Positions 1 through 64,000 of a stretch of DNA of 64,000 nt are shown here, piece by piece. Positions within the stretch are counted from its first letter, which is position 1; each line of letters starts with the position of its first letter. Made by a program: the position numbers and the translations under genes. The notes below the pieces were generated by a model. It searched no databases, was not told the origin of the DNA, and worked only from the letters and a program-made list of their open reading frames with translations. Origin of the DNA: Streptomyces sp. HUAS MG91 (GTDB lineage: Bacteria > Actinomycetota > Actinomycetes > Streptomycetales > Streptomycetaceae); NCBI RefSeq assembly GCF_040529335.1, contig NZ_CP159534.1, positions 7,440,001 to 7,504,000 of the forward strand, read 5' to 3'.

Positions 1-30
1 GGAGTCGGCATCAAGCGCTGACCCGCCGCC

Positions 31-507
31 CTAGTCCGCCCGGACCGGGTGCTTGCTGAGGACGGACACCCGGTTGAAGGCGTTGATGGTGATCGCCACC
101 CAGATCACCGCGGAGATCTCGTCGTCGGCGAGGTGCCGACGGGCGTCGTCGTACGCGGCCGACTGGAGGGCGGCGTCCGCGGGGTGGGTCGTCGCCTCGG
201 CGAGTGCCAGCGCGGCGCGCTCGCGGTCCGTGAAGACCTCGGTGTCGCGCCAGGCCGCCAGCACTCCGAGCCGCTGCGTCGTCTCGCCCGCGCGCAGCGC
301 CGCCCGCGTGTGCACGTTCAGGCAGTAGGCGCAGCCGTTGAGCTGGGAGACCCGCAGGTTGACGAGTTCCACGAGCCTGCGGTCGAGGCCTGCCTCGGCG
401 GCCGTGGCCCGCACCGCCTCCGCGGTCTCGACGAGCGAGTGGTACGCCTTGGGGCTCTGCTTGTCGACGAAGACCCGCCCGTCCCGGGGCGCTGTGTCGG
501 CGCTCAA
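31..507 (-). CDS. AhpD-like / carboxymuconolactone decarboxylase family protein
   Basis: The 158-residue product has the AhpD-type core: a Cys-x2-Cys pair (CAYC) followed by LNVHTRAA, with the proton-relay His three residues after the second Cys. These residues reduce peroxides in alkylhydroperoxidase D-like proteins. I chose a TTG start at 507 because a strong ribosome site (GAAGGAG) lies five bases upstream and the homologous part begins shortly after; the upstream ATG at 576 would add an unrelated Arg/Pro-rich stretch. It is divergent from the pirin gene, a common pairing in actinobacteria. The physiological substrate is unknown. Confidence 0.85.
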   Translation of the reverse strand: MSADTAPRDGRVFVDKQSPKAYHSLVETAEAVRATAAEAGLDRRLVELVNLRVSQLNGCAYCLNVHTRAALRAGETTQRLGVLAAWRDTEVFTDRERAALALAEATTHPADAALQSAAYDDARRHLADDEISAVIWVAITINAFNRVSVLSKHPVRAD

Positions 508-580
508 CTCTGACTCCTTCGGGGGCTGTCGCGGGGCGTGGTCGGCGCCGCGCGGGTGAGGACGTATGATCACCACCCAT

Positions 581-600
581 ATAGTTGAATCTTAACCTAT
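581..600. promoter_or_regulatory. Imperfect palindrome in the AhpD/pirin divergent promoter
   Basis: Half-sites ATAGTTGAA (581-589) and TTAACCTAT (592-600) match in 7 of 9 positions as inverted repeats with a 2-base spacer. The stretch is A/T-rich in GC-rich DNA and lies midway between two divergent starts, where a shared operator or promoter is expected. Its size fits a dimeric MarR- or ArsR-type regulator, but none is encoded next to it. This is a candidate only. Confidence 0.4.
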
Positions 601-618
601 GTGGGGTGGGTGGCTGCC

Positions 619-1554
619 ATGAGCAGCAGTGTCGAGGTTCTGACCGCACGGGACGTACCGCTCGGCGGGCCGCGTTCCATGACCGTGCGCCGTACGCTGC
701 CGCAGCGGGCGCGGACGCTCATCGGCGCCTGGTGCTTCGTCGACCACTACGGCCCGGACGATGTGAGCGTCACCGGGGGCATGGATGTCGCGCCCCACCC
801 GCACACCGGTCTACAGACGGTGAGTTGGCTGTTCAGCGGTGAGATCGAGCACCGCGACAGCCTCGGCAGCCACGCCATGGTCCGGCCCGGCGAGCTGAAT
901 CTGATGACCGGCGGTCACGGGATCAGCCACACGGAGGTCTCCACTCCGTCGACGACGGTGCTGCACGGCGTCCAGCTGTGGGTGGCCCTGCCGGAGTCGG
1001 ACCGGCACGCCGACCGGGACTTCCAGCACTACGCGCCCGACCCGGTCACGGTCGACGGAGCGCGCATCAGGGTGTTCCTGGGCGAACTGGCCGGCTCCGT
1101 CTCGCCGGTGCGCACCTTCACCCCGCTGCTCGGCGCCGAACTCGTCCTCGCGCCCCTCGCGCACGTCACCCTCACCGTCGACCCCCCCTTCGAGCACGGC
1201 CTCCTGGTCGACCGCGGCGCGGTACGGCTGGCCGGATCGCCGCTCGCGCAGGCCGAGCTGGGATACGCGCCGCCCGGGCACGACACCCTCACCCTCACCA
1301 ACGACACGGACATGCCCGCCCGGGTGATCCTGCTGGGCGGTCCGCCGTTCGGCGAGGAGATCATCATGTGGTGGAACTTCATCGGGCGGACGCACGAGGA
1401 CATCGCGCAGGCACGTGCGGACTGGATGACCGGCATCGAGGCCGACGCCGGTACCGGAACCCGTTTCGGCGAGGTGCGGGGCTACGACGGGGACCCGCTG
1501 CCGGCCCCGGAACTTCCCTCGGTGCCCCTTAAGCCGCGGGGGCGGGTGCGCTGA
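619..1554 (+). CDS. Pirin family protein
   Basis: This is a 311-residue bicupin. The N-terminal cupin carries the pirin metal-site region HPHTGLQTV with a later Glu-His (GEIEHRDS) and HGISHTE, followed by a second, less conserved cupin and the pirin C-terminal region FGEEIIMWWNFIGRTHEDI. Pirins bind iron; some are quercetin 2,3-dioxygenases, others act as redox sensors. The ATG at 619 is preferred over one six codons upstream because the conserved sequence starts soon after it. It is divergent from an AhpD-like gene, suggesting an oxidative or aromatic-compound role. Confidence 0.9.
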   Translation: MSSSVEVLTARDVPLGGPRSMTVRRTLPQRARTLIGAWCFVDHYGPDDVSVTGGMDVAPHPHTGLQTVSWLFSGEIEHRDSLGSHAMVRPGELNLMTGGHGISHTEVSTPSTTVLHGVQLWVALPESDRHADRDFQHYAPDPVTVDGARIRVFLGELAGSVSPVRTFTPLLGAELVLAPLAHVTLTVDPPFEHGLLVDRGAVRLAGSPLAQAELGYAPPGHDTLTLTNDTDMPARVILLGGPPFGEEIIMWWNFIGRTHEDIAQARADWMTGIEADAGTGTRFGEVRGYDGDPLPAPELPSVPLKPRGRVR

Positions 1555-2197
1555 TCTGCGAGGACGCCCGACTCGCCTGAAACGCGCTCTGAGTTGATGC
1601 CTGTTCGCGTTCGCCAAGGGTCACCAACGCTACGCGGGGATCCTCTGTATGGGCGCCGGGGCGGAGGTTGGGAGTGCAGAGTGTGACCTTGTGCGGGCAG
1701 GTTCAGTAAACACAATGCCTGACCCAATGCTGACTTCTCTGATGGAGTGTCAGCTCGGCCCTGTGCGCATGCGGTCCAGAGCCCCGTTGCGGTATCGCCA
1801 GCTGAGCCCGCAACTCCCATGCTGGCTCGTGCCTTGGCTGAGGGAGGCGGGGCACGTGGGCTCCGGAGTTTGAGGGCAGGCCCGCTCGCAAGCGGGCCGG
1901 TTGGAGACGCTCAACAACCGGAGCGGGCTCTTACCTGTCCCCGGCGGTGCGGGCGCAGGCAGGTCACTTGGGGCTTCGCGCTGAATGAGCTCATCCGCGA
2001 CATGTGCATAGCGTCCCAGTAAGTTCTTCGTCTGCTGGTGATACAGCAATTGCACCCAAGTTGACCAGTGGAAACAGCAGTTGGTGCGGCTCGCTGGAGG
2101 GGTCTGGTCCAGAAATGGCCCGGATCTTGGTCTGTCTCAGCTCGCGCAAGGTGTTGCTGCTGGGCGGGGCCTCCTCGGACCCTTGGAGCTGGGTGGG
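1555..2197. other. Gene-poor spacer
   Basis: This 640-base stretch between the pirin gene and a minus-strand aldo/keto reductase shows no gene I can support. Open frames exist on both strands but lack recognisable motifs and good start sites. The only clear structure is a hairpin at 1879-1898. Decayed coding sequence cannot be excluded. Confidence 0.5.
1879..1898. terminator. Perfect 8-bp hairpin
   Basis: GGCCCGCT (1879-1886) and AGCGGGCC (1891-1898) form a perfect stem with loop CGCA. It has no T-tract, as is usual for Streptomyces terminators. It lies over 300 bases from either flanking gene end, so its assignment to a transcript is uncertain. Confidence 0.45.
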
Positions 2198-3049
2198 TCA
2201 GGCGTCCAGGCGGCGACGGGCGAGCCAGGTGACGATCTCGGGGTCGTGGTGGTCGAAGAACAGGGAGCTGCCGGTGTCGAGTGTGGCGATCCGGGCTATC
2301 TGCCCGTCGGTGAGGTCGAAGTCGAGCACGTTGAAGTTCTCCGCCATGCGCTCGGCACGTACGGACTTGGGGATGGCGATGACGCCGCGCTGGGTCAGCC
2401 AGCGCAGTACAACCTGCGCAACCGACTTGCCGTACTCCTTGCCGATTCCGGCGAGCAGGGGGTTGGTGAACAGGTCGTTCTTGCCTTCGGCGAAGCCGCC
2501 CCAGGACTGAATCTGTACGCCGTGCTCGCGCATCAGGGTCTGGTAGTCGGCGCGCTGGAAGAAGGGATGCGTCTCGATCTGGTTGACGGCTGGGGTGATC
2601 TCGTTTTTGACGATGAGGTCGATCAGGCGGTCGGGGTAGAAGTTGGCGACACCGATCGCCTTCGCGAGGCCCTCGCGGTTGATGTCCTCCATGGCCCGCC
2701 ACTGACCGTAGACGTCGCCGAAGGGCTGGTGCATCAGGTACAGGTCGAGGTGGTCCAGGCCCAGCTTGGTCAGCGATGTCTCGAGCGCGCGGCGGGTGTT
2801 GTCCTGGGCGGGGGCGTCCTGGACCCACAGCTTGGTGGTAACGAACAGGTCCTCGCGCGCGATGCCGCTGGACTTGATGGCACGGCCGACGGCCTCTTCG
2901 TTGCCGTAGGCCGCCGCGGTGTCCAGAAGGCGGTAGCCGGCGGCCAGCGCGTCGGAGACGGCGCGCTCGGTGTCCTCGGCGGGGATCTGGTAGACGCCGA
3001 AGCCGAGCAGCGGCATCTCGACGCCGTTGTTCAAGGTCACGTACTGCAT
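2198..3049 (-). CDS. Aldo/keto reductase (2,5-diketogluconate reductase-like)
   Basis: The 283-residue NADPH-dependent (alpha/beta)8 reductase has the full catalytic tetrad: Asp and Tyr in [11 protein letters not shown], Lys in VTTKLW and His in YLMHQPFGD. The C-terminal [13 protein letters not shown] segment is the usual NADP-phosphate-binding region. Length and N-terminus ([21 protein letters not shown]) fit the AKR5-like group that reduces small carbonyl compounds. It follows an alcohol dehydrogenase on the same strand by 35 bases, so the two are probably co-transcribed. The substrate cannot be read from the sequence. Confidence 0.9.
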
Positions 3050-3084
3050 GAGGGAAGTCCTTTGTGATGTGGGCGAGACGGGGG

Positions 3085-4113
3085 TCAGGGGCGGATGAGG
3101 GCCTTGAGGACCTGGCGGTCGGTCATGGCCTGGTAGGCGTCCGGTGTTCGGCCGAGGGTGAAGGTCTGATCGAAGACGAGGCCGGGGGCGATGGTGCCGT
3201 CCAGGACATCGGGCAGCAGCTGCTCGATGTGGGCGCGGGCGGGGCTGGCACCGCCGGTCAAAGTGATGTTGCGCATGAAGACGCCGGGGCCGATCGGGCC
3301 CTGCTCGTACTGCGGGACGCCCAGGCGGCTGACGGTGCCGCCGTCCAGGACCGAGCCGAGCGCGGTGTCCAGGGCAGAGCGGGTGCCGACGGCCTCGATG
3401 ACCCTGTCCGCGCCTCCGGTCAGCTCGCGGATCCGGGCGACGCCCTCCTCACCGCGCGCGGCCACGACATCGGTGGCGCCGAAGCGGCGGCCCAGGTCGG
3501 TACGGGCTTCATGGCGTCCGGCGAGCACGATCCGCTCGGCACCGAGCCGCTTCGCGGCGATCACCGCGCACAGGCCGACCGCGCCGTCCCCGACCACGAG
3601 CACCGTGTCGCCGCGGCCGACGCCGGCGGTGACGGCACCGTGGTGACCAGTGGTCATCACGTCGGACAGTGCAAGCAGTGACGGCAGCAGTGTGGAGTCG
3701 GCGGTCACCGGCAGCTTGACCAGGGTGCCGTCGGCGTACGGGACACGGACTGCCTCGCCCTGCCCGCCGTCGACGCCGTCGAAGCCGTACCGGCCGCCGT
3801 TCCGGCACGAGATGTGCAGGCCCCTGGTGCAGTAGTCACAGGTGTTGTCGCTGTAGGTGAATGGAGCGACGACCAGGTCCCCGGCCTTGAGCGCCCTCAC
3901 GTCCGTGCCGGTCTCCTCGATGACGCCGAGGAATTCGTGGCCCATAGGACGACCGGTGTCGGTGGCGGGCATGGACGCGTAGGGCCACAGGTCACTGCCG
4001 CACACACAGGCGGCTGCCACCCCAACCACCGCGTCGGCGGGCCGGACGATCTTCGGGTCGGGCCGGTTCTCGATGCGGACGTCTCCGGCTCCGTACATCA
4101 CTGCTGCGCGCAT
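3085..4113 (-). CDS. Zinc-dependent alcohol dehydrogenase (MDR family)
   Basis: The 342-residue medium-chain dehydrogenase has a catalytic zinc site in CVCGSD and GHEFLG. The usual structural-zinc loop is reduced to a three-Cys pattern, CDYC...C. The Rossmann motif [10 protein letters not shown] binds the cofactor and is followed by a Lys/Arg-rich stretch ([10 protein letters not shown]) more compatible with NADP than NAD. The ATG at 4113 starts the conserved [15 protein letters not shown] sequence. It sits in a minus-strand run between two aldo/keto reductase genes, making a small carbonyl/alcohol interconversion set. Confidence 0.9.
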
Positions 4114-4162
4114 GGGCGGTGTTACTCCAAACGGTGTGGGATGGGGTCGAGGCGGGGCGGCG

Positions 4163-5136
<974 letters not shown>

Positions 5137-5314
5137 CTCGCCCTCTTCGCATCGTGGCGTCACCCGACATCCTGATCGTCACCCGGGGCGTCGACGTCTT
5201 GCTCGTTCACCTTCGCCCGGATTACGGCGATGTGGCAGGGCGGGCTCTTCGGGGGTAATGACAGGGCCCCCCTCGTCCGAGCGCGGCGGACAGCCGGCGA
5301 GTGAGACTGGAGCC

Positions 5315-6013
5315 ATGGCATCGACGAGCGCACACAGCGAGGGCGCCGAGCTGGGCCGCTACCTGCGCGCCCGCCGAACCCAGACCAGCCCCGAACACGC
5401 CGGCCTCACTCCCGGCGCCGGTGTACGCCGCACCCCCGGCCTACGCCGCGAGGAGCTCGCCACCCTCGCCGGGATCAGCATCGACTACTACGTACGCCTG
5501 GAACGCGGCAAAGAGATCCGCCCCAGCCCCGCCGTCCTCGACGCCCTCGCCCGCGCCCTGCACATGGACGACCAGGAGCATCAGCACCTGCGCGAGCTCG
5601 CCGCTCGCGCCGCCCGCTACGTCGGCGAACCGCCTCCCGCGCCCAGCCGCACCGTAAGACCCCACCTCAAGCTGTTGCTCGAGTCGCTGCGCCCCAATCC
5701 GGCCTACGTCATCAGCCGCAGCATGGACATGCTCGCTTGGAACCCCGGCGGCCTCGCCCTGTACGCGGGCCTGGACGACTGGCCGGTCAAGCACCGCAAC
5801 CTCGCCCGCTACCTCTTCCTTCACCCCGCGGCCCGCGACCTCTTCACCGACTGGGACCGGCAGATCACCGCATGCGTCGCCCGCCTGCGCGCCATCGCCG
5901 GCACCGAACCCGGCACCCCCGACCACGACGCCCTGCTCCTGCTCGACATGACCGCACTCCGGCCCGCCCAACGTCCTGCCCCTGCCCCCAAAGGCGAGGG
6001 TCAACGACCGTAG
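5315..6013 (+). CDS. XRE-family regulator with shortened C-terminal domain
   Basis: The N-terminal helix-turn-helix (about residues 12-85, with TPGLRREELATLAGISIDYYVRLERG) is typical of actinobacterial regulators with an MmyB-like ligand domain (MLTR_LBD). The C-terminal domain starts normally (PAYVISRSMDMLAWNP, LFLHPAARDLFTDWD) but jumps from ARLRAIAGTEPG straight to TPDHDALLLLDMTA. The paralogue at 6103-6990 has about 65 residues at that point, and this protein is 232 residues against its 295. An in-frame internal deletion is the simplest reading. It is divergent from the reductase genes and may once have controlled them. Confidence 0.8.
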   Translation: MASTSAHSEGAELGRYLRARRTQTSPEHAGLTPGAGVRRTPGLRREELATLAGISIDYYVRLERGKEIRPSPAVLDALARALHMDDQEHQHLRELAARAARYVGEPPPAPSRTVRPHLKLLLESLRPNPAYVISRSMDMLAWNPGGLALYAGLDDWPVKHRNLARYLFLHPAARDLFTDWDRQITACVARLRAIAGTEPGTPDHDALLLLDMTALRPAQRPAPAPKGEGQRP

Positions 6014-6102
6014 GCAGCTTGCGTTCCGTTTCCTGGTTTCCCGGCACGAGCGGCGAACACGGAGGGTTGTGCGGGCTCCGGTTGATGCCTGCGCGGACCC
6101 GG

Positions 6103-6990
6103 TCAGAAGCTCGCAGGATCTGCGGTGTGGGTCTGCTCGTGGTCGGAGGCGGCCCAGGAGGCGAGCAGGCGCAGGGCGTCGTCCTCGGAAGTGCCGGGTT
6201 CGGCGCTGTAGGCCGTCAGGGTGAGGCCAGGGTGAGCGGGCAGTTCCATGGCGTCGAAATCGAGGGTGATCACACCGGTGGCCGGGTGGTGGAAGGCTTT
6301 GCGGCCGGTGTGGTGCAGGCGCACGTTGTGCTTGGCCCACGCGGTGCGGAACTCGTCGCTGCGGGTGACGAGTTCACCGATCAGCCCGGTCAGGTCGGTG
6401 TCGCCGGGGGCCCGGCCGGCTTCGGTGCGCAGCAGGGAGACGGTGGTGTTGACGGAGGCGTTCCAGTCGGGGAAGAAGTCGCGGCTGGTGGGGTTGAGGA
6501 ACTGGAAGCGGGCGATGTTCACGGGGCGGGCTGAGCCGGTGAACAGGGGCGCGTAGAGGGCGCGTCCGAGGGGGTTGACGGCGAGGATGTCGAGCCGGCC
6601 GTTGCGGATGAAGGCCGGGGTGTCGGTCATGGACTCCAGGACGCGCGTGAGGCTGGCCGGGACTGCGGTCTTGGACTTGCGGGCGGTGCGGCGGGGCGGG
6701 CGTCGGCGCTGGGCAGCGGCCAGGTCGTAGAGGTGGGCGCGTTCGGCGTCGTCGAGCTGGAGGGCCCGGCTGAGGGCGTCGAGGACCTCTTCTGAGGCAC
6801 CGGCGAGCTGGCCGCGTTCCAGCCGGACGTAGTAGTCGATGCTGACACCAGCGAGCAGGGCGACTTCCTCACGGCGCAAACCGGGCACCCTGCGCTTGCC
6901 GTTCCCGAAGGCGGGCAGACCGGCCTGCTGCGGAGTGATCTTGGCGCGGCGGGTGGCGAGGAACTCTCGGATCTCGTGGGCGGTGTCCAT
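6103..6990 (-). CDS. XRE-family regulator with MmyB-like ligand domain
   Basis: The 295-residue protein has an N-terminal HTH (VPGLRREEVALLAGVSIDYYVRLERGQL) and a complete MLTR_LBD region: DTPAFIRNGRLDILAVNPLGRALY, FLNPTSRDFFPDW, and the His-rich segment RKAFHHPATGVITLDFDAMEL, ending AEPGTSEDDALRLLASWA. Start at ATG 6990; earlier in-frame starts add non-conserved sequence. It is convergent with its shortened paralogue and divergent from the CMD-cupin-aldo/keto reductase operon at 7212-8898, which it most likely regulates. In this family a small hydrophobic ligand probably sets DNA binding. Confidence 0.9.
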   Translation of the reverse strand: MDTAHEIREFLATRRAKITPQQAGLPAFGNGKRRVPGLRREEVALLAGVSIDYYVRLERGQLAGASEEVLDALSRALQLDDAERAHLYDLAAAQRRRPPRRTARKSKTAVPASLTRVLESMTDTPAFIRNGRLDILAVNPLGRALYAPLFTGSARPVNIARFQFLNPTSRDFFPDWNASVNTTVSLLRTEAGRAPGDTDLTGLIGELVTRSDEFRTAWAKHNVRLHHTGRKAFHHPATGVITLDFDAMELPAHPGLTLTAYSAEPGTSEDDALRLLASWAASDHEQTHTADPASF

Positions 6991-7211
6991 GGTCTCCAGG
7001 CTAGGAGGGGTGGAGCGCAGCTGGGAGGTTCTGCCAGTACCTGGACCGACAGGACCTTCCGTACGCCTGTGAGCTGGGGTTTCCTCGATGGTGTCAGCGG
7101 TTGCGGCTGGTTCTGGAAGGTGGGTAACCCCTGGGATGCCCACCGGGCCCCGTGGGCCGACAGTGAACAATGCCGCACCCTCGTGTCCGCACCATTACAA
7201 GGAGTTACCTC

Positions 7212-7532
7212 GTGGTGAAGCAGTCCGCACCCCAGGATCTGGCCGGCATCGCGCCGAAGCTGGTCGAGCTCACCAACGACGTTCTGTTCCAGGACGTGTG
7301 GGAGCGCCCCGGCCTCTCCTCGCGGGACCGCAGCCTGGTCACGGTCAGTGGGCTGGCCGCTCTCTACCGCAGCGAGCAGCTGCCCTATCACCTGGGCGTG
7401 GCCCTGGACAACGGGCTCACGGTCGAGGAGCTGTCCGAGGCGATCACGCACCTGGCGTTCTACGCCGGATGGCCCAACGCGATGACCGCGATCACCCTGC
7501 TGAAGAAGATCGCCGACGAGCGCTCCGCCTGA
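7212..7532 (+). CDS. Carboxymuconolactone decarboxylase (CMD) family protein
   Basis: The 106-residue CMD domain has the DVWERPGLSSRDRSLVTVSGLAAL and LPYHLGVALDNGLTVEELSEAITHLAFYAGWPNAM motifs. It lacks the AhpD Cys pair, so it resembles the lactone decarboxylase branch. GTG at 7212 is chosen because AAGGAG ends seven bases upstream. It is the first gene of a CMD-cupin-aldo/keto reductase operon, a set often found together. A decarboxylase or tautomerase-like role is inferred only. Confidence 0.85.
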   Translation: MVKQSAPQDLAGIAPKLVELTNDVLFQDVWERPGLSSRDRSLVTVSGLAALYRSEQLPYHLGVALDNGLTVEELSEAITHLAFYAGWPNAMTAITLLKKIADERSA

Positions 7533-7603
7533 CCCCCTGGCGCGAGCAGCAATCGCCCCCCGCACGGTCAGCGGGGTGCAGAGAACCAGAGACGAGGAAC
7601 AAG

Positions 7604-8044
7604 ATGGCTGCCAACGGATCCGGATTCGACCAGATCTTTCCGCTCGGGGAGAAGAACGACGCCTTCGCGCAGTTCTTCATCGGCCAGAGCTACCTGGCCC
7701 CGCTCGCCTCGGGCAGCGTGCCCGTCAGCAATGTCTCCTTCGAGCCGGGCTGCCGCAACAACTGGCACATTCACCACGGCCAGGACGGCGGCGGGGACCA
7801 GATCCTGCTGTGCACGGCCGGCAGCGGCTGGTACCAGGCCGAGGGCGAGGACCCCGTCAGCATGGAGCCGGGCACGGTGATCCGCGTTCCAGCGGGAACG
7901 AAGCACTGGCACGGCGCGAAGTCCGACTCTTGGTTCTCCCACCTCGCCTACATCACCCCGGGCGAGAACGTGAGCAACGAATGGCTCGAGCCCGTCACCG
8001 ACGAGGTGTACGGCAAGCTGCCGACGAACGGAGCGAACGCATGA
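7604..8044 (+). CDS. Cupin domain protein
   Basis: The 146-residue single-domain cupin has metal-binding motif 1 (PGCRNNWHIHHGQDGGGDQILLCTAGSG) with the two His of WHIHH, and motif 2 (PAGTKHWHGAKSDSWFSHLAY). Similar proteins are annotated as carboxymuconolactone decarboxylase-associated cupins and may bind a divalent metal. Its stop overlaps the ATG of the next gene (ATGA), so it is translationally coupled to the aldo/keto reductase. Confidence 0.88.
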   Translation: MAANGSGFDQIFPLGEKNDAFAQFFIGQSYLAPLASGSVPVSNVSFEPGCRNNWHIHHGQDGGGDQILLCTAGSGWYQAEGEDPVSMEPGTVIRVPAGTKHWHGAKSDSWFSHLAYITPGENVSNEWLEPVTDEVYGKLPTNGANA

Positions 8045-8898
8045 CCATCCTGAACGAGACCTACACGCTGTCGAACGGCGTTGAGATTCCCAAGCTGGGT
8101 CTTGGCACCTGGTTCATCGACGACGACAAGGCGGCCGATGCGGTCCGCGCGGCCGCGGAGATCGGCTACCGCAACGTCGACACCGCCCAGGCGTACGGCA
8201 ACGAGCGCGGCGTCGGCGAGGGCGTGCGCACCGGCACGGTCCCGCGCGAGCAGCTTTTCGTGTCGACGAAACTCGCCGCCGAGATCAAGGACTACGACGA
8301 AGCGGTCGCCTCGATCGACGAGTCGCTCAAGAAGCTGGGCCTGGAGTACATCGACCTGATGCTCATTCACAGCCCGCAGCCCTGGGACGACTTCCGCGGC
8401 GGCGACTACGCCGAGGGCAACCGCGCGGCCTGGCGGGCCCTTGAGGAGGCACACCGGGCAGGCAAGATCCGCTCCATCGGTGTCTCCAACTTCCAGCAGC
8501 AAGACCTGGACAACCTCCTCCAGGGTGCGACCGTCGTGCCCCACGTGAACCAGCTCCTTGTCCACGCCGGCAACACCCCGTCGGACCTCCTGCACTACTG
8601 CGAGACCAAGGGAATCCTCGTAGAGGCCTACTCGCCGATCGCCCACGGAGCGATCCTGGAGAACGCCGAGGTCAAGGCGATGGCCGAGCGGTACGGTGTG
8701 TCCGTCCCGCAGCTGTGCATCCGCTACACGCTGCAGCTGGCCACGGTCTCGCTGCCCAAGACGGCCAACCCCGACCACATGCGCGCCAACGCCCAGGTCG
8801 ACTTCGAGATCTCCAGCTCCGACATGGACGCCCTGCGGCGCCTGCGCGATGTGGACTACGGGAAGCACACGGTGTTCCCGGTGTACAGCGGAAAGTGA
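8041..8898 (+). CDS. Aldo/keto reductase
   Basis: The 285-residue AKR has Asp and Tyr in NVDTAQAYGNE, Lys in VSTKLAAE and His in LMLIHSPQPW. SLPKTANPDHMRAN gives the cofactor-phosphate region. Compared with the reductase at 2198-3049 it carries the DFRGGDYAEGNRAAW insertion of the YtbE/DkgA-like group. It is coupled by ATGA overlap to the cupin gene and ends the three-gene operon. Confidence 0.92.
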   Translation: MTILNETYTLSNGVEIPKLGLGTWFIDDDKAADAVRAAAEIGYRNVDTAQAYGNERGVGEGVRTGTVPREQLFVSTKLAAEIKDYDEAVASIDESLKKLGLEYIDLMLIHSPQPWDDFRGGDYAEGNRAAWRALEEAHRAGKIRSIGVSNFQQQDLDNLLQGATVVPHVNQLLVHAGNTPSDLLHYCETKGILVEAYSPIAHGAILENAEVKAMAERYGVSVPQLCIRYTLQLATVSLPKTANPDHMRANAQVDFEISSSDMDALRRLRDVDYGKHTVFPVYSGK

Positions 8899-8948
8899 CA
8901 CCGGCGCGGGCGCCCGTGCTCCCCGGGCCGGGGCCAAGACATGGAGCG

Positions 8949-9034
8949 TGACGCACGTCAGACCTGCGCGGGGGTGGCAGCGGGTCTGACGGTGATCACC
9001 GCGGGGGGCGCGGTTTCCCAGGGAAACGACCGTG
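8949..9034. repeat. Dispersed intergenic repeat, copy 1
   Basis: This ~86-base stretch is largely identical to 39922-40010. It starts TGACGCACGTCAGACC, shares GCGCGGGGGTGGCAGCGGG and ends TTCCCAG-GAAACGACCGT. The left part can fold: CGTCAGACC (8956-8964) pairs with GGTCTGACG (8983-8991). It lies just downstream of an aldo/keto reductase stop. Confidence 0.8.
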
Positions 9035-9065
9035 GCCCGTCCCGGACACGGCTCCCCGAAAGCCT

Positions 9066-9251
9066 CTACGCCGCGCGGCGGCCACCGCGCCGGCGGCGAG
9101 CCGGTGACGGGACGGCGACGGCCACCTCGTCGGGGACATCGTCGAAGAAGCCGTCGTCGTAGGCGGGGGCCACGAACAGGTTCTGCCACTGCGGCTTCGG
9201 CCCTACAGCTCCCGCCTTGCCCACCGTCTCCACCCGCCGGTGCTGCACCAT
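9066..9251 (-). CDS. Small hypothetical ORF, possibly a remnant
   Basis: The 61-residue frame has Streptomyces-like third-position G/C and reads as plausible protein (WQNLFVAPAYDDGFFDDVPDEV) ending in an Arg-rich tail. No ribosome site stands out at ATG 9251 and I recognise no family. It may be the end of a longer lost gene or a chance frame. Confidence 0.3.
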   Translation of the reverse strand: MVQHRRVETVGKAGAVGPKPQWQNLFVAPAYDDGFFDDVPDEVAVAVPSPARRRRGGRRAA

Positions 9252-9686
9252 TTCGCGCACGCGATCCCTCACTCATCCATCAAATTACGAGCGGCCGCGG
9301 ACTTCTCACGCGGCCCCAGCTGCAGGGCAGCCACCAGTGACAGTGTCCTGTCGCACCCCAGAACTAACATCTCATCGCTGACTGAGGCACCCGACTCCAC
9401 CGCGGACCTCATCGACGCACAGCGAGAAATCCTGAAGATCCAGACCGTCCTGCACAGCGTGCTTGACCGGGGTGGGGCGCGGGACTTGTGGCCGTGGCTG
9501 AAGACCTGCGGCGACAAGGACTTTCGTGCGGAAATGACGTCTAGCGGAACGCTGTCACTCGTCTGTGATGTTTTATACGGAATGTCTTGATGTGCGGCTC
9601 CTAGCTTCATGAGTACGCGGTCCACACGACGCGTTCGACTCAGTCAACCCGCTCGACTCGTTCGACTCATGGAAAGGGGCCGGCGC

Positions 9687-10283
9687 ATGCAGACCTCTCG
9701 TATGCTCCGCACGTCTCTGGCATCCGCTGTTCTCGGCCTCGGCGCCGTGACCGCCGTCGCCGCCACCGCCGAAGCCGCTCCAACGACCACCGCGCCTGCG
9801 GCCGCCGCCCAGCATGGCGCTCGGGCAGGCCACACCGAAACCCTGCCGCTCAGCGATGGCAGTTCCGCGTATGTCACCAAGCTGGCGAACGGTACCTACC
9901 AGGCCTGGGTCACGCACAAGGGGGTGCGGATCGCGGCGCTCGATTCCGCGCACAAGTCGCAGCGCGTACACGGCTACACGTATGAGCTCAACCAGGCGAA
10001 CGGCTTCGTCGGCGTGGTGCACCCCGGCGGCTGGCACAGCGAGCAGAACGTGCCGCAGCACCAGGACAAGCACCACACGAATCAGACCGGCAAGACCCGC
10101 GACGTGCGGCTCGGGGACGGCGCCATCGCCCACGTCACCAAGCTGCCCAACGGCACCTACCAGGCCTGGATCACCCGGCACGGAGTGCGCATCGCCGCCC
10201 TGGACGCCGGCCACAGCACAGCCCGCACCCACGGCCACCACTACACGCTCAACGCCCACACCGGGGCCGTCCACGTACGCTGA
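9687..10283 (+). CDS. Secreted protein with two tandem ~60-residue repeats
   Basis: A signal peptide (MQTSRMLRTSLASAVLGLGA, cleavage near AEAAP) precedes two copies of one module. Repeat 1 reads LSDGSSAYVTKLANGTYQAW then KGVRIAALDSAH; repeat 2 reads LGDGAIAHVTKLPNGTYQAW then HGVRIAALDAGH. A His/Gln-rich linker (QHQDKHHTNQTGK) joins them. Start is ATG 9687, with GGAAAGGGG seven bases upstream. I do not recognise the module. The gene stands alone and ends in a strong terminator. A cell-surface or extracellular role is inferred from the signal peptide only. Confidence 0.8.
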   Translation: MQTSRMLRTSLASAVLGLGAVTAVAATAEAAPTTTAPAAAAQHGARAGHTETLPLSDGSSAYVTKLANGTYQAWVTHKGVRIAALDSAHKSQRVHGYTYELNQANGFVGVVHPGGWHSEQNVPQHQDKHHTNQTGKTRDVRLGDGAIAHVTKLPNGTYQAWITRHGVRIAALDAGHSTARTHGHHYTLNAHTGAVHVR

Positions 10284-10297
10284 CGCTCCCGCCCGTT

Positions 10298-10335
10298 CCG
10301 GCCTTGTCCCCCCAGCGCTGGGAGGACAAGGCCGG
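10298..10335. terminator. 38-base near-perfect palindromic terminator
   Basis: CCGGCCTTGTCC (10298-10309) pairs with GGACAAGGCCGG (10324-10335), and the inner CCCAGCGCTGGG continues the stem. It lies 14 bases after the stop of the secreted repeat protein and should end its transcript. Confidence 0.8.
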
Positions 10336-10483
10336 GACGGTCTCGACGGACATGCCCGGCGGCGGGAGCGGGCAGGACGCCGCCAGGATCGACGAGCCCT
10401 CAGGCCCAGCCGGTGCACGACGTGGACAGCGACGGGGGACCGCCGGGGGGCGTGGAGACGGCCTGACCCGTTGCGGAGATCAC

Positions 10484-10729
10484 TCAGAGTGTCGGCACTG
10501 CGGCAGGTGGCGCGCTCACGGTTCGGGTCCGCATCCTCAATGCCATCCACAGGGCCACGAACCAGAGCACACCCGTCCAACCGGCGAGCACGTTGACCAC
10601 GATGACCAGCCACAGGCGCTCGACCTTGCGGCGGTAGGCGATCATCGACGGCACGAAGAGGATGGCAAGCGCGGCGGCGAGCACAACGGCGCCGAGGAGG
10701 AACTCGATGGGTCCTATGCCAGAGAACAT
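10484..10729 (-). CDS. Superinfection immunity-like small membrane protein
   Basis: The 81-residue protein has two hydrophobic segments (about residues 8-29 and 41-63) with the family pattern FVPSMIAYRRK and NVLAGWTGVLWFVALWMAL, as in the superinfection immunity protein family (PF14373-like, first seen in phage T4 Imm). In actinobacterial chromosomes such proteins are common and mostly unstudied. ATG 10729 is favoured over GTG 10732 by spacing to AGGG. It stands alone, convergent with the gene on its left. Confidence 0.75.
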   Translation of the reverse strand: MFSGIGPIEFLLGAVVLAAALAILFVPSMIAYRRKVERLWLVIVVNVLAGWTGVLWFVALWMALRMRTRTVSAPPAAVPTL

Positions 10730-10967
10730 CACGTCACCCTAGTGCAGCCTGCTTGACCGCTGCGGGCCACAGGCACGGGGGCGGTGAAGGTGTAGTGCGG
10801 GTGAACTGTCAGTGTGTCCGCCACGGTCAGCGATGTCTCGTTGAGATCACGTGCTCCCGCTCCCTTGACTGATCCCGGCACGCCCCGCTCGATAGCGAGT
10901 GATCACGGGCCGAGGGCGGAGCAGTCAGCTCCGGGCAATGAGTGACGGAGTTCGACAGGGCCTGTGA

Positions 10968-11612
10968 CGGCCTCAGGGCGGAGGGCATCGTCGCCGAGGG
11001 GACCGCGAGGTGCTGGCCGCGGTCATTTTCGTGGCCGCCTCGGGGTGCATCTGGAATCAGTTGCCTCCGGGCTTCGGTCTGTCGGGGGTGACGGCCTTTC
11101 GCCGGTTCACCGTGTGGACTGGGGCCCGGGTGTGGGCCAAGTTCCACCGCCTGGTCCTGGACGAACCCGGTGCTCGAGGCGGGCTGGACTGGTCGCGATG
11201 TGCGATCGACTCCGTCAGCGTTCGGGCCCTTGAAAGGGGCAGCCATAGGACCGAATCCGACCGACCGCGGCAAGAGCAGATCGAAAAGCCACCTGACCCA
11301 GCGGTGTCGGCCGAGTCGTTTGGATGACTGCGGCGCTGGCTGGCCTCCCGCGGGATCCGCCGTCGCCTTGTCCGAAGGGGTGGCGGTAGTCATAGCCCTT
11401 TTCTCCGTGCAGTTTTCCGGGCCGCCGGCGTCGGGGGGCACGACGTGAGCGGATGGCAGGCCGCTGCGGTCGATGAGGACGTGGAACGCACCATGTCCTG
11501 GCTGGCCGGCTGCCGACGCCTTCATCGCTGCTAGGAGCGCAAGCCGGAACACTTCCTCGCCTTCGCAGCCATCGCCGCGATCCTCATATGCCACCGCAGA
11601 CTCGCCAACTGA
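10968..11612 (+). mobile_element. Scrambled IS5-family transposase remnant
   Basis: The plus strand reads an IS5-type transposase from RPQGGGHRRRGDREVLAAV through SGCIWNQLPP and GLDWSRCAIDSVSVRA, ending near 11297 after a frameshift (GPNPTDRGKSRSKSHL). The C-terminal part is at 11481-11612 (VERTMSWLAGCRRLH, one in-frame stop, then ERKPEHFLAFAAIAAILICH). Between them the expected middle exists but is partly inverted: SSKRLGRHRWV on the minus strand (11295-11327), LRRWLASRGIRRRL on plus (11328-11381), and GKLHGEKGYDYRH (11380-11418) and HVLIDRSGLP (11454-11483) on minus. An in-frame stop lies at 10965. It is certainly inactive; terminal repeats were not identified. Confidence 0.85.
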
Positions 11613-11630
11613 AATGGCGTCTCCCTGTCC

Positions 11631-12070
11631 ATGCGCGCCGGCGCCGAACCCGCCGAGCTGAGCATCCACGCGGACAACAGCGACCGTTTCCCCGACGTCT
11701 ACGAGAGCCGGGACGCCAACGGCACACACGTCATCCAGTACCACGAGAACGGTGCCTCCAACCAGCGCTGGAAGCTCCAGCCGATCGGCTCCTCCACCAG
11801 CACCGGACACACCATGTACCGGATCATGAGCGTCGACAACGGCAAGTGCATCGACGGTCTGCCCGACCCCGGCGGCAACCAGCGGGAAACCCAGAACTTC
11901 ACCCTCGAACACCCCAACACGCGGATGCCGAACCTGACACTGCTGCGCAACAACGCCATCGGCCTGTACGCGAACATCCGCGGCAACCAGACCGGTGGCC
12001 CGACCAGCTGTGGAAGGTCCCCCTGCCGAATGAGACCTTCTACCTCCACCCCACGGTGGCGAACCAGTAG
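11631..12070 (+). pseudogene. Ricin-type (RICIN) lectin domain gene, 5'-truncated and frameshifted
   Basis: The reading MRAGAEPAELSIHADNSD then THVIQYHENGASNQRWKLQPI and YRIMSVDNGKCIDG has the repeated QxW/NxKCLD-like pattern of beta-trefoil lectin domains that bind carbohydrate. The frame breaks near 11995-12005, after NIRGNQTGG, and continues one frame over as DQLWKVPLPNETFYLHPTVANQ to a stop at 12070. There is no signal peptide or start; the 5' part seems lost at the adjoining transposase remnant. Confidence 0.7.
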
Positions 12071-12120
12071 ACCGGGACGGTCCGCCGCGGCCGACGTCGG
12101 GCACGAACCTTCTCTCTGCT

Positions 12121-12151
12121 GCGGGCCTCACCCGAGGAGGGTGAGGCCCGC
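12121..12151. terminator. Perfect 13-bp hairpin terminator
   Basis: GCGGGCCTCACCC (12121-12133) and GGGTGAGGCCCGC (12139-12151) flank a 5-base loop. It is the intact terminator of the broken lectin gene, insulating the hydrolase downstream. Confidence 0.85.
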
Positions 12152-12255
12152 ACTTGGTCACGAGGTAATGCTGAGGGGGAGTTCGCACGGGCCGGGTCCG
12201 CATCGTGGGACACAGTGCCGGGTCGGCGTTCGGTGTCCACGAAGGAGGAACTGTC

Positions 12256-12948
12256 ATGGCGGGCAAGCCCAGCATCGTATTCGCCCATGGGCTCTGGGCC
12301 GACGGGTCGTGCTTCCACCGGTTGATTCCCACGCTCCAGGCCGAAGGGCACGAGGTGTTCGCCTCGCAGCACGGCCTCGACTCGCTCGAGAGCGACGTCG
12401 CGTGCGTCAACTTCACGCTCGACCACGTCCCCGGACCGATCGTGCTCGTCGGGCACTCGTACGGCGGGACCCTGATCACCAAGGCCGGCATCCACGACCG
12501 CGTCGGCGCTCTCGTGTACATCGCCGCGCTCGCCCCGGACGAGGACGAGACGTCGCAGGCGCAGCAGGACCAGTTCACCCGCACGCCCGTCTTCGACCAC
12601 GTCGAAGTCGCTGATGGACGGGTGTGGCTCAAGGCCTCGGGTATCCCGGACTTCTGCGGAGACCTGCCGGAGGCGGAGCAGAAGCTCCTGCTGGCGACCG
12701 GTGCGGTGCCGGACGCGGAGCTGTTCAACCAGCAAGCCACCGGTACGGCTTGGCGCACGAAGCCGAGCTGGTGCATCGTCGCCACCCATGACCGCACGGT
12801 CAACCCCGAGCTGGAACGCCATGCGGCCAAGCGCATGGGTGCCAAGACCTACGAGGTGGCCAGCAGCCACGTGCCGATGCTCTCGCATCCCGATGTCGTC
12901 CTCGACGTGATCCGCGAGGCCGCGCGGTCCCTCGGAGGGCAGGGGTAG
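12256..12948 (+). CDS. Alpha/beta hydrolase
   Basis: The 230-residue alpha/beta fold enzyme has the oxyanion-side motif VFAHGLWADGS, nucleophile elbow VLVGHSYGGT (Ser), and a late ATHDRTV acid region with His in SSHVPMLSHPD. It resembles the esterase/EstC-like group widespread in Streptomyces. ATG 12256 follows GAAGGAGG with good spacing. A fragment of the same family survives at 37810-38037. The substrate is unknown. Confidence 0.9.
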   Translation: MAGKPSIVFAHGLWADGSCFHRLIPTLQAEGHEVFASQHGLDSLESDVACVNFTLDHVPGPIVLVGHSYGGTLITKAGIHDRVGALVYIAALAPDEDETSQAQQDQFTRTPVFDHVEVADGRVWLKASGIPDFCGDLPEAEQKLLLATGAVPDAELFNQQATGTAWRTKPSWCIVATHDRTVNPELERHAAKRMGAKTYEVASSHVPMLSHPDVVLDVIREAARSLGGQG

Positions 12949-12961
12949 GCCGTGTCGACAG

Positions 12962-13204
12962 GTGCCTCGCGGCCCAGCAGGGGGCGTGGCGGCCATCGAT
13001 ACGCGTGAAGAAGAAGCGATCCGGGCGCTCACCGAGCGCCTCACGGAAACCCATCGCGTCACCCACACGCCGGACGAAGTGGCCGCGGCCGTCGCCGAGG
13101 CCCACGCGTCCTTCCACGGCCGACCCGTGCGCGACTTCGTCCCTGTCCTCGTCGAACGCAAAGCACGCGCCGCTCTCACCGAGAGGCCCGCCAAGGGCAG
13201 GTGA
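12962..13204 (+). CDS. Small three-helix-bundle dimerization domain protein
   Basis: The protein of up to 80 residues has an Arg/Glu-rich helical pattern, EEEAIRALTERLTETHR, VAAAVAEAHASFHG and PVRDFVPVLVERKAR. This matches small actinobacterial proteins annotated as three-helix bundle dimerization domain-containing. The start is uncertain: GTG 12962 or GTG 12986, neither with an ideal ribosome site. It lies just after an alpha/beta hydrolase and before the ferredoxin of the P450 set. Its function is not known. Confidence 0.7.
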   Translation: MPRGPAGGVAAIDTREEEAIRALTERLTETHRVTHTPDEVAAAVAEAHASFHGRPVRDFVPVLVERKARAALTERPAKGR

Positions 13205-13332
13205 ACGGCCGACACGACGGCATCGACACCGGCACACGACGTTCCCGGCCATGCTTGCCGTCGCGGCTCGACGCACTTGGTCCCGCGGCGCCAACTGCGT
13301 ACCGGAAGATGGCAGAGAGGGGGTGCTCGGGG

Positions 13333-13542
13333 ATGCGGATCGTCGTCGATCTCACCCGGTGCCAGGCATACGCGCAGTGCGTGTTCCTCGCTCCGCAGGT
13401 CTTCGAACTGCACGGAGAGGAGGCTCTGCTCTACCGGCCGGACGTCCCGGAGGAGCAGCTCGATCGGGTGCGCGAGGCCGTGGTGGCCTGCCCGGTGCGG
13501 GCGATCCTCGTGGGGGAGGCGGTGGACGCCGGTGCCGAGTGA
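13333..13542 (+). CDS. [3Fe-4S] ferredoxin of a P450 system
   Basis: The 69-residue ferredoxin has cluster cysteines in DLTRCQAYAQC (C-x5-C) and ACPVRAI, three in all, the pattern of [3Fe-4S] P450-partner ferredoxins. It starts at ATG 13333 after a G-rich ribosome site. Its end overlaps the GTG start of the reductase gene by 11 bases, and a P450 follows, so it most likely shuttles electrons from that reductase to that P450. Confidence 0.9.
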   Translation: MRIVVDLTRCQAYAQCVFLAPQVFELHGEEALLYRPDVPEEQLDRVREAVVACPVRAILVGEAVDAGAE

Positions 13543-14905
13543 TCCGCGCGAGGGCCGGATCGTGGTCGTCGGCGCTTCGCTGGCCGGGTTGCGGGCCGCG
13601 GAGGCGCTGCGTGAGGAAGGTTTCACCGGCCCCCTGACCGTGGTGGGGGAGGAGCACCGGCCGCCCTACGACCGGCCGCCGCTGTCCAAGCAGGTGCTGC
13701 TCGGCACCGCGGCACCGGACACCACCGGACTGCCGATGCGGCGGGACCCGGACGCTCAGTGGCGGCTGGGCGTGCGCGCCACCGGTCTCGACCCCCTCGC
13801 CAAGCGGGTGCTCCTGGCCGACGGCGAATCGCTGCCCTACGACCGGCTGCTGATCGCCACCGGGACCCGGGCACGGCCCTGGCCCCATCCGCAGCAGGCC
13901 GCCCTGGACGGCGTGTTCACCCTGCGCACCAGCGAGGACGCCGCGCGGCTCGCCGAGCGGCTGGCCGCGGGGCCACGCCGAGTCCTGGTCATCGGCGCGG
14001 GCTTCACCGGCTCGGAGATCGCCTCGGCCTGCCGGGAGCGGGGGATCGAGGTCACCGTCGCCGAGCGCGGGCCCGGACCGCTGGTGGGCGCGCTCGGCGG
14101 CACACTGGCCAAGCTCGCGGCCGCGATGCAGCGGGCGCACGGCGTGGACCTGCGGTGCGCGGTGACGGTGTCCGCGCTGCGCGGGCGCGACGGCCGGTTC
14201 GTCGGTGCGGACTTCTCCGACGGCAGCCGCGTCGAAGCGGACCTCTGTGTCGTCGCCCTGGGGGCGATCCGCAACATCGAGTGGCTGGCGGACGCCGGAC
14301 TCGCGGCGGGACCCCACGGAATCGCCTGCGACGCCGGATGCCGCGCCGTCGACATGTACGGGATCGTCACCGACGACATCTTCGTGGCCGGCGACATCGC
14401 CCGCTTCCCGCACCCGCTGTTCGACTACCAGATGCTGTCCCTGGAGCACTGGGGCAACGCGGTCGCGCAGGCCGAGGTAGCGGCGCACAACATGGTGAGC
14501 CCGGGGCCGCTGCGGCGCCCGCACCTCACGGTCCCGGTCTTCTGGTCGAGTCAGTTCGGATTCAACATCAAGTCGGTGGGGGTTCCCGCCTTCTCCGACC
14601 AGGTGGTCATCGCCCAGGGATCGCTCGCCGAACGCCGTCTGGTGGCGGTCTACGGCTATCGGGGCCGCATCACCGCCGCGGTCACCGTCAACATGGCCAA
14701 GTGGCTGGAGCACTACCAGGGGCTGATCGAGTCCGCCGCGACGTTCCCGCCCGGGCCCGGCGCGGCCGACGGCCAGCCCCTGGTGACCGAATTCCCCATC
14801 CCGTCCGACGTGCCGGACGCCAGGGGGCTCTCCCACGGCCCCACCGTCGCGCTCACCGGTCATCTGCCGGTCCGCCGGCTGACCGTGGTGCGGTCCGCCG
14901 GCTGA
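13532..14905 (+). CDS. FAD/NAD(P)H-dependent ferredoxin reductase
   Basis: The 457-residue reductase has an N-terminal FAD dinucleotide motif (IVVVGASLAGLRAAEAL), PPYDRPPLSKQVL, the ATGTRARPWP connecting motif, a second NAD(P)H-binding fold (VLVIGAGFTGSEIASACRERG, about residue 151) and a late FAD motif DDIFVAGDIARF. This is the rubredoxin/putidaredoxin reductase-type architecture, with a C-terminal reductase domain (VFWSSQFGFNIKSVGVP). GTG 13532 starts the conserved part and overlaps the ferredoxin gene, implying coupled translation. Confidence 0.9.
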   Translation: MPSDPREGRIVVVGASLAGLRAAEALREEGFTGPLTVVGEEHRPPYDRPPLSKQVLLGTAAPDTTGLPMRRDPDAQWRLGVRATGLDPLAKRVLLADGESLPYDRLLIATGTRARPWPHPQQAALDGVFTLRTSEDAARLAERLAAGPRRVLVIGAGFTGSEIASACRERGIEVTVAERGPGPLVGALGGTLAKLAAAMQRAHGVDLRCAVTVSALRGRDGRFVGADFSDGSRVEADLCVVALGAIRNIEWLADAGLAAGPHGIACDAGCRAVDMYGIVTDDIFVAGDIARFPHPLFDYQMLSLEHWGNAVAQAEVAAHNMVSPGPLRRPHLTVPVFWSSQFGFNIKSVGVPAFSDQVVIAQGSLAERRLVAVYGYRGRITAAVTVNMAKWLEHYQGLIESAATFPPGPGAADGQPLVTEFPIPSDVPDARGLSHGPTVALTGHLPVRRLTVVRSAG

Positions 14906-14934
14906 TCATCACGTACCCGCCGGGAGGAGCTCCC

Positions 14935-16143
14935 ATGGCTGACGACACCCTGCTTCAGCGCATCACGGACTACACCAACCGGCCGGACCCCTACCCGCTG
15001 TACGCGCAGCTGCGCGAGGCGGGCGTGGTACGGCAGACGGACGGCAGCTATCTGGTCGGCACCTACCACGACATCGTCGCCCTTCTCCACGACCCACGGG
15101 TCAGTTCCGACCAGCGCAATCGCACCGCGCTCTACCGCGGAGCGGACCCGGGGGACGCACGGCAACTGCCCACGTTCATCCGGCGCGACGACCCCGATCA
15201 CCACAGGCTGCGCAGCATGGCCATGCGGCCGTTCGGGCCGCCGCACAGCCCGGGCCGCATCGACGCGATGCGAGAAGAGATCACCCGGATCACCGAGGAC
15301 CTGATCGCGTCGATCCAGGACCGCGAGCAGGTCGACATCGTCGACGACTTCGCCTATCCGCTGCCCGTCACCGTCATCTGCCGACTGCTCGGAGTTCCCC
15401 GCGAGGACGAACCCGTCTTCCGCGAGTGGTCCGCCACGGTCATCGACTCCATCGACATCGGGCCAGGCGAGGACCTCCGCAAACGCGAAGCGGCCGGCGA
15501 GCAGGCTCGTACACAGATGGGCCGCTACCTGGTGGACCTCGCCGAGCGTCGCCGAGGCGGCCCGGGCGACGACATGCTCTCCGCGTTCGTCAACGATCCC
15601 GGCCCGGCCGGAGAGTTCTCCCGCGCGGAGCTGGCGGCGACCTCGGCCCTCCTGCTCGTGGCAGGCCACGAGACCACGGTGAACCTGATCACCAACGGGA
15701 TACTCACCCTGCTGCGCCACCCCGACCAGCTGGACCTCCTGCGCCGTGATCCGGGTCTGATGCCGAGCGCGGTGGAGGAACTGCTGCGCTACGAGCCGCC
15801 GGTCCACATGCTTCCGCGTACACCGCTCGCCCCTCTCGACATCGCGGGCACCACCGTTCCCCGGGGCGTCCCTCTGGTGCTCGTGCTCGCCTCGGGCAGC
15901 CGCGACCCGCAGCGGTTCCGTGATCCCGACCGGTTCGACCCCACCCGCCCGGACAACCAGCACCTCGGCTTCGGCAGCGGCATCCACTCCTGCTACGGAG
16001 CGCCCCTCGCCAGGATCGAGGCCCAGATCGCCCTCGGCGCGCTGGCGCCCCGCCTCAGCACGGCCACCCTGGTCGAGGACCCACCCCCGTACCGCAACAG
16101 CGCGATACTGCGAGGGCCCCGACACCTTCGCGTCGAGTTCTAG
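14935..16143 (+). CDS. Cytochrome P450
   Basis: The 402-residue soluble bacterial P450 has the oxygen-binding I-helix motif LLVAGHETTVN (about residue 242), K-helix ExxR in EELLRY, and heme loop LGFGSGIHSCYGAPLAR with the proximal Cys near 353. ATG 14935 follows GGGAGGAG. With its own ferredoxin and reductase immediately upstream it forms a self-sufficient three-component monooxygenase. No biosynthetic core enzyme is adjacent, so a tailoring or catabolic role is open. Confidence 0.95.
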   Translation: MADDTLLQRITDYTNRPDPYPLYAQLREAGVVRQTDGSYLVGTYHDIVALLHDPRVSSDQRNRTALYRGADPGDARQLPTFIRRDDPDHHRLRSMAMRPFGPPHSPGRIDAMREEITRITEDLIASIQDREQVDIVDDFAYPLPVTVICRLLGVPREDEPVFREWSATVIDSIDIGPGEDLRKREAAGEQARTQMGRYLVDLAERRRGGPGDDMLSAFVNDPGPAGEFSRAELAATSALLLVAGHETTVNLITNGILTLLRHPDQLDLLRRDPGLMPSAVEELLRYEPPVHMLPRTPLAPLDIAGTTVPRGVPLVLVLASGSRDPQRFRDPDRFDPTRPDNQHLGFGSGIHSCYGAPLARIEAQIALGALAPRLSTATLVEDPPPYRNSAILRGPRHLRVEF

Positions 16144-16283
16144 CAGCGCACCGGCCAGCCACGAACCCGTGGGCGAAACCGAGCACGTACGGGTGTTCTA
16201 CGTTGATCTGCTCGGCATGCCTCGGAGAGTCCCGCGGGAAGACGGGGGAGCCGGCGCACCGAGGAACGTCCGGGGTGTGGTCG

Positions 16284-17309
16284 TCACACCGTCAGCCACC
16301 CTCGGCGCAGGGCCTGCACGCCGGCCTGGAAGCGCGTCTCCGCTTCCAGCGTCAGCATGAGGCGCGTGATGCGGCGGCGCACGGTGTGGACGTGGACGCC
16401 GAGGCGACGGGCGATCGCCTCGTCCTTGAGGCCCGAGGAGAGCAGCGTCAGCACCTCGCGATCCTCCTCCGTGATCTCGTCGTCGCGGACGGCTCCGATC
16501 GGCACCGCGCGCTCCCACAGCGCGTCGAACAGCGGCACCAGGGCGTTGCCCAGGAGCGAGTCGCTGACCACCAGCGCGGAGGCGGTCGGATCGGCGGCGT
16601 CGGTGGGCGGTAGCAGAGTGACGCGCCGGTCGACCGTGATCAGCTTGGTGGGCAGAGCGGTACCCACCCGGATCTGAACCCCCTGCTCGGACAGCTCGTT
16701 GAGGCCGCGGGCCCGGCCCTGGAAACTCAGCCCTTCCCGGTCGACGACCACGCGGACGCGTGCCCCGCGCCGTGCCGGAGCGGCGACGTCCAGCGGCGTC
16801 GGCATGCCGTCGGGCTGACTGGAGGCGTAGGGCGGACGGTCGATCAGGGCCACTTCCTCGCGCGCCGACACCACCAGGGCGGCGACACGCTCGGCGATGG
16901 CGAGCCCGCCGCGCACGGTCTCGATGCCGATCGCCCGGGGATTGTGCACCGTGCTGAGGAGGCGCGCGGAGATCCGGTCGACCGACCCGGTCAGCTCCTC
17001 CAGCTCGGCTGATCTGCGCATCAGTTGGGCCCGGTGTTGATGAAGCAGGGTGCGCAGCGCGGTGGCCGGAGGGATGGGATGCGGCAGGCCGGGGCCGTCG
17101 GCGGGCCGGGTGAAGCCGTGCCCGGCGAGCTGGTCGAGAGCGGCCGTGACGCGGCGCGCGGGCAGCCCGAGCGTTCGGCCGAGCGCGCTGCGGGACCGGT
17201 GCGGAGGCAGCGTCAGCAGCGCTTCGTAGACCTGGAGTTCGTCGGCTTCGAGCCCGAGGGCCTCCCACTGCGCATCGACTTCGGTCAGGGCCACGGCGCC
17301 GATTCTCAC
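16284..17309 (-). CDS. TrmB-like / LuxR-type transcriptional regulator
   Basis: The 341-residue protein begins with a TrmB-like winged helix (LGLEADELQVYEALLTLPPH, SALGRTLGLPARRVTAALDQLAGHGF), has a middle phospholipase D-like sensor region and ends with a LuxR-type HTH (LTLLSSGLKDEAIARRLGVHVHTVRRRITRLML). This layout is frequent in Streptomyces. The start is GTG 17309 or GTG 17294; AGGTGA would serve the second. It is divergent from a secreted metalloprotease gene, its likeliest target, and convergent with the P450 operon. Confidence 0.88.
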   Translation of the reverse strand: MRIGAVALTEVDAQWEALGLEADELQVYEALLTLPPHRSRSALGRTLGLPARRVTAALDQLAGHGFTRPADGPGLPHPIPPATALRTLLHQHRAQLMRRSAELEELTGSVDRISARLLSTVHNPRAIGIETVRGGLAIAERVAALVVSAREEVALIDRPPYASSQPDGMPTPLDVAAPARRGARVRVVVDREGLSFQGRARGLNELSEQGVQIRVGTALPTKLITVDRRVTLLPPTDAADPTASALVVSDSLLGNALVPLFDALWERAVPIGAVRDDEITEEDREVLTLLSSGLKDEAIARRLGVHVHTVRRRITRLMLTLEAETRFQAGVQALRRGWLTV

Positions 17310-17443
17310 CTGGATGTGCAGGCCACACAAGTGGCCACGTACACAAGTGAGCACCGGAAACGCATTGTTCACCGGTGTGCTCCGGCCTTTGCATGTCCGC
17401 ATCCGAATTCCCTCCACCCATCCGTGCAGCGAAGGGATCAGTC

Positions 17444-20290
17444 GTGCGGACTCCAGCACACAGAACCAGAGCAGACAGACGGCGCGGCACAGCCGTCGGC
17501 CAGGGAGTGGCGGCTGTGCTCGCCGCGGCCGGGCTGCTCGTCGCCGGTACGACAGCCGCCCACGCGGACACCGCACCGGCGGCAGCCGCGTCCACCACGG
17601 CGGGAGACGAGACCGACACCCCGTCGCTGGTGACCGGGCTCGACGACGAGGCCGCTGCCACCGGCAGCGCCGCCGACGCCGCCCGCGGACACCTCAAGGC
17701 CAAGAAGGGCCGCTATCACATCGCCGACACCTCGGCGAAGGACCTGTCGACGGTCTCCACCGACAGCCGGGGCGGCAAGGAGACGGTCCGCCTCCAGCAG
17801 AAGTACAAGGGCGTCGACGTCCTCGGCGGCGAGTACGTGGTCCGTATGACGAAGAAGGACGGCCGGCGCGCCGTCACCGGCACCTCCGGGAACTACTTCA
17901 CCAAACTCAAGCTCGACACGGTCACCCCCAAAGTCTCCGAGAAGACCGCCGTCCAGCGCGCGATCGGCGCCGTCACCACGCAACTGGGCGGTGCCCCGCT
18001 GCGCGCCCCGGCCAAGGGGGAGAAGCCCGACAGCGCACCCCTGAGCGGCAAGGCCGTGGCGGTGACGATCCTGCCGCAGGGCACGGGCGTCCTGACCCGC
18101 CACGTCACCGTCACGGGCACCGACCCGGCGGACGGCACAGCCGTCAAGCAGGAGGTGTACATCGACGCCCACTCCGGCTTCCCGGTCATGCAGTACAGCG
18201 GCATCCAGACGTTCGGCTCGAACGACGCGGCCGCCGGCGTCACGGGCAGGACCGCGGCGGCCCCGGACGACGCCGCTCCGGCGGCCGCCCCGCCGTTCGT
18301 CGTGAAGGGCTCCGGCGTCCGCTACAACGGCCGCAAGGTCGACCTCAACCTGTACAGGGGTGCCGACGGCACCTACCAGATGTACGACTACGGTTTCCGG
18401 GACGCCGCCAGCCCGTACGTCGGCCCGCTGCTGCAGACCTGGGACGCCAACGGAGCCGACGTCTCCACCGCGTCCGGCGCCTGGCCGGCCGCCGCCAGGA
18501 TCGTCAAGTCCGACTCGCCGGACCTCGGCGCGGACTACACCGACTCCGGTGTGGTGGACGCCCACTGGGCCGCCAACAAGGTGTACGCGTACTACAAGAA
18601 CCACTTCGGCCGTCAGGGACTCGACGGCAAGGACGGGTTCATGTACTCGATCGTCGGTGTCACCGCGAACGGACAGTCGTACGACAACGCCTTCTGGGAC
18701 GGCGCCAAGATGGTGTACGGGAAGGGCGGCGGCGACTTCCGCACCTTCTCCGCGGACACCGATGTCGTCGGCCACGAGATGACGCACGCCGTCACCCAGC
18801 ACACGGCGAACCTCGTCTACGCGGGCCAGTCCGGCGCGATGAACGAGGCGATATCGGACTACTTCGGCAACGCCATCGACCTGGAGGCCAACGGGCAGTC
18901 GATGGACGACCCGGACTCGGGTCTCCTCGGCGAGGACCTGTGCACCACCCTCGGCCCGCGCGAGTGTGCCCTGCGCGACCTGAACGACGGTCACACCACG
19001 GCCAAGGACTTCATCGGCGTCGGCTACCGCGGCGACAACGGCGGCGTGCACCTCAACTCGACCATCTTCTCCGGCGCCTTGTGGGACATGCGCCAGGACC
19101 TCGGCGGCGACTTCGCCGACCAGATCGTCTACCGCGCCCTGTCCGCGTACATGACGCCCCTGGACGGCTTCACCGAGGGCCGTGCCGCGGTCATCGCCGC
19201 CGCGACCGAGCTGGGCGCCACCAAGGCCCAGCTGAAGGTCGTCAAGCGCTCCTTCGACGCCCACGGCATCGCGCCGGGCTGGGAGAAGGCGCTGGGCGTG
19301 GACACCGACACGATCCTGGCCAAGGACAACGTGTCCGGTACCGGCGTCGCCGCGGGCGGCGGCAAGTACGCCGTGTCGCGCTCCAACGAGGAAGGCAGCG
19401 AGCCGTACTCGGTGTGGGCCGGCAACACCAGCGGCAAGGGCACCCCGCAGCAGCTGAGCCCGAACAACGGCAACTACAACGTCTACGCCGCCACCGACGG
19501 CAAGAACGTGGCGTGGGCCGAGTTCGCGTACGACGCGGTACAGATACACGTCCGCCCGATCGGCGGCGGCCTCGACAGGACCGTCGATGCGATCGGCGCC
19601 AATGTCACTTCCGTCAAGATCGACGGTGACATCGTCGTGTACACCTACGTGAACCCGAAGACCGGCTTCGAACAGGCCCGCTACGTCGACATCAAGACCG
19701 GTGACGTCAAGGACCTCGCGCCCAATCCGGTCACCGTCACGGCGTTGACCTCGGTGCACGACGGCAAGATCGCCTACGCGAAGCTGTGGGGCGAGTCCGA
19801 CGGCTACAAGCTGGGTGTCGAGGTCTACGACACCGCCACCGGAAAGACGCAGCTGATGCCGGTCGACAAGAACGCCGTCGCTGGCATCGGCCAGACCGCC
19901 TTCACCGATGACGGTGTCTTCTGGGTCGAGGACGGCGACGGCACCGACTCCGGCCAGGCCGCCGTGATGCGCGCCGACGCCGACGGCACCCACCGCACCA
20001 CCATCGTCCCGGAGGCCGGAGCGGGCGCACTCTACGCGTACCAGCTGACCGCTTCCGACGACGCGGTCACCGTCCTGACGCTGCCGCCGGCCACGTCGTG
20101 GGACAACGCCACGCTTCCGAAGCTGTACCAGGTCGCATCCGACGGCAAGGGCGGCGCGCAGCGCGTCTCCTGCAACCGCGGCGACCAGGTCTACCCGGCG
20201 GCCGACGAGGGCCAACGCGTCCTGTGGCTCGACGGCACCACCGGATACACCAACCTCGTGAAGCGGGACCGCCCCGCCGGCTCGTGCTGA
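17444..20290 (+). CDS. Secreted M4 family (thermolysin-like) metalloprotease
   Basis: The 948-residue pre-pro-enzyme has a signal peptide (about 1-42), FTP/PepSY-type propeptide, and a catalytic domain with zinc motif VVGHEMTHAV (about residue 444) and third ligand in GAMNEAISDYFGN about 24 residues on. An unusually long C-terminal region of about 300 residues (from YAVSRSNEEGSEPYSVWAG) carries repeated beta-propeller-like segments, perhaps for substrate binding. GTG 17444 follows GAAGGGA with a 6-base gap. It is divergent from the TrmB/LuxR regulator and ends in a hairpin. Confidence 0.92.
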   Translation: MRTPAHRTRADRRRGTAVGQGVAAVLAAAGLLVAGTTAAHADTAPAAAASTTAGDETDTPSLVTGLDDEAAATGSAADAARGHLKAKKGRYHIADTSAKDLSTVSTDSRGGKETVRLQQKYKGVDVLGGEYVVRMTKKDGRRAVTGTSGNYFTKLKLDTVTPKVSEKTAVQRAIGAVTTQLGGAPLRAPAKGEKPDSAPLSGKAVAVTILPQGTGVLTRHVTVTGTDPADGTAVKQEVYIDAHSGFPVMQYSGIQTFGSNDAAAGVTGRTAAAPDDAAPAAAPPFVVKGSGVRYNGRKVDLNLYRGADGTYQMYDYGFRDAASPYVGPLLQTWDANGADVSTASGAWPAAARIVKSDSPDLGADYTDSGVVDAHWAANKVYAYYKNHFGRQGLDGKDGFMYSIVGVTANGQSYDNAFWDGAKMVYGKGGGDFRTFSADTDVVGHEMTHAVTQHTANLVYAGQSGAMNEAISDYFGNAIDLEANGQSMDDPDSGLLGEDLCTTLGPRECALRDLNDGHTTAKDFIGVGYRGDNGGVHLNSTIFSGALWDMRQDLGGDFADQIVYRALSAYMTPLDGFTEGRAAVIAAATELGATKAQLKVVKRSFDAHGIAPGWEKALGVDTDTILAKDNVSGTGVAAGGGKYAVSRSNEEGSEPYSVWAGNTSGKGTPQQLSPNNGNYNVYAATDGKNVAWAEFAYDAVQIHVRPIGGGLDRTVDAIGANVTSVKIDGDIVVYTYVNPKTGFEQARYVDIKTGDVKDLAPNPVTVTALTSVHDGKIAYAKLWGESDGYKLGVEVYDTATGKTQLMPVDKNAVAGIGQTAFTDDGVFWVEDGDGTDSGQAAVMRADADGTHRTTIVPEAGAGALYAYQLTASDDAVTVLTLPPATSWDNATLPKLYQVASDGKGGAQRVSCNRGDQVYPAADEGQRVLWLDGTTGYTNLVKRDRPAGSC

Positions 20291-20319
20291 AGGAACTGAA
20301 CTGACCCTCCCGTGAACGC

Positions 20320-20354
20320 GGCGGCCGGACTCCTGAGGGGGGAGCCCGGCCGCC
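20320..20354. terminator. Hairpin after the M4 protease gene
   Basis: GGCGGCCGG (20320-20328) pairs with CCGGCCGCC (20346-20354) around a 17-base loop, about 30 bases after the protease stop codon. Confidence 0.7.
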
Positions 20355-20489
20355 GGTGCCGGAGCCGACCTCGTCCTCCCATCCGTCGGGCAGGAGTCGC
20401 CCGGCGCGGCGTGCCGGGCCGACGGACCGCGAAAGACCCAGGCAACGGTTCCGGGGGCTCGCGGACTCTGTGGGATGAGGAGGTGAGCC

Positions 20490-21068
20490 ATGAGAGACAC
20501 GGCAAGACCGGCAACCGGCGCCGGTGACGATTCCGATGATTTCCAGGCGTTCGTCATCGGGCGTTGGGCCCGGCTGTTGCGGACCGCGTATCTCCTGACC
20601 GGAGAGCAGCACGCGGCGGAGGACCTCGTGCAGGGGTGCCTGGAGCGGACGTTCGTGGCCTGGCGGAAGGTGTCGGAAGCCCGGGACCCGGACGCCTACG
20701 TACGACGCATCATGGTCAACACGCACGCACGCCGATACCGCAGGGGACTCAAGGAGTACCTCTCGCGCGGTGACGGCTCCGGGCTCGGGCGCGAGCTGCC
20801 GGAGAGCGGGGACCGCATCGCCCAGGCGGTCGACCGCCGGGATCTGTTCGCCGCGCTGGCCCAACTGCCGGTCCGGCAGCGGGAAGCCGTTGTGCTGCGG
20901 TACTGGGAGGACCTGAGCGAGACACAGACCGCCGCCGCGATGGGGTGCTCGGTGGGCACCGTCAAGAGCAACGCAGCCAGAGGGATCACTCGGCTCCGGT
21001 CCGCCATCGGGCTGACCCACCCCGGTGCCGGAACAACTCACTCGCTGCACGAAGGGCGGACGTCATGA
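20490..21068 (+). CDS. ECF sigma factor (SigE-type family)
   Basis: The 192-residue protein has region 2 (FQAFVIGRWARLLRTAYLLTGEQHAAEDLVQ) and region 4 (ALAQLPVRQREAVVLRYWEDLSETQTAAAMGCSVGTVKSNAARGITRLR). This is the SigE-family signature common in Streptomyces, where such factors usually come with a short membrane partner. GAGGAGGTGA provides a strong ribosome site before ATG 20490. Its stop overlaps the ATG of a membrane protein gene, its probable regulator. Confidence 0.92.
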   Translation: MRDTARPATGAGDDSDDFQAFVIGRWARLLRTAYLLTGEQHAAEDLVQGCLERTFVAWRKVSEARDPDAYVRRIMVNTHARRYRRGLKEYLSRGDGSGLGRELPESGDRIAQAVDRRDLFAALAQLPVRQREAVVLRYWEDLSETQTAAAMGCSVGTVKSNAARGITRLRSAIGLTHPGAGTTHSLHEGRTS

Positions 21069-21793
21069 CGGACACAGGCACCGACATCTCCGAGCTGCTC
21101 GCCGAGGCCGCGCAGGGCGCTCGGATCAGGCACGCGCCCGTAGACGCGATCATTGTCGGCGGCCGGCGACGCAGAAGCCGGCGCCGGGCTGCCGGAGCGG
21201 CCGCCGCGCTGGCCGTCGCGTGCACCGTCGGCATCGCCGCGTCGTCCTCGTTGGGCGAAGGATCCGGCGCCTCACCGGCCGCGACCGAGCAGCGGGCCAC
21301 GCCCCGGCCCGTGACGGAAGTGATCGCGAGCGGGCGGCATGACGGGAAGCCCTGGAGCCTCAGCGTCGACATCTGGAAACGCGCCGCCGACAAGAAAGAA
21401 GCGGGCCGGGTGTGGAACGCGATGGAGGAGGTCGAATACCCGGACACACAGCGAGCGGGCGGCGAAGGAGGGCCTCAACTCGTGGACACGGGTTGGTTCT
21501 TCGCGAACCTGAAGGTCGGGGAGCGGCGCTCGTTCGTGGACGACGGAGCACTGAACGCCACCGGGAACCGCAAGGTCGAGACCAGCTGGGGCAAACTCGC
21601 CCCGAGCTCCGGTTGGTTCGTCTTCGGGCGGACCGCCCCCGGAGTCCACGCCGTCACCTGCACCTTTGACAACGGGCGCAAGGCCACGCCCCAGCTGCGC
21701 ACGATCGCCGGAACCGACAGCCGGTTCTTCGCGCTCGACGCCCCGGCCCCGAAACCGACCGCCGGACCGCCCCGGTGCACGGCCGCCGACTGA
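21065..21793 (+). CDS. Single-pass membrane protein coupled to the ECF sigma factor
   Basis: The 242-residue protein has a short cytoplasmic N-terminus (ISELLAEAAQGARIRHAP), an Arg cluster, and one hydrophobic segment (about 42-62, AAGAAAALAVACTVGIAA). An extracytoplasmic domain of about 170 residues (DTGWFFANLKVGERRSFVDDG, HAVTCTFDNGRKA) follows. The topology and ATGA overlap with the sigma gene fit an anti-sigma or sensor partner, but the HxxxCxxC zinc motif of classic ZAS anti-sigma factors is absent. Function is inferred from position only. Confidence 0.75.
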   Translation: MTDTGTDISELLAEAAQGARIRHAPVDAIIVGGRRRRSRRRAAGAAAALAVACTVGIAASSSLGEGSGASPAATEQRATPRPVTEVIASGRHDGKPWSLSVDIWKRAADKKEAGRVWNAMEEVEYPDTQRAGGEGGPQLVDTGWFFANLKVGERRSFVDDGALNATGNRKVETSWGKLAPSSGWFVFGRTAPGVHAVTCTFDNGRKATPQLRTIAGTDSRFFALDAPAPKPTAGPPRCTAAD

Positions 21794-21812
21794 TCAGGGG
21801 AACGCCGGAGCC

Positions 21813-22099
21813 GTGGCGCAGAGAGGCCCCCTGGACGCCGACACCGCGCGCCATCTCATGAAGGCGTCCGGGTCGGAGGACTTCCACCAGGTCAAGGACG
21901 TGATCGTCACCGGAGGCGAGAACGTCGCTTCGCAGGAGGTCGAGGGCGCGCTGCGCGGCCACCCCGACGTGCTCGACCTCGCCGTCGTCGGGCGCCCGCA
22001 CCCGCAGTGGGGCGAGACCGTGGTGGCGGTCGTGGTGCTCCGTCCGGAAAGCTCACCGAGCACGTCCTGCGTGCCGCGCTCGCGGAGGCGTCCGCGTAA
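21813..22099 (+). pseudogene. C-terminal fragment of an AMP-dependent acyl-CoA ligase
   Basis: The frame reads FHQVKDVIVTGGENVASQEV then HPDVLDLAVVGRPHPQWGE and VVAVVVLRP, the C-terminal swivel domain of acyl-CoA synthetases. This normally follows some 400 missing residues. After VVLRPE the frame slips and continues as GKLTEHVLRAALAEASA to a TAA at 22097-22099. The adenylation core is gone, so it is a decayed remnant between the sigma pair and the TetR gene. Confidence 0.75.
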
Positions 22100-22109
22100 G
22101 GTCGGCCGC

Positions 22110-22703
22110 ATGGCGGTGGAACAGGGACAGGCGCGAAGAGGTCCGGGGCGGCCGCGGCAGGAGCACGTCACCGGGGCCGTGCTCGACGCCGTGGTGGCAC
22201 TCGTCGCCGAGCACGGCATGGGCGCCCTGACCATGGATGCCGTCGCGGCGCGCGCCGGGGTCAGCAAGCCGGCCGTCTACCGGCGCTGGCCCACCAAGCA
22301 GGACCTCGTCATCGCCGCCGCCGAGTCGCGGATCGGGCCGCTCACCGTGCCCGACATGGGCGACTTCCGTGCCGAGCTGCGCGCGGTGCTCACCGCGCGC
22401 ATGGAGGCGTACCGGCGGCCCGGCGTCGACCGGCTGCTCGCCGGGGTGATCGGCGCCTCCGCGGAGGAGGGCGCGGTGCGGGAGGCGTTCCACGCGTACA
22501 CGCAGCGGGTGACGAGCGAGACCCGGCACGTCCTGGAGCGCGGCATCGCGCGCGGCGACGTGCGCGCCGACGCCGACCTGGCCGCCGCCACGACACTGAT
22601 CGCGTCGTCCCTGGTGTTCCGCATGGTCGCCGAGCAGCGGATGCCGGACGAGGCACTGGTGGAGTCGGTGGCCGAACTGATCGGGCGGGCGGTCAGCGTC
22701 TAG
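22110..22703 (+). CDS. TetR/AcrR family transcriptional regulator
   Basis: The 197-residue protein has an N-terminal TetR HTH (VTGAVLDAVVALVAEHGMGALTMDAVAARAGVSKPAVYRRWPTKQDL, given in two overlapping helices at residues 15-62) and a TetR_C ligand domain with ERGIARGDVRADADLAAATTLIASSLVFRM. ATG 22110 lies 10 bases after the ligase fragment's stop. It precedes, on the same strand, the dioxygenase/MFS/aldehyde dehydrogenase genes and may control them. Confidence 0.9.
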   Translation: MAVEQGQARRGPGRPRQEHVTGAVLDAVVALVAEHGMGALTMDAVAARAGVSKPAVYRRWPTKQDLVIAAAESRIGPLTVPDMGDFRAELRAVLTARMEAYRRPGVDRLLAGVIGASAEEGAVREAFHAYTQRVTSETRHVLERGIARGDVRADADLAAATTLIASSLVFRMVAEQRMPDEALVESVAELIGRAVSV

Positions 22704-22911
22704 GGCGACACGGGCCCTGGGTCTCAAGACGTAAGCGGGGCGGCCGAGTTGTGGCCTGCGCCCGCTCTTCGGCATGCCCGTGTCGAGGCGCGGCGGTCGC
22801 CGGGGCCTCTTCGGGATCAATCGTCTCTGACCCCTTGCCCCGTCGCGCCGCAATATCGATACTGCCGGTTACGTAATAGCGTCACCCGTCTCGCTGTGGG
22901 GAGTTCCACCC

Positions 22912-23847
22912 ATGCACGACATCGCTTCCGCACCCGCCGCCGCTCCCAAGCCGGTCCTCGACAAACCCCTGATGCACTACGGCCGCCGCGAGCTCGAGCG
23001 GCTCGAGCCCGGAGCCGAGCAGGTCACGTACGAGCTGCTGGAGATCAGCCCGCTCACCCCGCACTTCGGCGCCGTCGTCGGCGGCGTGGACCTGACGCGG
23101 CCGATCACCGGCGAACTCGCCGAGGAACTGCGCCAGGCGCTCCTGGAGTGGAAGGTGATCTTCTTCCGGGGGCAGTGCGGCTTCGACTCCGCGCAGCACA
23201 TGGCACTGTCGGCGGTCTGGGGGCCGCCGGAGCCGAACCCGTTCTTCGGGAAGACCGACACCGTCGGCATCTCCCGGCTCGCCAAGGACGCGAAGGCGGC
23301 CGGGAACAAGAACATCTGGCACAGCGACCACTCGTTCATGGCGAACCCGTCACTGGGTGCCGTGCTCCGCGCCGTCGAGGTCCCGGCCGCGGGCGGCGAC
23401 ACCATGTGGGCCGACATGGCGGCCGCGTACGACAACCTGCCCGACGACCTCAAGGCGCGCATCGAGAACCTCACCGCCGTCCACGACTGGGAGGCCAGCT
23501 GGGGCGCGCTCATGAACGACGAGCAGAAGGCCGTCTTCCGCACGCGCTGGCCGCAGGTCGAGCACCCGGTCGTCGCCCGCCACCCGCGCACCGGCCGCAA
23601 GACGCTCTACGTGAACGAGCCCTTCACCCGCTTCATCAAGGGCGTCAGCGACGAGGAGAGCCGCGAACTCCTCGACATCCTCGTCCTCCAGGCGCGCATC
23701 CCCGAGTTCCAGATCCGCTTCCACTGGGAGCCCGACTCGATCGCGATCTGGGACAACATCGCCGTCCAGCACTACGCGGTCAACGACTACTTCCCGCAGC
23801 GCCGGGTGATGGAGCGCATCGCCATCGCCGGGGTTCCCCTCTCGTGA
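22912..23847 (+). CDS. TauD/TfdA family Fe(II)/2-oxoglutarate dioxygenase
   Basis: The 311-residue enzyme has the 2-His-1-Asp facial triad: HxD in NIWHSDHSF (about H137, D139) and distal His in IAVQHYAVNDYFPQRR (about 286). The Arg of QRRVMER binds 2-oxoglutarate. Family members hydroxylate taurine, aryloxyacids or other small substrates. A GTGA overlap couples it to an MFS transporter gene, and an aldehyde dehydrogenase follows. This suggests uptake of a compound, oxidative cleavage to an aldehyde and its oxidation. The substrate is unknown. Confidence 0.9.
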   Translation: MHDIASAPAAAPKPVLDKPLMHYGRRELERLEPGAEQVTYELLEISPLTPHFGAVVGGVDLTRPITGELAEELRQALLEWKVIFFRGQCGFDSAQHMALSAVWGPPEPNPFFGKTDTVGISRLAKDAKAAGNKNIWHSDHSFMANPSLGAVLRAVEVPAAGGDTMWADMAAAYDNLPDDLKARIENLTAVHDWEASWGALMNDEQKAVFRTRWPQVEHPVVARHPRTGRKTLYVNEPFTRFIKGVSDEESRELLDILVLQARIPEFQIRFHWEPDSIAIWDNIAVQHYAVNDYFPQRRVMERIAIAGVPLS

Positions 23848-25121
23848 CCGCGGCGCCGGCCCTGGTTCCGGGGCGAGTCGACGGCGACACCCGTCAGGGG
23901 CGGCGGGCCTGGACGGTGACCGCGCTGCTGGTGGTCCTCATGATGGTCAACTTCGCCGACAAGTCCGTCCTCGGCCTCGCGGCGGACGAGATCCGCGCGG
24001 ACCTGCATCTGAGCGCCACGTCCTTCGGCCTCGCCAACAGCGCGTTCTTCCTGCTGTTCTCCGTCGCCGCGATCCTCGTGGGGATGGCGGCGGACCGGGT
24101 GTCGCCGAAACTGCTGCTCCTGGGCATGGCCGTGCTCTGGTCCGTGGCGCAGGTGCCGGCCGCGATCGGCGGCGGGCTCACGGTGCTCGTCGCGTCGCGG
24201 GTGTTCCTGGGCGCGGCGGAGGGCCCGGCCTTCCCCGTCGCCCAACAGGCCACTCTGGCCTGGTTCCCGAACGACCGGCGGAACCTGCCCGGCGCGCTGA
24301 TCACCGTCGGCATCACCCTCGGTGTCATCGTGTCCGCGCCCACGCTGTCCTGGGTGATCCAGCACCACGGCTGGCGGACCGCGCTGTGGGTGCTGGCCGT
24401 CGTGGGCGTCGTGTGGGCGGCGGCCTGGGCGGTGTTCGGCGCGGACAGCCCGCGGGCGGACACCGCCACCGTGGACGGGGCCGCGCCGCGCGTCCCCTAC
24501 CGCCGGATCTTCGCCACCCGCACCTGGATCGGCACCACGATCGCCTACTTCACCAGCTACTGGACCGTGGCCCTGATGCTGGTCTGGCTGCCGTCCTACC
24601 TGCGCAACGCCCTCGGCTACTCGACGGGCACCGCCGGCACGCTGGTCGTCGCACCCTGGGTCGTCGGTGCGGTCGTCCTGTTCGGGCAGGTGTGGCTCAC
24701 CGGCCGGCTGATGCGGCGCGGCGCCGGGACCAGGACCGCACGTGGCCGGGTCGGTGCGTGGACGCTGGTCGTCGGCGCCGCGAGCCTCCTCGCCGTCCCG
24801 TCGGCCGGCGGCGTCCTGGCGCGGACCGTACTGATCTCCATCGGCCTCGGTTTCAGCGGGGCGTACGCGACCGTCGCCGCGACCACCGTCGCCGAGATCT
24901 CCCCGCCCGGGCGCGGCGGCGGTGCCCTCGGCCTGATGAACGCCGTCGTCACCGTCGCCGGACTGCTCGCGCCGGCTGCCGTCGGCGCGCTCGTCGACGC
25001 CCAGGGAGACGCCGGGTATCAGCACGCCGTCCTGCTGTCGGGCGGGCTCGTCGCGCTCGGCGCGGTGGCCGCGTTCGCTCTGATCGATCCGGGGCGCGAT
25101 GCGGCCCGGCTGCGCCGCTGA
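23844..25121 (+). CDS. MFS transporter (anion:cation symporter-like)
   Basis: The 425-residue permease has about 12 hydrophobic segments. The first reads VTALLVVLMMVNFADKSVLG, and the MFS signature loop between helices 2 and 3 reads GMAADRVSPK. The FADKS and FPVAQQATLAWFPNDRRNLPGAL patterns are those of the ACS family, which imports organic anions. GTG 23844 overlaps the dioxygenase stop. It probably imports the dioxygenase substrate. Confidence 0.88.
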   Translation: MTAAPALVPGRVDGDTRQGRRAWTVTALLVVLMMVNFADKSVLGLAADEIRADLHLSATSFGLANSAFFLLFSVAAILVGMAADRVSPKLLLLGMAVLWSVAQVPAAIGGGLTVLVASRVFLGAAEGPAFPVAQQATLAWFPNDRRNLPGALITVGITLGVIVSAPTLSWVIQHHGWRTALWVLAVVGVVWAAAWAVFGADSPRADTATVDGAAPRVPYRRIFATRTWIGTTIAYFTSYWTVALMLVWLPSYLRNALGYSTGTAGTLVVAPWVVGAVVLFGQVWLTGRLMRRGAGTRTARGRVGAWTLVVGAASLLAVPSAGGVLARTVLISIGLGFSGAYATVAATTVAEISPPGRGGGALGLMNAVVTVAGLLAPAAVGALVDAQGDAGYQHAVLLSGGLVALGAVAAFALIDPGRDAARLRR

Positions 25122-25170
25122 TCTGCCGGGTTCGCTCGTCTCGCGCGTGCGGGCCGGTGGCCGCTTCTCG

Positions 25171-25229
25171 CGCGGTTCCCCGCGCCCCTGAGCTGCGCAC
25201 TTCGTGCGGCATCTCATCGGGGAACCGCG
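25171..25229. repeat. Streptomyces-type CCCCGCGCCCCT repeat inside a hairpin
   Basis: CGCGGTTCCCCG (25171-25182) and CGGGGAACCGCG (25218-25229) are perfect 12-bp inverted arms around a 35-base loop that holds a second small hairpin (GCAC-TTC-GTGC). The left arm continues into CGCCCCTGAG, resembling the short GTTCCCCGCGCCCCT repeat scattered between genes in Streptomyces. It sits in the 172-base gap between the MFS and aldehyde dehydrogenase genes and could attenuate read-through. Confidence 0.65.
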
Positions 25230-25293
25230 AGACCAGCCCCCACCGGACCCGCACCGACCCACCAACCACCCCCACCAACAACGGAGTTGACCT

Positions 25294-27009
25294 GTGCCCA
25301 CCGCCCCCGCCCTGGACACTGCCCCGCTCGACCTCGCCGTCGGCGAGCTGAAGCAGCACGCCGGGTCATGGACCACCACCCCCCTCGCCGACCGCATCGC
25401 CCTACTCGAACGCATGCTCCCGAAAATCGCCGAAGGCGCCCCCGCGATGGTCGCCGACGCCGCCCGCGCCAAGGGGTACGCCGCCGATTCCGCCTGGGCC
25501 GCCGAGGACTGGATCACCGCGCCCTGGGCGCTGGCCCAGACGATCAGCGCCCTGCTGCACGTGCTGCGGCGCCTGGCCGCCGGGGCGGACCCCGTCGACG
25601 CGAAGGCCGTCCGCCGCCACGAGGGCCGTACGGTCGTGGACGTGTTCCCCGCCACGGTCGCCGACCGGCTGCTGCTCAACGGCTTCAGCGCCCAGGTGTG
25701 GACCCGGCCCGGGACCACCCCCGATCACGTCCTCGCCCGCGCGGCCGGCGAGTACCGGGGCCGCCCCGGCCGGAGCGGCGTCGCACTCGTGCTCGGCGCG
25801 GGCAACGTCGCCGCGATCACCGCGCTCGACATCGTCCACAAGCTGTACACCGACGGCCAGGTCGTCCTGGCCAAGATGAACCCGGTCAACGCCTACCTGC
25901 GCCCGCACTTCGAGCGGGTCTTCGCCGAGTTCGTCGAGCGGGGCTGGGTGCGGTTCGTGGACGGTGGCGGCGCCGAGGGCGCGTACCTCACCACGCACGA
26001 GGACGTCGACTCCATCCACGTCACCGGTTCCGAGCGCACGCACGACGCCATCGTGTGGGGCACCGGCGAGCAGGCCGAGGAGCGCAGGCGCGCCGACACC
26101 CCGCTCAACGCCAAGCCGTTCACCAGCGAGCTCGGCGGCGTCAGCCCGTGCATCGTGACACCGGGCCCGTGGAGCGACGCCGACCTGCGCTTCCAGGCCG
26201 AGCACATCGTCACCAGCAAGCTCAACAACTCCGGGCACAACTGCGTGGCCACCCAGATCCTCGTCGTGCCCCGCGAGTGGGACGGCACCGAGAAGCTCCT
26301 CGCCGAGATACGCGCGGTGCTGCGCGAACTGCCGCCCCGCCCCGACTACTACCCGGGCGCCGACGACCGCCTCGACGCCGTCGCCTTCGCCCACCCGGAC
26401 ACCGAGTTCGCCTTCGACGACGACACCTGCCGCATGCTCGTCCCCGACATCACCGACCCCGACGACCCGATGCTCTCCGTCGAGGTGTTCGCCAGCGCCC
26501 TCGGCGTCGTCCGCCTGCCCGGCGCCGACGCCCCCCAATTCCTGCGCGCCGCGACCGAGTTCGCCAACGACCGGCTCCCCGGCACCCTCGGCGCCACCCT
26601 CCTCGTCCACCCGCGGACCGAGCGCGCCCACCGCGCCGCCGTCGACGAGGCGATCGCCGCCCTGCGCTACGGCACCCTCGGCGTCAACTGCTGGTCCGCC
26701 TTCGGCTTCCTGCTCGGCTACACGCCCTGGGGCGCGTTCCCCGGCCACACCCGCCAGGACATCGGCAGCGGCATCGGCTTCGTACACAACGCGTTCATGC
26801 TGGAGGACGTCGAGAAGACCGTGCTGAGGGCGCCGTTCGCACCCTCGCCGCGCGGCCTGTTCACCGGCTCGCCGTCGCTGTCGCCGCGCCCGCCGTACTA
26901 CGTCACCAACCGGACGGGCCCGACCACCATGCGCCGCCTCACCGCCTACACCGCAGACCCGAAACCCTCCCGGCTGCCGGGCATCTTCGCGTCGGCGCTC
27001 CGCGGCTGA
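25294..27009 (+). CDS. Aldehyde dehydrogenase family protein (long form)
   Basis: The 571-residue protein has the ALDH fold: cofactor region VALVLGAGNVAAI and VLAKMNPVN, IHVTGSERTHDAI, ELGGVSPCIV, and the catalytic Cys in LNNSGHNCVATQ. It is about 80 residues longer than standard ALDHs and ends with a distinct tail (FAPSPRGLFTGSPSLSPRPPYYV). Start is GTG 25294 after GGAG. Following the dioxygenase and transporter, it probably oxidises the aldehyde they yield. A perfect 26-bp terminator closes the unit. Confidence 0.88.
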   Translation: MPTAPALDTAPLDLAVGELKQHAGSWTTTPLADRIALLERMLPKIAEGAPAMVADAARAKGYAADSAWAAEDWITAPWALAQTISALLHVLRRLAAGADPVDAKAVRRHEGRTVVDVFPATVADRLLLNGFSAQVWTRPGTTPDHVLARAAGEYRGRPGRSGVALVLGAGNVAAITALDIVHKLYTDGQVVLAKMNPVNAYLRPHFERVFAEFVERGWVRFVDGGGAEGAYLTTHEDVDSIHVTGSERTHDAIVWGTGEQAEERRRADTPLNAKPFTSELGGVSPCIVTPGPWSDADLRFQAEHIVTSKLNNSGHNCVATQILVVPREWDGTEKLLAEIRAVLRELPPRPDYYPGADDRLDAVAFAHPDTEFAFDDDTCRMLVPDITDPDDPMLSVEVFASALGVVRLPGADAPQFLRAATEFANDRLPGTLGATLLVHPRTERAHRAAVDEAIAALRYGTLGVNCWSAFGFLLGYTPWGAFPGHTRQDIGSGIGFVHNAFMLEDVEKTVLRAPFAPSPRGLFTGSPSLSPRPPYYVTNRTGPTTMRRLTAYTADPKPSRLPGIFASALRG

Positions 27010-27010
27010 C

Positions 27011-27073
27011 GCACCGCGACACCGAAGGCCCCGGGCGAGGAGCAACGGCCCGGGGCCTTCGGTGTCGCGGTGC
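27011..27073. terminator. Perfect 26-bp stem terminator
   Basis: Arms 27011-27036 (GCACCGCGACACCGAAGGCC...) and 27048-27073 are exact inverse complements of 26 bases with an 11-base loop. It begins one base after the aldehyde dehydrogenase stop codon and should end transcription before the subtilase gene. Confidence 0.95.
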
Positions 27074-27155
27074 GCCGCGGACTCAGTAATTCCTCAGTAA
27101 CGGCGGCTGAATAGCGTGCGCGCTCCACCGTTCCGTTCCTGGAGGAGCACCCCCG

Positions 27156-29741
27156 ATGCACCTGCCCCGACCGCCCCGGCGCAGATCAGCCACATGGGCG
27201 GCGGCCGCGTTCACCGCGACCGCTCTGGCCGCCGGCGTGATGCCGGCCGCCGCCGCCGACACCCCGTCCCCCGCGGTCAGCGCGAAGATCGACTCGTCGT
27301 TGCGCAGCGCCGTCGCCAAGGGCGGTGACGCGACGTTCTTCATCGTCTTGAAGGACAAGGCCGATCTGTCCGGCGCCGAGAAGCAGCGGACGCACGCCAA
27401 GAAGGCGACGACCGCGTACAAGGAACTGCGCGCGCACGCGGACGACAGCCAGGCCCCGCTCAGGTCCTTCCTCGACAAGAGGAAGGTCGGCCACAAGGAC
27501 TACTGGATCGCCAACACGATCCAGGTCACCGGCGACCGAGCCCTCGTCGACGAACTCGCCGGGCGTTCCGACGTCGCGTCGATCGTCAAGAAGCGGACGT
27601 TCAAGCTCGACGACATCGAGACCTCCCGCAAGAACGTCACCACGTCGCGGCCCACATCGGCCGGGCCCGACGCGGCGGCCGACGGCGGCGACACCCCCGA
27701 GTGGGGCATCACCGACATCAAGGCCGACCAGGTGTGGGACCAGTACGACGACCGCGGCGAGGGCATCGTCGTCGCCAGCGTGGACTCCGGGGTGCAGTAC
27801 GACCACCCGGACCTCGTCGCCAACTACCGCGGCAACAACGGCGACGGCACGTTCACGAACGACTACAACTTCTACGACCCTACGGGTACGTGCGCGACCA
27901 GCACCACGCCGTGCGACAACGCCGGCCACGGCACCCACACCATGGGCACGATGGTCGCCAAGAACGGGCTCGGCGTCGCGCCGAACGCCAAGTGGATCGC
28001 CGCCAAGGGTTGCGCGACCGACCAGCTCTGCGCGGACGACGACCTTCTCGCGGCCGGGCAGTGGATCCTCGCCCCGACCGACCACAACGGCCAGAACCCG
28101 CGCCCCGACCTCGCCCCGAACATCGTCAACAACTCCTGGGGCGGCGGCGACACGGCGTTCTACCAGGACATCGTCGAGGCGTGGAACTCCGCGGGCATCT
28201 TCGAGGCGTTCGCCGCCGGCAACGACGGTGACGGCAGCACCTGCTCCACCACGGCCGCGCCCGGCGCGCAGGCCCCGACCTACGGCGTCGGCGCCTACGA
28301 CGCGAACGGCAGGATCGCCTCCTTCTCCGGCTTCGGCCCGTCCCCGGTGGACGGCTCGGCCAAGCCGAACATCGCGGCGCCGGGCGTCGACGTCCCCTCC
28401 ACCTGGCCGGGATCGCAGTACAACACCATCAGCGGCACATCGATGGCGACGCCGCACGTCGCGGGCGCCGTGGCCCTGCTGTGGTCGGCGGCCCCCTCGC
28501 TGATCGGCAAGATCGACGAGACCCGCGAGATCCTCGACGAGGGCGCCCGCGACGTCGACGACACCCACTGCGGCGGCACCGCCGGCAGGAACAACGTCTG
28601 GGGCGAGGGCAAGCTCGACATCCTCGCCTCCATCGACAAGGCCCCGCACACCGCGGCCACCGTCACCGGCAAGGTCACCGACAAGGCGACCGGTGCGGCG
28701 CTGAACAACATCACCGTCAAGGCGACCGACGCGGCCGGATCCGTCCGCACGGTCACCACCACCGCCGACGGCACGTACCGTCTGCCACTCGCCCCGGGCA
28801 CGTACACCTTCGCCTTCAGCGGCTACGGCTACGCGAACGGCTCGGCGACCGGCGTCACGCTCGCCGCCCAGCAGTCCTTCACCCAGGACGCCGCGCTCGC
28901 CGCGGTCGCCTCGCACAAGGTCTCCGGCACCGTCCTCGACGTCACCGGCAAGGCCCTGCCCGGCGCGAAGGTCGAGCTGAACGGCACGCCGCTCGACGCC
29001 GTCACCACCGACGCCCAGGGCAAGTACGCCTTCGCCAAGGTCTCCGAGGGCTCCTACACCCTGACGGTGAAGCCCGCCGCCCCGGTCCTGTGCAACGGCG
29101 TCCACAACGACACCGCGACCGTCGGCTCCGCGGACCTGACGAAGAACGTCCAGCTCCCCCATCGCACCGACAACTCCGGCAACAGCTGCGCCCCTGCCAC
29201 GTACTCCTGGATCGCGGGCTCCAAGAAGGTCGCCCTGTCCGGTGACGAGGACTCCGCCCCGGTCGCGCTGCCCTTCCCGGTGAAGCTGTACGGCGTCCCG
29301 TACTCCTCGGCCTCGGTCACCACCGACGGTCTGGTCAACTTCCTGTCCTCGCGCGTCGGCGACTACGGCAACACCGCGCTGCCCACGACCGGCGTGAACG
29401 GTGTGAAGGGTATCGTCGCCCCGCTGTGGGACGACCTGATCCTCGACAAGAAGTCCTCCGTGCAGACGGCCACCACCGGCACCAAGGGCAGCCGCAGGTT
29501 CGCCGTCGTGTGGAACAACGCCGCGTACGCGAACGGAACGTCGGGCCGCGCCACCTTCGAAGCCGTCTTCGACGAGGCCACCGGCGCCGTGACCCTGCAG
29601 TACCAGTCCGTCGCGGACAAGGGCGCGGGGGCCACCGTCGGCATCGCGAACCAGTCCGGCACCGACGCCCTCCAGTACTCCTACAACCAGCCCGTGATCG
29701 GCGCCGGCACCGCCGTCCGCTTCACGCAGGGAGCCAAGTGA
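27156..29741 (+). CDS. Secreted S8 (subtilisin-like) serine protease with Ig-like tail
   Basis: The 861-residue pre-pro-protease has a signal peptide to about residue 34, an inhibitor I9-like propeptide (ATFFIVLKDKADLS) and an S8 domain. The catalytic Asp is in VASVDSGVQYDHPD (about 210), His in GHGTHTMGT (about 257), oxyanion Asn in NNSWGG and Ser in GTSMATPHVAG (about 429). Two carboxypeptidase-regulatory-like beta domains follow (VTGKVTDKATGAALNN and VSGTVLDVTGKALPGAK), then a C-terminal beta domain. It resembles bacillopeptidase F. GGAGGAG precedes ATG 27156. Its stop overlaps the next gene (TGATG). Confidence 0.95.
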   Translation: MHLPRPPRRRSATWAAAAFTATALAAGVMPAAAADTPSPAVSAKIDSSLRSAVAKGGDATFFIVLKDKADLSGAEKQRTHAKKATTAYKELRAHADDSQAPLRSFLDKRKVGHKDYWIANTIQVTGDRALVDELAGRSDVASIVKKRTFKLDDIETSRKNVTTSRPTSAGPDAAADGGDTPEWGITDIKADQVWDQYDDRGEGIVVASVDSGVQYDHPDLVANYRGNNGDGTFTNDYNFYDPTGTCATSTTPCDNAGHGTHTMGTMVAKNGLGVAPNAKWIAAKGCATDQLCADDDLLAAGQWILAPTDHNGQNPRPDLAPNIVNNSWGGGDTAFYQDIVEAWNSAGIFEAFAAGNDGDGSTCSTTAAPGAQAPTYGVGAYDANGRIASFSGFGPSPVDGSAKPNIAAPGVDVPSTWPGSQYNTISGTSMATPHVAGAVALLWSAAPSLIGKIDETREILDEGARDVDDTHCGGTAGRNNVWGEGKLDILASIDKAPHTAATVTGKVTDKATGAALNNITVKATDAAGSVRTVTTTADGTYRLPLAPGTYTFAFSGYGYANGSATGVTLAAQQSFTQDAALAAVASHKVSGTVLDVTGKALPGAKVELNGTPLDAVTTDAQGKYAFAKVSEGSYTLTVKPAAPVLCNGVHNDTATVGSADLTKNVQLPHRTDNSGNSCAPATYSWIAGSKKVALSGDEDSAPVALPFPVKLYGVPYSSASVTTDGLVNFLSSRVGDYGNTALPTTGVNGVKGIVAPLWDDLILDKKSSVQTATTGTKGSRRFAVVWNNAAYANGTSGRATFEAVFDEATGAVTLQYQSVADKGAGATVGIANQSGTDALQYSYNQPVIGAGTAVRFTQGAK

Positions 29742-32659
29742 TGAGAGCCCACCACTCGCGCCGGGCCCTGGCCCTCGCCTCCGGTCTGGTCGCGGCGGGC
29801 CTGTGCCTGACCGCCGTACCGCAGGCCCTCGCCGCCGACGGCGACAGCGGACCGGCGATGAAGCTGACCAGCGCCCAGGCGAAGAAGCTCGCCGCCGACG
29901 TCTCCCTCGACCCCTGGGCCGATGCCGACGACGCCACCGACCCGGCGAAGGACGGCGACACCGCGAAGGCCGACGCCCCCGCGTCGGACGCCGCCGTCGA
30001 CCCGGCCACCAAGGTCACCATGACCGCGCAGTCCACGCTGGAAGGCGTGCGCGGCATGGGTGCCACGGTCGCGGTCGGCAAGAAGGGCGACTACTTCTCC
30101 GTCAACAGCATGGGCTACGTGCAGCTCCACGCCGCCGACGGCAGCGCGAAGTGGGTCCGCAACAGCAGCTCGTTCTACCCGGACTGGCAGGTCAAGCCGC
30201 TCCAGCCGTGGCGGGTCGAGCCCTATCCGGCGCAGATCCTCATGGGCTACAACGCGGTCTCGCCCTTCGCGCCCAACTCCGACTCCGGCTACTCGGCCGG
30301 GGACCTGACCGGCGACGGCGTGCCGGACCTGGTGTTCACCGCCCAGGTCGGCACCAGCCCGTACCCGCGGGCCTTCACCTCGCCGGGCTCACCCCTGACC
30401 AGCGGCACGTTCGTGACGGTCCTCGACGGCAGCACCGGCACCACGGTCTGGTCGAAGCTGTACGCCCACGCCTCCATGGTCAAGATCGTCGACGGCACCC
30501 TGCTGGTCGCCGACGCGCCCCGGATGAGCGGCGACGCGAAGGTCCCGGCCGACGCGACGGCCACCCTCACCGGCCTGCGCTTCACCTCCGGCGCCGACGG
30601 CAGGCTGACCCCGGCGTCGACATGGACGTACGACACGAAGGAAGCGCGCTTCGCGAACTGGGGTGACATCCAGGACCTGGGCAAGGGCAGGGTCGCCGTC
30701 TCCTGGAACCTGGAGAAGGACGCCGGTGTGGACGCGCGCGGCCGCACGCTCGTGCTCGACGCCGCCGACGGATCCGTCACCTGGCGGACCGACAGCGTGC
30801 TGTACAACCGCCAGATGCGGCTGGACGCCGGCCGCAAGCGGATCGTCGCGCTGGAGCAGGCGGACGCGACGGACGCGGTGCACTACGAGGTCGCCGCGTA
30901 CGACCTGAAGACCGGTCACCGCGCCACGCTGCAGGGCCGGGACAACGTGTTCCCCACCGCACTGGCGGTCGGTGACCTCGGCGGCAGGACGGGCGACGAG
31001 TACGCGGTCGCCGAGTCGTCGCTCGACGAGAACTACCTCATCAACGCCAGCACCGTGCGCGTCGTCAACGGCGACAGCGCGGACCGGCTCCAGTGGTCGA
31101 ACTCGGTCAAGCGGGACGACGACGACGGCGACAACGGGCCCAACACCTTCGGCCTGGCGGTGGCCGACGGCAAGCTGATCGCGACCGCACAGGACAACGA
31201 CCACTTCGACGACCCCGAGAACCGCGGCGGCACCCGCTACGCGTCGCTGACCGTGTTCTCCGCCAAGGGCACCGTGAAGTGGCAGGCCAAGGGCGTCGCC
31301 GGCGCCCCGATGTACCAGGACCTCTACAGCGACACCCGGGGCACGCACGTCCGCGTCGTCGACCTGGCGCAGAACATCCGCACGTTCAAGCTCACCAACG
31401 GCACGGCGGAGAGCGTCACGCCGCTCCAGGGCGACATCGCCTACGCCAAGAGCACCGACCTGAACAAGGACGGCAAGAACGACCTGGTCATGGGCGGCTC
31501 GTCGAACGGCCTGTGGGCGTACTCCGGACCGTCGCTCGTGAACGGCGCCAGGCCGCAGAAGCTCTGGCAGGCCACCCTGCCCGGCGCGGTCCACGATATC
31601 GAGACCGGCGACGTCAACGGCGACGGCAAGCCCGAGATCGTCGTCGCGGCCGACACCGCGACCGTCGTCCTCAACGGCAGGACGGGCAGGACACTCGCCA
31701 CGATCGACGGGGGCGGCCAGTACGTCCACACGGCGAAGCTGGCCGACCTCGACGGCGACGGCGAGCAGGACATCCTCGTCCCGACCGACGCGCTGCACGC
31801 CTACTACGGCGACGGCCACGCCCTGTGGACGTACCGCGCCCCCAAGGACGCGGGCGACGTGCGCTTCGCCGACCCGTCGGTCAACGACGGCCGGGTGTAC
31901 GCCTCGTACGCCGGCGCCGGGGCCATCGAGCTGACCACGCCCGTCACGAACGCGGTCGCGCTCAACGCCAGGACCGGCAAGGCCCGCTGGTCGGCCGCGC
32001 CCGAGGCACCGGACGAAGCGGTCGGCGGGATCCGCACCCTCACCCCGAACGAGGGCGTCTTCGCCTCCAAGGAGATCCCGTACGCCGACGGGCACGCGGT
32101 CGTCTACGTGTGGAACGTCGACGCGCCCATCAAGGTCAACGGCGTCACCTCGATCAACACGCAGAACCTGTTCGAGATCCGCGACGGCCGCACCGGCGAG
32201 GTGCTGCACACCTGGATCTCCGGCGGCCTGTGGACGCACAACAGCTTCTTCGCCAAGGACGGGGCCCTGTACGAGGGCGGCGTCGCCTCGTTCCGGCGGT
32301 TCCGCGCGAACGGCGACGACACGCAGCAGGGTGTCCTGCCGATGTCGTTCGGCGGCGGCTTCCTGACCGGACCGGGCGGGCGGGACCTGCTGGTCGCCGG
32401 CGTGGACGGCGGCCTGTACCTGTGGGACCCGAGCATCTTCGAGTCCGACGACAGCTGGGCCGGGTCCGTCGGCCAGATCCCCGCCACCATGGGCGCCCAC
32501 GACTTCTTCGCGGGCGACCTCGACGGGGACGGCGTCGACGAGGTGCTGTCCCTCAACTCCGACAAGTCCGGCCGCGACCGTCTCGTCGGCCAGTTCGGCG
32601 GCGGGTACTACCAGGGCGACTACGCCATCCACCAGGTGACGGCGTACAAGCTGTCCTGA
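29741..32659 (+). CDS. Secreted FG-GAP/VCBS beta-propeller protein
   Basis: The 972-residue protein has a signal peptide (RALALASGLVAAGLCLTAVP, cleavage near ALAAD), a linker rich in Asp/Ala/Lys, then repeated FG-GAP/VCBS blades. Calcium-binding DxDxDG-like loops are GDLTGDGVPDLVF, TDLNKDGKNDLVM, GDVNGDGKPEIVV, ADLDGDGEQDILV and GDLDGDGVDEVLS. PQQ-like strands lie between them. No catalytic motif is seen. TGATG overlap with the subtilase gene implies coupled synthesis, so it may be that protease's partner, substrate or folding aid outside the cell. Confidence 0.88.
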   Translation: MRAHHSRRALALASGLVAAGLCLTAVPQALAADGDSGPAMKLTSAQAKKLAADVSLDPWADADDATDPAKDGDTAKADAPASDAAVDPATKVTMTAQSTLEGVRGMGATVAVGKKGDYFSVNSMGYVQLHAADGSAKWVRNSSSFYPDWQVKPLQPWRVEPYPAQILMGYNAVSPFAPNSDSGYSAGDLTGDGVPDLVFTAQVGTSPYPRAFTSPGSPLTSGTFVTVLDGSTGTTVWSKLYAHASMVKIVDGTLLVADAPRMSGDAKVPADATATLTGLRFTSGADGRLTPASTWTYDTKEARFANWGDIQDLGKGRVAVSWNLEKDAGVDARGRTLVLDAADGSVTWRTDSVLYNRQMRLDAGRKRIVALEQADATDAVHYEVAAYDLKTGHRATLQGRDNVFPTALAVGDLGGRTGDEYAVAESSLDENYLINASTVRVVNGDSADRLQWSNSVKRDDDDGDNGPNTFGLAVADGKLIATAQDNDHFDDPENRGGTRYASLTVFSAKGTVKWQAKGVAGAPMYQDLYSDTRGTHVRVVDLAQNIRTFKLTNGTAESVTPLQGDIAYAKSTDLNKDGKNDLVMGGSSNGLWAYSGPSLVNGARPQKLWQATLPGAVHDIETGDVNGDGKPEIVVAADTATVVLNGRTGRTLATIDGGGQYVHTAKLADLDGDGEQDILVPTDALHAYYGDGHALWTYRAPKDAGDVRFADPSVNDGRVYASYAGAGAIELTTPVTNAVALNARTGKARWSAAPEAPDEAVGGIRTLTPNEGVFASKEIPYADGHAVVYVWNVDAPIKVNGVTSINTQNLFEIRDGRTGEVLHTWISGGLWTHNSFFAKDGALYEGGVASFRRFRANGDDTQQGVLPMSFGGGFLTGPGGRDLLVAGVDGGLYLWDPSIFESDDSWAGSVGQIPATMGAHDFFAGDLDGDGVDEVLSLNSDKSGRDRLVGQFGGGYYQGDYAIHQVTAYKLS

Positions 32660-32695
32660 CCGAAGTACAGGCTTTCCTGACCGGACCGCTGCGCC

Positions 32696-32728
32696 GAGAA
32701 CCCCCCGGGCCTCACCCGGGGGGTTCTC
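32696..32728. terminator. Perfect 14-bp hairpin terminator
   Basis: GAGAACCCCCCGGG (32696-32709) and CCCGGGGGGTTCTC (32715-32728) flank loop CCTCA. It lies 36 bases after the FG-GAP gene stop, separating it from the BTAD regulator gene. Confidence 0.92.
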
Positions 32729-32755
32729 AGCATGCTCGGTTAGAGTTGCGCCTCC

Positions 32756-35700
32756 ATGAACGAGCAGCAGACACAGAGCACCGTTTCAGCCACTCCACTG
32801 CTGCGTCTGCACCTTTTCGGCGGTTTCGCGGCGACTCGTGACGGCGGGCCCGCCCCCGCCGAGCGCTGGCCGCGCCCCAGCGCCCGGACCCTGGTCAAGC
32901 TGCTCGCCGTCGTGCCGGACCACCGGCTCCACCGCGAGCAGGCCATGGACATCTGCTGGCCGGACGCCGACCAGCACTCCGCGACCGGCTCGCTGCGGGT
33001 CGCCCTGCACGCCGCGCGCCGCGCCCTCGAACCCGAACTCGCCCCGCGTGCCAGCTCGTCGTACCTGATAACCGACGGCGCCCTGCTGCGGCTCGATCCG
33101 GCCACCGTGCGGATCGACGCCGACGAGGCCGAGACGGCGGCACGGGCCGCGCTCGCCTCCGGGGACGCGGGTGGACTCGCCGCCGCCCTGGACCTGTTCA
33201 CCGGAGAACTGCTGCCCGAGGACCGGTACGCGGCCTGGGCGCGGGTCCGCCGCGACCAGCTCGTCACCCTGCGCGAGGAGGTCCTGCTCGCACTCGCCGC
33301 CGCGCACATGGCGCAAGGCGCCCTCCCCGAGGCGGTCACCGCCGCCGAGCAGGTACTCGCCGTCAACCCCGCCGAGGAGGCCGCGCACCGCATCCTGATG
33401 GAGTCGTATCTGCGCCAGGGGCTCCGCAGGCTCGCGGTGCGCCAGTACCACGTGTGCCGGGAGACGCTCGACGCCGAACTGGGCGTACGGCCGGGACACG
33501 ACACCGAGCGACTGCACCGCCTCGCGCTCACGGACTCCGCCGCACCTTTCCCGCCCGCACCCTCCCTGCCCGCACCCGCGCTGCCCGCCCCGCTGCGCGC
33601 CCCGTCGGACGGCCCGCTGCGCGGCCGTGACAACGTTCTCCTGCGGCTGCTCGCCGCCGACCAGCCGCCGGTCACACTGCTCACCGGCGAGGCGGGTGTC
33701 GGCAAGACCAGTCTCGCCGGGGAGGCGGCCCGGCGGGCCGCAGAGGCCGGAACCGCCGTCCTGTGGGGCGGCGGGCACGACGCCGAGGGGCACACACCGT
33801 ACGGGGCATTCGCCGAGGCCCTCGACGGCTGGCTCGCCGAGTGGGACGCCGGGGAGCGGGCACGGGTGGGCGCCGAGTATCCCGAACTGGCTTCCTTCCT
33901 ACCGTCGTTGGGGCGGGTCCGGATCGAGGGCGAGCGGTCGCCCGAGGAGGAGCGGGACCGGTTGTTCCGGGCGACGGGCACACTGCTCGGCGAACTCGCC
34001 GCCACCCGGCCGGTGCTGGTCGTCCTCGACGATCTGCACGCCGCCGACGAGGGCTCGTTCCAGTTGCTGAGCCATCTGGCGCGGCGGGTCGCGGGCGGCG
34101 GCCCTGACCTGCGGTTTCTCGTGACGTATCGGGACGAGGAAGTGCCCGCCGGGGATCCGCGCCGCTCGGCGCTTGCCGCGCTGCGGCGCGCCGGGCTGTC
34201 CGTGCGTGAGGACGTGGGGCGCCTCGACCGGGACGCCTGCCTGGCCGTGGCCCGCGACGGCGGCGCCCCGGCACGGCGGCTCGACCGTGTCTGGGAACTC
34301 TCCCTCGGCAACCCGCTGTTCGCGCTGGAACTCGCCCGGGGGCCCGTCGACGACGAAGCACCGGACGGCGTACGGCAGTTGGTGGGTGCGAGGCTCGGCC
34401 GCCTCGGCCGGGACACCCGGCGGGTCGTCGAGGCGCTCGCCGTCGCGGGCGGTGAGACCGCGCTCTCCGAAGTCCTCGACATCGCCGAGCACGGACTGCG
34501 GCCCGGGCTCGACGCGGCGGCCGCCGCCGACGCCCTGGAGGACGCCATCGGCGCGGCTCTCGTCGAGGAGCGGCAGGTCGTCGTGGCCGGGCGCGCCGAG
34601 GCCGGGCTCGCGTTCCGGCATCCGCTCGTCCGGCTCACCTGCTACGAGGGGCTGACAGCCGTGCGCCGCAGGCAACTGCACGCCGCGTTCGCGCAGACCG
34701 TGCTGCGCCGCCGCCCCGACGCCGTCGACACGCTCGCCTCGCACTTCACCCGCGCCGACGATCCGCGGGCGGCCGAGTATCTGCGCCGGGCCGCGGAACG
34801 CGCCGCCGCCGTCTATGCCAACGACACCGCTGACCGCTACTACCGCGACCTGGTGGCCCGGCTGGACGTGGACGGCGCCCGCGCCCGCCTCGGGCACGCC
34901 CAAGTGCTGCGCCGCATGGGGCACTTCGCGCAGGCGGCGGACGTCCTGCGGCTCGCGCTGGCCGAGTTCGCGCGGCGCGGCGACCACGACGACATGGTGC
35001 TCACCGCGGCCCGGCTCGCCGAGACGCTGGTCAAGGCCGAGAGCCCGGAGGCGTCCCACGCCGTGCTGCGCGCCCATCCGCCGACCGACGGGACCGGGCC
35101 CGAGCCGACGGCCGCCCACTTCCTCGCTCTGGGGGTCGCCCTCAACGTGGAGGGCCGTTACACCGACGGATACAGGGCCGCGCGGCAGGCCCTCGCCGCC
35201 GCGCGGCGCGTCCCCGGTGTCACGGGGCAGGGCCTGCTGGCCCGTTGTCACGCGGGGCAGGCCGCCAACCTCGCCCTCGCCGGCCGCTTCCACGAGGCCC
35301 GCGAGGCCGCCGACCTGGCACTCGCGCCCGCCGAGGCGTACGGGGACTCGGCGCTGCTCGGCTCGGTGCTGTCCGTGCTGCGGGAGAACGCCCGGCGCGA
35401 GGGCCGTCTGCGCGACGCCGTGGACACGGGGGAGCGGGCGCTCCGCCTCGCCGAGGAGTCCGGCGATCCGACAGCGGCGGCCTTCGAACGGGCCAATCTG
35501 GCCGAACTCCGACTGCTCCTGGGGGAGTTCGAGGCCGCGTGCGAGTTGGGCGAGGCGGCGGTGGCGGGGATCGACGCGGACGACGTGTGGTCGCTGCCGT
35601 ACGCCCTGACGGCGCTGGCCCGCGTACGGATGCGCGCCGTTCCTCCCGAAGAGGCGGCCGCGCTGTTGGACCGGGCGGACCGTTCGGCCGGCATGGACCG

Positions 35701-36058
35701 GCAGGCCCGCTTCGAGGTGCGTACCGCGCGGGCGGAACTTGCCCTGCGCCAGGGCCGGCCGGAGTCGGTGGCCGGGCTGCTACGGGACGGGGAGGCTCCG
35801 GTACCGGCGGCGTGGGGCCACCTGCTGGGCGGCAAGAGGGAACTGGCGCGCCGAGTCGCCGCAGGCGAGGCCGAGCGGGCTCGGAACGCCGGGGAGCGGC
35901 TGGCCGAGATCGACGCGGGGATCGTGCACGCGGTGGCCCTGGGCGGAAGCGCGGGGCTCCGGGCTCTGGCGACGGTGGAACTCCTGGCACGGGAACTGCC
36001 GTACCCCGCTGGAGTGATGCGGATCGCCGAGGCCCGGGGGCTGCTGGGGCCCGGCTGA
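32756..36058 (+). CDS. Large BTAD-type (SARP-like) regulator with NTPase domain
   Basis: The 1,100-residue protein begins with an OmpR-like winged helix (LRLHLFGGFAATRDG, WPRPSARTLVKLLAVVPDH, MDICWPDAD) and a bacterial transcriptional activation domain (about 110-250, QYHVCRETLDAELGVRPG). An AAA/NACHT-like NTPase follows with Walker A GEAGVGKTS (about 311) and Walker B VLVVLDDLHAADEG (about 425), then helical TPR-like repeats to the end. It has no C-terminal LuxR HTH, unlike LAL regulators. Such proteins activate secondary metabolism or development. Targets could include the upstream subtilase pair, but no site is visible. Confidence 0.9.
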   Translation: MNEQQTQSTVSATPLLRLHLFGGFAATRDGGPAPAERWPRPSARTLVKLLAVVPDHRLHREQAMDICWPDADQHSATGSLRVALHAARRALEPELAPRASSSYLITDGALLRLDPATVRIDADEAETAARAALASGDAGGLAAALDLFTGELLPEDRYAAWARVRRDQLVTLREEVLLALAAAHMAQGALPEAVTAAEQVLAVNPAEEAAHRILMESYLRQGLRRLAVRQYHVCRETLDAELGVRPGHDTERLHRLALTDSAAPFPPAPSLPAPALPAPLRAPSDGPLRGRDNVLLRLLAADQPPVTLLTGEAGVGKTSLAGEAARRAAEAGTAVLWGGGHDAEGHTPYGAFAEALDGWLAEWDAGERARVGAEYPELASFLPSLGRVRIEGERSPEEERDRLFRATGTLLGELAATRPVLVVLDDLHAADEGSFQLLSHLARRVAGGGPDLRFLVTYRDEEVPAGDPRRSALAALRRAGLSVREDVGRLDRDACLAVARDGGAPARRLDRVWELSLGNPLFALELARGPVDDEAPDGVRQLVGARLGRLGRDTRRVVEALAVAGGETALSEVLDIAEHGLRPGLDAAAAADALEDAIGAALVEERQVVVAGRAEAGLAFRHPLVRLTCYEGLTAVRRRQLHAAFAQTVLRRRPDAVDTLASHFTRADDPRAAEYLRRAAERAAAVYANDTADRYYRDLVARLDVDGARARLGHAQVLRRMGHFAQAADVLRLALAEFARRGDHDDMVLTAARLAETLVKAESPEASHAVLRAHPPTDGTGPEPTAAHFLALGVALNVEGRYTDGYRAARQALAAARRVPGVTGQGLLARCHAGQAANLALAGRFHEAREAADLALAPAEAYGDSALLGSVLSVLRENARREGRLRDAVDTGERALRLAEESGDPTAAAFERANLAELRLLLGEFEAACELGEAAVAGIDADDVWSLPYALTALARVRMRAVPPEEAAALLDRADRSAGMDRQARFEVRTARAELALRQGRPESVAGLLRDGEAPVPAAWGHLLGGKRELARRVAAGEAERARNAGERLAEIDAGIVHAVALGGSAGLRALATVELLARELPYPAGVMRIAEARGLLGPG

Positions 36059-36177
36059 GTCCGTGTCCGGGGCGCCGCTGACCGAGGAATCGAGCACCAG
36101 CCGATGATCCGTCCAGGGTTCGTACTCGCCCCTCCGCTGCCGCACTGCTTCCCATGGACACAGCCGAGGTGCGGAAT

Positions 36178-36702
36178 TCACCCTCGGTCGGCGCGGCGCA
36201 CCACGTAGGCGGCGCCGACCGTTTCGGGTGTGGCGGAGTCTGCCCGGACTGCGAGGTGCGGCTCTGCCGTAGTGACGCGAAGCCCCTTCGGCACCGACTG
36301 CGCACAGTTGACGCGCCTGACGGCCCTGGCGGTGCCGGACACGACCGTGAACGTGACCGTGCCCTCTCCCGCGCAAGCCACCTCCACACGCAGCGCGGTG
36401 CCAGGCTCGATGGTCTCGTCCAGGTTCTGTCCAGGGGTTGCGAGCGTCCCGGACGCGATGAAGCCGTCGTCGTCCGCGTCCGGACCGCTGGTGCTGCCGA
36501 GCAGGCGGCGGGCCTTGTCGTCGAGCTGCTCATGGTTGGGCCGAGACACCCTCTGTGCAGGAGATGTGGGCGGAGCGCCGGCCGTCTTCTTCGACGAGGA
36601 AGCCTTTGGCGTCCCGGTCGAGCCGGAGCAGGCCGTTGCCACGGCTGTCAGGACTGCGATGGCGGCCAGTGCCGTGGTGGTACGGCGGGTGCGGCGGTGC
36701 AT
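36178..36702 (-). CDS. Small secreted lipoprotein, unknown family
   Basis: The 174-residue protein has an Arg-rich start and a hydrophobic segment (TTALAAIAVLTAVATAC) ending in a lipobox-like ATAC-S, so it is probably lipid-anchored outside the membrane. A Ser/Lys/Thr-rich linker follows, then a small beta-rich domain (GTALRVEVACAGEGTVTFTVVSG) with Cys residues that could form a disulfide (ACAGEG and NCAQSV). Start is ATG 36702. I do not recognise the domain. Confidence 0.75.
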   Translation of the reverse strand: MHRRTRRTTTALAAIAVLTAVATACSGSTGTPKASSSKKTAGAPPTSPAQRVSRPNHEQLDDKARRLLGSTSGPDADDDGFIASGTLATPGQNLDETIEPGTALRVEVACAGEGTVTFTVVSGTARAVRRVNCAQSVPKGLRVTTAEPHLAVRADSATPETVGAAYVVRRADRG

Positions 36703-36916
36703 GTGATCCCCCGAGGAGTGTGAGCCGGACCGAGCGTGTGCACGGAACCCGGTGATCATCCCTTGCAGATCCCTCAACCGGAAAGGCCTGCCAGGCCAGT
36801 GCGACCGGTCGCCCGCCCTCGTCGCGGAAGCAGACGAACAACTGCTCTGCTTCCGAGAGAGGTTGGAGAAGGCTCACCTATCCGTCCGGCAGGGGCGGGG
36901 CCGGGGGTCGGATCGG

Positions 36917-37579
36917 TCAGCTGTCCGGGCCAGTCTCCTTCGGACCGTAGAGGGCAGCGGCCTCTCCCGTGATCAGAGCCCAGTAGCGGTCCCCGAACGA
37001 CCAGTGCCACCACTCCGTGGGGTAGTTCACCAGGCCCACCGCCGTGAGCGCGGTGCCCAGCAGCTTCCGGTTGGCGCGGGCCTCCTCGCTGATGTTGGCG
37101 GCATGGGTGTAGCAGGCGCCCTCGCTCTCCTCTGGGTCCGCGTTCATGCGCGTGCCCAGGTCCAGTTCGTGCCCGCACGCGTCGGCCAGAGTGAGGTCGA
37201 CAGCTGCGCCGGCGCTGTGGGGAGCGATGTCGGGTGGTGACACATACCGGCTCGCCGCCGAGTGGATCTGTTCGGTGGACCAATCGGGGTGGGCGGCTCG
37301 CAGCTGTTCGGTGTACTCCTCGAAGTACTCCTGCTGAAGAGAAGGAGGCCGGTACCCCTCGACGAACAGCAGCCGTACGTCCTGCGGAAGCATCGTCTGA
37401 GCTTTGGCCAGCCGTTCCAGCACGCCTTCCCGCAGGTGCGCGAAGGCCCCTGCCGGGTCCTGCTCGCGCGTATCGACCAGCAGCGAATCGCCTCGGCGGA
37501 CGTCCACAAGCCGTTCACCGCACTCGACAACAGGTATGGCACCGACCTTCGGGTCCGACATCAACACGATCTCAGTCAT
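36917..37579 (-). CDS. D-Ala-D-Ala dipeptidase (VanX-like, M15 family)
   Basis: The 220-residue zinc peptidase has the M15D motifs: FVEGYRPPSLQQEYF, zinc site SxHxxGxAxD-like APHSAGAAVDLTLAD (His about 122, Asp about 129) and ExxH in TEWWHWSFGDRYWAL (Glu about 190, His about 193). VanX-type enzymes cleave the D-Ala-D-Ala dipeptide in the cytoplasm. No signal peptide is seen. No VanH or VanA homologue lies nearby, so a role in wall-dipeptide turnover is as likely as glycopeptide resistance. Confidence 0.88.
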   Translation of the reverse strand: MTEIVLMSDPKVGAIPVVECGERLVDVRRGDSLLVDTREQDPAGAFAHLREGVLERLAKAQTMLPQDVRLLFVEGYRPPSLQQEYFEEYTEQLRAAHPDWSTEQIHSAASRYVSPPDIAPHSAGAAVDLTLADACGHELDLGTRMNADPEESEGACYTHAANISEEARANRKLLGTALTAVGLVNYPTEWWHWSFGDRYWALITGEAAALYGPKETGPDS

Positions 37580-37809
37580 GAAGCGATCATCTCGCACGAC
37601 TCACTCCGGCGAACCTTCCCGCTCACAGCACGAGACGTGGGTCATCGAGCGTCAAGCAACGCCCCTTTAGGCGACACGGACGGACCGCAGGTCGGGCGCG
37701 GACCGAGCGCGTGAACTCCACCAACATGCCCCTGTGACGCCGTAGGGAAGGAGTGCGTCGGTGTCACGTCGAGCCCCGGCCCGCTGAGGTGCGGTCCGGG
37801 CCGTAGCGA

Positions 37810-38037
37810 TCACCTGGTGGCTCTGGCGGCGTCTTCGATCAGTTTGGCGGTGGTCTTGGGGTGGCTGATCATCGCTACGTGGGAGGAGGTCGGTACTTCG
37901 ACGACCTTACGGAACATCGCGCGGCTGTACATCCAGCGTTCGGCCGCGGGCGGGATCGCCTTGTCCCGGCCGGCGACCAGTCCCCACGACGGGATCGTCC
38001 GCCACGCGGCGGCCCGCGGGCGTTCACGAGCGGGCGT
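37810..38037 (-). pseudogene. C-terminal fragment of an alpha/beta hydrolase
   Basis: About 75 residues remain: AAWRTIPSWGLVAGRDKAIPP, AERWMYSRAM and VPTSSHVAMISHPKTTAKL, the acid-His end of EstC-like hydrolases such as the intact one at 12256-12948. The N-terminal nucleophile half is absent and the sequence upstream is unrelated, so the gene is truncated. Confidence 0.75.
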
Positions 38038-38060
38038 GATCAGGGTCGATGGGGCGCCTT

Positions 38061-38307
38061 GTGACCGTTCCCCGTTCGTGAGGTGATCGTTCCCCCACAC
38101 CAGCGGCGGCTGAGGATGATGATTTGTCAGTGGATGGCGTACGTTCAGCCGGCGAGTATTGATGATCTGGAGTGGCAGTCACGGGACCAGCGTGCAGGAA
38201 ACCGCCGCAAAGCTCCGCTCCTGGACCACCACCTGACGCCAGATCAAACACACCATCCCCGCACCGCGAGACCAGCGGGCCAATCGCCGGCGCCGCGGCA
38301 GCCACGT
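38061..38307. other. Spacer without recognisable genes
   Basis: I see no supported gene, repeat or hairpin here. It separates a hydrolase fragment from a minus-strand hypothetical gene. Confidence 0.4.
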
Positions 38308-38628
38308 TCAGAGGTCCTTGGCGCCCGGGTAGTGGTGGCGAAGCTCGCTGAGTACGCGCTCGTCGACGGCCCTGACGTCCCACAAGGAGCTGTCGAATTC
38401 GGTAAGGACGAGCACCAGCTTGTCGTCGGCAAACCCTCGTGCTTCGGCGCCGATCAACTGGAGGAAAGGCGTCGTCAACGACAACAGCGTCAATGTGTCC
38501 AGCCCTGCGCCAGCGGACCTCCTCGACATCTCGACATAGCGAGGATCGACGATCTCGTCGAATTCGACGTGCCATGTCAGGCCCAGGCCGAAGCTACCGA
38601 GGCGGACCAGTAGCTCGGCCAGGGTCAC
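38308..38628 (-). CDS. Hypothetical 106-residue protein
   Basis: The frame runs from a GTG at 38628 and reads as a sound soluble protein: LAELLVRLGSFGLGLTWHVEF, IVDPRYVEMSRRS, FLQLIGAEARGFADDKLVLVL and SSLWDVRAVDERVLSELRHH. No signal peptide, membrane segment or known motif is seen. Its third-position G/C bias is somewhat weaker than in neighbouring genes. It stands among gene fragments and may be accessory DNA. Confidence 0.6.
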   Translation of the reverse strand: MTLAELLVRLGSFGLGLTWHVEFDEIVDPRYVEMSRRSAGAGLDTLTLLSLTTPFLQLIGAEARGFADDKLVLVLTEFDSSLWDVRAVDERVLSELRHHYPGAKDL

Positions 38629-39105
38629 GTAGTGCTTTCCGTGCCAGGCAGGTAGGACCTAGGCCGACTCGTCGGTTGCGGGGAACGGCGAGGCATGACT
38701 CCCACGGACAGGATCATTGCCGCGCCGGTGACGCGGTTCGAGCGTGAAGTGGCGATGGAGCCCGCTCGGCGCGAGTGCTCCGACGGGGCCGCCGCCGCTG
38801 TAGATGCGCCGGCCCGTCTGGTCCTGGATGCGCTCATCCTGCCATCGAGGAAACGCGAGGTGGCTTTCGAATTAACGGGAAATCGCGGAATCCGTAACGC
38901 CGCTGGTTTCCATTCAGGATTCTTCTCATTGATGTCTGAACCGGTCCTTGTTGCGGGGCGGCGTCTCTATTCTGATCAAGCTTCGCCAAGACGGCGTGGT
39001 GGCTGCCGACGTGCCCGGGGAGGGGCGCCGAAAGCGGTCTTGGGGGGTGCGGAGCAATTCGTCTCGCCACCCTGGTGTCTGTGTGCTGAAAGACGAGGAA
39101 TTCCT
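38629..39105. other. Upstream region of the fascin-like gene
   Basis: This 480-base region holds no supported gene. Its right half (38860-38990) is distinctly A/T-richer than the surroundings (for example CGAATTAACGGGAAATCG), as expected for a promoter region of the secreted protein gene that follows. A possible -10 (TATTCT near 38970) is too weak to call. Confidence 0.4.
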
Positions 39106-39753
39106 GTGAGACGTACGACTTCTGTTCTGCTGTCTCTGAGCGCCCTGGTGGCGGTCACTGGTCTGACCGTTCCCGCGGCGGCTGCCGCCCCGGCGGCCGA
39201 CCGGCCTACCGCCCCCGCCGGGTGGAAGGCGGTGGACGCGTCCGAACTGGCGCGGGTGACCAAGGGGACGGACACTCGGCAGGCCCCGCGCGCCGCCGCC
39301 GAACCCGAGCAGCTGGCCCTGCAGTCGGTCCGCAACAACCGTTTCGTGGCCACCGAGGTGAACTACGCGGCGCCCAACACCGGTGTGCAGCGCGCCCGTT
39401 CCTCCGCCGTCGGCGGTTCCTGGGAGAGCTTCGCCTTCGAGTGGGACGAGGCCACCGCGACCTACGCGCTGCGCTCGCTCGCGAACAACCGCTACGTGGC
39501 CGTGGAGAAGAACTACTCCGGCAGCGCGAAGAACATCCTGCGCGCTCGCTCGACGAGCGTGGGCGGCTGGGAGCGGTTCGTCCTCTACTACAACGCGGAC
39601 CTGGACCGCTATGCGCTCCAGTCCACGCTGAACGGCCTCTTCGTCGCCATGGAGAACGGCTACACCGGTTCGCTCCAGTACGCGCTGCGCGCCCGCTCCA
39701 CCGAGGTCTCCGGTTCGTGGGAGGAATTCGCCCTCTACGGGATCGGCGCCTGA
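39106..39753 (+). CDS. Secreted fascin-like beta-trefoil protein
   Basis: The 215-residue protein has a signal peptide (TTSVLLSLSALVAVTGLTVPAA) and three internal repeats of about 45 residues: LALQSVRNNRFVATEVNYA, YALRSLANNRYVAVEKNYS and YALQSTLNGLFVAMENGYT, each followed by an RARS motif and SWE/GWE-F. This is the fascin/actin-cross-linking type beta-trefoil, used in bacteria as a carbohydrate or surface-binding module. GTG 39106 follows GAGGAA. It is a stand-alone gene; the ligand is unknown. Confidence 0.85.
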   Translation: MRRTTSVLLSLSALVAVTGLTVPAAAAAPAADRPTAPAGWKAVDASELARVTKGTDTRQAPRAAAEPEQLALQSVRNNRFVATEVNYAAPNTGVQRARSSAVGGSWESFAFEWDEATATYALRSLANNRYVAVEKNYSGSAKNILRARSTSVGGWERFVLYYNADLDRYALQSTLNGLFVAMENGYTGSLQYALRARSTEVSGSWEEFALYGIGA

Positions 39754-39921
39754 CCTCGCCCTCCAGCCGTCGGTGCTGAGGTCCAGCAGCGAGGCGCCGC
39801 TACTGCGTCCGTAGCTTTCGCGCCGACAGTCAGGGACTCACGGAGAGAGGGGTGAGGTGACGCGTTGATGCCGTTGCCCAGCGCGTCACCTCCGTCGTCA
39901 CGCGCCTCGATCTCGTACGCC

Positions 39922-40010
39922 TGACGCACGTCAGACCCGCGCGGGGGTGGCAGCGGGTCTGACGTGCATCGCCGCGGGGCGGGACAAGGCTTCCCAGTGA
40001 AACGACCGTC
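39922..40010. repeat. Dispersed intergenic repeat, copy 2
   Basis: This copy of the element at 8949-9034 is the better preserved: GCACGTCAGACCCGC (39926-39940) and GCGGGTCTGACGTGC (39953-39967) form a perfect 15-bp stem with a 12-base loop. A non-palindromic tail, CTTCCCAGTGAAACGACCGTC, is shared in large part with copy 1. It could act as a terminator between the fascin-like gene and the convergent TetR gene. Confidence 0.85.
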
Positions 40011-40058
40011 GCGGCTCACGGACGCGCCCCGCTGATCAAGGACTCGACCGATCTTCGA

Positions 40059-40646
40059 TCACTCTTCCGAGGTCGCTCCTTGCAGCGGAACGGCGCCCAG
40101 GACCCTGGCGGTGAAGTTCGCCAACTGCTGCCGCACTCTTTCCCGCGGAATGCGCTCTTCTTCGCTCAGGTGCTCGACGAGGTCGGCTCGTGTGGCGGCG
40201 AGCAGGGCGTGAGCGGTGAAGTCGCTGTCGGTCATGCCGGGGATCTGCTCCAGTACGGCCTGGAGGAGGCCGCGCCACCGCTCGTAGTGCTCCGCCTGGT
40301 ACGGGCTGCTGCTCCCGCTCTCCTCCAGGGCCAGTGCGAGGCGCCGGTTGTCGAGCTTGAAGCACAGGACGGCATCGAGCAGGGCGGGTACGCGATCCTG
40401 CGGCGGGGCCGCGGGCCCCAGGGGCGGTGGGCCGGTCTCGACGGCCTGTCTGACCGGTTCGAGCCGTGCCTCGTACAGCGCGCGGAGCAGCCCGGCGCGA
40501 TCACCGAAGGCCCGGAAGAGCGTGCCCTTGCCGACGCCGGCCGCAGTCGCGACGTCGGCCATGGTGACGTCCTCGGGACTCTCGCGGCGGGAGAAGAGGG
40601 CGTCGGCGGCGGCGAGCACGGCCTCCCGGTGCCGCGACGAGGGCAT
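40059..40646 (-). CDS. TetR family transcriptional regulator
   Basis: The 195-residue protein has an N-terminal HTH (EAVLAAADALFSRR, VTMADVATAAGVGKGTLFRAFGDRAGLLRAL) and a C-terminal domain with LCFKLDNRRLALALEESG and LLAATRADLVEHLSEEERIP. Start is ATG 40646 (an ATG also at 40649). Its 5' end abuts a truncated NAD(P)H-binding gene on the other strand. A divergent pair of this kind usually means the regulator controls the oxidoreductase, so its target here may be dead. Confidence 0.9.
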   Translation of the reverse strand: MPSSRHREAVLAAADALFSRRESPEDVTMADVATAAGVGKGTLFRAFGDRAGLLRALYEARLEPVRQAVETGPPPLGPAAPPQDRVPALLDAVLCFKLDNRRLALALEESGSSSPYQAEHYERWRGLLQAVLEQIPGMTDSDFTAHALLAATRADLVEHLSEEERIPRERVRQQLANFTARVLGAVPLQGATSEE

Positions 40647-40654
40647 CATCTGGA

Positions 40655-41037
40655 CGGCGGCCGAAAGCGGCCGGGTCGGCTTCGTCGACGCCGAGGACAT
40701 CGCGGCCGTCGCCGTCCGCGCCCTGACCGACGAGCAAGCCCCCGACACCGATCTCCTCCTCACCGGCCCCGAAGCACTCGGCTACGACGACATCGCCGCG
40801 ACCATCAATGAGGTCACCGGTCGGCCCGTGGTCCACCGCCGTCTGTCCTACGAGCAGATGCGCGATCGCCTCACCACGGAGGTGCCGGTCGAGTTCGCCG
40901 CGATGCTGGTTGACATGGACCGTGCCATCGCCGGAGGGGCGGAGGACCGCGTCACCGACACCGTCCACCGCCTCACCGGCCGGTCCCCGCACGACTTCCG
41001 GTCCGTCCTGGAGAGGGAGATGCCGTGCGGCAACTGA
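40655..41037 (+). pseudogene. NmrA-like NAD(P)H-binding protein, C-terminal fragment
   Basis: The frame reads GRVGFVDAEDIAAVAVRALT, TGPEALGYDDIAATINEVTG, VVHRRLSYEQMRDRL and EDRVTDTVHRLTGRSPHDF, the C-terminal half of atypical SDR/NmrA-like reductases. The N-terminal Rossmann nucleotide motif (about 140 residues) is missing, replaced by the divergent TetR gene. It has no proper start. It was once overlapped with the hydrolase gene that follows (GTG 41025 inside its end). Confidence 0.8.
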
Positions 41038-41260
41038 TGTTCCAGGACGATCAGCAGTTCTGGTTCGAGACCCTGCGAAACCTCGGCCTGGCCGTCTACG
41101 GCGGCTCGGACGTCGGCGAAGTCGTAGCAACGGCCAGTCCGATCCGCGCAAGCTGTACCGGCACCTCACCGCACCGAAGAAGCTCCTGACCTTCACCGAG
41201 CAGGAAGGCGGCGACGCTCACAGCCACCCCGGTGTACTTCGCCTGGAGGAGGTGCGGTGA
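41025..41260 (+). pseudogene. Alpha/beta hydrolase with large internal deletion
   Basis: GTG 41025 starts MRQLMFQDDQQFWFETLRNL and YGGSDVGEVVATASPI, the N-terminus of FrsA-like alpha/beta hydrolases. The frame then breaks. One frame over, DPRKLYRHLTAPKKLLTFTE and GGDAHSHPGVLRLEEVR give the family C-terminus with its catalytic His, ending at TGA 41258-41260. Some 250-300 middle residues are missing. Confidence 0.75.
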
Positions 41261-41309
41261 CGGGCCGTATGGGAATCGGCCCGTCAGTGCGCCTCAGCGC
41301 TTCAGCGCG

Positions 41310-41660
41310 TCACAGGATTTCGATGGACGCGATCTTCGGCGGGTGGTTGGGGAAGCTGATGTCGTGCCAGCGGTCGATCCGCACCGAGTCGCCGTTGGCG
41401 TCGTAGTAGACGAGGTCGTTGTTGCCGGTGACGATCCGGTCGACCCACCAGCCGCCGAAGTCGGTCCGGCCGGCGTTGGCGTAGCAGTCGACGCTCTGGC
41501 GGCCGTCCAGATGCGAGTAGATCTTCAGGAAGTTCTCGCCGCCGACGCATTCGACGTGGTCGATGGCGAACGCGGGACTCGGCACACCGAAGGTGAGCGT
41601 GGCGGCCACGGCGACGGCCGCCGTCAGCGCGCCAATGGCCTTCTTGCCCTTCAGGAACAC
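41310..41660 (-). CDS. Secreted beta/gamma-crystallin protein (killer toxin-like)
   Basis: The 116-residue precursor has a signal peptide (KKAIGALTAAVAVAATLTFG, cleavage near AFA-ID) and a mature protein of about 84 residues. It has two Cys (VECVGG, VDCYAN) and the segments GGWWVDRIVTGNNDLVYYDANGD and DISFPNHPPKIASIEI. This matches the beta/gamma-crystallin family that includes the Streptomyces killer toxin-like protein SKLP. GTG 41660 follows AAGGAGA with good spacing. Antifungal activity is known for a family member, not shown here. Confidence 0.85.
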   Translation of the reverse strand: MFLKGKKAIGALTAAVAVAATLTFGVPSPAFAIDHVECVGGENFLKIYSHLDGRQSVDCYANAGRTDFGGWWVDRIVTGNNDLVYYDANGDSVRIDRWHDISFPNHPPKIASIEIL

Positions 41661-42047
41661 AGGGTTCTCCTTCTTGCTCAGCCGGACGGGGCGTCCGGCT
41701 GTCAGGGCGGAGCGCCGCAACGGGACAGGGCGCTTCGCCGGGCCGGAGGACCGACCTGGGATGATCTTGTTGGCTGGGTCGAGCACGGGCACGGCATGCG
41801 TACAGGTGTCGCACGATTTAACCCTTCTGGCTGAGACTGTCCGTTCTGGTCATGCCGGAGCGGGGGACCTGCAAGTCGCTGTGTCCCAGGGGCGCTTGGC
41901 CCGCCGTGGTCCTGGGTGCGCTCACCCTCTCGGTGGCGGTGGGGCTGGGCAGCGTCTGACAAGCCGCGTTGTCAGTGGTGGCCCCTAACGTGGAATCACC
42001 GAGGGCGGCCGAAGGGGCAGGTCCGGTGAGTGGGGGAGAGGTGTGCC
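41661..42047. other. Divergent promoter region
   Basis: This 387-base gap separates the secreted crystallin gene (minus) from the WGR gene (plus). It holds an inverted repeat at 41956-41975 and an A/T-richer stretch near 41810-41860. No gene is supported. Confidence 0.5.
41956..41975. promoter_or_regulatory. Perfect 7-bp inverted repeat upstream of the WGR gene
   Basis: CTGACAA (41956-41962) and TTGTCAG (41969-41975) are separated by six bases and lie 73 bases before GTG 42048. The left arm also resembles a -35 box (CTGACA). This is a candidate operator. Confidence 0.4.
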
Positions 42048-43514
42048 GTGACCGCTGCGCAGGCATCACAGGCCGAGGGCACGACGTATCTGGAGCTGTC
42101 CCAGGAGGGCGGCGGCGCCCACAAGTTCTACGAGGTGACCGTCGCCGGCACCACCGTGCTGGTGCGCTACGGACGGATCGGCGCGGACGGGCAGCGGCAG
42201 AGCTCCACGTTCCCGACTCCCGACAAGGCGCGGGCCGCCGCGGCCAAGAAGATAGGCGAGAAGGTGCGCAAGGGGTACGCCCCGGCGGTGCGCGGACAGC
42301 GAGCGGCGCGGGCGGTGACGCGCCGCCAGGTGACGTCGGCGCCCTCGACGGCCCGGTCCACGGCGCCTGTTCTGTGGCGTTTCCGCACCGGCGCGTCGGC
42401 GTTCGGCATCCATGTGGACGAGGACCGCTGCTGGGTGGGCAACCAGCGGGGTGACGTCTACACCCTCGGCCACGACGGCGAGGTGCTCGCCCACTACTCC
42501 CTGCCCGACGGCGTCAAGTGCCTGGTGGCCGACGACTTCTGGATCTACGCGGGCTGTGACGACGGGCAGGTCTACGACCTGTCGGCGAAGGTGCCGTTCG
42601 CCGCGTACACCATCGCCGAGGACGTCGACATCTTCTGGCTGGACATCCACGAGGGCGTGCTCGACGTCTCCGACCGCGACGGCGGCCTCACGGTCATCGA
42701 CCACGAGGAGGAGTTCCAGTGGTCCCGCTCCTCGGTCGGTGACAGCGGCTGGATGGTCCGGGCCGACGACCACGCCGTCTACCACGGCCACTCCCGCGGC
42801 GTCACCGCCTACGCGGCCGACGGCACCGGCCAGTTGTGGCACACGGCGACCCAGGGCAATGTGCTGTTCGGCTGGCAGGAGCACGACGCGGTGTACGCGG
42901 GTACCGGCCGCCGGGTCGTCCAGCGCCTGGCCAAGGACACGGGCCGCGTCGAGGCCACCTACGGCTGCGACGCGCCCGTGTACTCGTGCGCCACCTCACC
43001 GGACGGCCACTACGTCTTCGCCGGTGACTCGTCCTCCTCCGTCTACTGCTTCGCGGCCGACGGCACCCGCCTGTGGAAGCTCGGCACCGGTGGCGGATCC
43101 GCGCTGTCGATGCAGTACCACGACGAGAAGCTGTACCTGGTCTCCACCGACGGGTCGCTCGCCTGCGTGGACGCGAGCGAGGCCGCGATCAGCGCCGCCC
43201 AGTCGGGCACGGTCCCGGTCGCCCAGGACATCAAGCTGGCCGCTGCCCTGCCGACCTACGCACCGCCCGCCTCCCCGGCCGCGGTCGCCACCGTCACCGC
43301 CGTTCCCGCGTCCGACGCGGGAGTCGTCGTGGAGTGTGTCCAGGAGGGCGGCCGGATACGGGTCCACGTGGTGTCCGACGGCTACGAGCCCGCCTGGAAC
43401 GTCCAGTTCCCCCGCGCCATACGTCAGCCGGGCGCGCGCTACGTCGTGGACGCGCTCCACACGTCGACGAACGGCTTCTACCGGGTGCGCGGGGAGATCC
43501 GACGGTTGGTGTGA
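42048..43514 (+). CDS. WGR domain protein with beta-propeller
   Basis: The 488-residue protein begins with a WGR domain (TTYLELSQEGGGAHKFYEVTV, VLVRYGRIGADGQRQSSTFP, about residues 10-85), a module that binds DNA ends or nucleic acid in PARPs and related proteins. A Lys/Arg/Ala-rich linker leads into repeated WD40/PQQ-like strands (GIHVDEDRCWVGNQRGDVYTL, CLVADDFWIYAGCDDGQVYDL, FAGDSSSSVYCFAADGTRLW) forming a propeller. No catalytic domain is present. GTG 42048 follows GGGGGAGAGG. A scaffold role in DNA-damage response is a guess from the WGR domain alone. Confidence 0.85.
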   Translation: MTAAQASQAEGTTYLELSQEGGGAHKFYEVTVAGTTVLVRYGRIGADGQRQSSTFPTPDKARAAAAKKIGEKVRKGYAPAVRGQRAARAVTRRQVTSAPSTARSTAPVLWRFRTGASAFGIHVDEDRCWVGNQRGDVYTLGHDGEVLAHYSLPDGVKCLVADDFWIYAGCDDGQVYDLSAKVPFAAYTIAEDVDIFWLDIHEGVLDVSDRDGGLTVIDHEEEFQWSRSSVGDSGWMVRADDHAVYHGHSRGVTAYAADGTGQLWHTATQGNVLFGWQEHDAVYAGTGRRVVQRLAKDTGRVEATYGCDAPVYSCATSPDGHYVFAGDSSSSVYCFAADGTRLWKLGTGGGSALSMQYHDEKLYLVSTDGSLACVDASEAAISAAQSGTVPVAQDIKLAAALPTYAPPASPAAVATVTAVPASDAGVVVECVQEGGRIRVHVVSDGYEPAWNVQFPRAIRQPGARYVVDALHTSTNGFYRVRGEIRRLV

Positions 43515-43616
43515 GCGGGCTTCGCCGGGCTCGAGGGGCAGTTGACCTGGGGAGTTATTCTCAGGCGCAGACGCCCCTCAGGCCTCGCAAGACGCCTCGC
43601 GACCCAAGGACCCGCC

Positions 43617-43958
43617 ATGACCCAGCCCGCAGCCACCCCGGTGGTCCGCCGTGTGGACGAACGCCACCGCTATGTGATCGAAGTCGACGGCGCCACCGCC
43701 GGATTCACCGCCTACCGCGACCGCGACGACCGGCGCGTGTTCTTCCACACCGAGATCGACGACGCCTACGCGGGCCAAGGGCTGGCCTCGACGCTCGTCC
43801 GCGAGGCCCTCGACGACGTGCGCGGCGCGGGCAAGCGGATCGTGCCGGTCTGCCCGTACGTGGCCAAGTTCCTGAAGAAGCACGAGGAGTACGCCGACAT
43901 CACGGACCCGGTCACGCCCGAGGTCCTGGAGTGGCTGGGCGGTGTTCTGAAGCGCTGA
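43617..43958 (+). CDS. Small GNAT-type N-acetyltransferase (YidJ-like)
   Basis: The 113-residue minimal GNAT fold reads RYVIEVDGATAGFTAYRDRD, FFHTEIDDAYAGQGLASTLV (the acetyl-CoA loop, Q-G-L-A/G) and IVPVCPYVAKFLKKHEEY with the conserved Cys-Pro. This matches the short YidJ/GNAT_2-type family whose substrates are mostly unknown. Start is ATG 43617. Confidence 0.9.
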   Translation: MTQPAATPVVRRVDERHRYVIEVDGATAGFTAYRDRDDRRVFFHTEIDDAYAGQGLASTLVREALDDVRGAGKRIVPVCPYVAKFLKKHEEYADITDPVTPEVLEWLGGVLKR

Positions 43959-44057
43959 CGAGCCCCTGCTCGCAACAGAGTTCGAGTCGGGCGCGTCCTC
44001 GGAGCCCTTTCGTCGTTGAACACGTGACCATGATCAACGCGTTCGAGGAGGCGACGA

Positions 44058-44573
44058 ATGAGTAACAGCACCAAGAAGAAGGGCCGCAGGCATCGCACGG
44101 TCAACCGCACCCCGCGGCCCGTGGGCACGGTGACGGCGCCCCGCGCGGGAACGACGGCTCCGGTGACGCTGCCGGGACAGAAGACCGAGCCCGACCTGGA
44201 CCGGGTGCTGCGCAACCTCGGTTACGGGCGACTGCGTGTCCCGGCTCCCGCCGCTCCCGCCGTCCCCACCGGTCCCGTCACGCCGGCCGCCCCCGCCGCG
44301 CCGACCGTGGCGGCTGCTCCGGTGGCTCCGGCCCGGTCGGCCGAGCGGCGCCCGGCCCCGGGCCCGGCGGCGGAGCTGAACAAGAACGCCCGCCTGACGC
44401 TGGAGTCTCTTGAGCGGGCGGCGGACGCCCTCACCCTTGAGCAGGTGTGCGAGACGGTGGGCTGGACGCCGCGCACGGTGACGCGGCACCTGCGGACGCT
44501 GGCCGACGTGGGCCTCGCCGAGCAGTCCGGGGACGGACAGTGGTCCGCCACCGAACGGCACCCGGTGAGCTGA
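44058..44573 (+). CDS. Winged-helix protein with a disordered N-terminal half
   Basis: The 171-residue protein has a basic, Pro/Ala-rich N-terminal 105 residues (APAAPAVPTGPVTPAAPAAP) followed by a compact winged-helix domain (NARLTLESLERAADALTLEQVCETVGWTPRTVTRHLRTLADVGLAEQSG, read in pieces at about 107-160). The HTH suggests DNA binding; the long flexible arm is unusual. GAGGAGGCGACGA precedes ATG 44058. I recognise no named family. Confidence 0.75.
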   Translation: MSNSTKKKGRRHRTVNRTPRPVGTVTAPRAGTTAPVTLPGQKTEPDLDRVLRNLGYGRLRVPAPAAPAVPTGPVTPAAPAAPTVAAAPVAPARSAERRPAPGPAAELNKNARLTLESLERAADALTLEQVCETVGWTPRTVTRHLRTLADVGLAEQSGDGQWSATERHPVS

Positions 44574-44578
44574 TCCCC

Positions 44579-44627
44579 GTACAGGGACCGCTGTACAGGG
44601 ACCTCCGCAGACCCCCGTACAGGGACC
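44579..44627. repeat. Three direct repeats of GTACAGGGACC
   Basis: Exact copies begin at 44579, 44593 and 44617, just after the winged-helix gene stop and 67 bases before the convergent GH84 gene end. Spacing is 14 then 24 bases. The repeats may be a slippage product or a binding array. Confidence 0.6.
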
Positions 44628-44693
44628 GTCGCGGGCCGGGTGCGGGAGACCGGGACCGGTTCCCCGCACCCGCCGCGCTCTCGGCAGGCTCGG

Positions 44694-47408
44694 CTACTTG
44701 ACGATCACCTCGCTCACCACGGGCGGAGCCGAACCGTCGTCCCAGACGAGCCGCACCGCGTCCGCGTTCGTCCCCGCGGGCGCGGGCCGCGTGGTGACGG
44801 CACCGTCGAGCCGGCCGAGGGTCCGCCACGCGCCGTCGACCCGCAGTTGGACCCGGGCCTTCGAGGCGGTGGCGTCGTCCGGTCGCAGCACGGTCACCGA
44901 CGCCACCGCGCGCGGCGCGGCCGAGGTCACCGTGAGCGCGTCGCCCGGAGCCGGTGCGGAGGCCGCGCGGTAGGCGGTCTCGGGAACGCCGTCAGCGGCG
45001 GCGGCCAGGCTGCTGCCGCTGGCGGGAGCCGGGCCGCCGCTCACCGTCGGCCGGTCGGGGCGCGCCACGGTGAACTCCCGGACCACCAGCCAGTTCTCCT
45101 GGCCGGCCGTCGCGCGGGCCCGGACGTACCGGGCGGTCGTGCCGCTCGGCGCGTCCGCCGTCCACGTCGCCTTCCCGTCGAACTCCGCACCCAGCGCGTG
45201 CCATGTCGTCCCGTCCGACGAGTATTCGAGGACGCCCCGGTGCAGATAGTCCTCGGTGCTGCCGGACTTGCCCATGGCCACCGTCACCGGGCCGAGCGGC
45301 TGCTGCCCGCCCAGGTCGACGACGACGCTCTCGTCCGCCTTCGGAGGTCGACTGCTCCAGAAGTACGTGGAGTCGTCGCCGTCGGTCATGCGGTCGGGGG
45401 TGTTGCCGTTGTAGACGGGGAGATCCGTCGTGGCGGTCGGCTGCGGCGGCAGACCGAGCCGCTGGTTGGAGGCGTCGAGGACCTTCGCGAAGAACGGTTC
45501 GAGAACACCCTCCCCGACGACCACCGGGATCTTGTTCCCGTTGAGGTCGGTGTACCGGTACGACTTCGCCTCGGCGATCAGCCCCGGCAACTGCTGGCGG
45601 ACGGTCCAGGCCGCGGCCGTGCGACCGGCGCGCTGCTCCTCCAGGAGGCGGATCGCCGCGATCCCGGCGACGCCCCACGACCGCGCCGAGTCCAGCCAGG
45701 GACCGGCGTCGTCGACGAAGCCCGGCTCGGCGCCCTCCCGGATGGTCGCCGGAGCGTCGCGCAGCGCGACGAACGCCGCTTTCAGCCGGGACGCCGGAAC
45801 CGAACCCTCCCAGTAGCCCTTCATCAGAGCCGAGAGTTCGGGCGCTTCCACGGAGTTGACCGGCGAGCTGTGGTTGACGTCGGTGAACGTCCGCAGCGCG
45901 CGCTCGACCTCGGCGTTCCCGCCCGCGGCCTCCCGCACCGCGCCGCCGTAGGAGGCGTCGGGGTCGTACGCCTCGTCGTTCCAGGTGTAGTCGGCGACGG
46001 TGTGCAGGGCGAGCTTCGAGGCGTAGGGCTGGATCATCGGGTTGGCGGTGATGCCGGCCAGCTGCTCGGCGAGCCCCTTCTCCCGGCCGTGGAACGGGCC
46101 GAGGAAGAGCCGCCCGGTCGCGTAGTCGTTGACGGGGTAGTTGTCCCAGGTCAGGATCGCGTGCCCGAAGACCTCCTTGGCCCTCTTCGCCTGCTCCACC
46201 GTCATCGTCGGCGCCACGACGCCCTCGCCCGTCCACTCGACGAGCACGTCCTTGTCGAGCTGCCCGGCCAGTGCCGTCTTGTACGGGGTCGAGGCGGTGT
46301 CGTAGTACTCCGTCGGCACCATCTGCAACGGCAGCGCGCCGTCGTGCGTCGCGATGAACCGCTCGTTGACGCGGTTGAGCAGATACGCCTGGGCCTGTCC
46401 GGCCGCGCCGCCGCCGGTGCCCCACTTCGCCTTGTCGGCGTCGCAGTTCCAGTCGGTGTAGCTGATGTCGTCCAGCGGGACCGCGAACTGCCGTACCCCG
46501 ATGTCCCAGAGCGTCTGGAACTTGTCCGTCAGAGCGGTGAGGTCGGTGTCGGAGCTGTAGCAGACGCTGAGGCCGGGGGAGAGGGCGTAGGTGAACTCGA
46601 CGTGGTTCGCGCGGGCCCGGTCCACCAGTTCCCTCAACTGGGCGAGCTGGTCCGCCGGGTAGGGGTCGCGCCATTTGGCGCGCAGATAGGGGTCGTCCTT
46701 CGGCGAGTACACGTAGATGTTCATCTTGTGCCTGCCGTAGTCGTCGAGCTGGTCCAGGCGCGCCCGGTGCGACCAGGGTGTGCCGTAGAAGCCCTCGATG
46801 ACGCCGCGCACCGGTGTCGACGGCCAGTCGCGCACGGCCAGGCCCCGCACCTGGGCGCCGGGGGTCTTGCGCTGCGGCAGCACCTGGCGGAGCGACTGCG
46901 CCGCGTAGTACGTGCCGGTGGGGTCGGCGCCGGACAGGACGATGCGGCCCGCGCCCTCCCCGGCGGCGCGGCCCAGCGCGAGGACGTAGCCCTCGGCGCC
47001 GAGCCCGGACGGTCCTTCGGTGCGCAGGGCGGCGAGCGCGTCAGCCGAGGCCGGGTTCTCGGCCGGGCCGCCGACGTAGACCGTCAGCGAGCCGGACGCG
47101 GCGGGGACGTGCCGGGACGAGGTGACGGTCCGGGCACCTGCCGCCTTCAGGACGGCGGTGGTCAGGCGCACGGCGGCCGGGTCGGACGCCTGCCCGGTGA
47201 CGACCGTGACGGAGGGAGTGACGGTGATCCGGTCGGAGCGCTGCTGCTCGGAGCGGGGAGTGGGGGTGATGGCGGGCGGGCCCGCCTCGGCCCGGGGTCC
47301 GGCGACGGCCGGGCCGGAGCCGAGGGTGAGGGGAGCGGCGGACAGGGCGGCCGCGGCCAGAACGGCCATGAGCGGTGTCCTGCGAGATCTGTGCTTCGTG
47401 CGGAACAT
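44694..47408 (-). CDS. Secreted GH84 beta-N-acetylglucosaminidase with CBM32
   Basis: The 904-residue enzyme has a signal peptide to about residue 37, an N-terminal GH20b/84-like domain and the GH84 catalytic domain: VRGVIEGFYGTPWSHRARLD and the paired catalytic Asp in FAVPLDDISYTDWN (about residues 309-312). These are the hallmarks of O-GlcNAcase/NagJ enzymes that remove beta-linked GlcNAc with substrate assistance. A CBM32/F5-8C domain follows (about 660-785, RMTDGDDSTYFWSS, VVDLGGQQPLGPVTVAMG), then a last beta domain. A DasR-like site lies 31 bases upstream of ATG 47408, fitting control by GlcNAc. Confidence 0.93.
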   Translation of the reverse strand: MFRTKHRSRRTPLMAVLAAAALSAAPLTLGSGPAVAGPRAEAGPPAITPTPRSEQQRSDRITVTPSVTVVTGQASDPAAVRLTTAVLKAAGARTVTSSRHVPAASGSLTVYVGGPAENPASADALAALRTEGPSGLGAEGYVLALGRAAGEGAGRIVLSGADPTGTYYAAQSLRQVLPQRKTPGAQVRGLAVRDWPSTPVRGVIEGFYGTPWSHRARLDQLDDYGRHKMNIYVYSPKDDPYLRAKWRDPYPADQLAQLRELVDRARANHVEFTYALSPGLSVCYSSDTDLTALTDKFQTLWDIGVRQFAVPLDDISYTDWNCDADKAKWGTGGGAAGQAQAYLLNRVNERFIATHDGALPLQMVPTEYYDTASTPYKTALAGQLDKDVLVEWTGEGVVAPTMTVEQAKRAKEVFGHAILTWDNYPVNDYATGRLFLGPFHGREKGLAEQLAGITANPMIQPYASKLALHTVADYTWNDEAYDPDASYGGAVREAAGGNAEVERALRTFTDVNHSSPVNSVEAPELSALMKGYWEGSVPASRLKAAFVALRDAPATIREGAEPGFVDDAGPWLDSARSWGVAGIAAIRLLEEQRAGRTAAAWTVRQQLPGLIAEAKSYRYTDLNGNKIPVVVGEGVLEPFFAKVLDASNQRLGLPPQPTATTDLPVYNGNTPDRMTDGDDSTYFWSSRPPKADESVVVDLGGQQPLGPVTVAMGKSGSTEDYLHRGVLEYSSDGTTWHALGAEFDGKATWTADAPSGTTARYVRARATAGQENWLVVREFTVARPDRPTVSGGPAPASGSSLAAAADGVPETAYRAASAPAPGDALTVTSAAPRAVASVTVLRPDDATASKARVQLRVDGAWRTLGRLDGAVTTRPAPAGTNADAVRLVWDDGSAPPVVSEVIVK

Positions 47409-47438
47409 GGGTGAGCCTCCACGGTTGGCACATGCTCT

Positions 47439-47454
47439 AGCGGACTAGACCACC
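47439..47454. promoter_or_regulatory. Putative DasR-responsive element (dre)
   Basis: The sequence AGCGGACTAGACCACC matches the dre consensus AGTGGTCTAGACCACT at 13 of 16 positions. The right half-site is nearly exact. It lies 31 bases before the start of a GH84 GlcNAc-releasing enzyme, the kind of gene DasR (a GntR regulator that responds to glucosamine phosphates) represses in streptomycetes. Confidence 0.6.
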
Positions 47455-47552
47455 TTGATGATGCACTGTCAATGTTGCGCGAACGGAGGCTTTTTCGAGC
47501 AGTTTCGAGCAAGCGGTGGGGGTGGTGCGGCCATGGGAGGCTGCGGGCACGA

Positions 47553-47586
47553 CGAAGGGGCGGTCCCGACCGGGGCCGCCCCTTCG
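47553..47586. terminator. Perfect 11-bp hairpin terminator of the CsbD gene
   Basis: CGAAGGGGCGG (47553-47563) and CCGCCCCTTCG (47576-47586) pair around a 12-base loop. It lies 17 bases downstream of the minus-strand CsbD gene and separates it from the GH84 promoter. Confidence 0.88.
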
Positions 47587-47603
47587 CCGATCTGTCGCGC
47601 GGG

Positions 47604-47777
47604 TCAGTGTTTGCCGATGTCCTTGGTCTTCTCCTTGGCCTGACGGGCGTCACCCTTCATCTGCTCGGCCCGGCCCTCTGCGGTGAGGCGCTCATTGCCC
47701 ACGACGCGGCCGGCCTTCTTCTTGGCGGCGCCCACGGCCTGTTCGGTCTTCGCCTTGGCCTTCTCGTTGGCGGTCAT
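47604..47777 (-). CDS. CsbD family stress protein
   Basis: The 57-residue acidic/basic, Ala/Lys-rich hydrophilic protein reads MTANEKAKAKTEQAVGAAKK, GRVVGNERLTAEGRAEQMKG and DARQAKEKTKDIGKH. This is the CsbD-like family, in which Bacillus CsbD is a sigma-B-dependent general stress protein. ATG 47777 is preceded by a purine-rich stretch. Its position just before a SigB-type regulatory cluster is suggestive. Function is unknown throughout the family. Confidence 0.9.
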   Translation of the reverse strand: MTANEKAKAKTEQAVGAAKKKAGRVVGNERLTAEGRAEQMKGDARQAKEKTKDIGKH

Positions 47778-47953
47778 GTCCGCTCACGCTCCCTTGGCAT
47801 CGACGTCATGTGCTGCCCTCCGACTGGCCCCAGGGCCGGGAGCTAAACCTCGGGAACCGAACCGCCGACTTGCCCGATGCGTCCCGCCCCGATGGGGCGG
47901 CACGGTAAACTCGACGACCGCCCAGGTCACTCTCCCGCAGAGAGGGTGCAGGA

Positions 47954-48451
47954 ATGCCCCGACATCTTCCTCCCCGCCGTCCCGAACAGGTGGCTCACAC
48001 CGCGAGCCGCGCGGCCGAGCTGCTCGAGGTGCTCTGGGGCCGGGGACAGGAGACCGCGCCGCCGGGGCCGCTCCCGCCGTCGCAGTTGCGGGCCCTGAAG
48101 GTGGTGGAGGAGCAGCGGAGCGTCAATCAGCGCATGCTGGGGGAAGCGCTGGGGACCGGTCCGTCCTCCGTGAGCCGTCTGTGTGACCGGCTGGAGGCCG
48201 CCGGTCTGCTGGAGCGGATTCCCAGCGCGACGAGCCGGCGCGAGGTCGAGCTGACCCTGAGCCCACAGGGCGCGAGGGTGCTGGAGGAACTGCGCCTGGC
48301 GCGCATGCGTGAGTTCGAGGCGGTGCTGCGGGCCATGGCGCCTGCCGATCTCGGCGCCCTGTCCGAGGGGCTGGAGAAGCTGCGGCAGGCGGCGGCCGAG
48401 CGCATCGGCCTGGCCCGGGCGGAGGACGGGAACTCCTCGGCGATCGCCTGA
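47954..48451 (+). CDS. MarR family regulator (first copy)
   Basis: The 165-residue winged helix reads LPPSQLRALKVVEEQRSVNQRMLGEALGTGPSSVSRLCDRLEAAGLLERIPSATSRREVELTLSPQG (about 41-107, shown in part), with flanking dimerization helices. It closely resembles the second MarR at 49946-50443 (SRLCDRLEAAG shared). It is followed on the same strand by a PP2C phosphatase, with a 10-bp palindrome between them that it may bind. Confidence 0.9.
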   Translation: MPRHLPPRRPEQVAHTASRAAELLEVLWGRGQETAPPGPLPPSQLRALKVVEEQRSVNQRMLGEALGTGPSSVSRLCDRLEAAGLLERIPSATSRREVELTLSPQGARVLEELRLARMREFEAVLRAMAPADLGALSEGLEKLRQAAAERIGLARAEDGNSSAIA

Positions 48452-48631
48452 ACGATCGAGCACTTGAACGGCGTTCGACCTTCCTGCCCCCATCGCGCCC
48501 GGGGAGACGTGTGCCGCTGTCCCGGGCGGATCCGTGCCCCCGGCGCATCGGTCCTCGGCGCGTGCGCCTTCTTCCGGCGCCGGAGGTCAACACCCGCTGA
48601 ACGCTTCGGTCGTGAGAGATACACTCAACCG

Positions 48632-48662
48632 TTGCATCCCGACAATATTTGCCGGGATGCAA
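48632..48662. promoter_or_regulatory. Perfect 10-bp inverted repeat before the PP2C gene
   Basis: TTGCATCCCG (48632-48641) and CGGGATGCAA (48653-48662) are separated by 11 A/T-rich bases (ACAATATTTGC). The site lies 75 bases before GTG 48737 and 181 bases after the MarR gene. Size and symmetry fit a dimeric regulator's operator, most simply the adjacent MarR protein. Confidence 0.6.
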
Positions 48663-48736
48663 TGATTCTGTTCGGCCGTTCGGCCTGATCCCCCGACCAT
48701 CGCTGAGCTGTGCTCGCACCACCGACGAAGGCTGCC

Positions 48737-49930
48737 GTGACTAACTTCCTGGCCGTGGAACGCGCGCTGCGCACCGCCGCGCCGTACGACCTCCTTCCGG
48801 CGGCGCGGGCCGCGCTGGCCGAGCACTACGGGGCGGTGCAGGTCGAACTGCTGCTCGCCGACTACAGCACCAAGGTGCTCCAGTCCGTCGCCGACGGCCG
48901 GACCGAACCCCGGCAGGTGCCGATCAAGGGCAGCCCGCAGGGGCGCGCCTTCGACAGCCGCGAGCGCGTCCAGGTGGTCGGGCACCAGGAGTGCGTCGAC
49001 CTCTACGTGCCGGTGACCGCGCACGGGGACCGGCTCGGGATCCTGTCCGTGCGGCTGCCCGTCCGGCCCGCCGAGGAGAAGGTCGCGCCGCAGGTGCTCG
49101 ACGAGATCACCGCGATCGCCGACATCGTCGGGCACGAGATCCTCGTCGCGGAACGCGACACGGACGTCTACCTCCAGGCCCGCCGCGCCAGCCGCCTCAC
49201 GCTCGCCGCGGAGGTGCAGTGGCACCTCCTTCCCGGCCGTGCCTGCGCCCGCAAGGAGTACGAGATCGGGGCTCAGCTGGAGCCCGCGTACGCCATCTAC
49301 GGCGACAACTTCGACTGGGCGGAGACCGCGAGCACGCTCACCCTCAGCATCACCAACGGCATGGGTGAGGGCATCCAGGCCGCGCTGCTGACGAGCCTGG
49401 CCGTCAACGCCCTGCGCAACGCCCGTCGGGCGGGCATCGGCATCGCGGACCAGGCGGCGCTGGCCGACCAGGCGCTGTTCGCCCAGTACCGCGGCGAGGA
49501 GTACGTCGCCACGCTCCTGCTCTCCTTCGACCTGGACACCGGCCGCGTCCAGGTCGTCGACGGGGGCTCTCCCCAGCTGTGGCGCCACCGGGACAGGACG
49601 GTGGAGCACATCGAGTTCGACGCGCAGATGCCGCTGGGCATGTTCGAGGAGACCGACTACGTCACGCAGGACTTCCGGGTGGTGCCGGGGGACCGCCTGA
49701 TCTTCGTCAGCGACGGGGTCTTCGCCGCGCTCTCCGACAAGGGCGAGACCTTCGGCGAGAAGATGCTGGCCCGCGCGATCCAGGCGGCCCGGCTGCTGCC
49801 CGCCGCCGCGGTGCCCCGTGCGATCCTCCAGGACCTGTCCGCGTATCTGGATCAGGGGGCGGGCCCAGAGGTCGCCGACGACGCGCTGGTGCTCTGCCTG
49901 GACTGGTTCGGCCGCGACGTCCGGTCCTGA
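48737..49930 (+). CDS. SpoIIE/PP2C-type phosphatase with GAF-like sensor
   Basis: The 397-residue protein has an N-terminal GAF-like sensor region (YDLLPAARAALAEHYGAVQV, about 10-150), the linker ASRLTLAAEVQWHLLPG and a SpoIIE/RsbU-like PP2C domain (YGDNFDW metal Asp, DGGSPQLWRH, DRLIFVSDGVFAA, VADDALVLCLDW). At the usual metal-ligand motif DxMGxG it has TNGMGEG, an Asn for Asp, so activity may be altered. GTG 48737 is chosen as start (GTG 48710 also possible). RsbU-like enzymes dephosphorylate STAS antagonists. Confidence 0.88.
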   Translation: MTNFLAVERALRTAAPYDLLPAARAALAEHYGAVQVELLLADYSTKVLQSVADGRTEPRQVPIKGSPQGRAFDSRERVQVVGHQECVDLYVPVTAHGDRLGILSVRLPVRPAEEKVAPQVLDEITAIADIVGHEILVAERDTDVYLQARRASRLTLAAEVQWHLLPGRACARKEYEIGAQLEPAYAIYGDNFDWAETASTLTLSITNGMGEGIQAALLTSLAVNALRNARRAGIGIADQAALADQALFAQYRGEEYVATLLLSFDLDTGRVQVVDGGSPQLWRHRDRTVEHIEFDAQMPLGMFEETDYVTQDFRVVPGDRLIFVSDGVFAALSDKGETFGEKMLARAIQAARLLPAAAVPRAILQDLSAYLDQGAGPEVADDALVLCLDWFGRDVRS

Positions 49931-49945
49931 CCCGCGCGAGGAGAC

Positions 49946-50443
49946 TCAGGGGCGGCGCGGTTCGTCGGGTTCGGCCGCGCGCGACGCGGCGGCGAAAGCG
50001 GTCAGCCCGCTCAGCAGCTGCCCGCGCGTGTCGCTCGACATGAGGTCGAGCACCTCGCGGAGCAGGAGTTCCCGCCGGGCCGACACGGCGTCGAGCGCGT
50101 CCTGTCCGCGCCGGGTCAGGGCGAGGCGGATCGTGCGCCGGTTCGTCGGCTGGGGTTCCCGCCGGATCATGCCGGCCGCTTCGAGCCGGTCGCACAGCCG
50201 GCTGGCGGCCGACGGTGCGGTGCCGACCGCGCCGGCCAGCGCGCCCAGGGTGAGGCCCGGCGCGGTCCTGACGGCGTGCAGGGCGTGCAGTTGCAGGGCG
50301 GAGAGCTGCGGGGTGCCGGTCCTGGCCGTGCGTGTCCACAGAGCCACGAGTGTGTCGACTGCCGCGGCCGTGTCCGCGGGCAGGGAGGAGCGGGGATCCT
50401 CCGGTGGGCCGATGTGGTCGGTGCGACCGTCACCGTCTTCCAT
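49946..50443 (-). CDS. MarR family regulator (second copy)
   Basis: The 165-residue winged helix reads LSALQLHALHAVRTAPGLTLGALAGAVGTAPSAASRLCDRLEAAGMIRREPQPTNRRTIRLALTRRG (about 45-112, shown in part). It is a paralogue of the MarR at 47954. It is divergent from the PAS-GAF-PP2C gene, with a palindrome in the shared intergenic region, so it is well placed to control the whole downstream stress cascade. Start is ATG 50443. Confidence 0.9.
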   Translation of the reverse strand: MEDGDGRTDHIGPPEDPRSSLPADTAAAVDTLVALWTRTARTGTPQLSALQLHALHAVRTAPGLTLGALAGAVGTAPSAASRLCDRLEAAGMIRREPQPTNRRTIRLALTRRGQDALDAVSARRELLLREVLDLMSSDTRGQLLSGLTAFAAASRAAEPDEPRRP

Positions 50444-50822
50444 GAGATGAAGTGCACCTCTCGGGGCTGAGGCTGTCGGTGCGGGTATGTCACGTGTTCC
50501 CGATCCACGGGATATATCCGTCTGGCGGCGTGACCATATGGGGATGGTTGTGAAGGTTTGGGAGATATCGGCCGATCGCGCGGGGGTTTCGCGCGTCGTG
50601 AGCCGTTGCGCATAGAAACGCTCGGCCCTGGTACCCGGTCCCGCGATCGGTTCCGGCGGCGGCATGGTTGCCGCGAGGCCCTTGATCGTGCGACTGTTGC
50701 CCTATGGCAACTATGTTGGTTCGTAAGGATCAAGGAGCAGCCTAGGTCAGTTGTCCAACGTTGTTAACTGCCCTAGACCCCAACGAAGGGTGGTGGGGGC
50801 CGCGCTCTGCGGGTCCCGTGCG
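50444..50822. promoter_or_regulatory. Divergent control region of the partner-switching operon
   Basis: This 379-base region between the MarR gene and the PAS-GAF-PP2C gene is A/T-richer than neighbours (for example GATATATCCG near 50511 and GTGACCATATGG near 50529). It contains the palindrome at 50696-50711 and a further CAGTTG...AACTG near 50747-50769. No gene is supported. Promoters for both directions must lie here. Confidence 0.55.
50696..50711. promoter_or_regulatory. GTTGCC-CTAT-GGCAAC inverted repeat
   Basis: GTTGCC (50696-50701) and GGCAAC (50706-50711) form a perfect 6-bp inverted repeat with a 4-base spacer, 112 bases before the PP2C start. Another GTTGCC lies at about 50667. This form fits a MarR-type operator and the adjacent divergent MarR gene. 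Confidence 0.55.
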
Positions 50823-52505
50823 ATGAAAACCCCAATGGAGCCGATCGGCTCCCGAAGTGCCCGCCCCGCGGCCGGTCCCGCCGGCCGCAGCATCCCGTAC
50901 CCGTCGGTCACGGTGGACCGAAGGGGCCGCGTACTGTCCTGCAACGACCGGGCCGGTGCTCTCCTGGAGAGGGTACGGGCCGGGGCGCTGCTGTCGGACG
51001 TGGCGCCTTCCTGGCTGGCCGACGCGCACGCCGAGGCCCTGCGCGCCGTCGGCGGCGACGGCCCGACCCCGGTCGAGGCCGCCCGCGGCCCGATCGGCGA
51101 GGCGACGGTGGACGCGTTCCCCAGCCGCACCGCCGACGGCTCCGTGGCGTGGTGGCTGGTCGACGACAGCGATCTGCGCGGCGTACGCGACGAGCTGGCC
51201 GGTGAGCGGGACCGCTCACGAGTTCTCCAGGAGATCTCCGGCGAACTCCTGGCGTCCCTGAACGTGGACCGATGCATGGAGGTGACCGCTCGTATGGCCG
51301 CGCAGCACCTCGCGGACGCGGCGGTCATCGTCGGCGTCCGGGCCGGCCGGCTCTACCCCGTGACCCGCTGTGTCACCGGCGGACCGGTGGAGCAGGAGAA
51401 GATCGCGGTGGACCCGGACAGCATGCCGGGACTCCCGGAGGCCCTCGCGGGCTTCCCTCCCGTGCCCTCGCGCTGGATCGACCCGGCGCAGGTCCCGGAC
51501 TGGGCGGTCCCGCGCCAGTTCACGGAAGGGGGCGCGGAGATCGGCTCCGTCGTGGTGGTGCCGCTGCCCGGGCACGGCGTGCCGGCCGGTGCCATCGTGC
51601 TGCTGCGGCAGTCCGAGGAAGCCGCGTTCACCGAGGCCGAGGAGGCCTTCGCCCGGCTCTTCGCCGCCCGCGCCGGTGTGGCCCTGTCCGCGGCGCGGAT
51701 CTACGCCGAGCAGTCGCACATCACCGACGTCCTGATGCGGGAACTGCTGCCGCCGGTCCTCGAGGGCGTGCACGGCATCGACTTCTCCGGCCGCTACCGT
51801 GCCGCCACCGCCACCGAGCGGGTCGGCGGCGACTTCTACGACGTCCACCCCGCCGAGAGCGCGGACGCGGAGACCTTCGCGGTCCTGGGCGACGTGTGCG
51901 GCAAGGGACTCGAGGCGGCCGTGCTGACCGGCAAGATCCGCAACACCATCGAGGCACTGCTGCCGTTCGCCGCCGACCACCTCAAGCTGCTCACGCTGCT
52001 GAACAACGCGCTGCTGTCCTCGCACCACACGCGCTTCGCGACCCTCGCCCTGGCGTCCGTGCGGCGGGACGGGAACCGGCTGCGCCTGCGGGTGTCCAGC
52101 GCCGGTCACCCCACGCCGCTGATCCTGCGCGCCGACGGGCGGGTCGAGGAGGCGGACACCAAGGGAGTCCTGATCGGCGCGCTCCCCACCGACCTGCTGA
52201 AGATCACCACGGCATCCGTCGACCTCGCGCCGGGCGAGACCTGCCTGCTCTACTCCGACGGCATCACCGAGGCCCGCGGCGGCCCGCTCGGCGACGTCCT
52301 GTTCGGCGAGGAGCGCCTGCACCACACGCTGGCCGAGTGCGCCGGAATGCCCGCCGAGGCGGTCACCGAACGGGTGCAGATGGTCGCGACCCAGTGGGCC
52401 GACGGCGTCCCGCACGACGACATGGCGCTGCTGTCCATCACCGCGCCCCGCAGGAACCATCTCGCGGCCGTGGACGGGCACACTCGGGGCAGGTTCACTC
52501 CATGA
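50823..52505 (+). CDS. PAS-GAF-SpoIIE (RsbU-like) protein phosphatase
   Basis: The 560-residue protein has a PAS-like domain (about 25-125, YPSVTVDRRGRVLSCNDRAG), a GAF domain (about 150-300, HLADAAVIVGVRAGRLYPVT, SEEAAFTEAEEAFARLFAAR) and a full PP2C domain. The metal Asp residues are in ATERVGGDFYDV, VLGDVCGKGLEAA, LLYSDGITEA and PHDDMALLSI. It should dephosphorylate a STAS antagonist, and one is encoded two genes downstream. ATG 50823 is chosen; ATG 50835 is also possible. Its stop overlaps the start of the B12-binding gene. Confidence 0.92.
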   Translation: MKTPMEPIGSRSARPAAGPAGRSIPYPSVTVDRRGRVLSCNDRAGALLERVRAGALLSDVAPSWLADAHAEALRAVGGDGPTPVEAARGPIGEATVDAFPSRTADGSVAWWLVDDSDLRGVRDELAGERDRSRVLQEISGELLASLNVDRCMEVTARMAAQHLADAAVIVGVRAGRLYPVTRCVTGGPVEQEKIAVDPDSMPGLPEALAGFPPVPSRWIDPAQVPDWAVPRQFTEGGAEIGSVVVVPLPGHGVPAGAIVLLRQSEEAAFTEAEEAFARLFAARAGVALSAARIYAEQSHITDVLMRELLPPVLEGVHGIDFSGRYRAATATERVGGDFYDVHPAESADAETFAVLGDVCGKGLEAAVLTGKIRNTIEALLPFAADHLKLLTLLNNALLSSHHTRFATLALASVRRDGNRLRLRVSSAGHPTPLILRADGRVEEADTKGVLIGALPTDLLKITTASVDLAPGETCLLYSDGITEARGGPLGDVLFGEERLHHTLAECAGMPAEAVTERVQMVATQWADGVPHDDMALLSITAPRRNHLAAVDGHTRGRFTP

Positions 52506-53626
52506 CCACACAGAACAACACCCGCGCAAGCGTGGCCGAACCCGGCCTGGAGGAACTGCGCGAGCAGCTGTGGCGGGCGGCGATCGACTGCGACGAGACG
52601 CACGCGATCGCCCTGGTGCGCCACGCCGTGGGCCCGGACACCTCACCGCAGGTGCGGGCCGCGGCGGAGCGGACCCTGCTGGAGCTGATCGCACCGGTGC
52701 AGGAGCGCGTCGGCGTGCAATGGGCGGCCAACACCATCACCGTGGCGCAGGAACACGCGGCCACCGCGATCAACGAGCGGTGCATCTCCGCCGTCGCCGA
52801 CGTGGCCGCGTCCGCACCCGTCCCCGCGCACGCCGCCACGGAACCGCTGGGCCGGGTGACCGTCGCCTGCGTGGACGGCGAGTGGCACGCCCTGCCCGCC
52901 CGCCTGGTCACCGAGGTGCTGCGGCTGCGCGGCTGGCACGTGGACTACCTGGGCGCGCAGGTGCCGACCGAGCACCTGATCGCCCACCTCCACCAGCGGA
53001 AGGCCGAAGCCGTCCTGCTGTCCTCGTCGATCCCCTCGCACCTGCCCACCGCCCACACCGCGATCAGCGCCTGCCAGGCGGCGGGCGTCCCGGTCGTCGC
53101 GGGCGGCGCCGCGTTCGGCCCCGGAGGGCGCTATGCCCGCCGGATGCAGGCCGCCTGGGCCCCGGACGCCGTCGGCGCGCACACCCTGCTGACGCGGGGA
53201 CTCGACCGGCCCACCGCGGACGCGGCCCGGCTGCCCGACCTGGACCTGCCCCACCTCAACGACCAGGAGTACACCCTGGTCAGACAGTCGAAGCGGCAAC
53301 TGGTCAAGCAGACGCTCACCGACGTCGAGGACGCGTTCCCGCCGATGCGCGCCTACAGCGCGTACCAACGCGAGCGCACCGCCGAGGACATCGACCACAT
53401 CGTCACCTACCTGGCCACCGCCGTGTACGTCGACGACGCCGAGCTGTTCACCACCTTCGTCGGGTGGACCGCCGGCATCCTCCAGGCCCGCGGCGTCCCG
53501 CCGCGCAGCCTGCTGCCCGCACTCGACTCCCTGCGCCACCAGTTGAAGGATTTCCCGCGCGCCGGCCACATCCTCACCGCGGCGCGCGATGCCCTGACCG
53601 TTCCCGGACCCGGACAGCCCGCATGA
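52502..53626 (+). CDS. Cobalamin-binding protein with CarH-like photoreceptor motif
   Basis: The 374-residue protein has a helical cap (about 15-105) containing W74-x9-E84-H85, the signature of CarH/LitR adenosylcobalamin light sensors. A B12-binding Rossmann domain (about 115-235) follows, with a lower-ligand region DGEWHALPARLV (ExH, His129), LGAQVP, AVLLSSSIPS and VVAGGAAFG. A C-terminal helical domain (DIDHIVTYLATAVYVDDAEL, GWTAGILQARGVPPRSL) resembles helical sensor domains of stress regulators. There is no DNA-binding MerR domain, unlike CarH. ATGA overlaps on both sides tie it to the phosphatase and STAS genes. Confidence 0.88.
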   Translation: MTTQNNTRASVAEPGLEELREQLWRAAIDCDETHAIALVRHAVGPDTSPQVRAAAERTLLELIAPVQERVGVQWAANTITVAQEHAATAINERCISAVADVAASAPVPAHAATEPLGRVTVACVDGEWHALPARLVTEVLRLRGWHVDYLGAQVPTEHLIAHLHQRKAEAVLLSSSIPSHLPTAHTAISACQAAGVPVVAGGAAFGPGGRYARRMQAAWAPDAVGAHTLLTRGLDRPTADAARLPDLDLPHLNDQEYTLVRQSKRQLVKQTLTDVEDAFPPMRAYSAYQRERTAEDIDHIVTYLATAVYVDDAELFTTFVGWTAGILQARGVPPRSLLPALDSLRHQLKDFPRAGHILTAARDALTVPGPGQPA

Positions 53627-54042
53627 CCGCCGCCTACGCCCCCTTCCACCTCGCCGTCGCCGGCCTGCGCGACGGCGTACTGACCCTCGTCCTGGTCGGA
53701 GCGCTCGACTACGACACCAGCGACTCCTTCACCCTGCAGACCGGCCGGGTCCTCGACGAGCACCCCGCGGCGCGCGTGCTCCGGCTGGACTGCGCGGGCC
53801 TGCTCGGCATCGACTCCATGGGCCTGTCCACCCTGCTCGCCCTGCGCCGCAGGCTCGACGGGGCCGGCATGGCCCTGCACCTCACCGCACGCCCCCGGAA
53901 CCTGGAACGGCTGCTGACCATCACGGGGACCCACGATTACCTCATCGGTGAACCGGCGTCACCGCAGACCGAACAGGAGCCCGCCGGCGCCGAGTCCCGG
54001 CCGGCTCCGCTGGAGGGCGCGCCACCGCAGAGCGGCAGATGA
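53623..54042 (+). CDS. STAS domain anti-sigma-factor antagonist (RsbV-like)
   Basis: The 139-residue protein reads FHLAVAGLRDGVLTLVLVGALDYDTS, ARVLRLDCAGLLGIDSMGLSTLLALRRRL and MALHLTARPRNLERLLTITG. The phosphorylatable Ser is expected at IDS (Ser65). Unphosphorylated STAS antagonists release sigma factors by binding their anti-sigma kinase. A Glu/Pro/Ala-rich tail of about 25 residues is extra. It overlaps the B12-binding gene by ATGA and precedes the sigma gene by 70 bases. Confidence 0.92.
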   Translation: MTAAYAPFHLAVAGLRDGVLTLVLVGALDYDTSDSFTLQTGRVLDEHPAARVLRLDCAGLLGIDSMGLSTLLALRRRLDGAGMALHLTARPRNLERLLTITGTHDYLIGEPASPQTEQEPAGAESRPAPLEGAPPQSGR

Positions 54043-54112
54043 CCACGAGGACCGGCGCGGAGCGTTCCACGCCGCACACGACATCAGAGCACCAGTTCAC
54101 AGAGGCGGACAC

Positions 54113-54982
54113 ATGATCAGCGTGACCGAACAGGAACACACCCGCGGCATGGACGCGGAGGCCGAGGAGAGCCTGGTCACCCGCGCTTGTGCGGATCCGT
54201 CGTCGATAGCGCCGAAGGACGCCCGGGGCGTCGTTCGGGAGCTCTTCCACCGGTTCGCCGAACTCGAGGAGGGCACGGCCGAGTACAGCTATGTGCGCAA
54301 GGTCCTCATCGAGGTGAACCTCTCTCTCGTGCAGTACGTGGCGACCCGCTTCAGACACCGCGGGGCGCAGCAGATGGACGACATCACCCAGGTCGGAACG
54401 ATCGGTCTGATCAAGGCGATCGACCGCTTCGAACTGTCCCGGGAGGTCGAGTTCACCTCCTTCGCCATCCCCTACATCACCGGCGAGATCAAGCGGTTCT
54501 TCCGCGACACGTCGTGGGCCGTGCACGTGCCCCGCCGGCTCCAGGAGGCCCGGCTCGAACTGTCCAGGGCCACCGAGGAGTTGCGCACCCGCCTGGGCCG
54601 GCTGCCGTCGACGGCCGAGCTTGCGGAGCTGATGCAGCTGGAACCGGCGGAGGTCGCCGAGGTCCAGAAGGCGGCCAACGGCTACAACGCCGTCTCGCTG
54701 GACGCCACCATCAGCGGACCCGACGACCGGACGGAGACCCTGCTGGCCGACTTCGTCGGCGTCGACGAGGAGCGCTTCGAACTCGTCGAGAACTTCCACT
54801 CCCTGGCCCCGCTCATCGCCGAACTGGGCGACCGCGAACGGCGCCTGATCCATCTGCGCTTCGTCGAGGAGCGGACACAGCGCGAGATCGCCGACGACAT
54901 CGGCTGCTCGCAGATGCACGTGTCCCGGCTGATCACCCAGGTGATGGAGCGGCTCCGGGCCGGTCTGATGACGACCCAGTAG
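54113..54982 (+). CDS. SigB/SigF-type RNA polymerase sigma factor
   Basis: The 289-residue protein has regions 2 (YVATRFRHRGAQQMDDITQVGTIGLIKAIDRFELSREVEFTSFAIPYITGEIKRFFRD, about 80-136, shown in part), 3 (VHVPRRLQEARLELSRATEEL) and 4 (LGDRERRLIHLRFVEERTQREIADDIGCSQMHVSRLI). This is the Sig-B/F/G group controlled by partner switching. Start is ATG 54113, with a possible second start at codon 13. It is the output of the upstream phosphatase/B12/STAS cascade. No anti-sigma kinase gene is adjacent. Confidence 0.93.
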   Translation: MISVTEQEHTRGMDAEAEESLVTRACADPSSIAPKDARGVVRELFHRFAELEEGTAEYSYVRKVLIEVNLSLVQYVATRFRHRGAQQMDDITQVGTIGLIKAIDRFELSREVEFTSFAIPYITGEIKRFFRDTSWAVHVPRRLQEARLELSRATEELRTRLGRLPSTAELAELMQLEPAEVAEVQKAANGYNAVSLDATISGPDDRTETLLADFVGVDEERFELVENFHSLAPLIAELGDRERRLIHLRFVEERTQREIADDIGCSQMHVSRLITQVMERLRAGLMTTQ

Positions 54983-55058
54983 GCCCCGCGGCCCCGGTGA
55001 CCGCCGTCGGCGGCGAGCTGATCGGCGTAGAAGCCGCGAGCGGGGGCAACAGGGGCAT

Positions 55059-55340
55059 GTGGAGTGGGAAGAGCAAGCGAGCTGCTGCGCGGTGGATCCC
55101 GACGAGATGTTTCTCGAGGGCGCCGCGCAGTCGCACGCCAAGAGCATCTGCAAGCCGTGCCCCGTGCGCACCGAGTGCCTTGCCCATGCCCTGGACCAGC
55201 GCATCCAGTACGGGCTGTGGGGCGGCATGACGGAGCGCGAGCGCCGCGCACTCCTGCGGCGCCGGCCCGACGTCGACTCCTGGGCAGAGCTGCTGGAGAC
55301 CGCGCGACGACACCACGCGCGAACGGCCGTGGACGCCTAG
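55059..55340 (+). CDS. WhiB family iron-sulfur regulator
   Basis: The 93-residue protein carries the four-Cys [4Fe-4S] set: C10 (preceded by C9), C31, C34 and C40 in SCCAVDPDEMF and ICKPCPVRTECLAHAL. The WhiB turn motif is YGLWGGMTERERR, with a basic tail RRALLRRRP. WhiB proteins sense redox/NO and bind the principal sigma factor. The start is GTG 55059. It follows the sigma gene by 76 bases and may be co-transcribed. Confidence 0.93.
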   Translation: MEWEEQASCCAVDPDEMFLEGAAQSHAKSICKPCPVRTECLAHALDQRIQYGLWGGMTERERRALLRRRPDVDSWAELLETARRHHARTAVDA

Positions 55341-55493
55341 GGCGCCCGGTGCCCACGAGGTACCGGATTTCTTTCGTCACCGTTCGGCAACAGGCGTGAA
55401 CCGCCGCACCGAGGGCCCCGTAGACCCCGGTGTGCGCGGTTCACCAGGCCGTGCGCGAGTCGAGACGAGAGACGCGCAGAGGAAGGGGGCGTC

Positions 55494-55828
55494 GTGTCGC
55501 GCATTCGCATTCCCGTGGACGATCTCGCGGACATCATGGACGCACTGCGGCACATTCGTGAACGCATAGCGGCGAATGGATCAAGAACCCGTTCAGCGGC
55601 TGGAAGCCGACGCCGATCTTCTCCGCGCCGCCACAGATCGCGCTCGACCTGCTCGAGGGTGGCGCCACGGTCTCCAGGCCGCCGATGATTCTGGTGGCCG
55701 GACCGCCGGGACTGTCGCTCATCGACGGCATCCTGGACACGCTGGGGCTCATCACCGGGATCGGCGGCCTGATCTGCGGGCCCATCGAGTTCTCCGGCCA
55801 TGCGCCGGGCGGTGCGGTCGAAGCCTGA
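55494..55828 (+). pseudogene. Small hypothetical gene with a frameshift
   Basis: GTG 55494 follows GAGGAAGGGG and reads VSRIRIPVDDLADIMDALRH then IRERIAA. Near 55565-55575 the frame changes: the other frame reads EWIKNPFSGWKPTPIFSAPP, IALDLLEGGATVSRPPMILV and a hydrophobic GLSLIDGILDTLGLITGIGG, ending EAF-less at VEA before TGA 55826-55828. Both halves have good codon bias, so a one-base indel in a gene of about 110 codons is likely. The C-terminal half is membrane- or peptide-like. Family not recognised. Confidence 0.6.
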
Positions 55829-55902
55829 TCCGCGACGCCGGCCGCACCAGCCGTTGACCTGTCCCGTCCGTTAACGCCCTGTACTGGCCCCGCCCTTGTC
55901 CC

Positions 55903-55923
55903 ATCTATCGAATCTCGATAGAT
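55903..55923. promoter_or_regulatory. Perfect 9-bp inverted repeat, likely operator
   Basis: ATCTATCGA (55903-55911) and TCGATAGAT (55915-55923) are separated by three bases, 37 bases before ATG 55960. The sequence is A/T-rich and stands out from its surroundings. It is well placed as the autoregulatory site for the XRE repressor encoded in the same operon. Confidence 0.7.
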
Positions 55924-55959
55924 TCCCGCCGTAAGTCGATGGATGAGCAGGAGTGGGTC

Positions 55960-56445
55960 ATGGGACAGCTGACCGTGCGCGCGTTGCGCGCCGTACTCGT
56001 GGTGGTGTTCGCAGGCACCGTGTTCGTGCAGGTGTCGATGGTGTGGGCGTTGTTCCAAGACCCCGAGGACGGGTCGCTCCCGCTGACTCCGCTGCGGCTG
56101 GTCACGATCCTCGGCATGGTGTCGGCGCAGGTCGCCCTGGTCTGCGTATGGCGGCTGGTGGCGATGGTCCGCCGCGGGACGGTCTTCTCCCACGCCGCCT
56201 TCCGGTACGTGAACGGCATGATCGGCGCGATCGTGGGCGCCGCCCTCGTCTGGTTCACGGTCACCGCCCTCAACGCGCCGGGCCAGCGCGAGGATCCGGG
56301 CGTCACCCTCATCATGGGCGGCGTGGGCGTGGCCATCCTGGGCGTCGCGCTCATCGTGCTCGTCCTGCGCATGCTGCTCGCCCAGGCCGTCGCGCGCGAC
56401 GGCGAGGCGACGCGGATGCGGGCGGAGCTGGACGGGGTGATCTGA
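55960..56445 (+). CDS. DUF2975 family membrane protein
   Basis: The 161-residue protein has four hydrophobic segments (VLVVVFAGTVFVQVSMVWAL, LVTILGMVSAQVALVCVWRL, GMIGAIVGAALVWFTVTAL and VAILGVALIVLVLRMLLAQA) and the family loop MVRRGTVFSHAAFRYVNGM. ATG 55960 is chosen because AGGAG lies six bases upstream; ATG 55939 lacks one. DUF2975 proteins are almost always paired with a small XRE regulator, and here the two genes overlap (TGATG). Function unknown. Confidence 0.9.
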   Translation: MGQLTVRALRAVLVVVFAGTVFVQVSMVWALFQDPEDGSLPLTPLRLVTILGMVSAQVALVCVWRLVAMVRRGTVFSHAAFRYVNGMIGAIVGAALVWFTVTALNAPGQREDPGVTLIMGGVGVAILGVALIVLVLRMLLAQAVARDGEATRMRAELDGVI

Positions 56446-56690
56446 TGCCCATCGTCGTCGACATCGACGTGATGCTGGCCCGCCGCAAGATGTCCGTCGG
56501 CGATCTCGCGGAGCGCGTGGGCATCACGCCCGCCAATCTGGCGGTGCTCAAGAACGGCCGCGCCAAAGCGGTACGGTTCGCCACCCTCGCCGCGCTCTGC
56601 GAGGCGCTCGACTGCCAGCCGGGCGATCTGCTGCGCTGGGAGGCCGCGGACGCCGCCGAGGCCGAGGAGGTCGGCGCGGCCGGCCGGTGA
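56445..56690 (+). CDS. Small XRE regulator (YozG-like) paired with DUF2975
   Basis: The 81-residue protein is essentially one HTH: VDIDVMLARRKMSVGDLAERVGITPANLAVLKNGRAKAVRF then LAALCEALDCQPGDLLRWE, with a short acidic tail. This form is typical of the YozG/HTH_26 group that accompanies DUF2975 membrane proteins. It overlaps the membrane gene's stop and probably represses the operon at the palindrome 55903-55923. Confidence 0.92.
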   Translation: MPIVVDIDVMLARRKMSVGDLAERVGITPANLAVLKNGRAKAVRFATLAALCEALDCQPGDLLRWEAADAAEAEEVGAAGR

Positions 56691-56784
56691 GCAGATGCTG
56701 CTGAGGGGCGCGGCGGGCCGGTTCGGCGATCCACATGATGGACGTGGCTTGTTGCGGATGCGGGGTTCGGGTCATCATGCGGCC

Positions 56785-56883
56785 ATGAACCCCGCTCTGG
56801 TCTCCCGCCGCCACGTGGATCTGCTGCGTGTCTCCGGGATGCTCTGTCGGGTCGACGCGCTCTGTCGCGCGCACTGTTGCTGA
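56785..56883 (+). CDS. Cysteine-rich leader peptide of the sulfonate operon
   Basis: The 32-residue ORF MNPALVSRRHVDLLRVSGML then CRVDALCRAHCC has Cys at 21, 27, 31 and 32, the last two directly before the stop. The RRHVDLLRV core is the common pattern of short leader peptides that precede sulfur-assimilation genes in actinobacteria. It lies 158 bases upstream of the monooxygenase gene, with no gene between. Ribosome stalling at Cys codons when cysteine is scarce would favour operon expression. No obvious terminator/antiterminator pair could be resolved by eye. Confidence 0.8.
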   Translation: MNPALVSRRHVDLLRVSGMLCRVDALCRAHCC

Positions 56884-57041
56884 CCGCTCCATCGGGCCGT
56901 AGCGACCCCTTTCCGCCGCCGACCGCACGGGTTCCCCGGACCGCCGGGTGGGTCTGACACTCCGACACCACCACGCGGGCCGCCGGGCGTTGGCGTGCTC
57001 CCCGTCCTCATGTCCGGACTTCCCCGTCGAGGTGTGCCCGC

Positions 57042-58148
57042 ATGTCCACCCCTGGCCCCGTTCTGCACTGGTTCCTGCCCACGGGCGGTGACGGTCGCGA
57101 CCCGGGCGGTGTCACCGCCGTCCAGGGCCGTACCGCAGCCGCCACCCGCCGCGCCGCCGACCTCGGCTATCTCGCCCAGGTCGCCCGCGCCGCCGAGCGC
57201 GCGGGGTTCGCCGGACTGCTGACCCCGGTGGGGCTCGGCTGCGTCGATCCGTGGGTGCTCACCCCGGCGATCGCCGCCGTCACCGAACGCATCGGGTTCC
57301 TCGTCGCCTTCCGCGCCGGACTCGCCCAGCCCACGCTCGTCGCCCAACAGGCCGACACCTTCCGCCGGTTGTTCGGCGACCGCATCGCCCTGAACGTGGT
57401 CACCGGCGGCGACCCGGCCGAGCAGCGGGCGTACGGCGACCAGCTCCCCAAGGAGGAGCGCTACGCCAGGACCGGCGAACTCATGCACGTCGTACGGGAG
57501 TTGCTGGACGGCAAACCCGTCGACTTCGCGGGACGCCATGTCCGTGTGGAGGGCGCCCGCCTCGACGGCGCGGCCACGCGGTCCCGCGTCCCCCTCTACT
57601 TCGGCGGCGCGTCCGCGGCCGCCGAGGACGTCGCCGCACGCCATGCCGAGGTCCATCTCCTGTGGGGCGAAGCGCCGGCGGCGATCGCCGAACGCATCGC
57701 GCGCGTACGGGACAAGGCCGCACAGCTGGGCCGCCGGCCGCGATTCGGGATCCGGCTGCACATCATCACCCGGGACACCGCCGCCGAGGCCTGGGCGGAG
57801 GCCGACCGGATCCTCGCCGGACTCGACCCGGCGGCCGTCCGCGCCTCCCAGGAACGCTTCGCCCGCATGGACTCGACCGGACAGGCGCGGATGGCCGCCC
57901 TGCACGGCGGCTCGGCCGAGAACCTGACCGTGGCACCCAACCTGTGGGCCGGCATCGGACTCGTGCGCGAGGGCGCCGGGACCGCACTGGTCGGCTCGCA
58001 CGACGAGGTCGCCCAACGGCTCGACGAATACCGGAAGTTGGGGATCGACGAGTTCATCCTGTCCGGCTATCCGCACCTGGAGGAGGCCTACCGGGTCGGC
58101 GAAGAGGTCGCACCCCGGCTGCGGGCCCTCGCCGAGGCGGCGGCGTGA
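57042..58148 (+). CDS. LLM-class FMNH2-dependent alkanesulfonate monooxygenase-like
   Basis: The 368-residue TIM-barrel flavin monooxygenase reads VLHWFLPTGGDGR, ERAGFAGLLTPVGLGCVDPW, FRAGLAQPTLVAQQADTFRRLF, RIALNVVTGGDPAEQRAYGD, VPLYFGGASAAAEDVAARHA and DEFILSGYPHLEEAYRVGEE. These are SsuD-family motifs; SsuD releases sulfite from alkanesulfonates. It is followed with overlap by an ABC permease and preceded by a cysteine leader peptide, consistent with sulfur scavenging. An FMN reductase partner is not encoded here. Confidence 0.9.
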   Translation: MSTPGPVLHWFLPTGGDGRDPGGVTAVQGRTAAATRRAADLGYLAQVARAAERAGFAGLLTPVGLGCVDPWVLTPAIAAVTERIGFLVAFRAGLAQPTLVAQQADTFRRLFGDRIALNVVTGGDPAEQRAYGDQLPKEERYARTGELMHVVRELLDGKPVDFAGRHVRVEGARLDGAATRSRVPLYFGGASAAAEDVAARHAEVHLLWGEAPAAIAERIARVRDKAAQLGRRPRFGIRLHIITRDTAAEAWAEADRILAGLDPAAVRASQERFARMDSTGQARMAALHGGSAENLTVAPNLWAGIGLVREGAGTALVGSHDEVAQRLDEYRKLGIDEFILSGYPHLEEAYRVGEEVAPRLRALAEAAA

Positions 58149-59023
58149 CCCTGACCGAGGAGACAGCCGCGGCGCCGGACACCCGCCCCGCGCCGGACGG
58201 ATCCCGCCCCTCCCGCGGACGGCGCACCTGGGCGGCGGCCGCCGCGCTGCGCTGGACCGCCCTGCGCCTGCTCGCCCTCGTCGTCCTCGTCGCCGCCTGG
58301 CAGGCCGTGGTCGGCGCGGGCGTCTGGCCGCGCGTCCTCGTCCCCTCACCCGGAGACGTCTGGCACGCCTTCGTCGAGGCGTCGACCGTCCACGACGGAG
58401 TACGCGGATTCAGCAACCACCTGCTCGTCGAACACCTCGGGGTCTCCCTGCGCCGGATCGGCATCGGCACGGGGTACGCGGCCCTGGCCGGCGTTCCGCT
58501 GGGGCTGCTGATCGGCGTGGTCAACCCGGTCGCGGTGATCCTGGAGCCCGCCGTCACCTTCCTGCGTACGCTGCCCCCGCTGGCGTACCTGTCGCTGCTG
58601 GTCATCTGGTTCGGCATCGACGAGTCCCCGAAGATCTGGCTCCTCGTCATCGCCGCGCTGCCGCCCATCGCGGCGGCCACCGCCGCCGCCGTGCGCGGGG
58701 TCCCGGCCGATCTGGTGGAGGCCGCGCGGGCGCTGGGCGCCGGCCCCGTGTCGCTGCTGCTCTCCGTACGGCTGCCCGCCGCCCTGCCGGAGATCCTGAC
58801 CGGCGTACGGATCGCGGTCGGCATCGCGTACACCTCGGTCGTCGCCGCCGAGACCATCAACGGCACACCGGGCATCGGCGGCATGATCCGGGACGCGCAG
58901 CGCTACAACCAGACCGACGTCGTCATCGCCGGGATCATCGCCATCGGCCTCTCCGGGATCGTCCTCGACGCGCTCTTCAAGGGCGTGGAGCGGCTGGCGG
59001 TCCCCTGGCGCGGCCGTGCCTGA
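58145..59023 (+). CDS. ABC transporter permease (sulfonate type)
   Basis: The 292-residue SsuC/TauC-like permease has about six membrane segments (LLALVVLVAAWQAVVGAGVW, GYAALAGVPLGLLIGVVNPV, PPLAYLSLLVIWFGIDESPK) and the EAA-type cytoplasmic loop VEAARALGAGPVSLLLSVRLPAALPEILTG, read in part. GTG 58145 overlaps the monooxygenase stop. It forms an importer with the next two genes. Confidence 0.92.
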   Translation: MTLTEETAAAPDTRPAPDGSRPSRGRRTWAAAAALRWTALRLLALVVLVAAWQAVVGAGVWPRVLVPSPGDVWHAFVEASTVHDGVRGFSNHLLVEHLGVSLRRIGIGTGYAALAGVPLGLLIGVVNPVAVILEPAVTFLRTLPPLAYLSLLVIWFGIDESPKIWLLVIAALPPIAAATAAAVRGVPADLVEAARALGAGPVSLLLSVRLPAALPEILTGVRIAVGIAYTSVVAAETINGTPGIGGMIRDAQRYNQTDVVIAGIIAIGLSGIVLDALFKGVERLAVPWRGRA

Positions 59024-59072
59024 CCCCGCCACCGTCACCGCCCGTCCCCACTCCCCGTACGAAGGAACCGCC

Positions 59073-60110
59073 ATGTCCGCCGCACCGCCCCGCACCGCCC
59101 TCCTCGCCGCCGCCGTCGCCCTGGTCGCGCTCACCGCGTCCGCCTGCGGCGACGGCGCCGACGCCGCCGAAGGGGGCGGAAAGACCCAGGTGCGCATCGC
59201 CTACCAGGCGATACCCAACGCCGACCTGGTGGTGAAGAACCAGCGGCTCCTGGAGAAGGCCCTTCCGGACGTCGACGTGAAGTGGGTGAAGTTCGACTCG
59301 GGCGGCGACGTGAACACGGCGGTCATCGCCGGCGCCGTCGATCTCGGGCTCGCCGGCTCCAGCCCCGTCACCAAGGGCCTCTCGGCACCGCTGAACATCC
59401 CGTACAAGGTGGTGTGGATCCACGACGTGATCGGCGAGAACGAAGCCCTCGTCGCCAAGAAGGGCATCGGGTCCGTCAAGGCGCTCAAGGGCAGGAAGAT
59501 CGCCACGCCCTTCGGCTCCACCTCCCACTACTCCCTGCTCGCCGCGCTGGAGTCGGCCGGCCTCAAGGCGTCCGACGTCACCCTCGTCGACCTCCAGCCG
59601 CAGGACGCGCTGGCCGCCTGGCAGCGCGGAGACATCGACGCCGCGTACGTGTGGACGCCCGCGCTCACCGATCTGGAGAAGGACGGCAAGGTACTCGTCA
59701 CCAGCCGGGAGATCGCCGAGCAGGGCAAGCCGACCGCCGACCTCGGCGTGGTCACCACCGCGTTCGCCGCCGAGCACCCGAAGATCGTGGACGCCTGGCT
59801 CACGGCGGAGGACCAGGCCGTCAAGCTCGCCAAGAGCGACCCCGACAAGGCGGCGACCGCCATCGGCGCCGAACTCGACCTCGGTGCGGGGGAGGCCAAG
59901 AAGCAGCTCGCCCAACTGGTCCTGCTCACCGCCAAGGAGCAGCAGGGCGGCGACTACCTCGGCAGGCCCGGCGCCCCCGGCGCGCTCGCCCGGAACCTGC
60001 ACGACGCGTCCGTCTTCCTCAAGAGCCAGAAAGCCATCGACGCCGTCCCGGACCAGTCGGTCTTCGACCGGGCCCTCGCGGTCAAGGAGCTGTCCCGTGC
60101 CGCGCGCTGA
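59073..60110 (+). CDS. Sulfonate/taurine ABC transporter substrate-binding lipoprotein
   Basis: The 345-residue protein has a lipoprotein signal (LLAAAVALVALTASAC with lipobox TASAC, Cys25) and a type II periplasmic-binding fold of the TauA/SsuA family: VRIAYQAIPNADLVVKNQRL, VDLGLAGSSPVTKGLSAPL, KGRKIATPFGSTSHYSLLAA and QRGDIDAAYVWTPALTDLEK. GAAGGA precedes ATG 59073. It delivers substrate to the permease encoded upstream. By homology the ligand is taurine or an alkanesulfonate. Confidence 0.92.
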   Translation: MSAAPPRTALLAAAVALVALTASACGDGADAAEGGGKTQVRIAYQAIPNADLVVKNQRLLEKALPDVDVKWVKFDSGGDVNTAVIAGAVDLGLAGSSPVTKGLSAPLNIPYKVVWIHDVIGENEALVAKKGIGSVKALKGRKIATPFGSTSHYSLLAALESAGLKASDVTLVDLQPQDALAAWQRGDIDAAYVWTPALTDLEKDGKVLVTSREIAEQGKPTADLGVVTTAFAAEHPKIVDAWLTAEDQAVKLAKSDPDKAATAIGAELDLGAGEAKKQLAQLVLLTAKEQQGGDYLGRPGAPGALARNLHDASVFLKSQKAIDAVPDQSVFDRALAVKELSRAAR

Positions 60111-60897
60111 GGACGCCCCGACCGAGGCGCCCGCGACCGGCGCCGAACCGCCCGATGTCGAGCTGTCCGGGGTCGTCGTCCGCTACGGCACGGCCAAAGC
60201 CCCCGTGACGGCGGTCGACGACGTCTCGCTGACGGTCCGCCCCGGTGAGTTCGTGGTGCTCGTCGGACCGTCCGGATGCGGCAAGACGACACTGCTGCGC
60301 CTGATCGCCGGGTTCGAGCGGCCCGCCGCCGGGTCGGTGGAGGTGCGGCGCAAGGTCGGCGTCGTCTTCCAGCAGCCGCGCCTCTTCCCCTGGCGCACGG
60401 TGGGCGGCAACCTCGCCTTCGCGCTGGCCCGGCACGGCGTCGCCCGCGCCGAACGGGCCGCCCGCGCCGAGGAGTTGCTCTCCCTCGTGGGACTGTCCGG
60501 GACGGCAGGCCGGCGTACCTGGGAGCTGTCCGGCGGGCAGCAGCAGCGGGTGGCCATCGCCCGGGCGCTCGCCGCCGAACCGCAGATCCTGCTGATGGAC
60601 GAGCCGTTCGCCGCCCTGGACGCCCTCACCCGCGAACGCCTCCAGGAGGAGGTCAGGACGCTGGCGGGGGTCACCGGGGCGACCGTGGTGTTCGTGACGC
60701 ACTCCGCCGAGGAGGCCGTCCTGCTCGGCTCCCGCGTCGTGGTGATGGCGGCGGGCCCGGGCCGGGTCATCGACGAGGTGCCCGTCCCGCTGCCCCGCGG
60801 GGCGACGACCGATGTGGCGGCCCTGCGCGGCGACGCCCGGTTCGCCGCACTGCGCGCCGAACTCGCCGCCGTCACCCGCGACGCGGCGGCTGCCTAG
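60097..60897 (+). CDS. ABC transporter ATP-binding protein (sulfonate type)
   Basis: The 266-residue ATPase has Walker A GPSGCGKTTLLRLIAG, Q-loop VVFQQPRLFPWRTV, signature LSGGQQQRVAIARAL, Walker B ILLMDEPFAALDALT and the switch His in VFVTHSAEEAVLL. The LFPW context is typical of SsuB/TauB. GTG 60097 is chosen because AAGGAG lies seven bases upstream. It overlaps the binding-protein gene by 14 bases. A long palindrome overlaps its stop codon. Confidence 0.93.
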   Translation: MPRAEDAPTEAPATGAEPPDVELSGVVVRYGTAKAPVTAVDDVSLTVRPGEFVVLVGPSGCGKTTLLRLIAGFERPAAGSVEVRRKVGVVFQQPRLFPWRTVGGNLAFALARHGVARAERAARAEELLSLVGLSGTAGRRTWELSGGQQQRVAIARALAAEPQILLMDEPFAALDALTRERLQEEVRTLAGVTGATVVFVTHSAEEAVLLGSRVVVMAAGPGRVIDEVPVPLPRGATTDVAALRGDARFAALRAELAAVTRDAAAA

Positions 60898-60975
60898 GGC
60901 GTGTGTCGAAAGTCCTGCCTGACACCGCGGGGCCCGCCCTCCGGGCGGGCGTCAGGACTTTCGACACACGCCCTA
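60895..60975. repeat. 81-base palindromic element with perfect 23-bp arms
   Basis: Arms 60895-60917 (TAGGGCGTGTGTCGAAAGTC...) and 60953-60975 are exact inverse complements. The core folds further (GCCCGCCC-TCC-GGGCGGGC). The left end, TAG, is the stop codon of the ABC ATPase gene. It will act as a terminator. Its sharp ends and size are also like a miniature inverted-repeat element that inserted at the gene end. Confidence 0.85.
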
Positions 60976-61300
60976 ACTGAGTGTTCAGTGCTATTTCATG
61001 GCGTCCTGCCCGGGTTTTCTGGTGGCAAGGGCGTGAGACGGGAGGGGCGGATGGGAAGAACTGTGATGAGAGAGGACTGTTTCATCCCGGCCTCCCCGTC
61101 TCCTCCCAAATCGCCCCGGCCCTGCACCCGATGACCCCTGGCCGGGCCGCGCCACTCGCGGTATTTCTGCAACATGGCCCCGTCAGTGACGCCGGATCTT
61201 CATGATCAATATCAGTGATTCTTGATGTCACTTTGCCGCCACGCGAGGGGTGACACGCCTCAGGCGTGCAACTCGTCTGCGTGTCGGTAGCATCGTGGTC
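60976..61300. other. Intergenic region with possible promoter
   Basis: This 325-base stretch between the palindrome and the PH-domain gene has no supported gene. An A/T-rich segment (61201-61232, CATGATCAATATCAGTGATT...) and a small hairpin CACGCC-TCA-GGCGTG (61254-61268) precede the next gene and may be its promoter and leader. Confidence 0.45.
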
Positions 61301-61759
61301 ATGCCCGATGTCTGGATCGGCTTCAACTCTGATGACCGCCGAAGGTACTGGTGGCGGAACGGCATCGTGACGCTTGCACTGGCCGCTGTGATGGTGGCGA
61401 TGAGCTTGACCGCGCGTGGGCCGGTTGGATGGTGGCTGTTCGGGGCCTTCGGGGTCTTCTCGGTGGCAGTGGTTTTGAGCGCGATGAGCTCGATCTATGG
61501 CCGGGTGCTCCTCACCGCGGCGGGGTTGGAGTTCCGCACCCTCGTCAGCAGACGATCGATCCCGTGGAGCGAGGTAGCTGCGATCGAAAGGCGGCAGCGA
61601 GTGTTGCGGAGCGGAATCTGGTCGGACCTGCGGATCGTCGGATTTGGCAGGCGTTCGCTCACGATTCCGGGGACCTTCACCAACCGGATGAGGGATGCGG
61701 AGCTTGAGCGGAAGCAGGCTGTCATCCAAGAACGCTGGTCTCTCGCAATGAGTGATTGA
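61301..61759 (+). CDS. PH-domain-like membrane protein
   Basis: The 152-residue protein has two hydrophobic segments near the N-terminus (NGIVTLALAAVMVAMSL and GWWLFGAFGVFSVAVVLSAM). A bacterial PH-like domain follows (VLLTAAGLEFRTLVSRRSIP, WSEVAAIERRQRV, SLTIPGTFTNRMRD). This is the low-molecular-weight PH protein layout common in actinobacteria. Start is ATG 61301. Codon bias is weaker than that of its left neighbours, consistent with accessory DNA. The function is unknown. Confidence 0.75.
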   Translation: MPDVWIGFNSDDRRRYWWRNGIVTLALAAVMVAMSLTARGPVGWWLFGAFGVFSVAVVLSAMSSIYGRVLLTAAGLEFRTLVSRRSIPWSEVAAIERRQRVLRSGIWSDLRIVGFGRRSLTIPGTFTNRMRDAELERKQAVIQERWSLAMSD

Positions 61760-61777
61760 AGGAGCGAGAAGCGGGGT

Positions 61778-62210
61778 TCAGCCAGTTGCTTCCTGTTCGA
61801 CCAGAGCCCTGGTGCGGGCGAGCCGGTAGGACTCGGTGCCGGTATGGATGATCACACCGTTGAAGGTGAGCCGGTCGACGAGGGCCGCGCAAAGACGCGG
61901 GTCGGTGAACGTCTTCGCCCAGCCGCTGAACGACTCGTTGGAAGCGATCGCGACGCTGTTCTTCTCCTCGCGCTTGGTCAGAACCTGGAACAGCAACTCA
62001 GCCCCGCGGCGGTCGAGTTCCATGTAGTCGAGTTCGTCGATGCAGAGCAGGTCAACGCGTCCGTAGCCCGCGATCGTCTTCGACAGCTGCTTCTCATCGG
62101 CGGCCTCGACCAGCTCGTTGACGAGCTTGGTCGCCAACGCGTAGCGGACCCGGAAACCCTGCATGGCAGCCTCGGTGCCCAGCGTGATCAGCAGATGGGA
62201 CTTGCCGCTG
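61778..62210 (-). pseudogene. IstB-like ATPase of an IS21-family element, 5'-truncated
   Basis: The frame reads GKSHLLITLGTEAAMQGFRV (end of Walker A), YGRVDLLCIDELDYMELDRR (Walker B), AIASNESFSGWAKTFTDPRL and LVDRLTFNGVIIHTGTESYR, the IstB transposition helper. Homology stops at about 62210, inside the Walker A motif (GTGKS reduced to SGKS after unrelated FPPP-like sequence). About 100 N-terminal residues and all of IstA are missing, so the element is dead. Confidence 0.88.
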
Positions 62211-62377
62211 AAGGGAGGCGGCCGGTAGCGCGGTGCTGATCTCAATGTGCTCGGATGGGCCCACTTCCGCTGTCGGCGACGAGGTCGCATCGTCGCTGTA
62301 CGTGGGCGTGGTGCGCCGAGTGGTTGGGGTGGTGATCGTGCCCAAGTGGCCGCAGGGGATGGGGATACGGTGCTGCC

Positions 62378-62629
62378 ATGCTGCTGTCACCTGACGATGA
62401 ACTTCGAGACCGAAATGACCTGGTCGCCTTTCTGCGTGATCTCCATCGCGACTTCCAACAGCGAGGTCATGAGTGGGGGAATCCGACACTCGACCACTTC
62501 CTGGAAGCCCTGACCGCGTGGATTGAGGGATCAGAGAGCTGGTACCGGCATGCCGGCAAAGAACTGCCGGCCGCAGGCGACTGGACCTTCTTTGCCCGAG
62601 CTCTTACGGCAGCAACCATCTACGAATAG
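62378..62629 (+). CDS. DUF7660-like small protein
   Basis: The 83-residue acidic protein reads DDELRDRNDLVAFLRDLHRD, WGNPTLDHFLEALTAWIEGS and WTFFARALTAATIYE. The W-x-N-x-T-L-x-x-F-L-E-A pattern and the W...A-x-x-Y-E ending match the DUF7660 family, found scattered in bacteria, often near contact-toxin immunity genes. No toxin gene is seen nearby. The start at ATG 62378 lacks a strong ribosome site. Confidence 0.7.
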   Translation: MLLSPDDELRDRNDLVAFLRDLHRDFQQRGHEWGNPTLDHFLEALTAWIEGSESWYRHAGKELPAAGDWTFFARALTAATIYE

Positions 62630-62683
62630 CCGGATGCCGACCTGCCCGGGTAGGTCATTTCAAGAGATCCGTACCCAGGTCAG

Positions 62684-64000
62684 TTAGTTTCCGCGGGTGG
62701 CTTCAGTTCGGCTGTCCATGGCGAGCCACTGCGGCATCAGGCCGCTGACCATGGCGATAAGGAGATATCCGCATCCCGCGCAGAGCAGCACTGTCTGTAC
62801 ATCGGCTGCGGCGACCGCGATGCCCGCCAGCAGACCGCCGAAGGGAATCCCCGCGTACATCAGCGCGTCGGCGACGCCGCCCACCCGGCCCAGCATGGGG
62901 CGGGGGATCCGCTCGAGAACCACCGCGCCCAGCAGCGGGTTGAGGAACCCCTGGGCCAGGCCGGCGCAGGCGATCACTGCAGCCGCGACGGTCAGGGAAC
63001 CGCCGCTACCCAGAACGAGGAAGCGCGGGGCGCCTGCGAGCAGGAAGCAGATCAGAAAGAGCATCCGTCGCGAGAACCGATGGGCACACCAGGCTGCCAG
63101 AGCGCTTCCGCCCAGTGCGCAGCCGGTGAGGACGCCACCGAGCAGGCCGACCGCGGAGGAGTTCCGCCCGGAATGTTCGGCCCAGAGAGGCAACAGCACC
63201 GAGGTGTAGGCGGTGTCCAGAAGGGAACCGAGTCCCAGTGTCGCGATGATCACCAGCAGGAAGGTGTCGCCGCGCAGGAAGCGAAGGCCGGCGGACATGT
63301 CAGCTCGGTAGCTGGTACGCCCCACCGTGTTTGTCTTGGACCCGCTGGGGACAGGTCGAGCAGCAGTCCGGTACTTGGCGCGTGGCACGAAGAGGGTCAG
63401 GATTGCCGAGCCCATGAGGAACAGGGCAGCGTTCACCAGCAGGGCGGTTTGGGGCCCGGCCCAGGCGACCAGTACTCCGCCGCCGCTCAGTCCCACGATG
63501 CCAGCGGTCTGTTCCACCATGCCGGAGAGGCTGGTGGCCCGGACCAGGGGGACCCGGGCCCACTCCGCGACCTGGGGAACCATGGTCTCCTTCGCCAGGT
63601 CGCCGGGCGCGCGGGCAGCCCCCACCACCGCGACCAGCGCGAGGAAGAGCGGCGTGGGTAGGCCTGTGGTGAGGAAAAGCAGGGGCACAGCCGTAAGGGC
63701 GGCGGCACTTGCCAAGTCCGCGGCGGCGGATATCCGCCGTGGGTCGTGCCGGTCCACCACGGGCCCGGTCAGCGCCTTTCCCAGCACGTAGGGAACCAGC
63801 TGGCAGAAGCTGACCAGGCCCATCCGGGACGCGCTGCCGCTCATGGCGAGCGTGAACCAGGGAAGCGCTACTGCGACGATCCGGGAGGACGTGAGCGCTA
63901 CCGCAAGTGCGGCCAACAGGCCGACCAGCGGACGGAGATGGCGGTCGGTGGGCGGCGCGTCCTGGTCGATCGGCTCGGTGTCTCCGCTGCGTTCTGTCTT
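62684..64000 (-). CDS. MFS transporter, 5' end beyond the window
   Basis: At least 438 residues of a 12-segment permease: LVSFCQLVPYVLGKALTGPVVDRHDPRR (helices 2-3 loop), RAPGDLAKETMVPQVAEWAR, VLPLWAEHSGRNSSAVGLLG and FLNPLLGAVVLERIPRPMLGRVGG. This is the MFS_3/enterobactin-exporter-like group often used for drug or siderophore efflux. The frame stays open to the window edge (TERSGDTEPIDQDAPPTDRH), so the true start is outside or near 64000. It is convergent with the DUF7660-like gene. Confidence 0.88.
   Translation of the reverse strand, partial: KTERSGDTEPIDQDAPPTDRHLRPLVGLLAALAVALTSSRIVAVALPWFTLAMSGSASRMGLVSFCQLVPYVLGKALTGPVVDRHDPRRISAAADLASAAALTAVPLLFLTTGLPTPLFLALVAVVGAARAPGDLAKETMVPQVAEWARVPLVRATSLSGMVEQTAGIVGLSGGGVLVAWAGPQTALLVNAALFLMGSAILTLFVPRAKYRTAARPVPSGSKTNTVGRTSYRADMSAGLRFLRGDTFLLVIIATLGLGSLLDTAYTSVLLPLWAEHSGRNSSAVGLLGGVLTGCALGGSALAAWCAHRFSRRMLFLICFLLAGAPRFLVLGSGGSLTVAAAVIACAGLAQGFLNPLLGAVVLERIPRPMLGRVGGVADALMYAGIPFGGLLAGIAVAAADVQTVLLCAGCGYLLIAMVSGLMPQWLAMDSRTEATRGN

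Follow-up and report, generated by a model that had tools for sequence, protein, structure and literature searches.

The DNA analyzed here, referred to as the window, is a stretch of 64,000 nucleotides from the 8.6 Mb genome of Streptomyces sp. HUAS MG91 (NZ_CP159534.1, positions 7,440,001-7,504,000). An earlier reading made from the letters alone (the sequence-only reading) had described a block of five genes, encoding a phosphatase, a B12 protein, a STAS protein, a sigma factor and WhiB. All five are found at the positions proposed, and their families are confirmed by Pfam. The phosphatase and B12 genes, and the B12 and STAS genes, overlap at ATGA junctions. No Rfam match at the gathering threshold is found within the window. 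The features of the locus are as follows.

47954..48451, + strand: second MarR-family regulator (Pfam MarR_2, 48.1 bits)
48710..49930, + strand: second SpoIIE-type phosphatase, a recurrent neighbor (Pfam SpoIIE, 125.6 bits; same family near 24 of 81 loci)
49946..50665, - strand: MarR-family regulator, divergent from the operon; a mechanically called ORF with a provisional start (Pfam MarR, 46.7 bits; family within 5 kb in 33 of 81 loci)
50697..50710, no strand: probable operator in front of the operon, the palindrome TTGCC-CTAT-GGCAA
50823..52505, + strand: sensor phosphatase, (PAS-like)-GAF-SpoIIE/PP2C, 560 aa (Pfam SpoIIE, 140.7 bits; GAF, 29.9)
52502..53626, + strand: stand-alone photocobilin, 374 aa, with a four-helix cap, a Rossmann B12 domain and a C-terminal phycobiliprotein-like globin at about 250-366 (Pfam B12-binding_2 and B12-binding)
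53623..54042, + strand: STAS anti-sigma antagonist, 139 aa, with a D64-S65 phospho-site motif (Pfam STAS, 47 bits)
54113..54982, + strand: SigB/F/G-type sigma factor, 289 aa (Pfam sigma regions 2, 3 and 4; TIGR02980, 274 bits)
55059..55340, + strand: WhiB-family protein, 93 aa (Pfam Whib, 83.5 bits)

The phosphatase and the STAS protein

The structure model of the phosphatase matches RsbU/SpoIIE phosphatase domains. Its residues D337, D357, D479, D532 and D533, which we take to be the catalytic-type, metal-binding aspartates of the PP2C/SpoIIE family, are invariant in 26 sequences. The architecture had been proposed to be PAS-GAF-PP2C, and its GAF and SpoIIE parts are borne out by Pfam. A PAS domain gives no Pfam match at E≤0.01; in the model, residues from about 28 to 114 form an alpha/beta domain, which makes a PAS domain in the N-terminal part plausible. 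In the STAS protein, the phospho-site Ser following an Asp (D64-S65) is retained in 19 of 20 aligned sequences.

With its PP2C phosphatase, its STAS protein carrying a phospho-Ser motif and its SigB-type sigma factor, the block is similar to the RsbU/RsbV/RsbW/SigB modules. It differs from them in that it contains no kinase and has a separate photocobilin gene between the phosphatase and STAS genes.

The photocobilin

The residues that the sequence-only reading had assigned to the helical cap and the lower-ligand motif of the B12 protein (W74, E84, H85 and the ExH residues E127 and H129) are present and invariant across an alignment of 36 sequences. The absence of a DNA-binding domain also holds, as Pfam finds B12-binding_2 and B12-binding only. 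The protein is not a member of the CarH family, because it has no MerR-type DNA-binding domain and scores 52 bits with the NCBIfam CarH model, for which the cut-off is 400. The MerR domain is a property of the CarH/LitR photoreceptor-repressors, whereas a bilin-binding globin is the additional domain here.

The C-terminal helical domain noticed earlier is present, but its presumed novelty has to be abandoned. Its sequence, fold and key residues identify it as the globin domain with which photocobilins, a family characterized in 2024 (PMC10979010), bind bilin. There is also a characterized relative, where the sequence-only reading had named none: SasPcob, the photocobilin of Saccharothrix syringae (PDB 8J2W, 8J2X). 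A structural comparison with CarH had been suggested, and a single-chain model was made; its best PDB matches are the SasPcob structures, with the extra globin domain. In the model, the C-terminal domain has a phycobiliprotein fold, a five-helix globin. Its identity with the photocobilin globin suggests that the sensor is probably a dual-chromophore protein, predicted to bind both adenosylcobalamin (AdoCbl) and biliverdin (BV).

The six residues that contact AdoCbl or BV are all found in the window protein, the BV pair being D296 and W322 (Asp270 and Trp296 in SasPcob numbering). When six short photocobilins (L103, L159, L161, L210, L227 and L230) are left out, as they also are from the photocobilin tree, the AdoCbl-pocket residues are kept almost without exception in the 183 aligned homologues (W in 182, E and H in 183 each, the lower His in 182), and the BV-contacting Asp and Trp are found in 169 and 172. 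In a separate residue alignment, the AdoCbl columns are blank for two loci, and L156-L160 lack D270.

The protein could alternatively be a CarH-like sensor that uses B12 alone, with a merely structural C-terminal domain and no bilin in the cell, which is the explanation nearest to the sequence-only reading. BV binding is indeed weak in some photocobilins, its occupancy in AbDPcob being about 20% (PMC10979010). Furthermore, the presence of heme oxygenase does not follow that of photocobilin: it is encoded in 71 of 75 genomes with a photocobilin and in 110 of 124 without, four photocobilin genomes having none. Being uninformative, this co-occurrence was discarded as support for a bilin. The genome studied here nevertheless encodes heme oxygenase, together with a cobalamin adenosyltransferase. 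This, the phycobiliprotein fold and the retention of the SasPcob Asp and Trp make a B12-only sensor quite improbable. AbDPcob itself (8J2Y) is a photocobilin-diguanylate cyclase with a fused output enzyme, in which the BV-binding Asp is replaced by His, whereas the window protein stands alone and keeps the Asp.

That the protein responds to the supply of cobalamin or to redox state instead of light is very improbable. The fold family of its B12 domain does include B12 carriers, such as methionine synthase and corrinoid proteins, but the adenosyl-pocket residues (W and E-H) are conserved as described above, and a bilin domain would have no obvious use in such a sensor.

Two other photocobilin copies (loci L085 and L086) and a LitR-type repressor are likewise encoded in this genome.

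Conservation of the gene cluster

The survey covers 189 distinct loci, 12 duplicates having been dropped, with gene counts taken from profile searches. A same-strand PP2C gene lies directly upstream of the photocobilin gene in 179 loci, and a STAS gene directly downstream in 130. As this genome has 34 SpoIIE genes over the cut-off, the PP2C adjacency is far above chance. The upstream PP2C is kept even by diverged photocobilins that have no STAS neighbor, e.g. L153-L158. It is absent in 10 loci, at one of which (L219) the sequence starts 151 bases before the photocobilin gene; the downstream STAS is absent in 59. In Nocardia loci the order is STAS-kinase-PP2C-photocobilin.

A SigB-type sigma gene is found near the photocobilin in just 14 of the 189 loci. 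Thus, when the four-gene order proposed for the window is followed through other species, the phosphatase-photocobilin pairing is what is conserved, often together with STAS. A same-strand kinase lies within about 3 kb of the photocobilin in 37 loci. The full set of PP2C, photocobilin, STAS, kinase and SigB-type sigma, on one strand and within 5.5 kb, occurs in eight (L097, L122, L148, L230, L233, L235, L237 and L301). These linkage counts, the eight full sets and the TTGCC-N4-GGCAA palindrome described below are new here.

The sigma factor and the missing kinase

The sigma factor passes the NCBIfam SigB/F/G model TIGR02980 with 274 bits, the cut-off being 234. As noted earlier from the sequence, the block encodes no anti-sigma kinase: none of the 76 genome-wide HATPase_c_2 matches (E≤0.001) falls inside the window. 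The missing kinase has relatives elsewhere in the genome, one of which adjoins a sister sigma gene. This protein, C1:6754198, which shares 59% with the second of the L233 kinases, is a candidate for the borrowed kinase; further candidates are C1:197518 (57%), C1:6757226 (54%) and C1:6744312 (57% to the first kinase of L233).

Autoregulation of the window operon by its sigma factor is unsupported, as neither a strict nor a looser scan finds a SigB-type promoter. The strict pattern, GTTT-N14-17-GGGWAW, is not found in the window, and with the looser scan the regions preceding the phosphatase and sigma genes are free of matches in the window, L087, L234, L235, L237 and L085. The looser scan detects one before each of these two genes in L233, and one or two before the sigma gene in L249, L148 and L301.

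It has to be considered that the sensor works but its output is not the neighboring sigma factor. The phosphatase and STAS protein might then serve other kinases and sigma factors, or a non-sigma target, with sigma and WhiB being lineage-specific neighbors. The rarity of a nearby sigma gene and the lack of a kinase in the block point in this direction, as do the restriction of a nearby WhiB gene to the window and its close relatives L087 and L234 and the presence of four other SigB-type sigma factors of this genome in the clade of the window sigma. Against this, five of the six nearest relatives (69-90% photocobilin identity) have a SigB-type sigma gene within 5.5 kb, and most photocobilin-linked sigma factors cluster with that of the window (support 0.98). 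In the well-supported photocobilin clade of 13 tips, on the other hand, a sigma gene is near in no more than six, the window included. On balance, an output other than the neighboring sigma factor appears rather unlikely.

The putative operator

The palindrome TTGCC-N4-GGCAA occurs exactly at two places in the genome, compared to 10 per strand for a reversed-pattern control. The second exact copy lies at L323, for whose neighboring ORFs no link to the photocobilin system was found. Upstream of the phosphatase gene, a score of 9 or 10 out of 10 is reached in 38 of 79 Streptomyces loci and in 0.44% of 1580 control regions. Over distinct loci, 34 of 178 score 10/10, 27 score 9/10 and 88 score 7 or less. 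The other two photocobilin operons of this genome score 8/10 (L085) and 7/10 (L086). Of the 49 loci that have a MarR gene no farther than 5 kb away, 37 reach high scores (9-10), versus 24 of the 129 others (Fisher p 2e-12, uncorrected for kinship). The palindrome is thus probably the operator of a putative MarR-type binder, but since 24 loci have it with no MarR gene nearby, the binder may be another protein.

A possible mechanism of light signaling

The gene content, family memberships, key residues, conserved linkage and palindrome established here can be combined into a light-input partner-switching operon. The photocobilin would bind adenosylcobalamin and probably biliverdin. By analogy with SasPcob, from the literature on which the photochemistry, the dimer-to-monomer change and the action by protein contact are carried over, light (green directly, red via the bilin) would break the Co-C bond and convert the dark dimer into a monomer. 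Monomerization would alter the contact with the GAF-PP2C phosphatase encoded directly upstream, most likely activating it in the light. The phosphatase would then remove the phosphate from the STAS protein, which in turn would capture an anti-sigma kinase encoded elsewhere and release a sigma factor of the SigB type, most likely the product of the adjacent gene. Control of the operon is probably exerted by a MarR-type regulator through TTGCC-N4-GGCAA. The phosphatase as direct target, the sign, the kinase, the sigma target and the MarR binding are the steps that we infer. We assign the full cascade a probability of roughly 0.68.

As the phosphatase linkage is near-constant and a sigma gene is rarely near, the phosphatase is the likeliest first target of light. 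Of the gating of a sigma factor through protein contacts suggested earlier, the partner-switching context is borne out by the gene families; the sigma factor as the output remains our deduction. The activation in light proposed here is a tentative choice of sign, as Zhang et al. (PMC10979010) saw opposite signs for SasPcob with and without BV. Their paper had predicted STAS and SpoIIE/PP2C proteins to be partners of SasPcob. In the sections covered, no sigma gene, kinase or operator is described for SasPcob; sigma and WhiB genes are additional in the window. In the portions of the literature searched, no photocobilin link was found for SCO7324-7327.

SigB cascades fed by light through flavin (LOV) proteins are known; we know of none fed through cobalamin. 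More broadly, photocobilins might feed light into a partner-switching system that is widespread in actinobacteria, acting as receptors with two chromophores (green and red) through a dedicated PP2C. In the lineage of the window, the receptor would control a SigB-type sigma factor of its own and a WhiB protein, by means of a kinase that also serves a sister sigma system. An alternative sigma factor would here for the first time be under cobalamin-based light control by protein contacts, and stand-alone photocobilins would have this as their task; we regard this generalization as evenly poised between right and wrong.

The function of stand-alone photocobilins is called less clear by Zhang et al. 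(PMC10979010). The pairing of sensor and phosphatase in many related bacteria suggests a role for them, and its near constancy, together with the full phosphatase-photocobilin-STAS-kinase-sigma sets, makes this function directly testable. If light alters the dephosphorylation of the STAS protein, red and green light would reach the alternative sigma factors of Streptomyces and its relatives by this route, in addition to the LitR-type repressor that this genome encodes.

Organization and distribution of the block

The five genes of the block lie where the sequence-only reading had placed them, and their domain families are as follows:

50823-52505, phosphatase (GAF and SpoIIE)
52502-53626, photocobilin (B12-binding_2 and B12-binding)
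53623-54042, STAS protein (STAS)
54113-54982, sigma factor (SigB/F/G type)
55059-55340, WhiB protein (WhiB)

An ATGA overlap joins the phosphatase gene to the photocobilin gene and the latter to the STAS gene. In the model of the phosphatase, the PAS-like/GAF half (residues 28-263) weakly resembles bacteriophytochrome photosensory modules (TM 0.22-0.27). The genome (8.6 Mb, two contigs; the window is C1:7440001-7504000) contains 34 SpoIIE domains above the cut-off and three photocobilin copies, the other two being 72% and 68% identical to that of the window. Photocobilin matches are found in 75 of 199 same-genus genomes (E<=1e-20) and, class-wide, in 61 of 394 genomes and 24 of 137 genera (E<=1e-25).

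Conserved neighbours

The comparison rests on 201 loci, 189 of them distinct: the window, 80 loci of its genus, 40 loci belonging to the class's other genera, and 80 named loci, which are the best-scoring of at least 214 that were confirmed. In this sample, which is weighted to close relatives and whose counts are not frequencies over all photocobilins, a PP2C-GAF gene lies directly upstream of the photocobilin gene on the same strand in 179 of the 189 distinct loci, and a STAS gene directly downstream in 130. A kinase gene is present within about 3 kb on the same strand in 37, and a SigB-type sigma gene within 5.5 kb in 14. In eight, the PP2C, photocobilin, STAS, kinase and sigma genes all share a strand and fall inside the distances searched. 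Among the 40 loci from other genera, the upstream PP2C gene is found in 32 and the downstream STAS gene in 15.

Gene orders at selected photocobilin loci
L233 (Streptomyces sp. HmicA12): PP2C-photocobilin-STAS-STAS-kinase-kinase-sigma-MarR
L235 (S. indicus), L237 (S. mesophilus): sigma-STAS-kinase-PP2C-photocobilin-STAS-kinase
L301 (S. diastatochromogenes): PP2C-photocobilin-STAS-kinase-STAS-sigma
L253, L257, L258, L284, L295, L307, L311 (Nocardia): STAS-kinase-PP2C-photocobilin

L087 and L234 (Streptomyces sp. SID14478) have the same order as the window, which includes WhiB and lacks a kinase. The third copy of the window's genome (L086, C1:2567416-2568480) has the PP2C gene and no STAS gene behind it; in its group (L086, L088, L090, L092, L236, L275) neither STAS nor sigma was found nearby. 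In other genomes, photocobilin or phosphatase-STAS units recur within a few kb (L298, L260, L208).

Linkage to the sigma factor

Ranked by photocobilin identity, the six closest relatives (L087, L234, L233, L235, L085 and L237; 69-90%) include five with a sigma gene near; the seventh (L275, 68.8%) has none. In the supported 13-tip photocobilin clade, six tips, the window counted, have a sigma gene near. Twelve linked sigmas and five of the ten SigB/F/G sigmas of the window's genome fall into one clade (support 0.98), the window's own sigma being counted once in each set; three linked sigmas (L296, L230, L310) lie outside it.

The kinases of L233 point to candidates for the kinase that the block would borrow. 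Its second kinase matches C1:6754198 (59%), C1:197518 (57%) and C1:6757226 (54%), and its first matches C1:6744312 (57%); by sequence, we infer that these four are candidates. The C1:6754198 gene adjoins a sigma gene whose product is 77% identical to the window's sigma in the core region.

Putative operator

50697-50710, TTGCC-N4-GGCAA palindrome between the phosphatase gene and its divergently oriented MarR neighbour

The motif occurs at two places in the whole genome, and the reversed-pattern control at 10 per strand. Upstream of the phosphatase gene, a palindrome scoring 9-10 of 10 is found in 38 of 79 Streptomyces loci; the rate in the 1580 control regions is 0.44%. Among distinct loci, the count is 61 of 178. 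By a test that ignores kinship, the palindrome accompanies a linked MarR gene (37 of 49 loci, versus 24 of 129 without one). In several loci (e.g. L100, L106, L107, L119-L121) the MarR gene lies directly 3' of the STAS gene. In front of the second SpoIIE gene (48710), a 31-base palindrome at 48632-48662 (TTGCATCCCG ... CGGGATGCAA) is possibly another operator.

A possible second light locus

At about 8.291 Mb of C1, an ORF (L316:3326-4441) resembles a LitR-type MerR+B12 regulator, by eye and by a weak B12-binding match; by eye, it adjoins an ECF-sigma-like ORF and a photolyase-like ORF. The region reads like a second, classical light locus.

Proposed mechanism

Among the papers covered by our literature search, only Zhang et al. 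2024 (PMC10979010) joins photocobilins to partner switching, in one sentence that draws on a predicted network of interactions. The context may already be described in the photoglobin paper by Schneider et al. (2022). The accessible portions of SignatureFinder (PMC11796333) and of a phycobiliprotein paper (PMC10151467) make no mention of the link.

According to Zhang et al. (PMC10979010), green light photolyses the AdoCbl of SasPcob, the Saccharothrix syringae photocobilin, and red light does so via biliverdin (BV); the protein passes from a dimer in the dark to a monomer, and in its illuminated holo form it acts on a different protein. Without BV, the light/dark sign is opposite to that of the holo form. 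For the supply of AdoCbl and BV, the window's genome has one adenosyltransferase gene and one heme oxygenase gene, the latter not counted as support because it is too common across the genus.

Since the GAF-PP2C phosphatase is the constant linked partner and is retained even in loci that have no STAS gene (L153-L158), we place the photocobilin contact there. The photocobilin would contact the phosphatase, the STAS protein would then be dephosphorylated and capture the kinase, and the sigma factor would thus be released. The phospho-Ser motif of STAS and the PP2C aspartates are conserved. By analogy with AbDPcob, another characterised photocobilin, and with holo SasPcob, our guess is that light would be the activating state.
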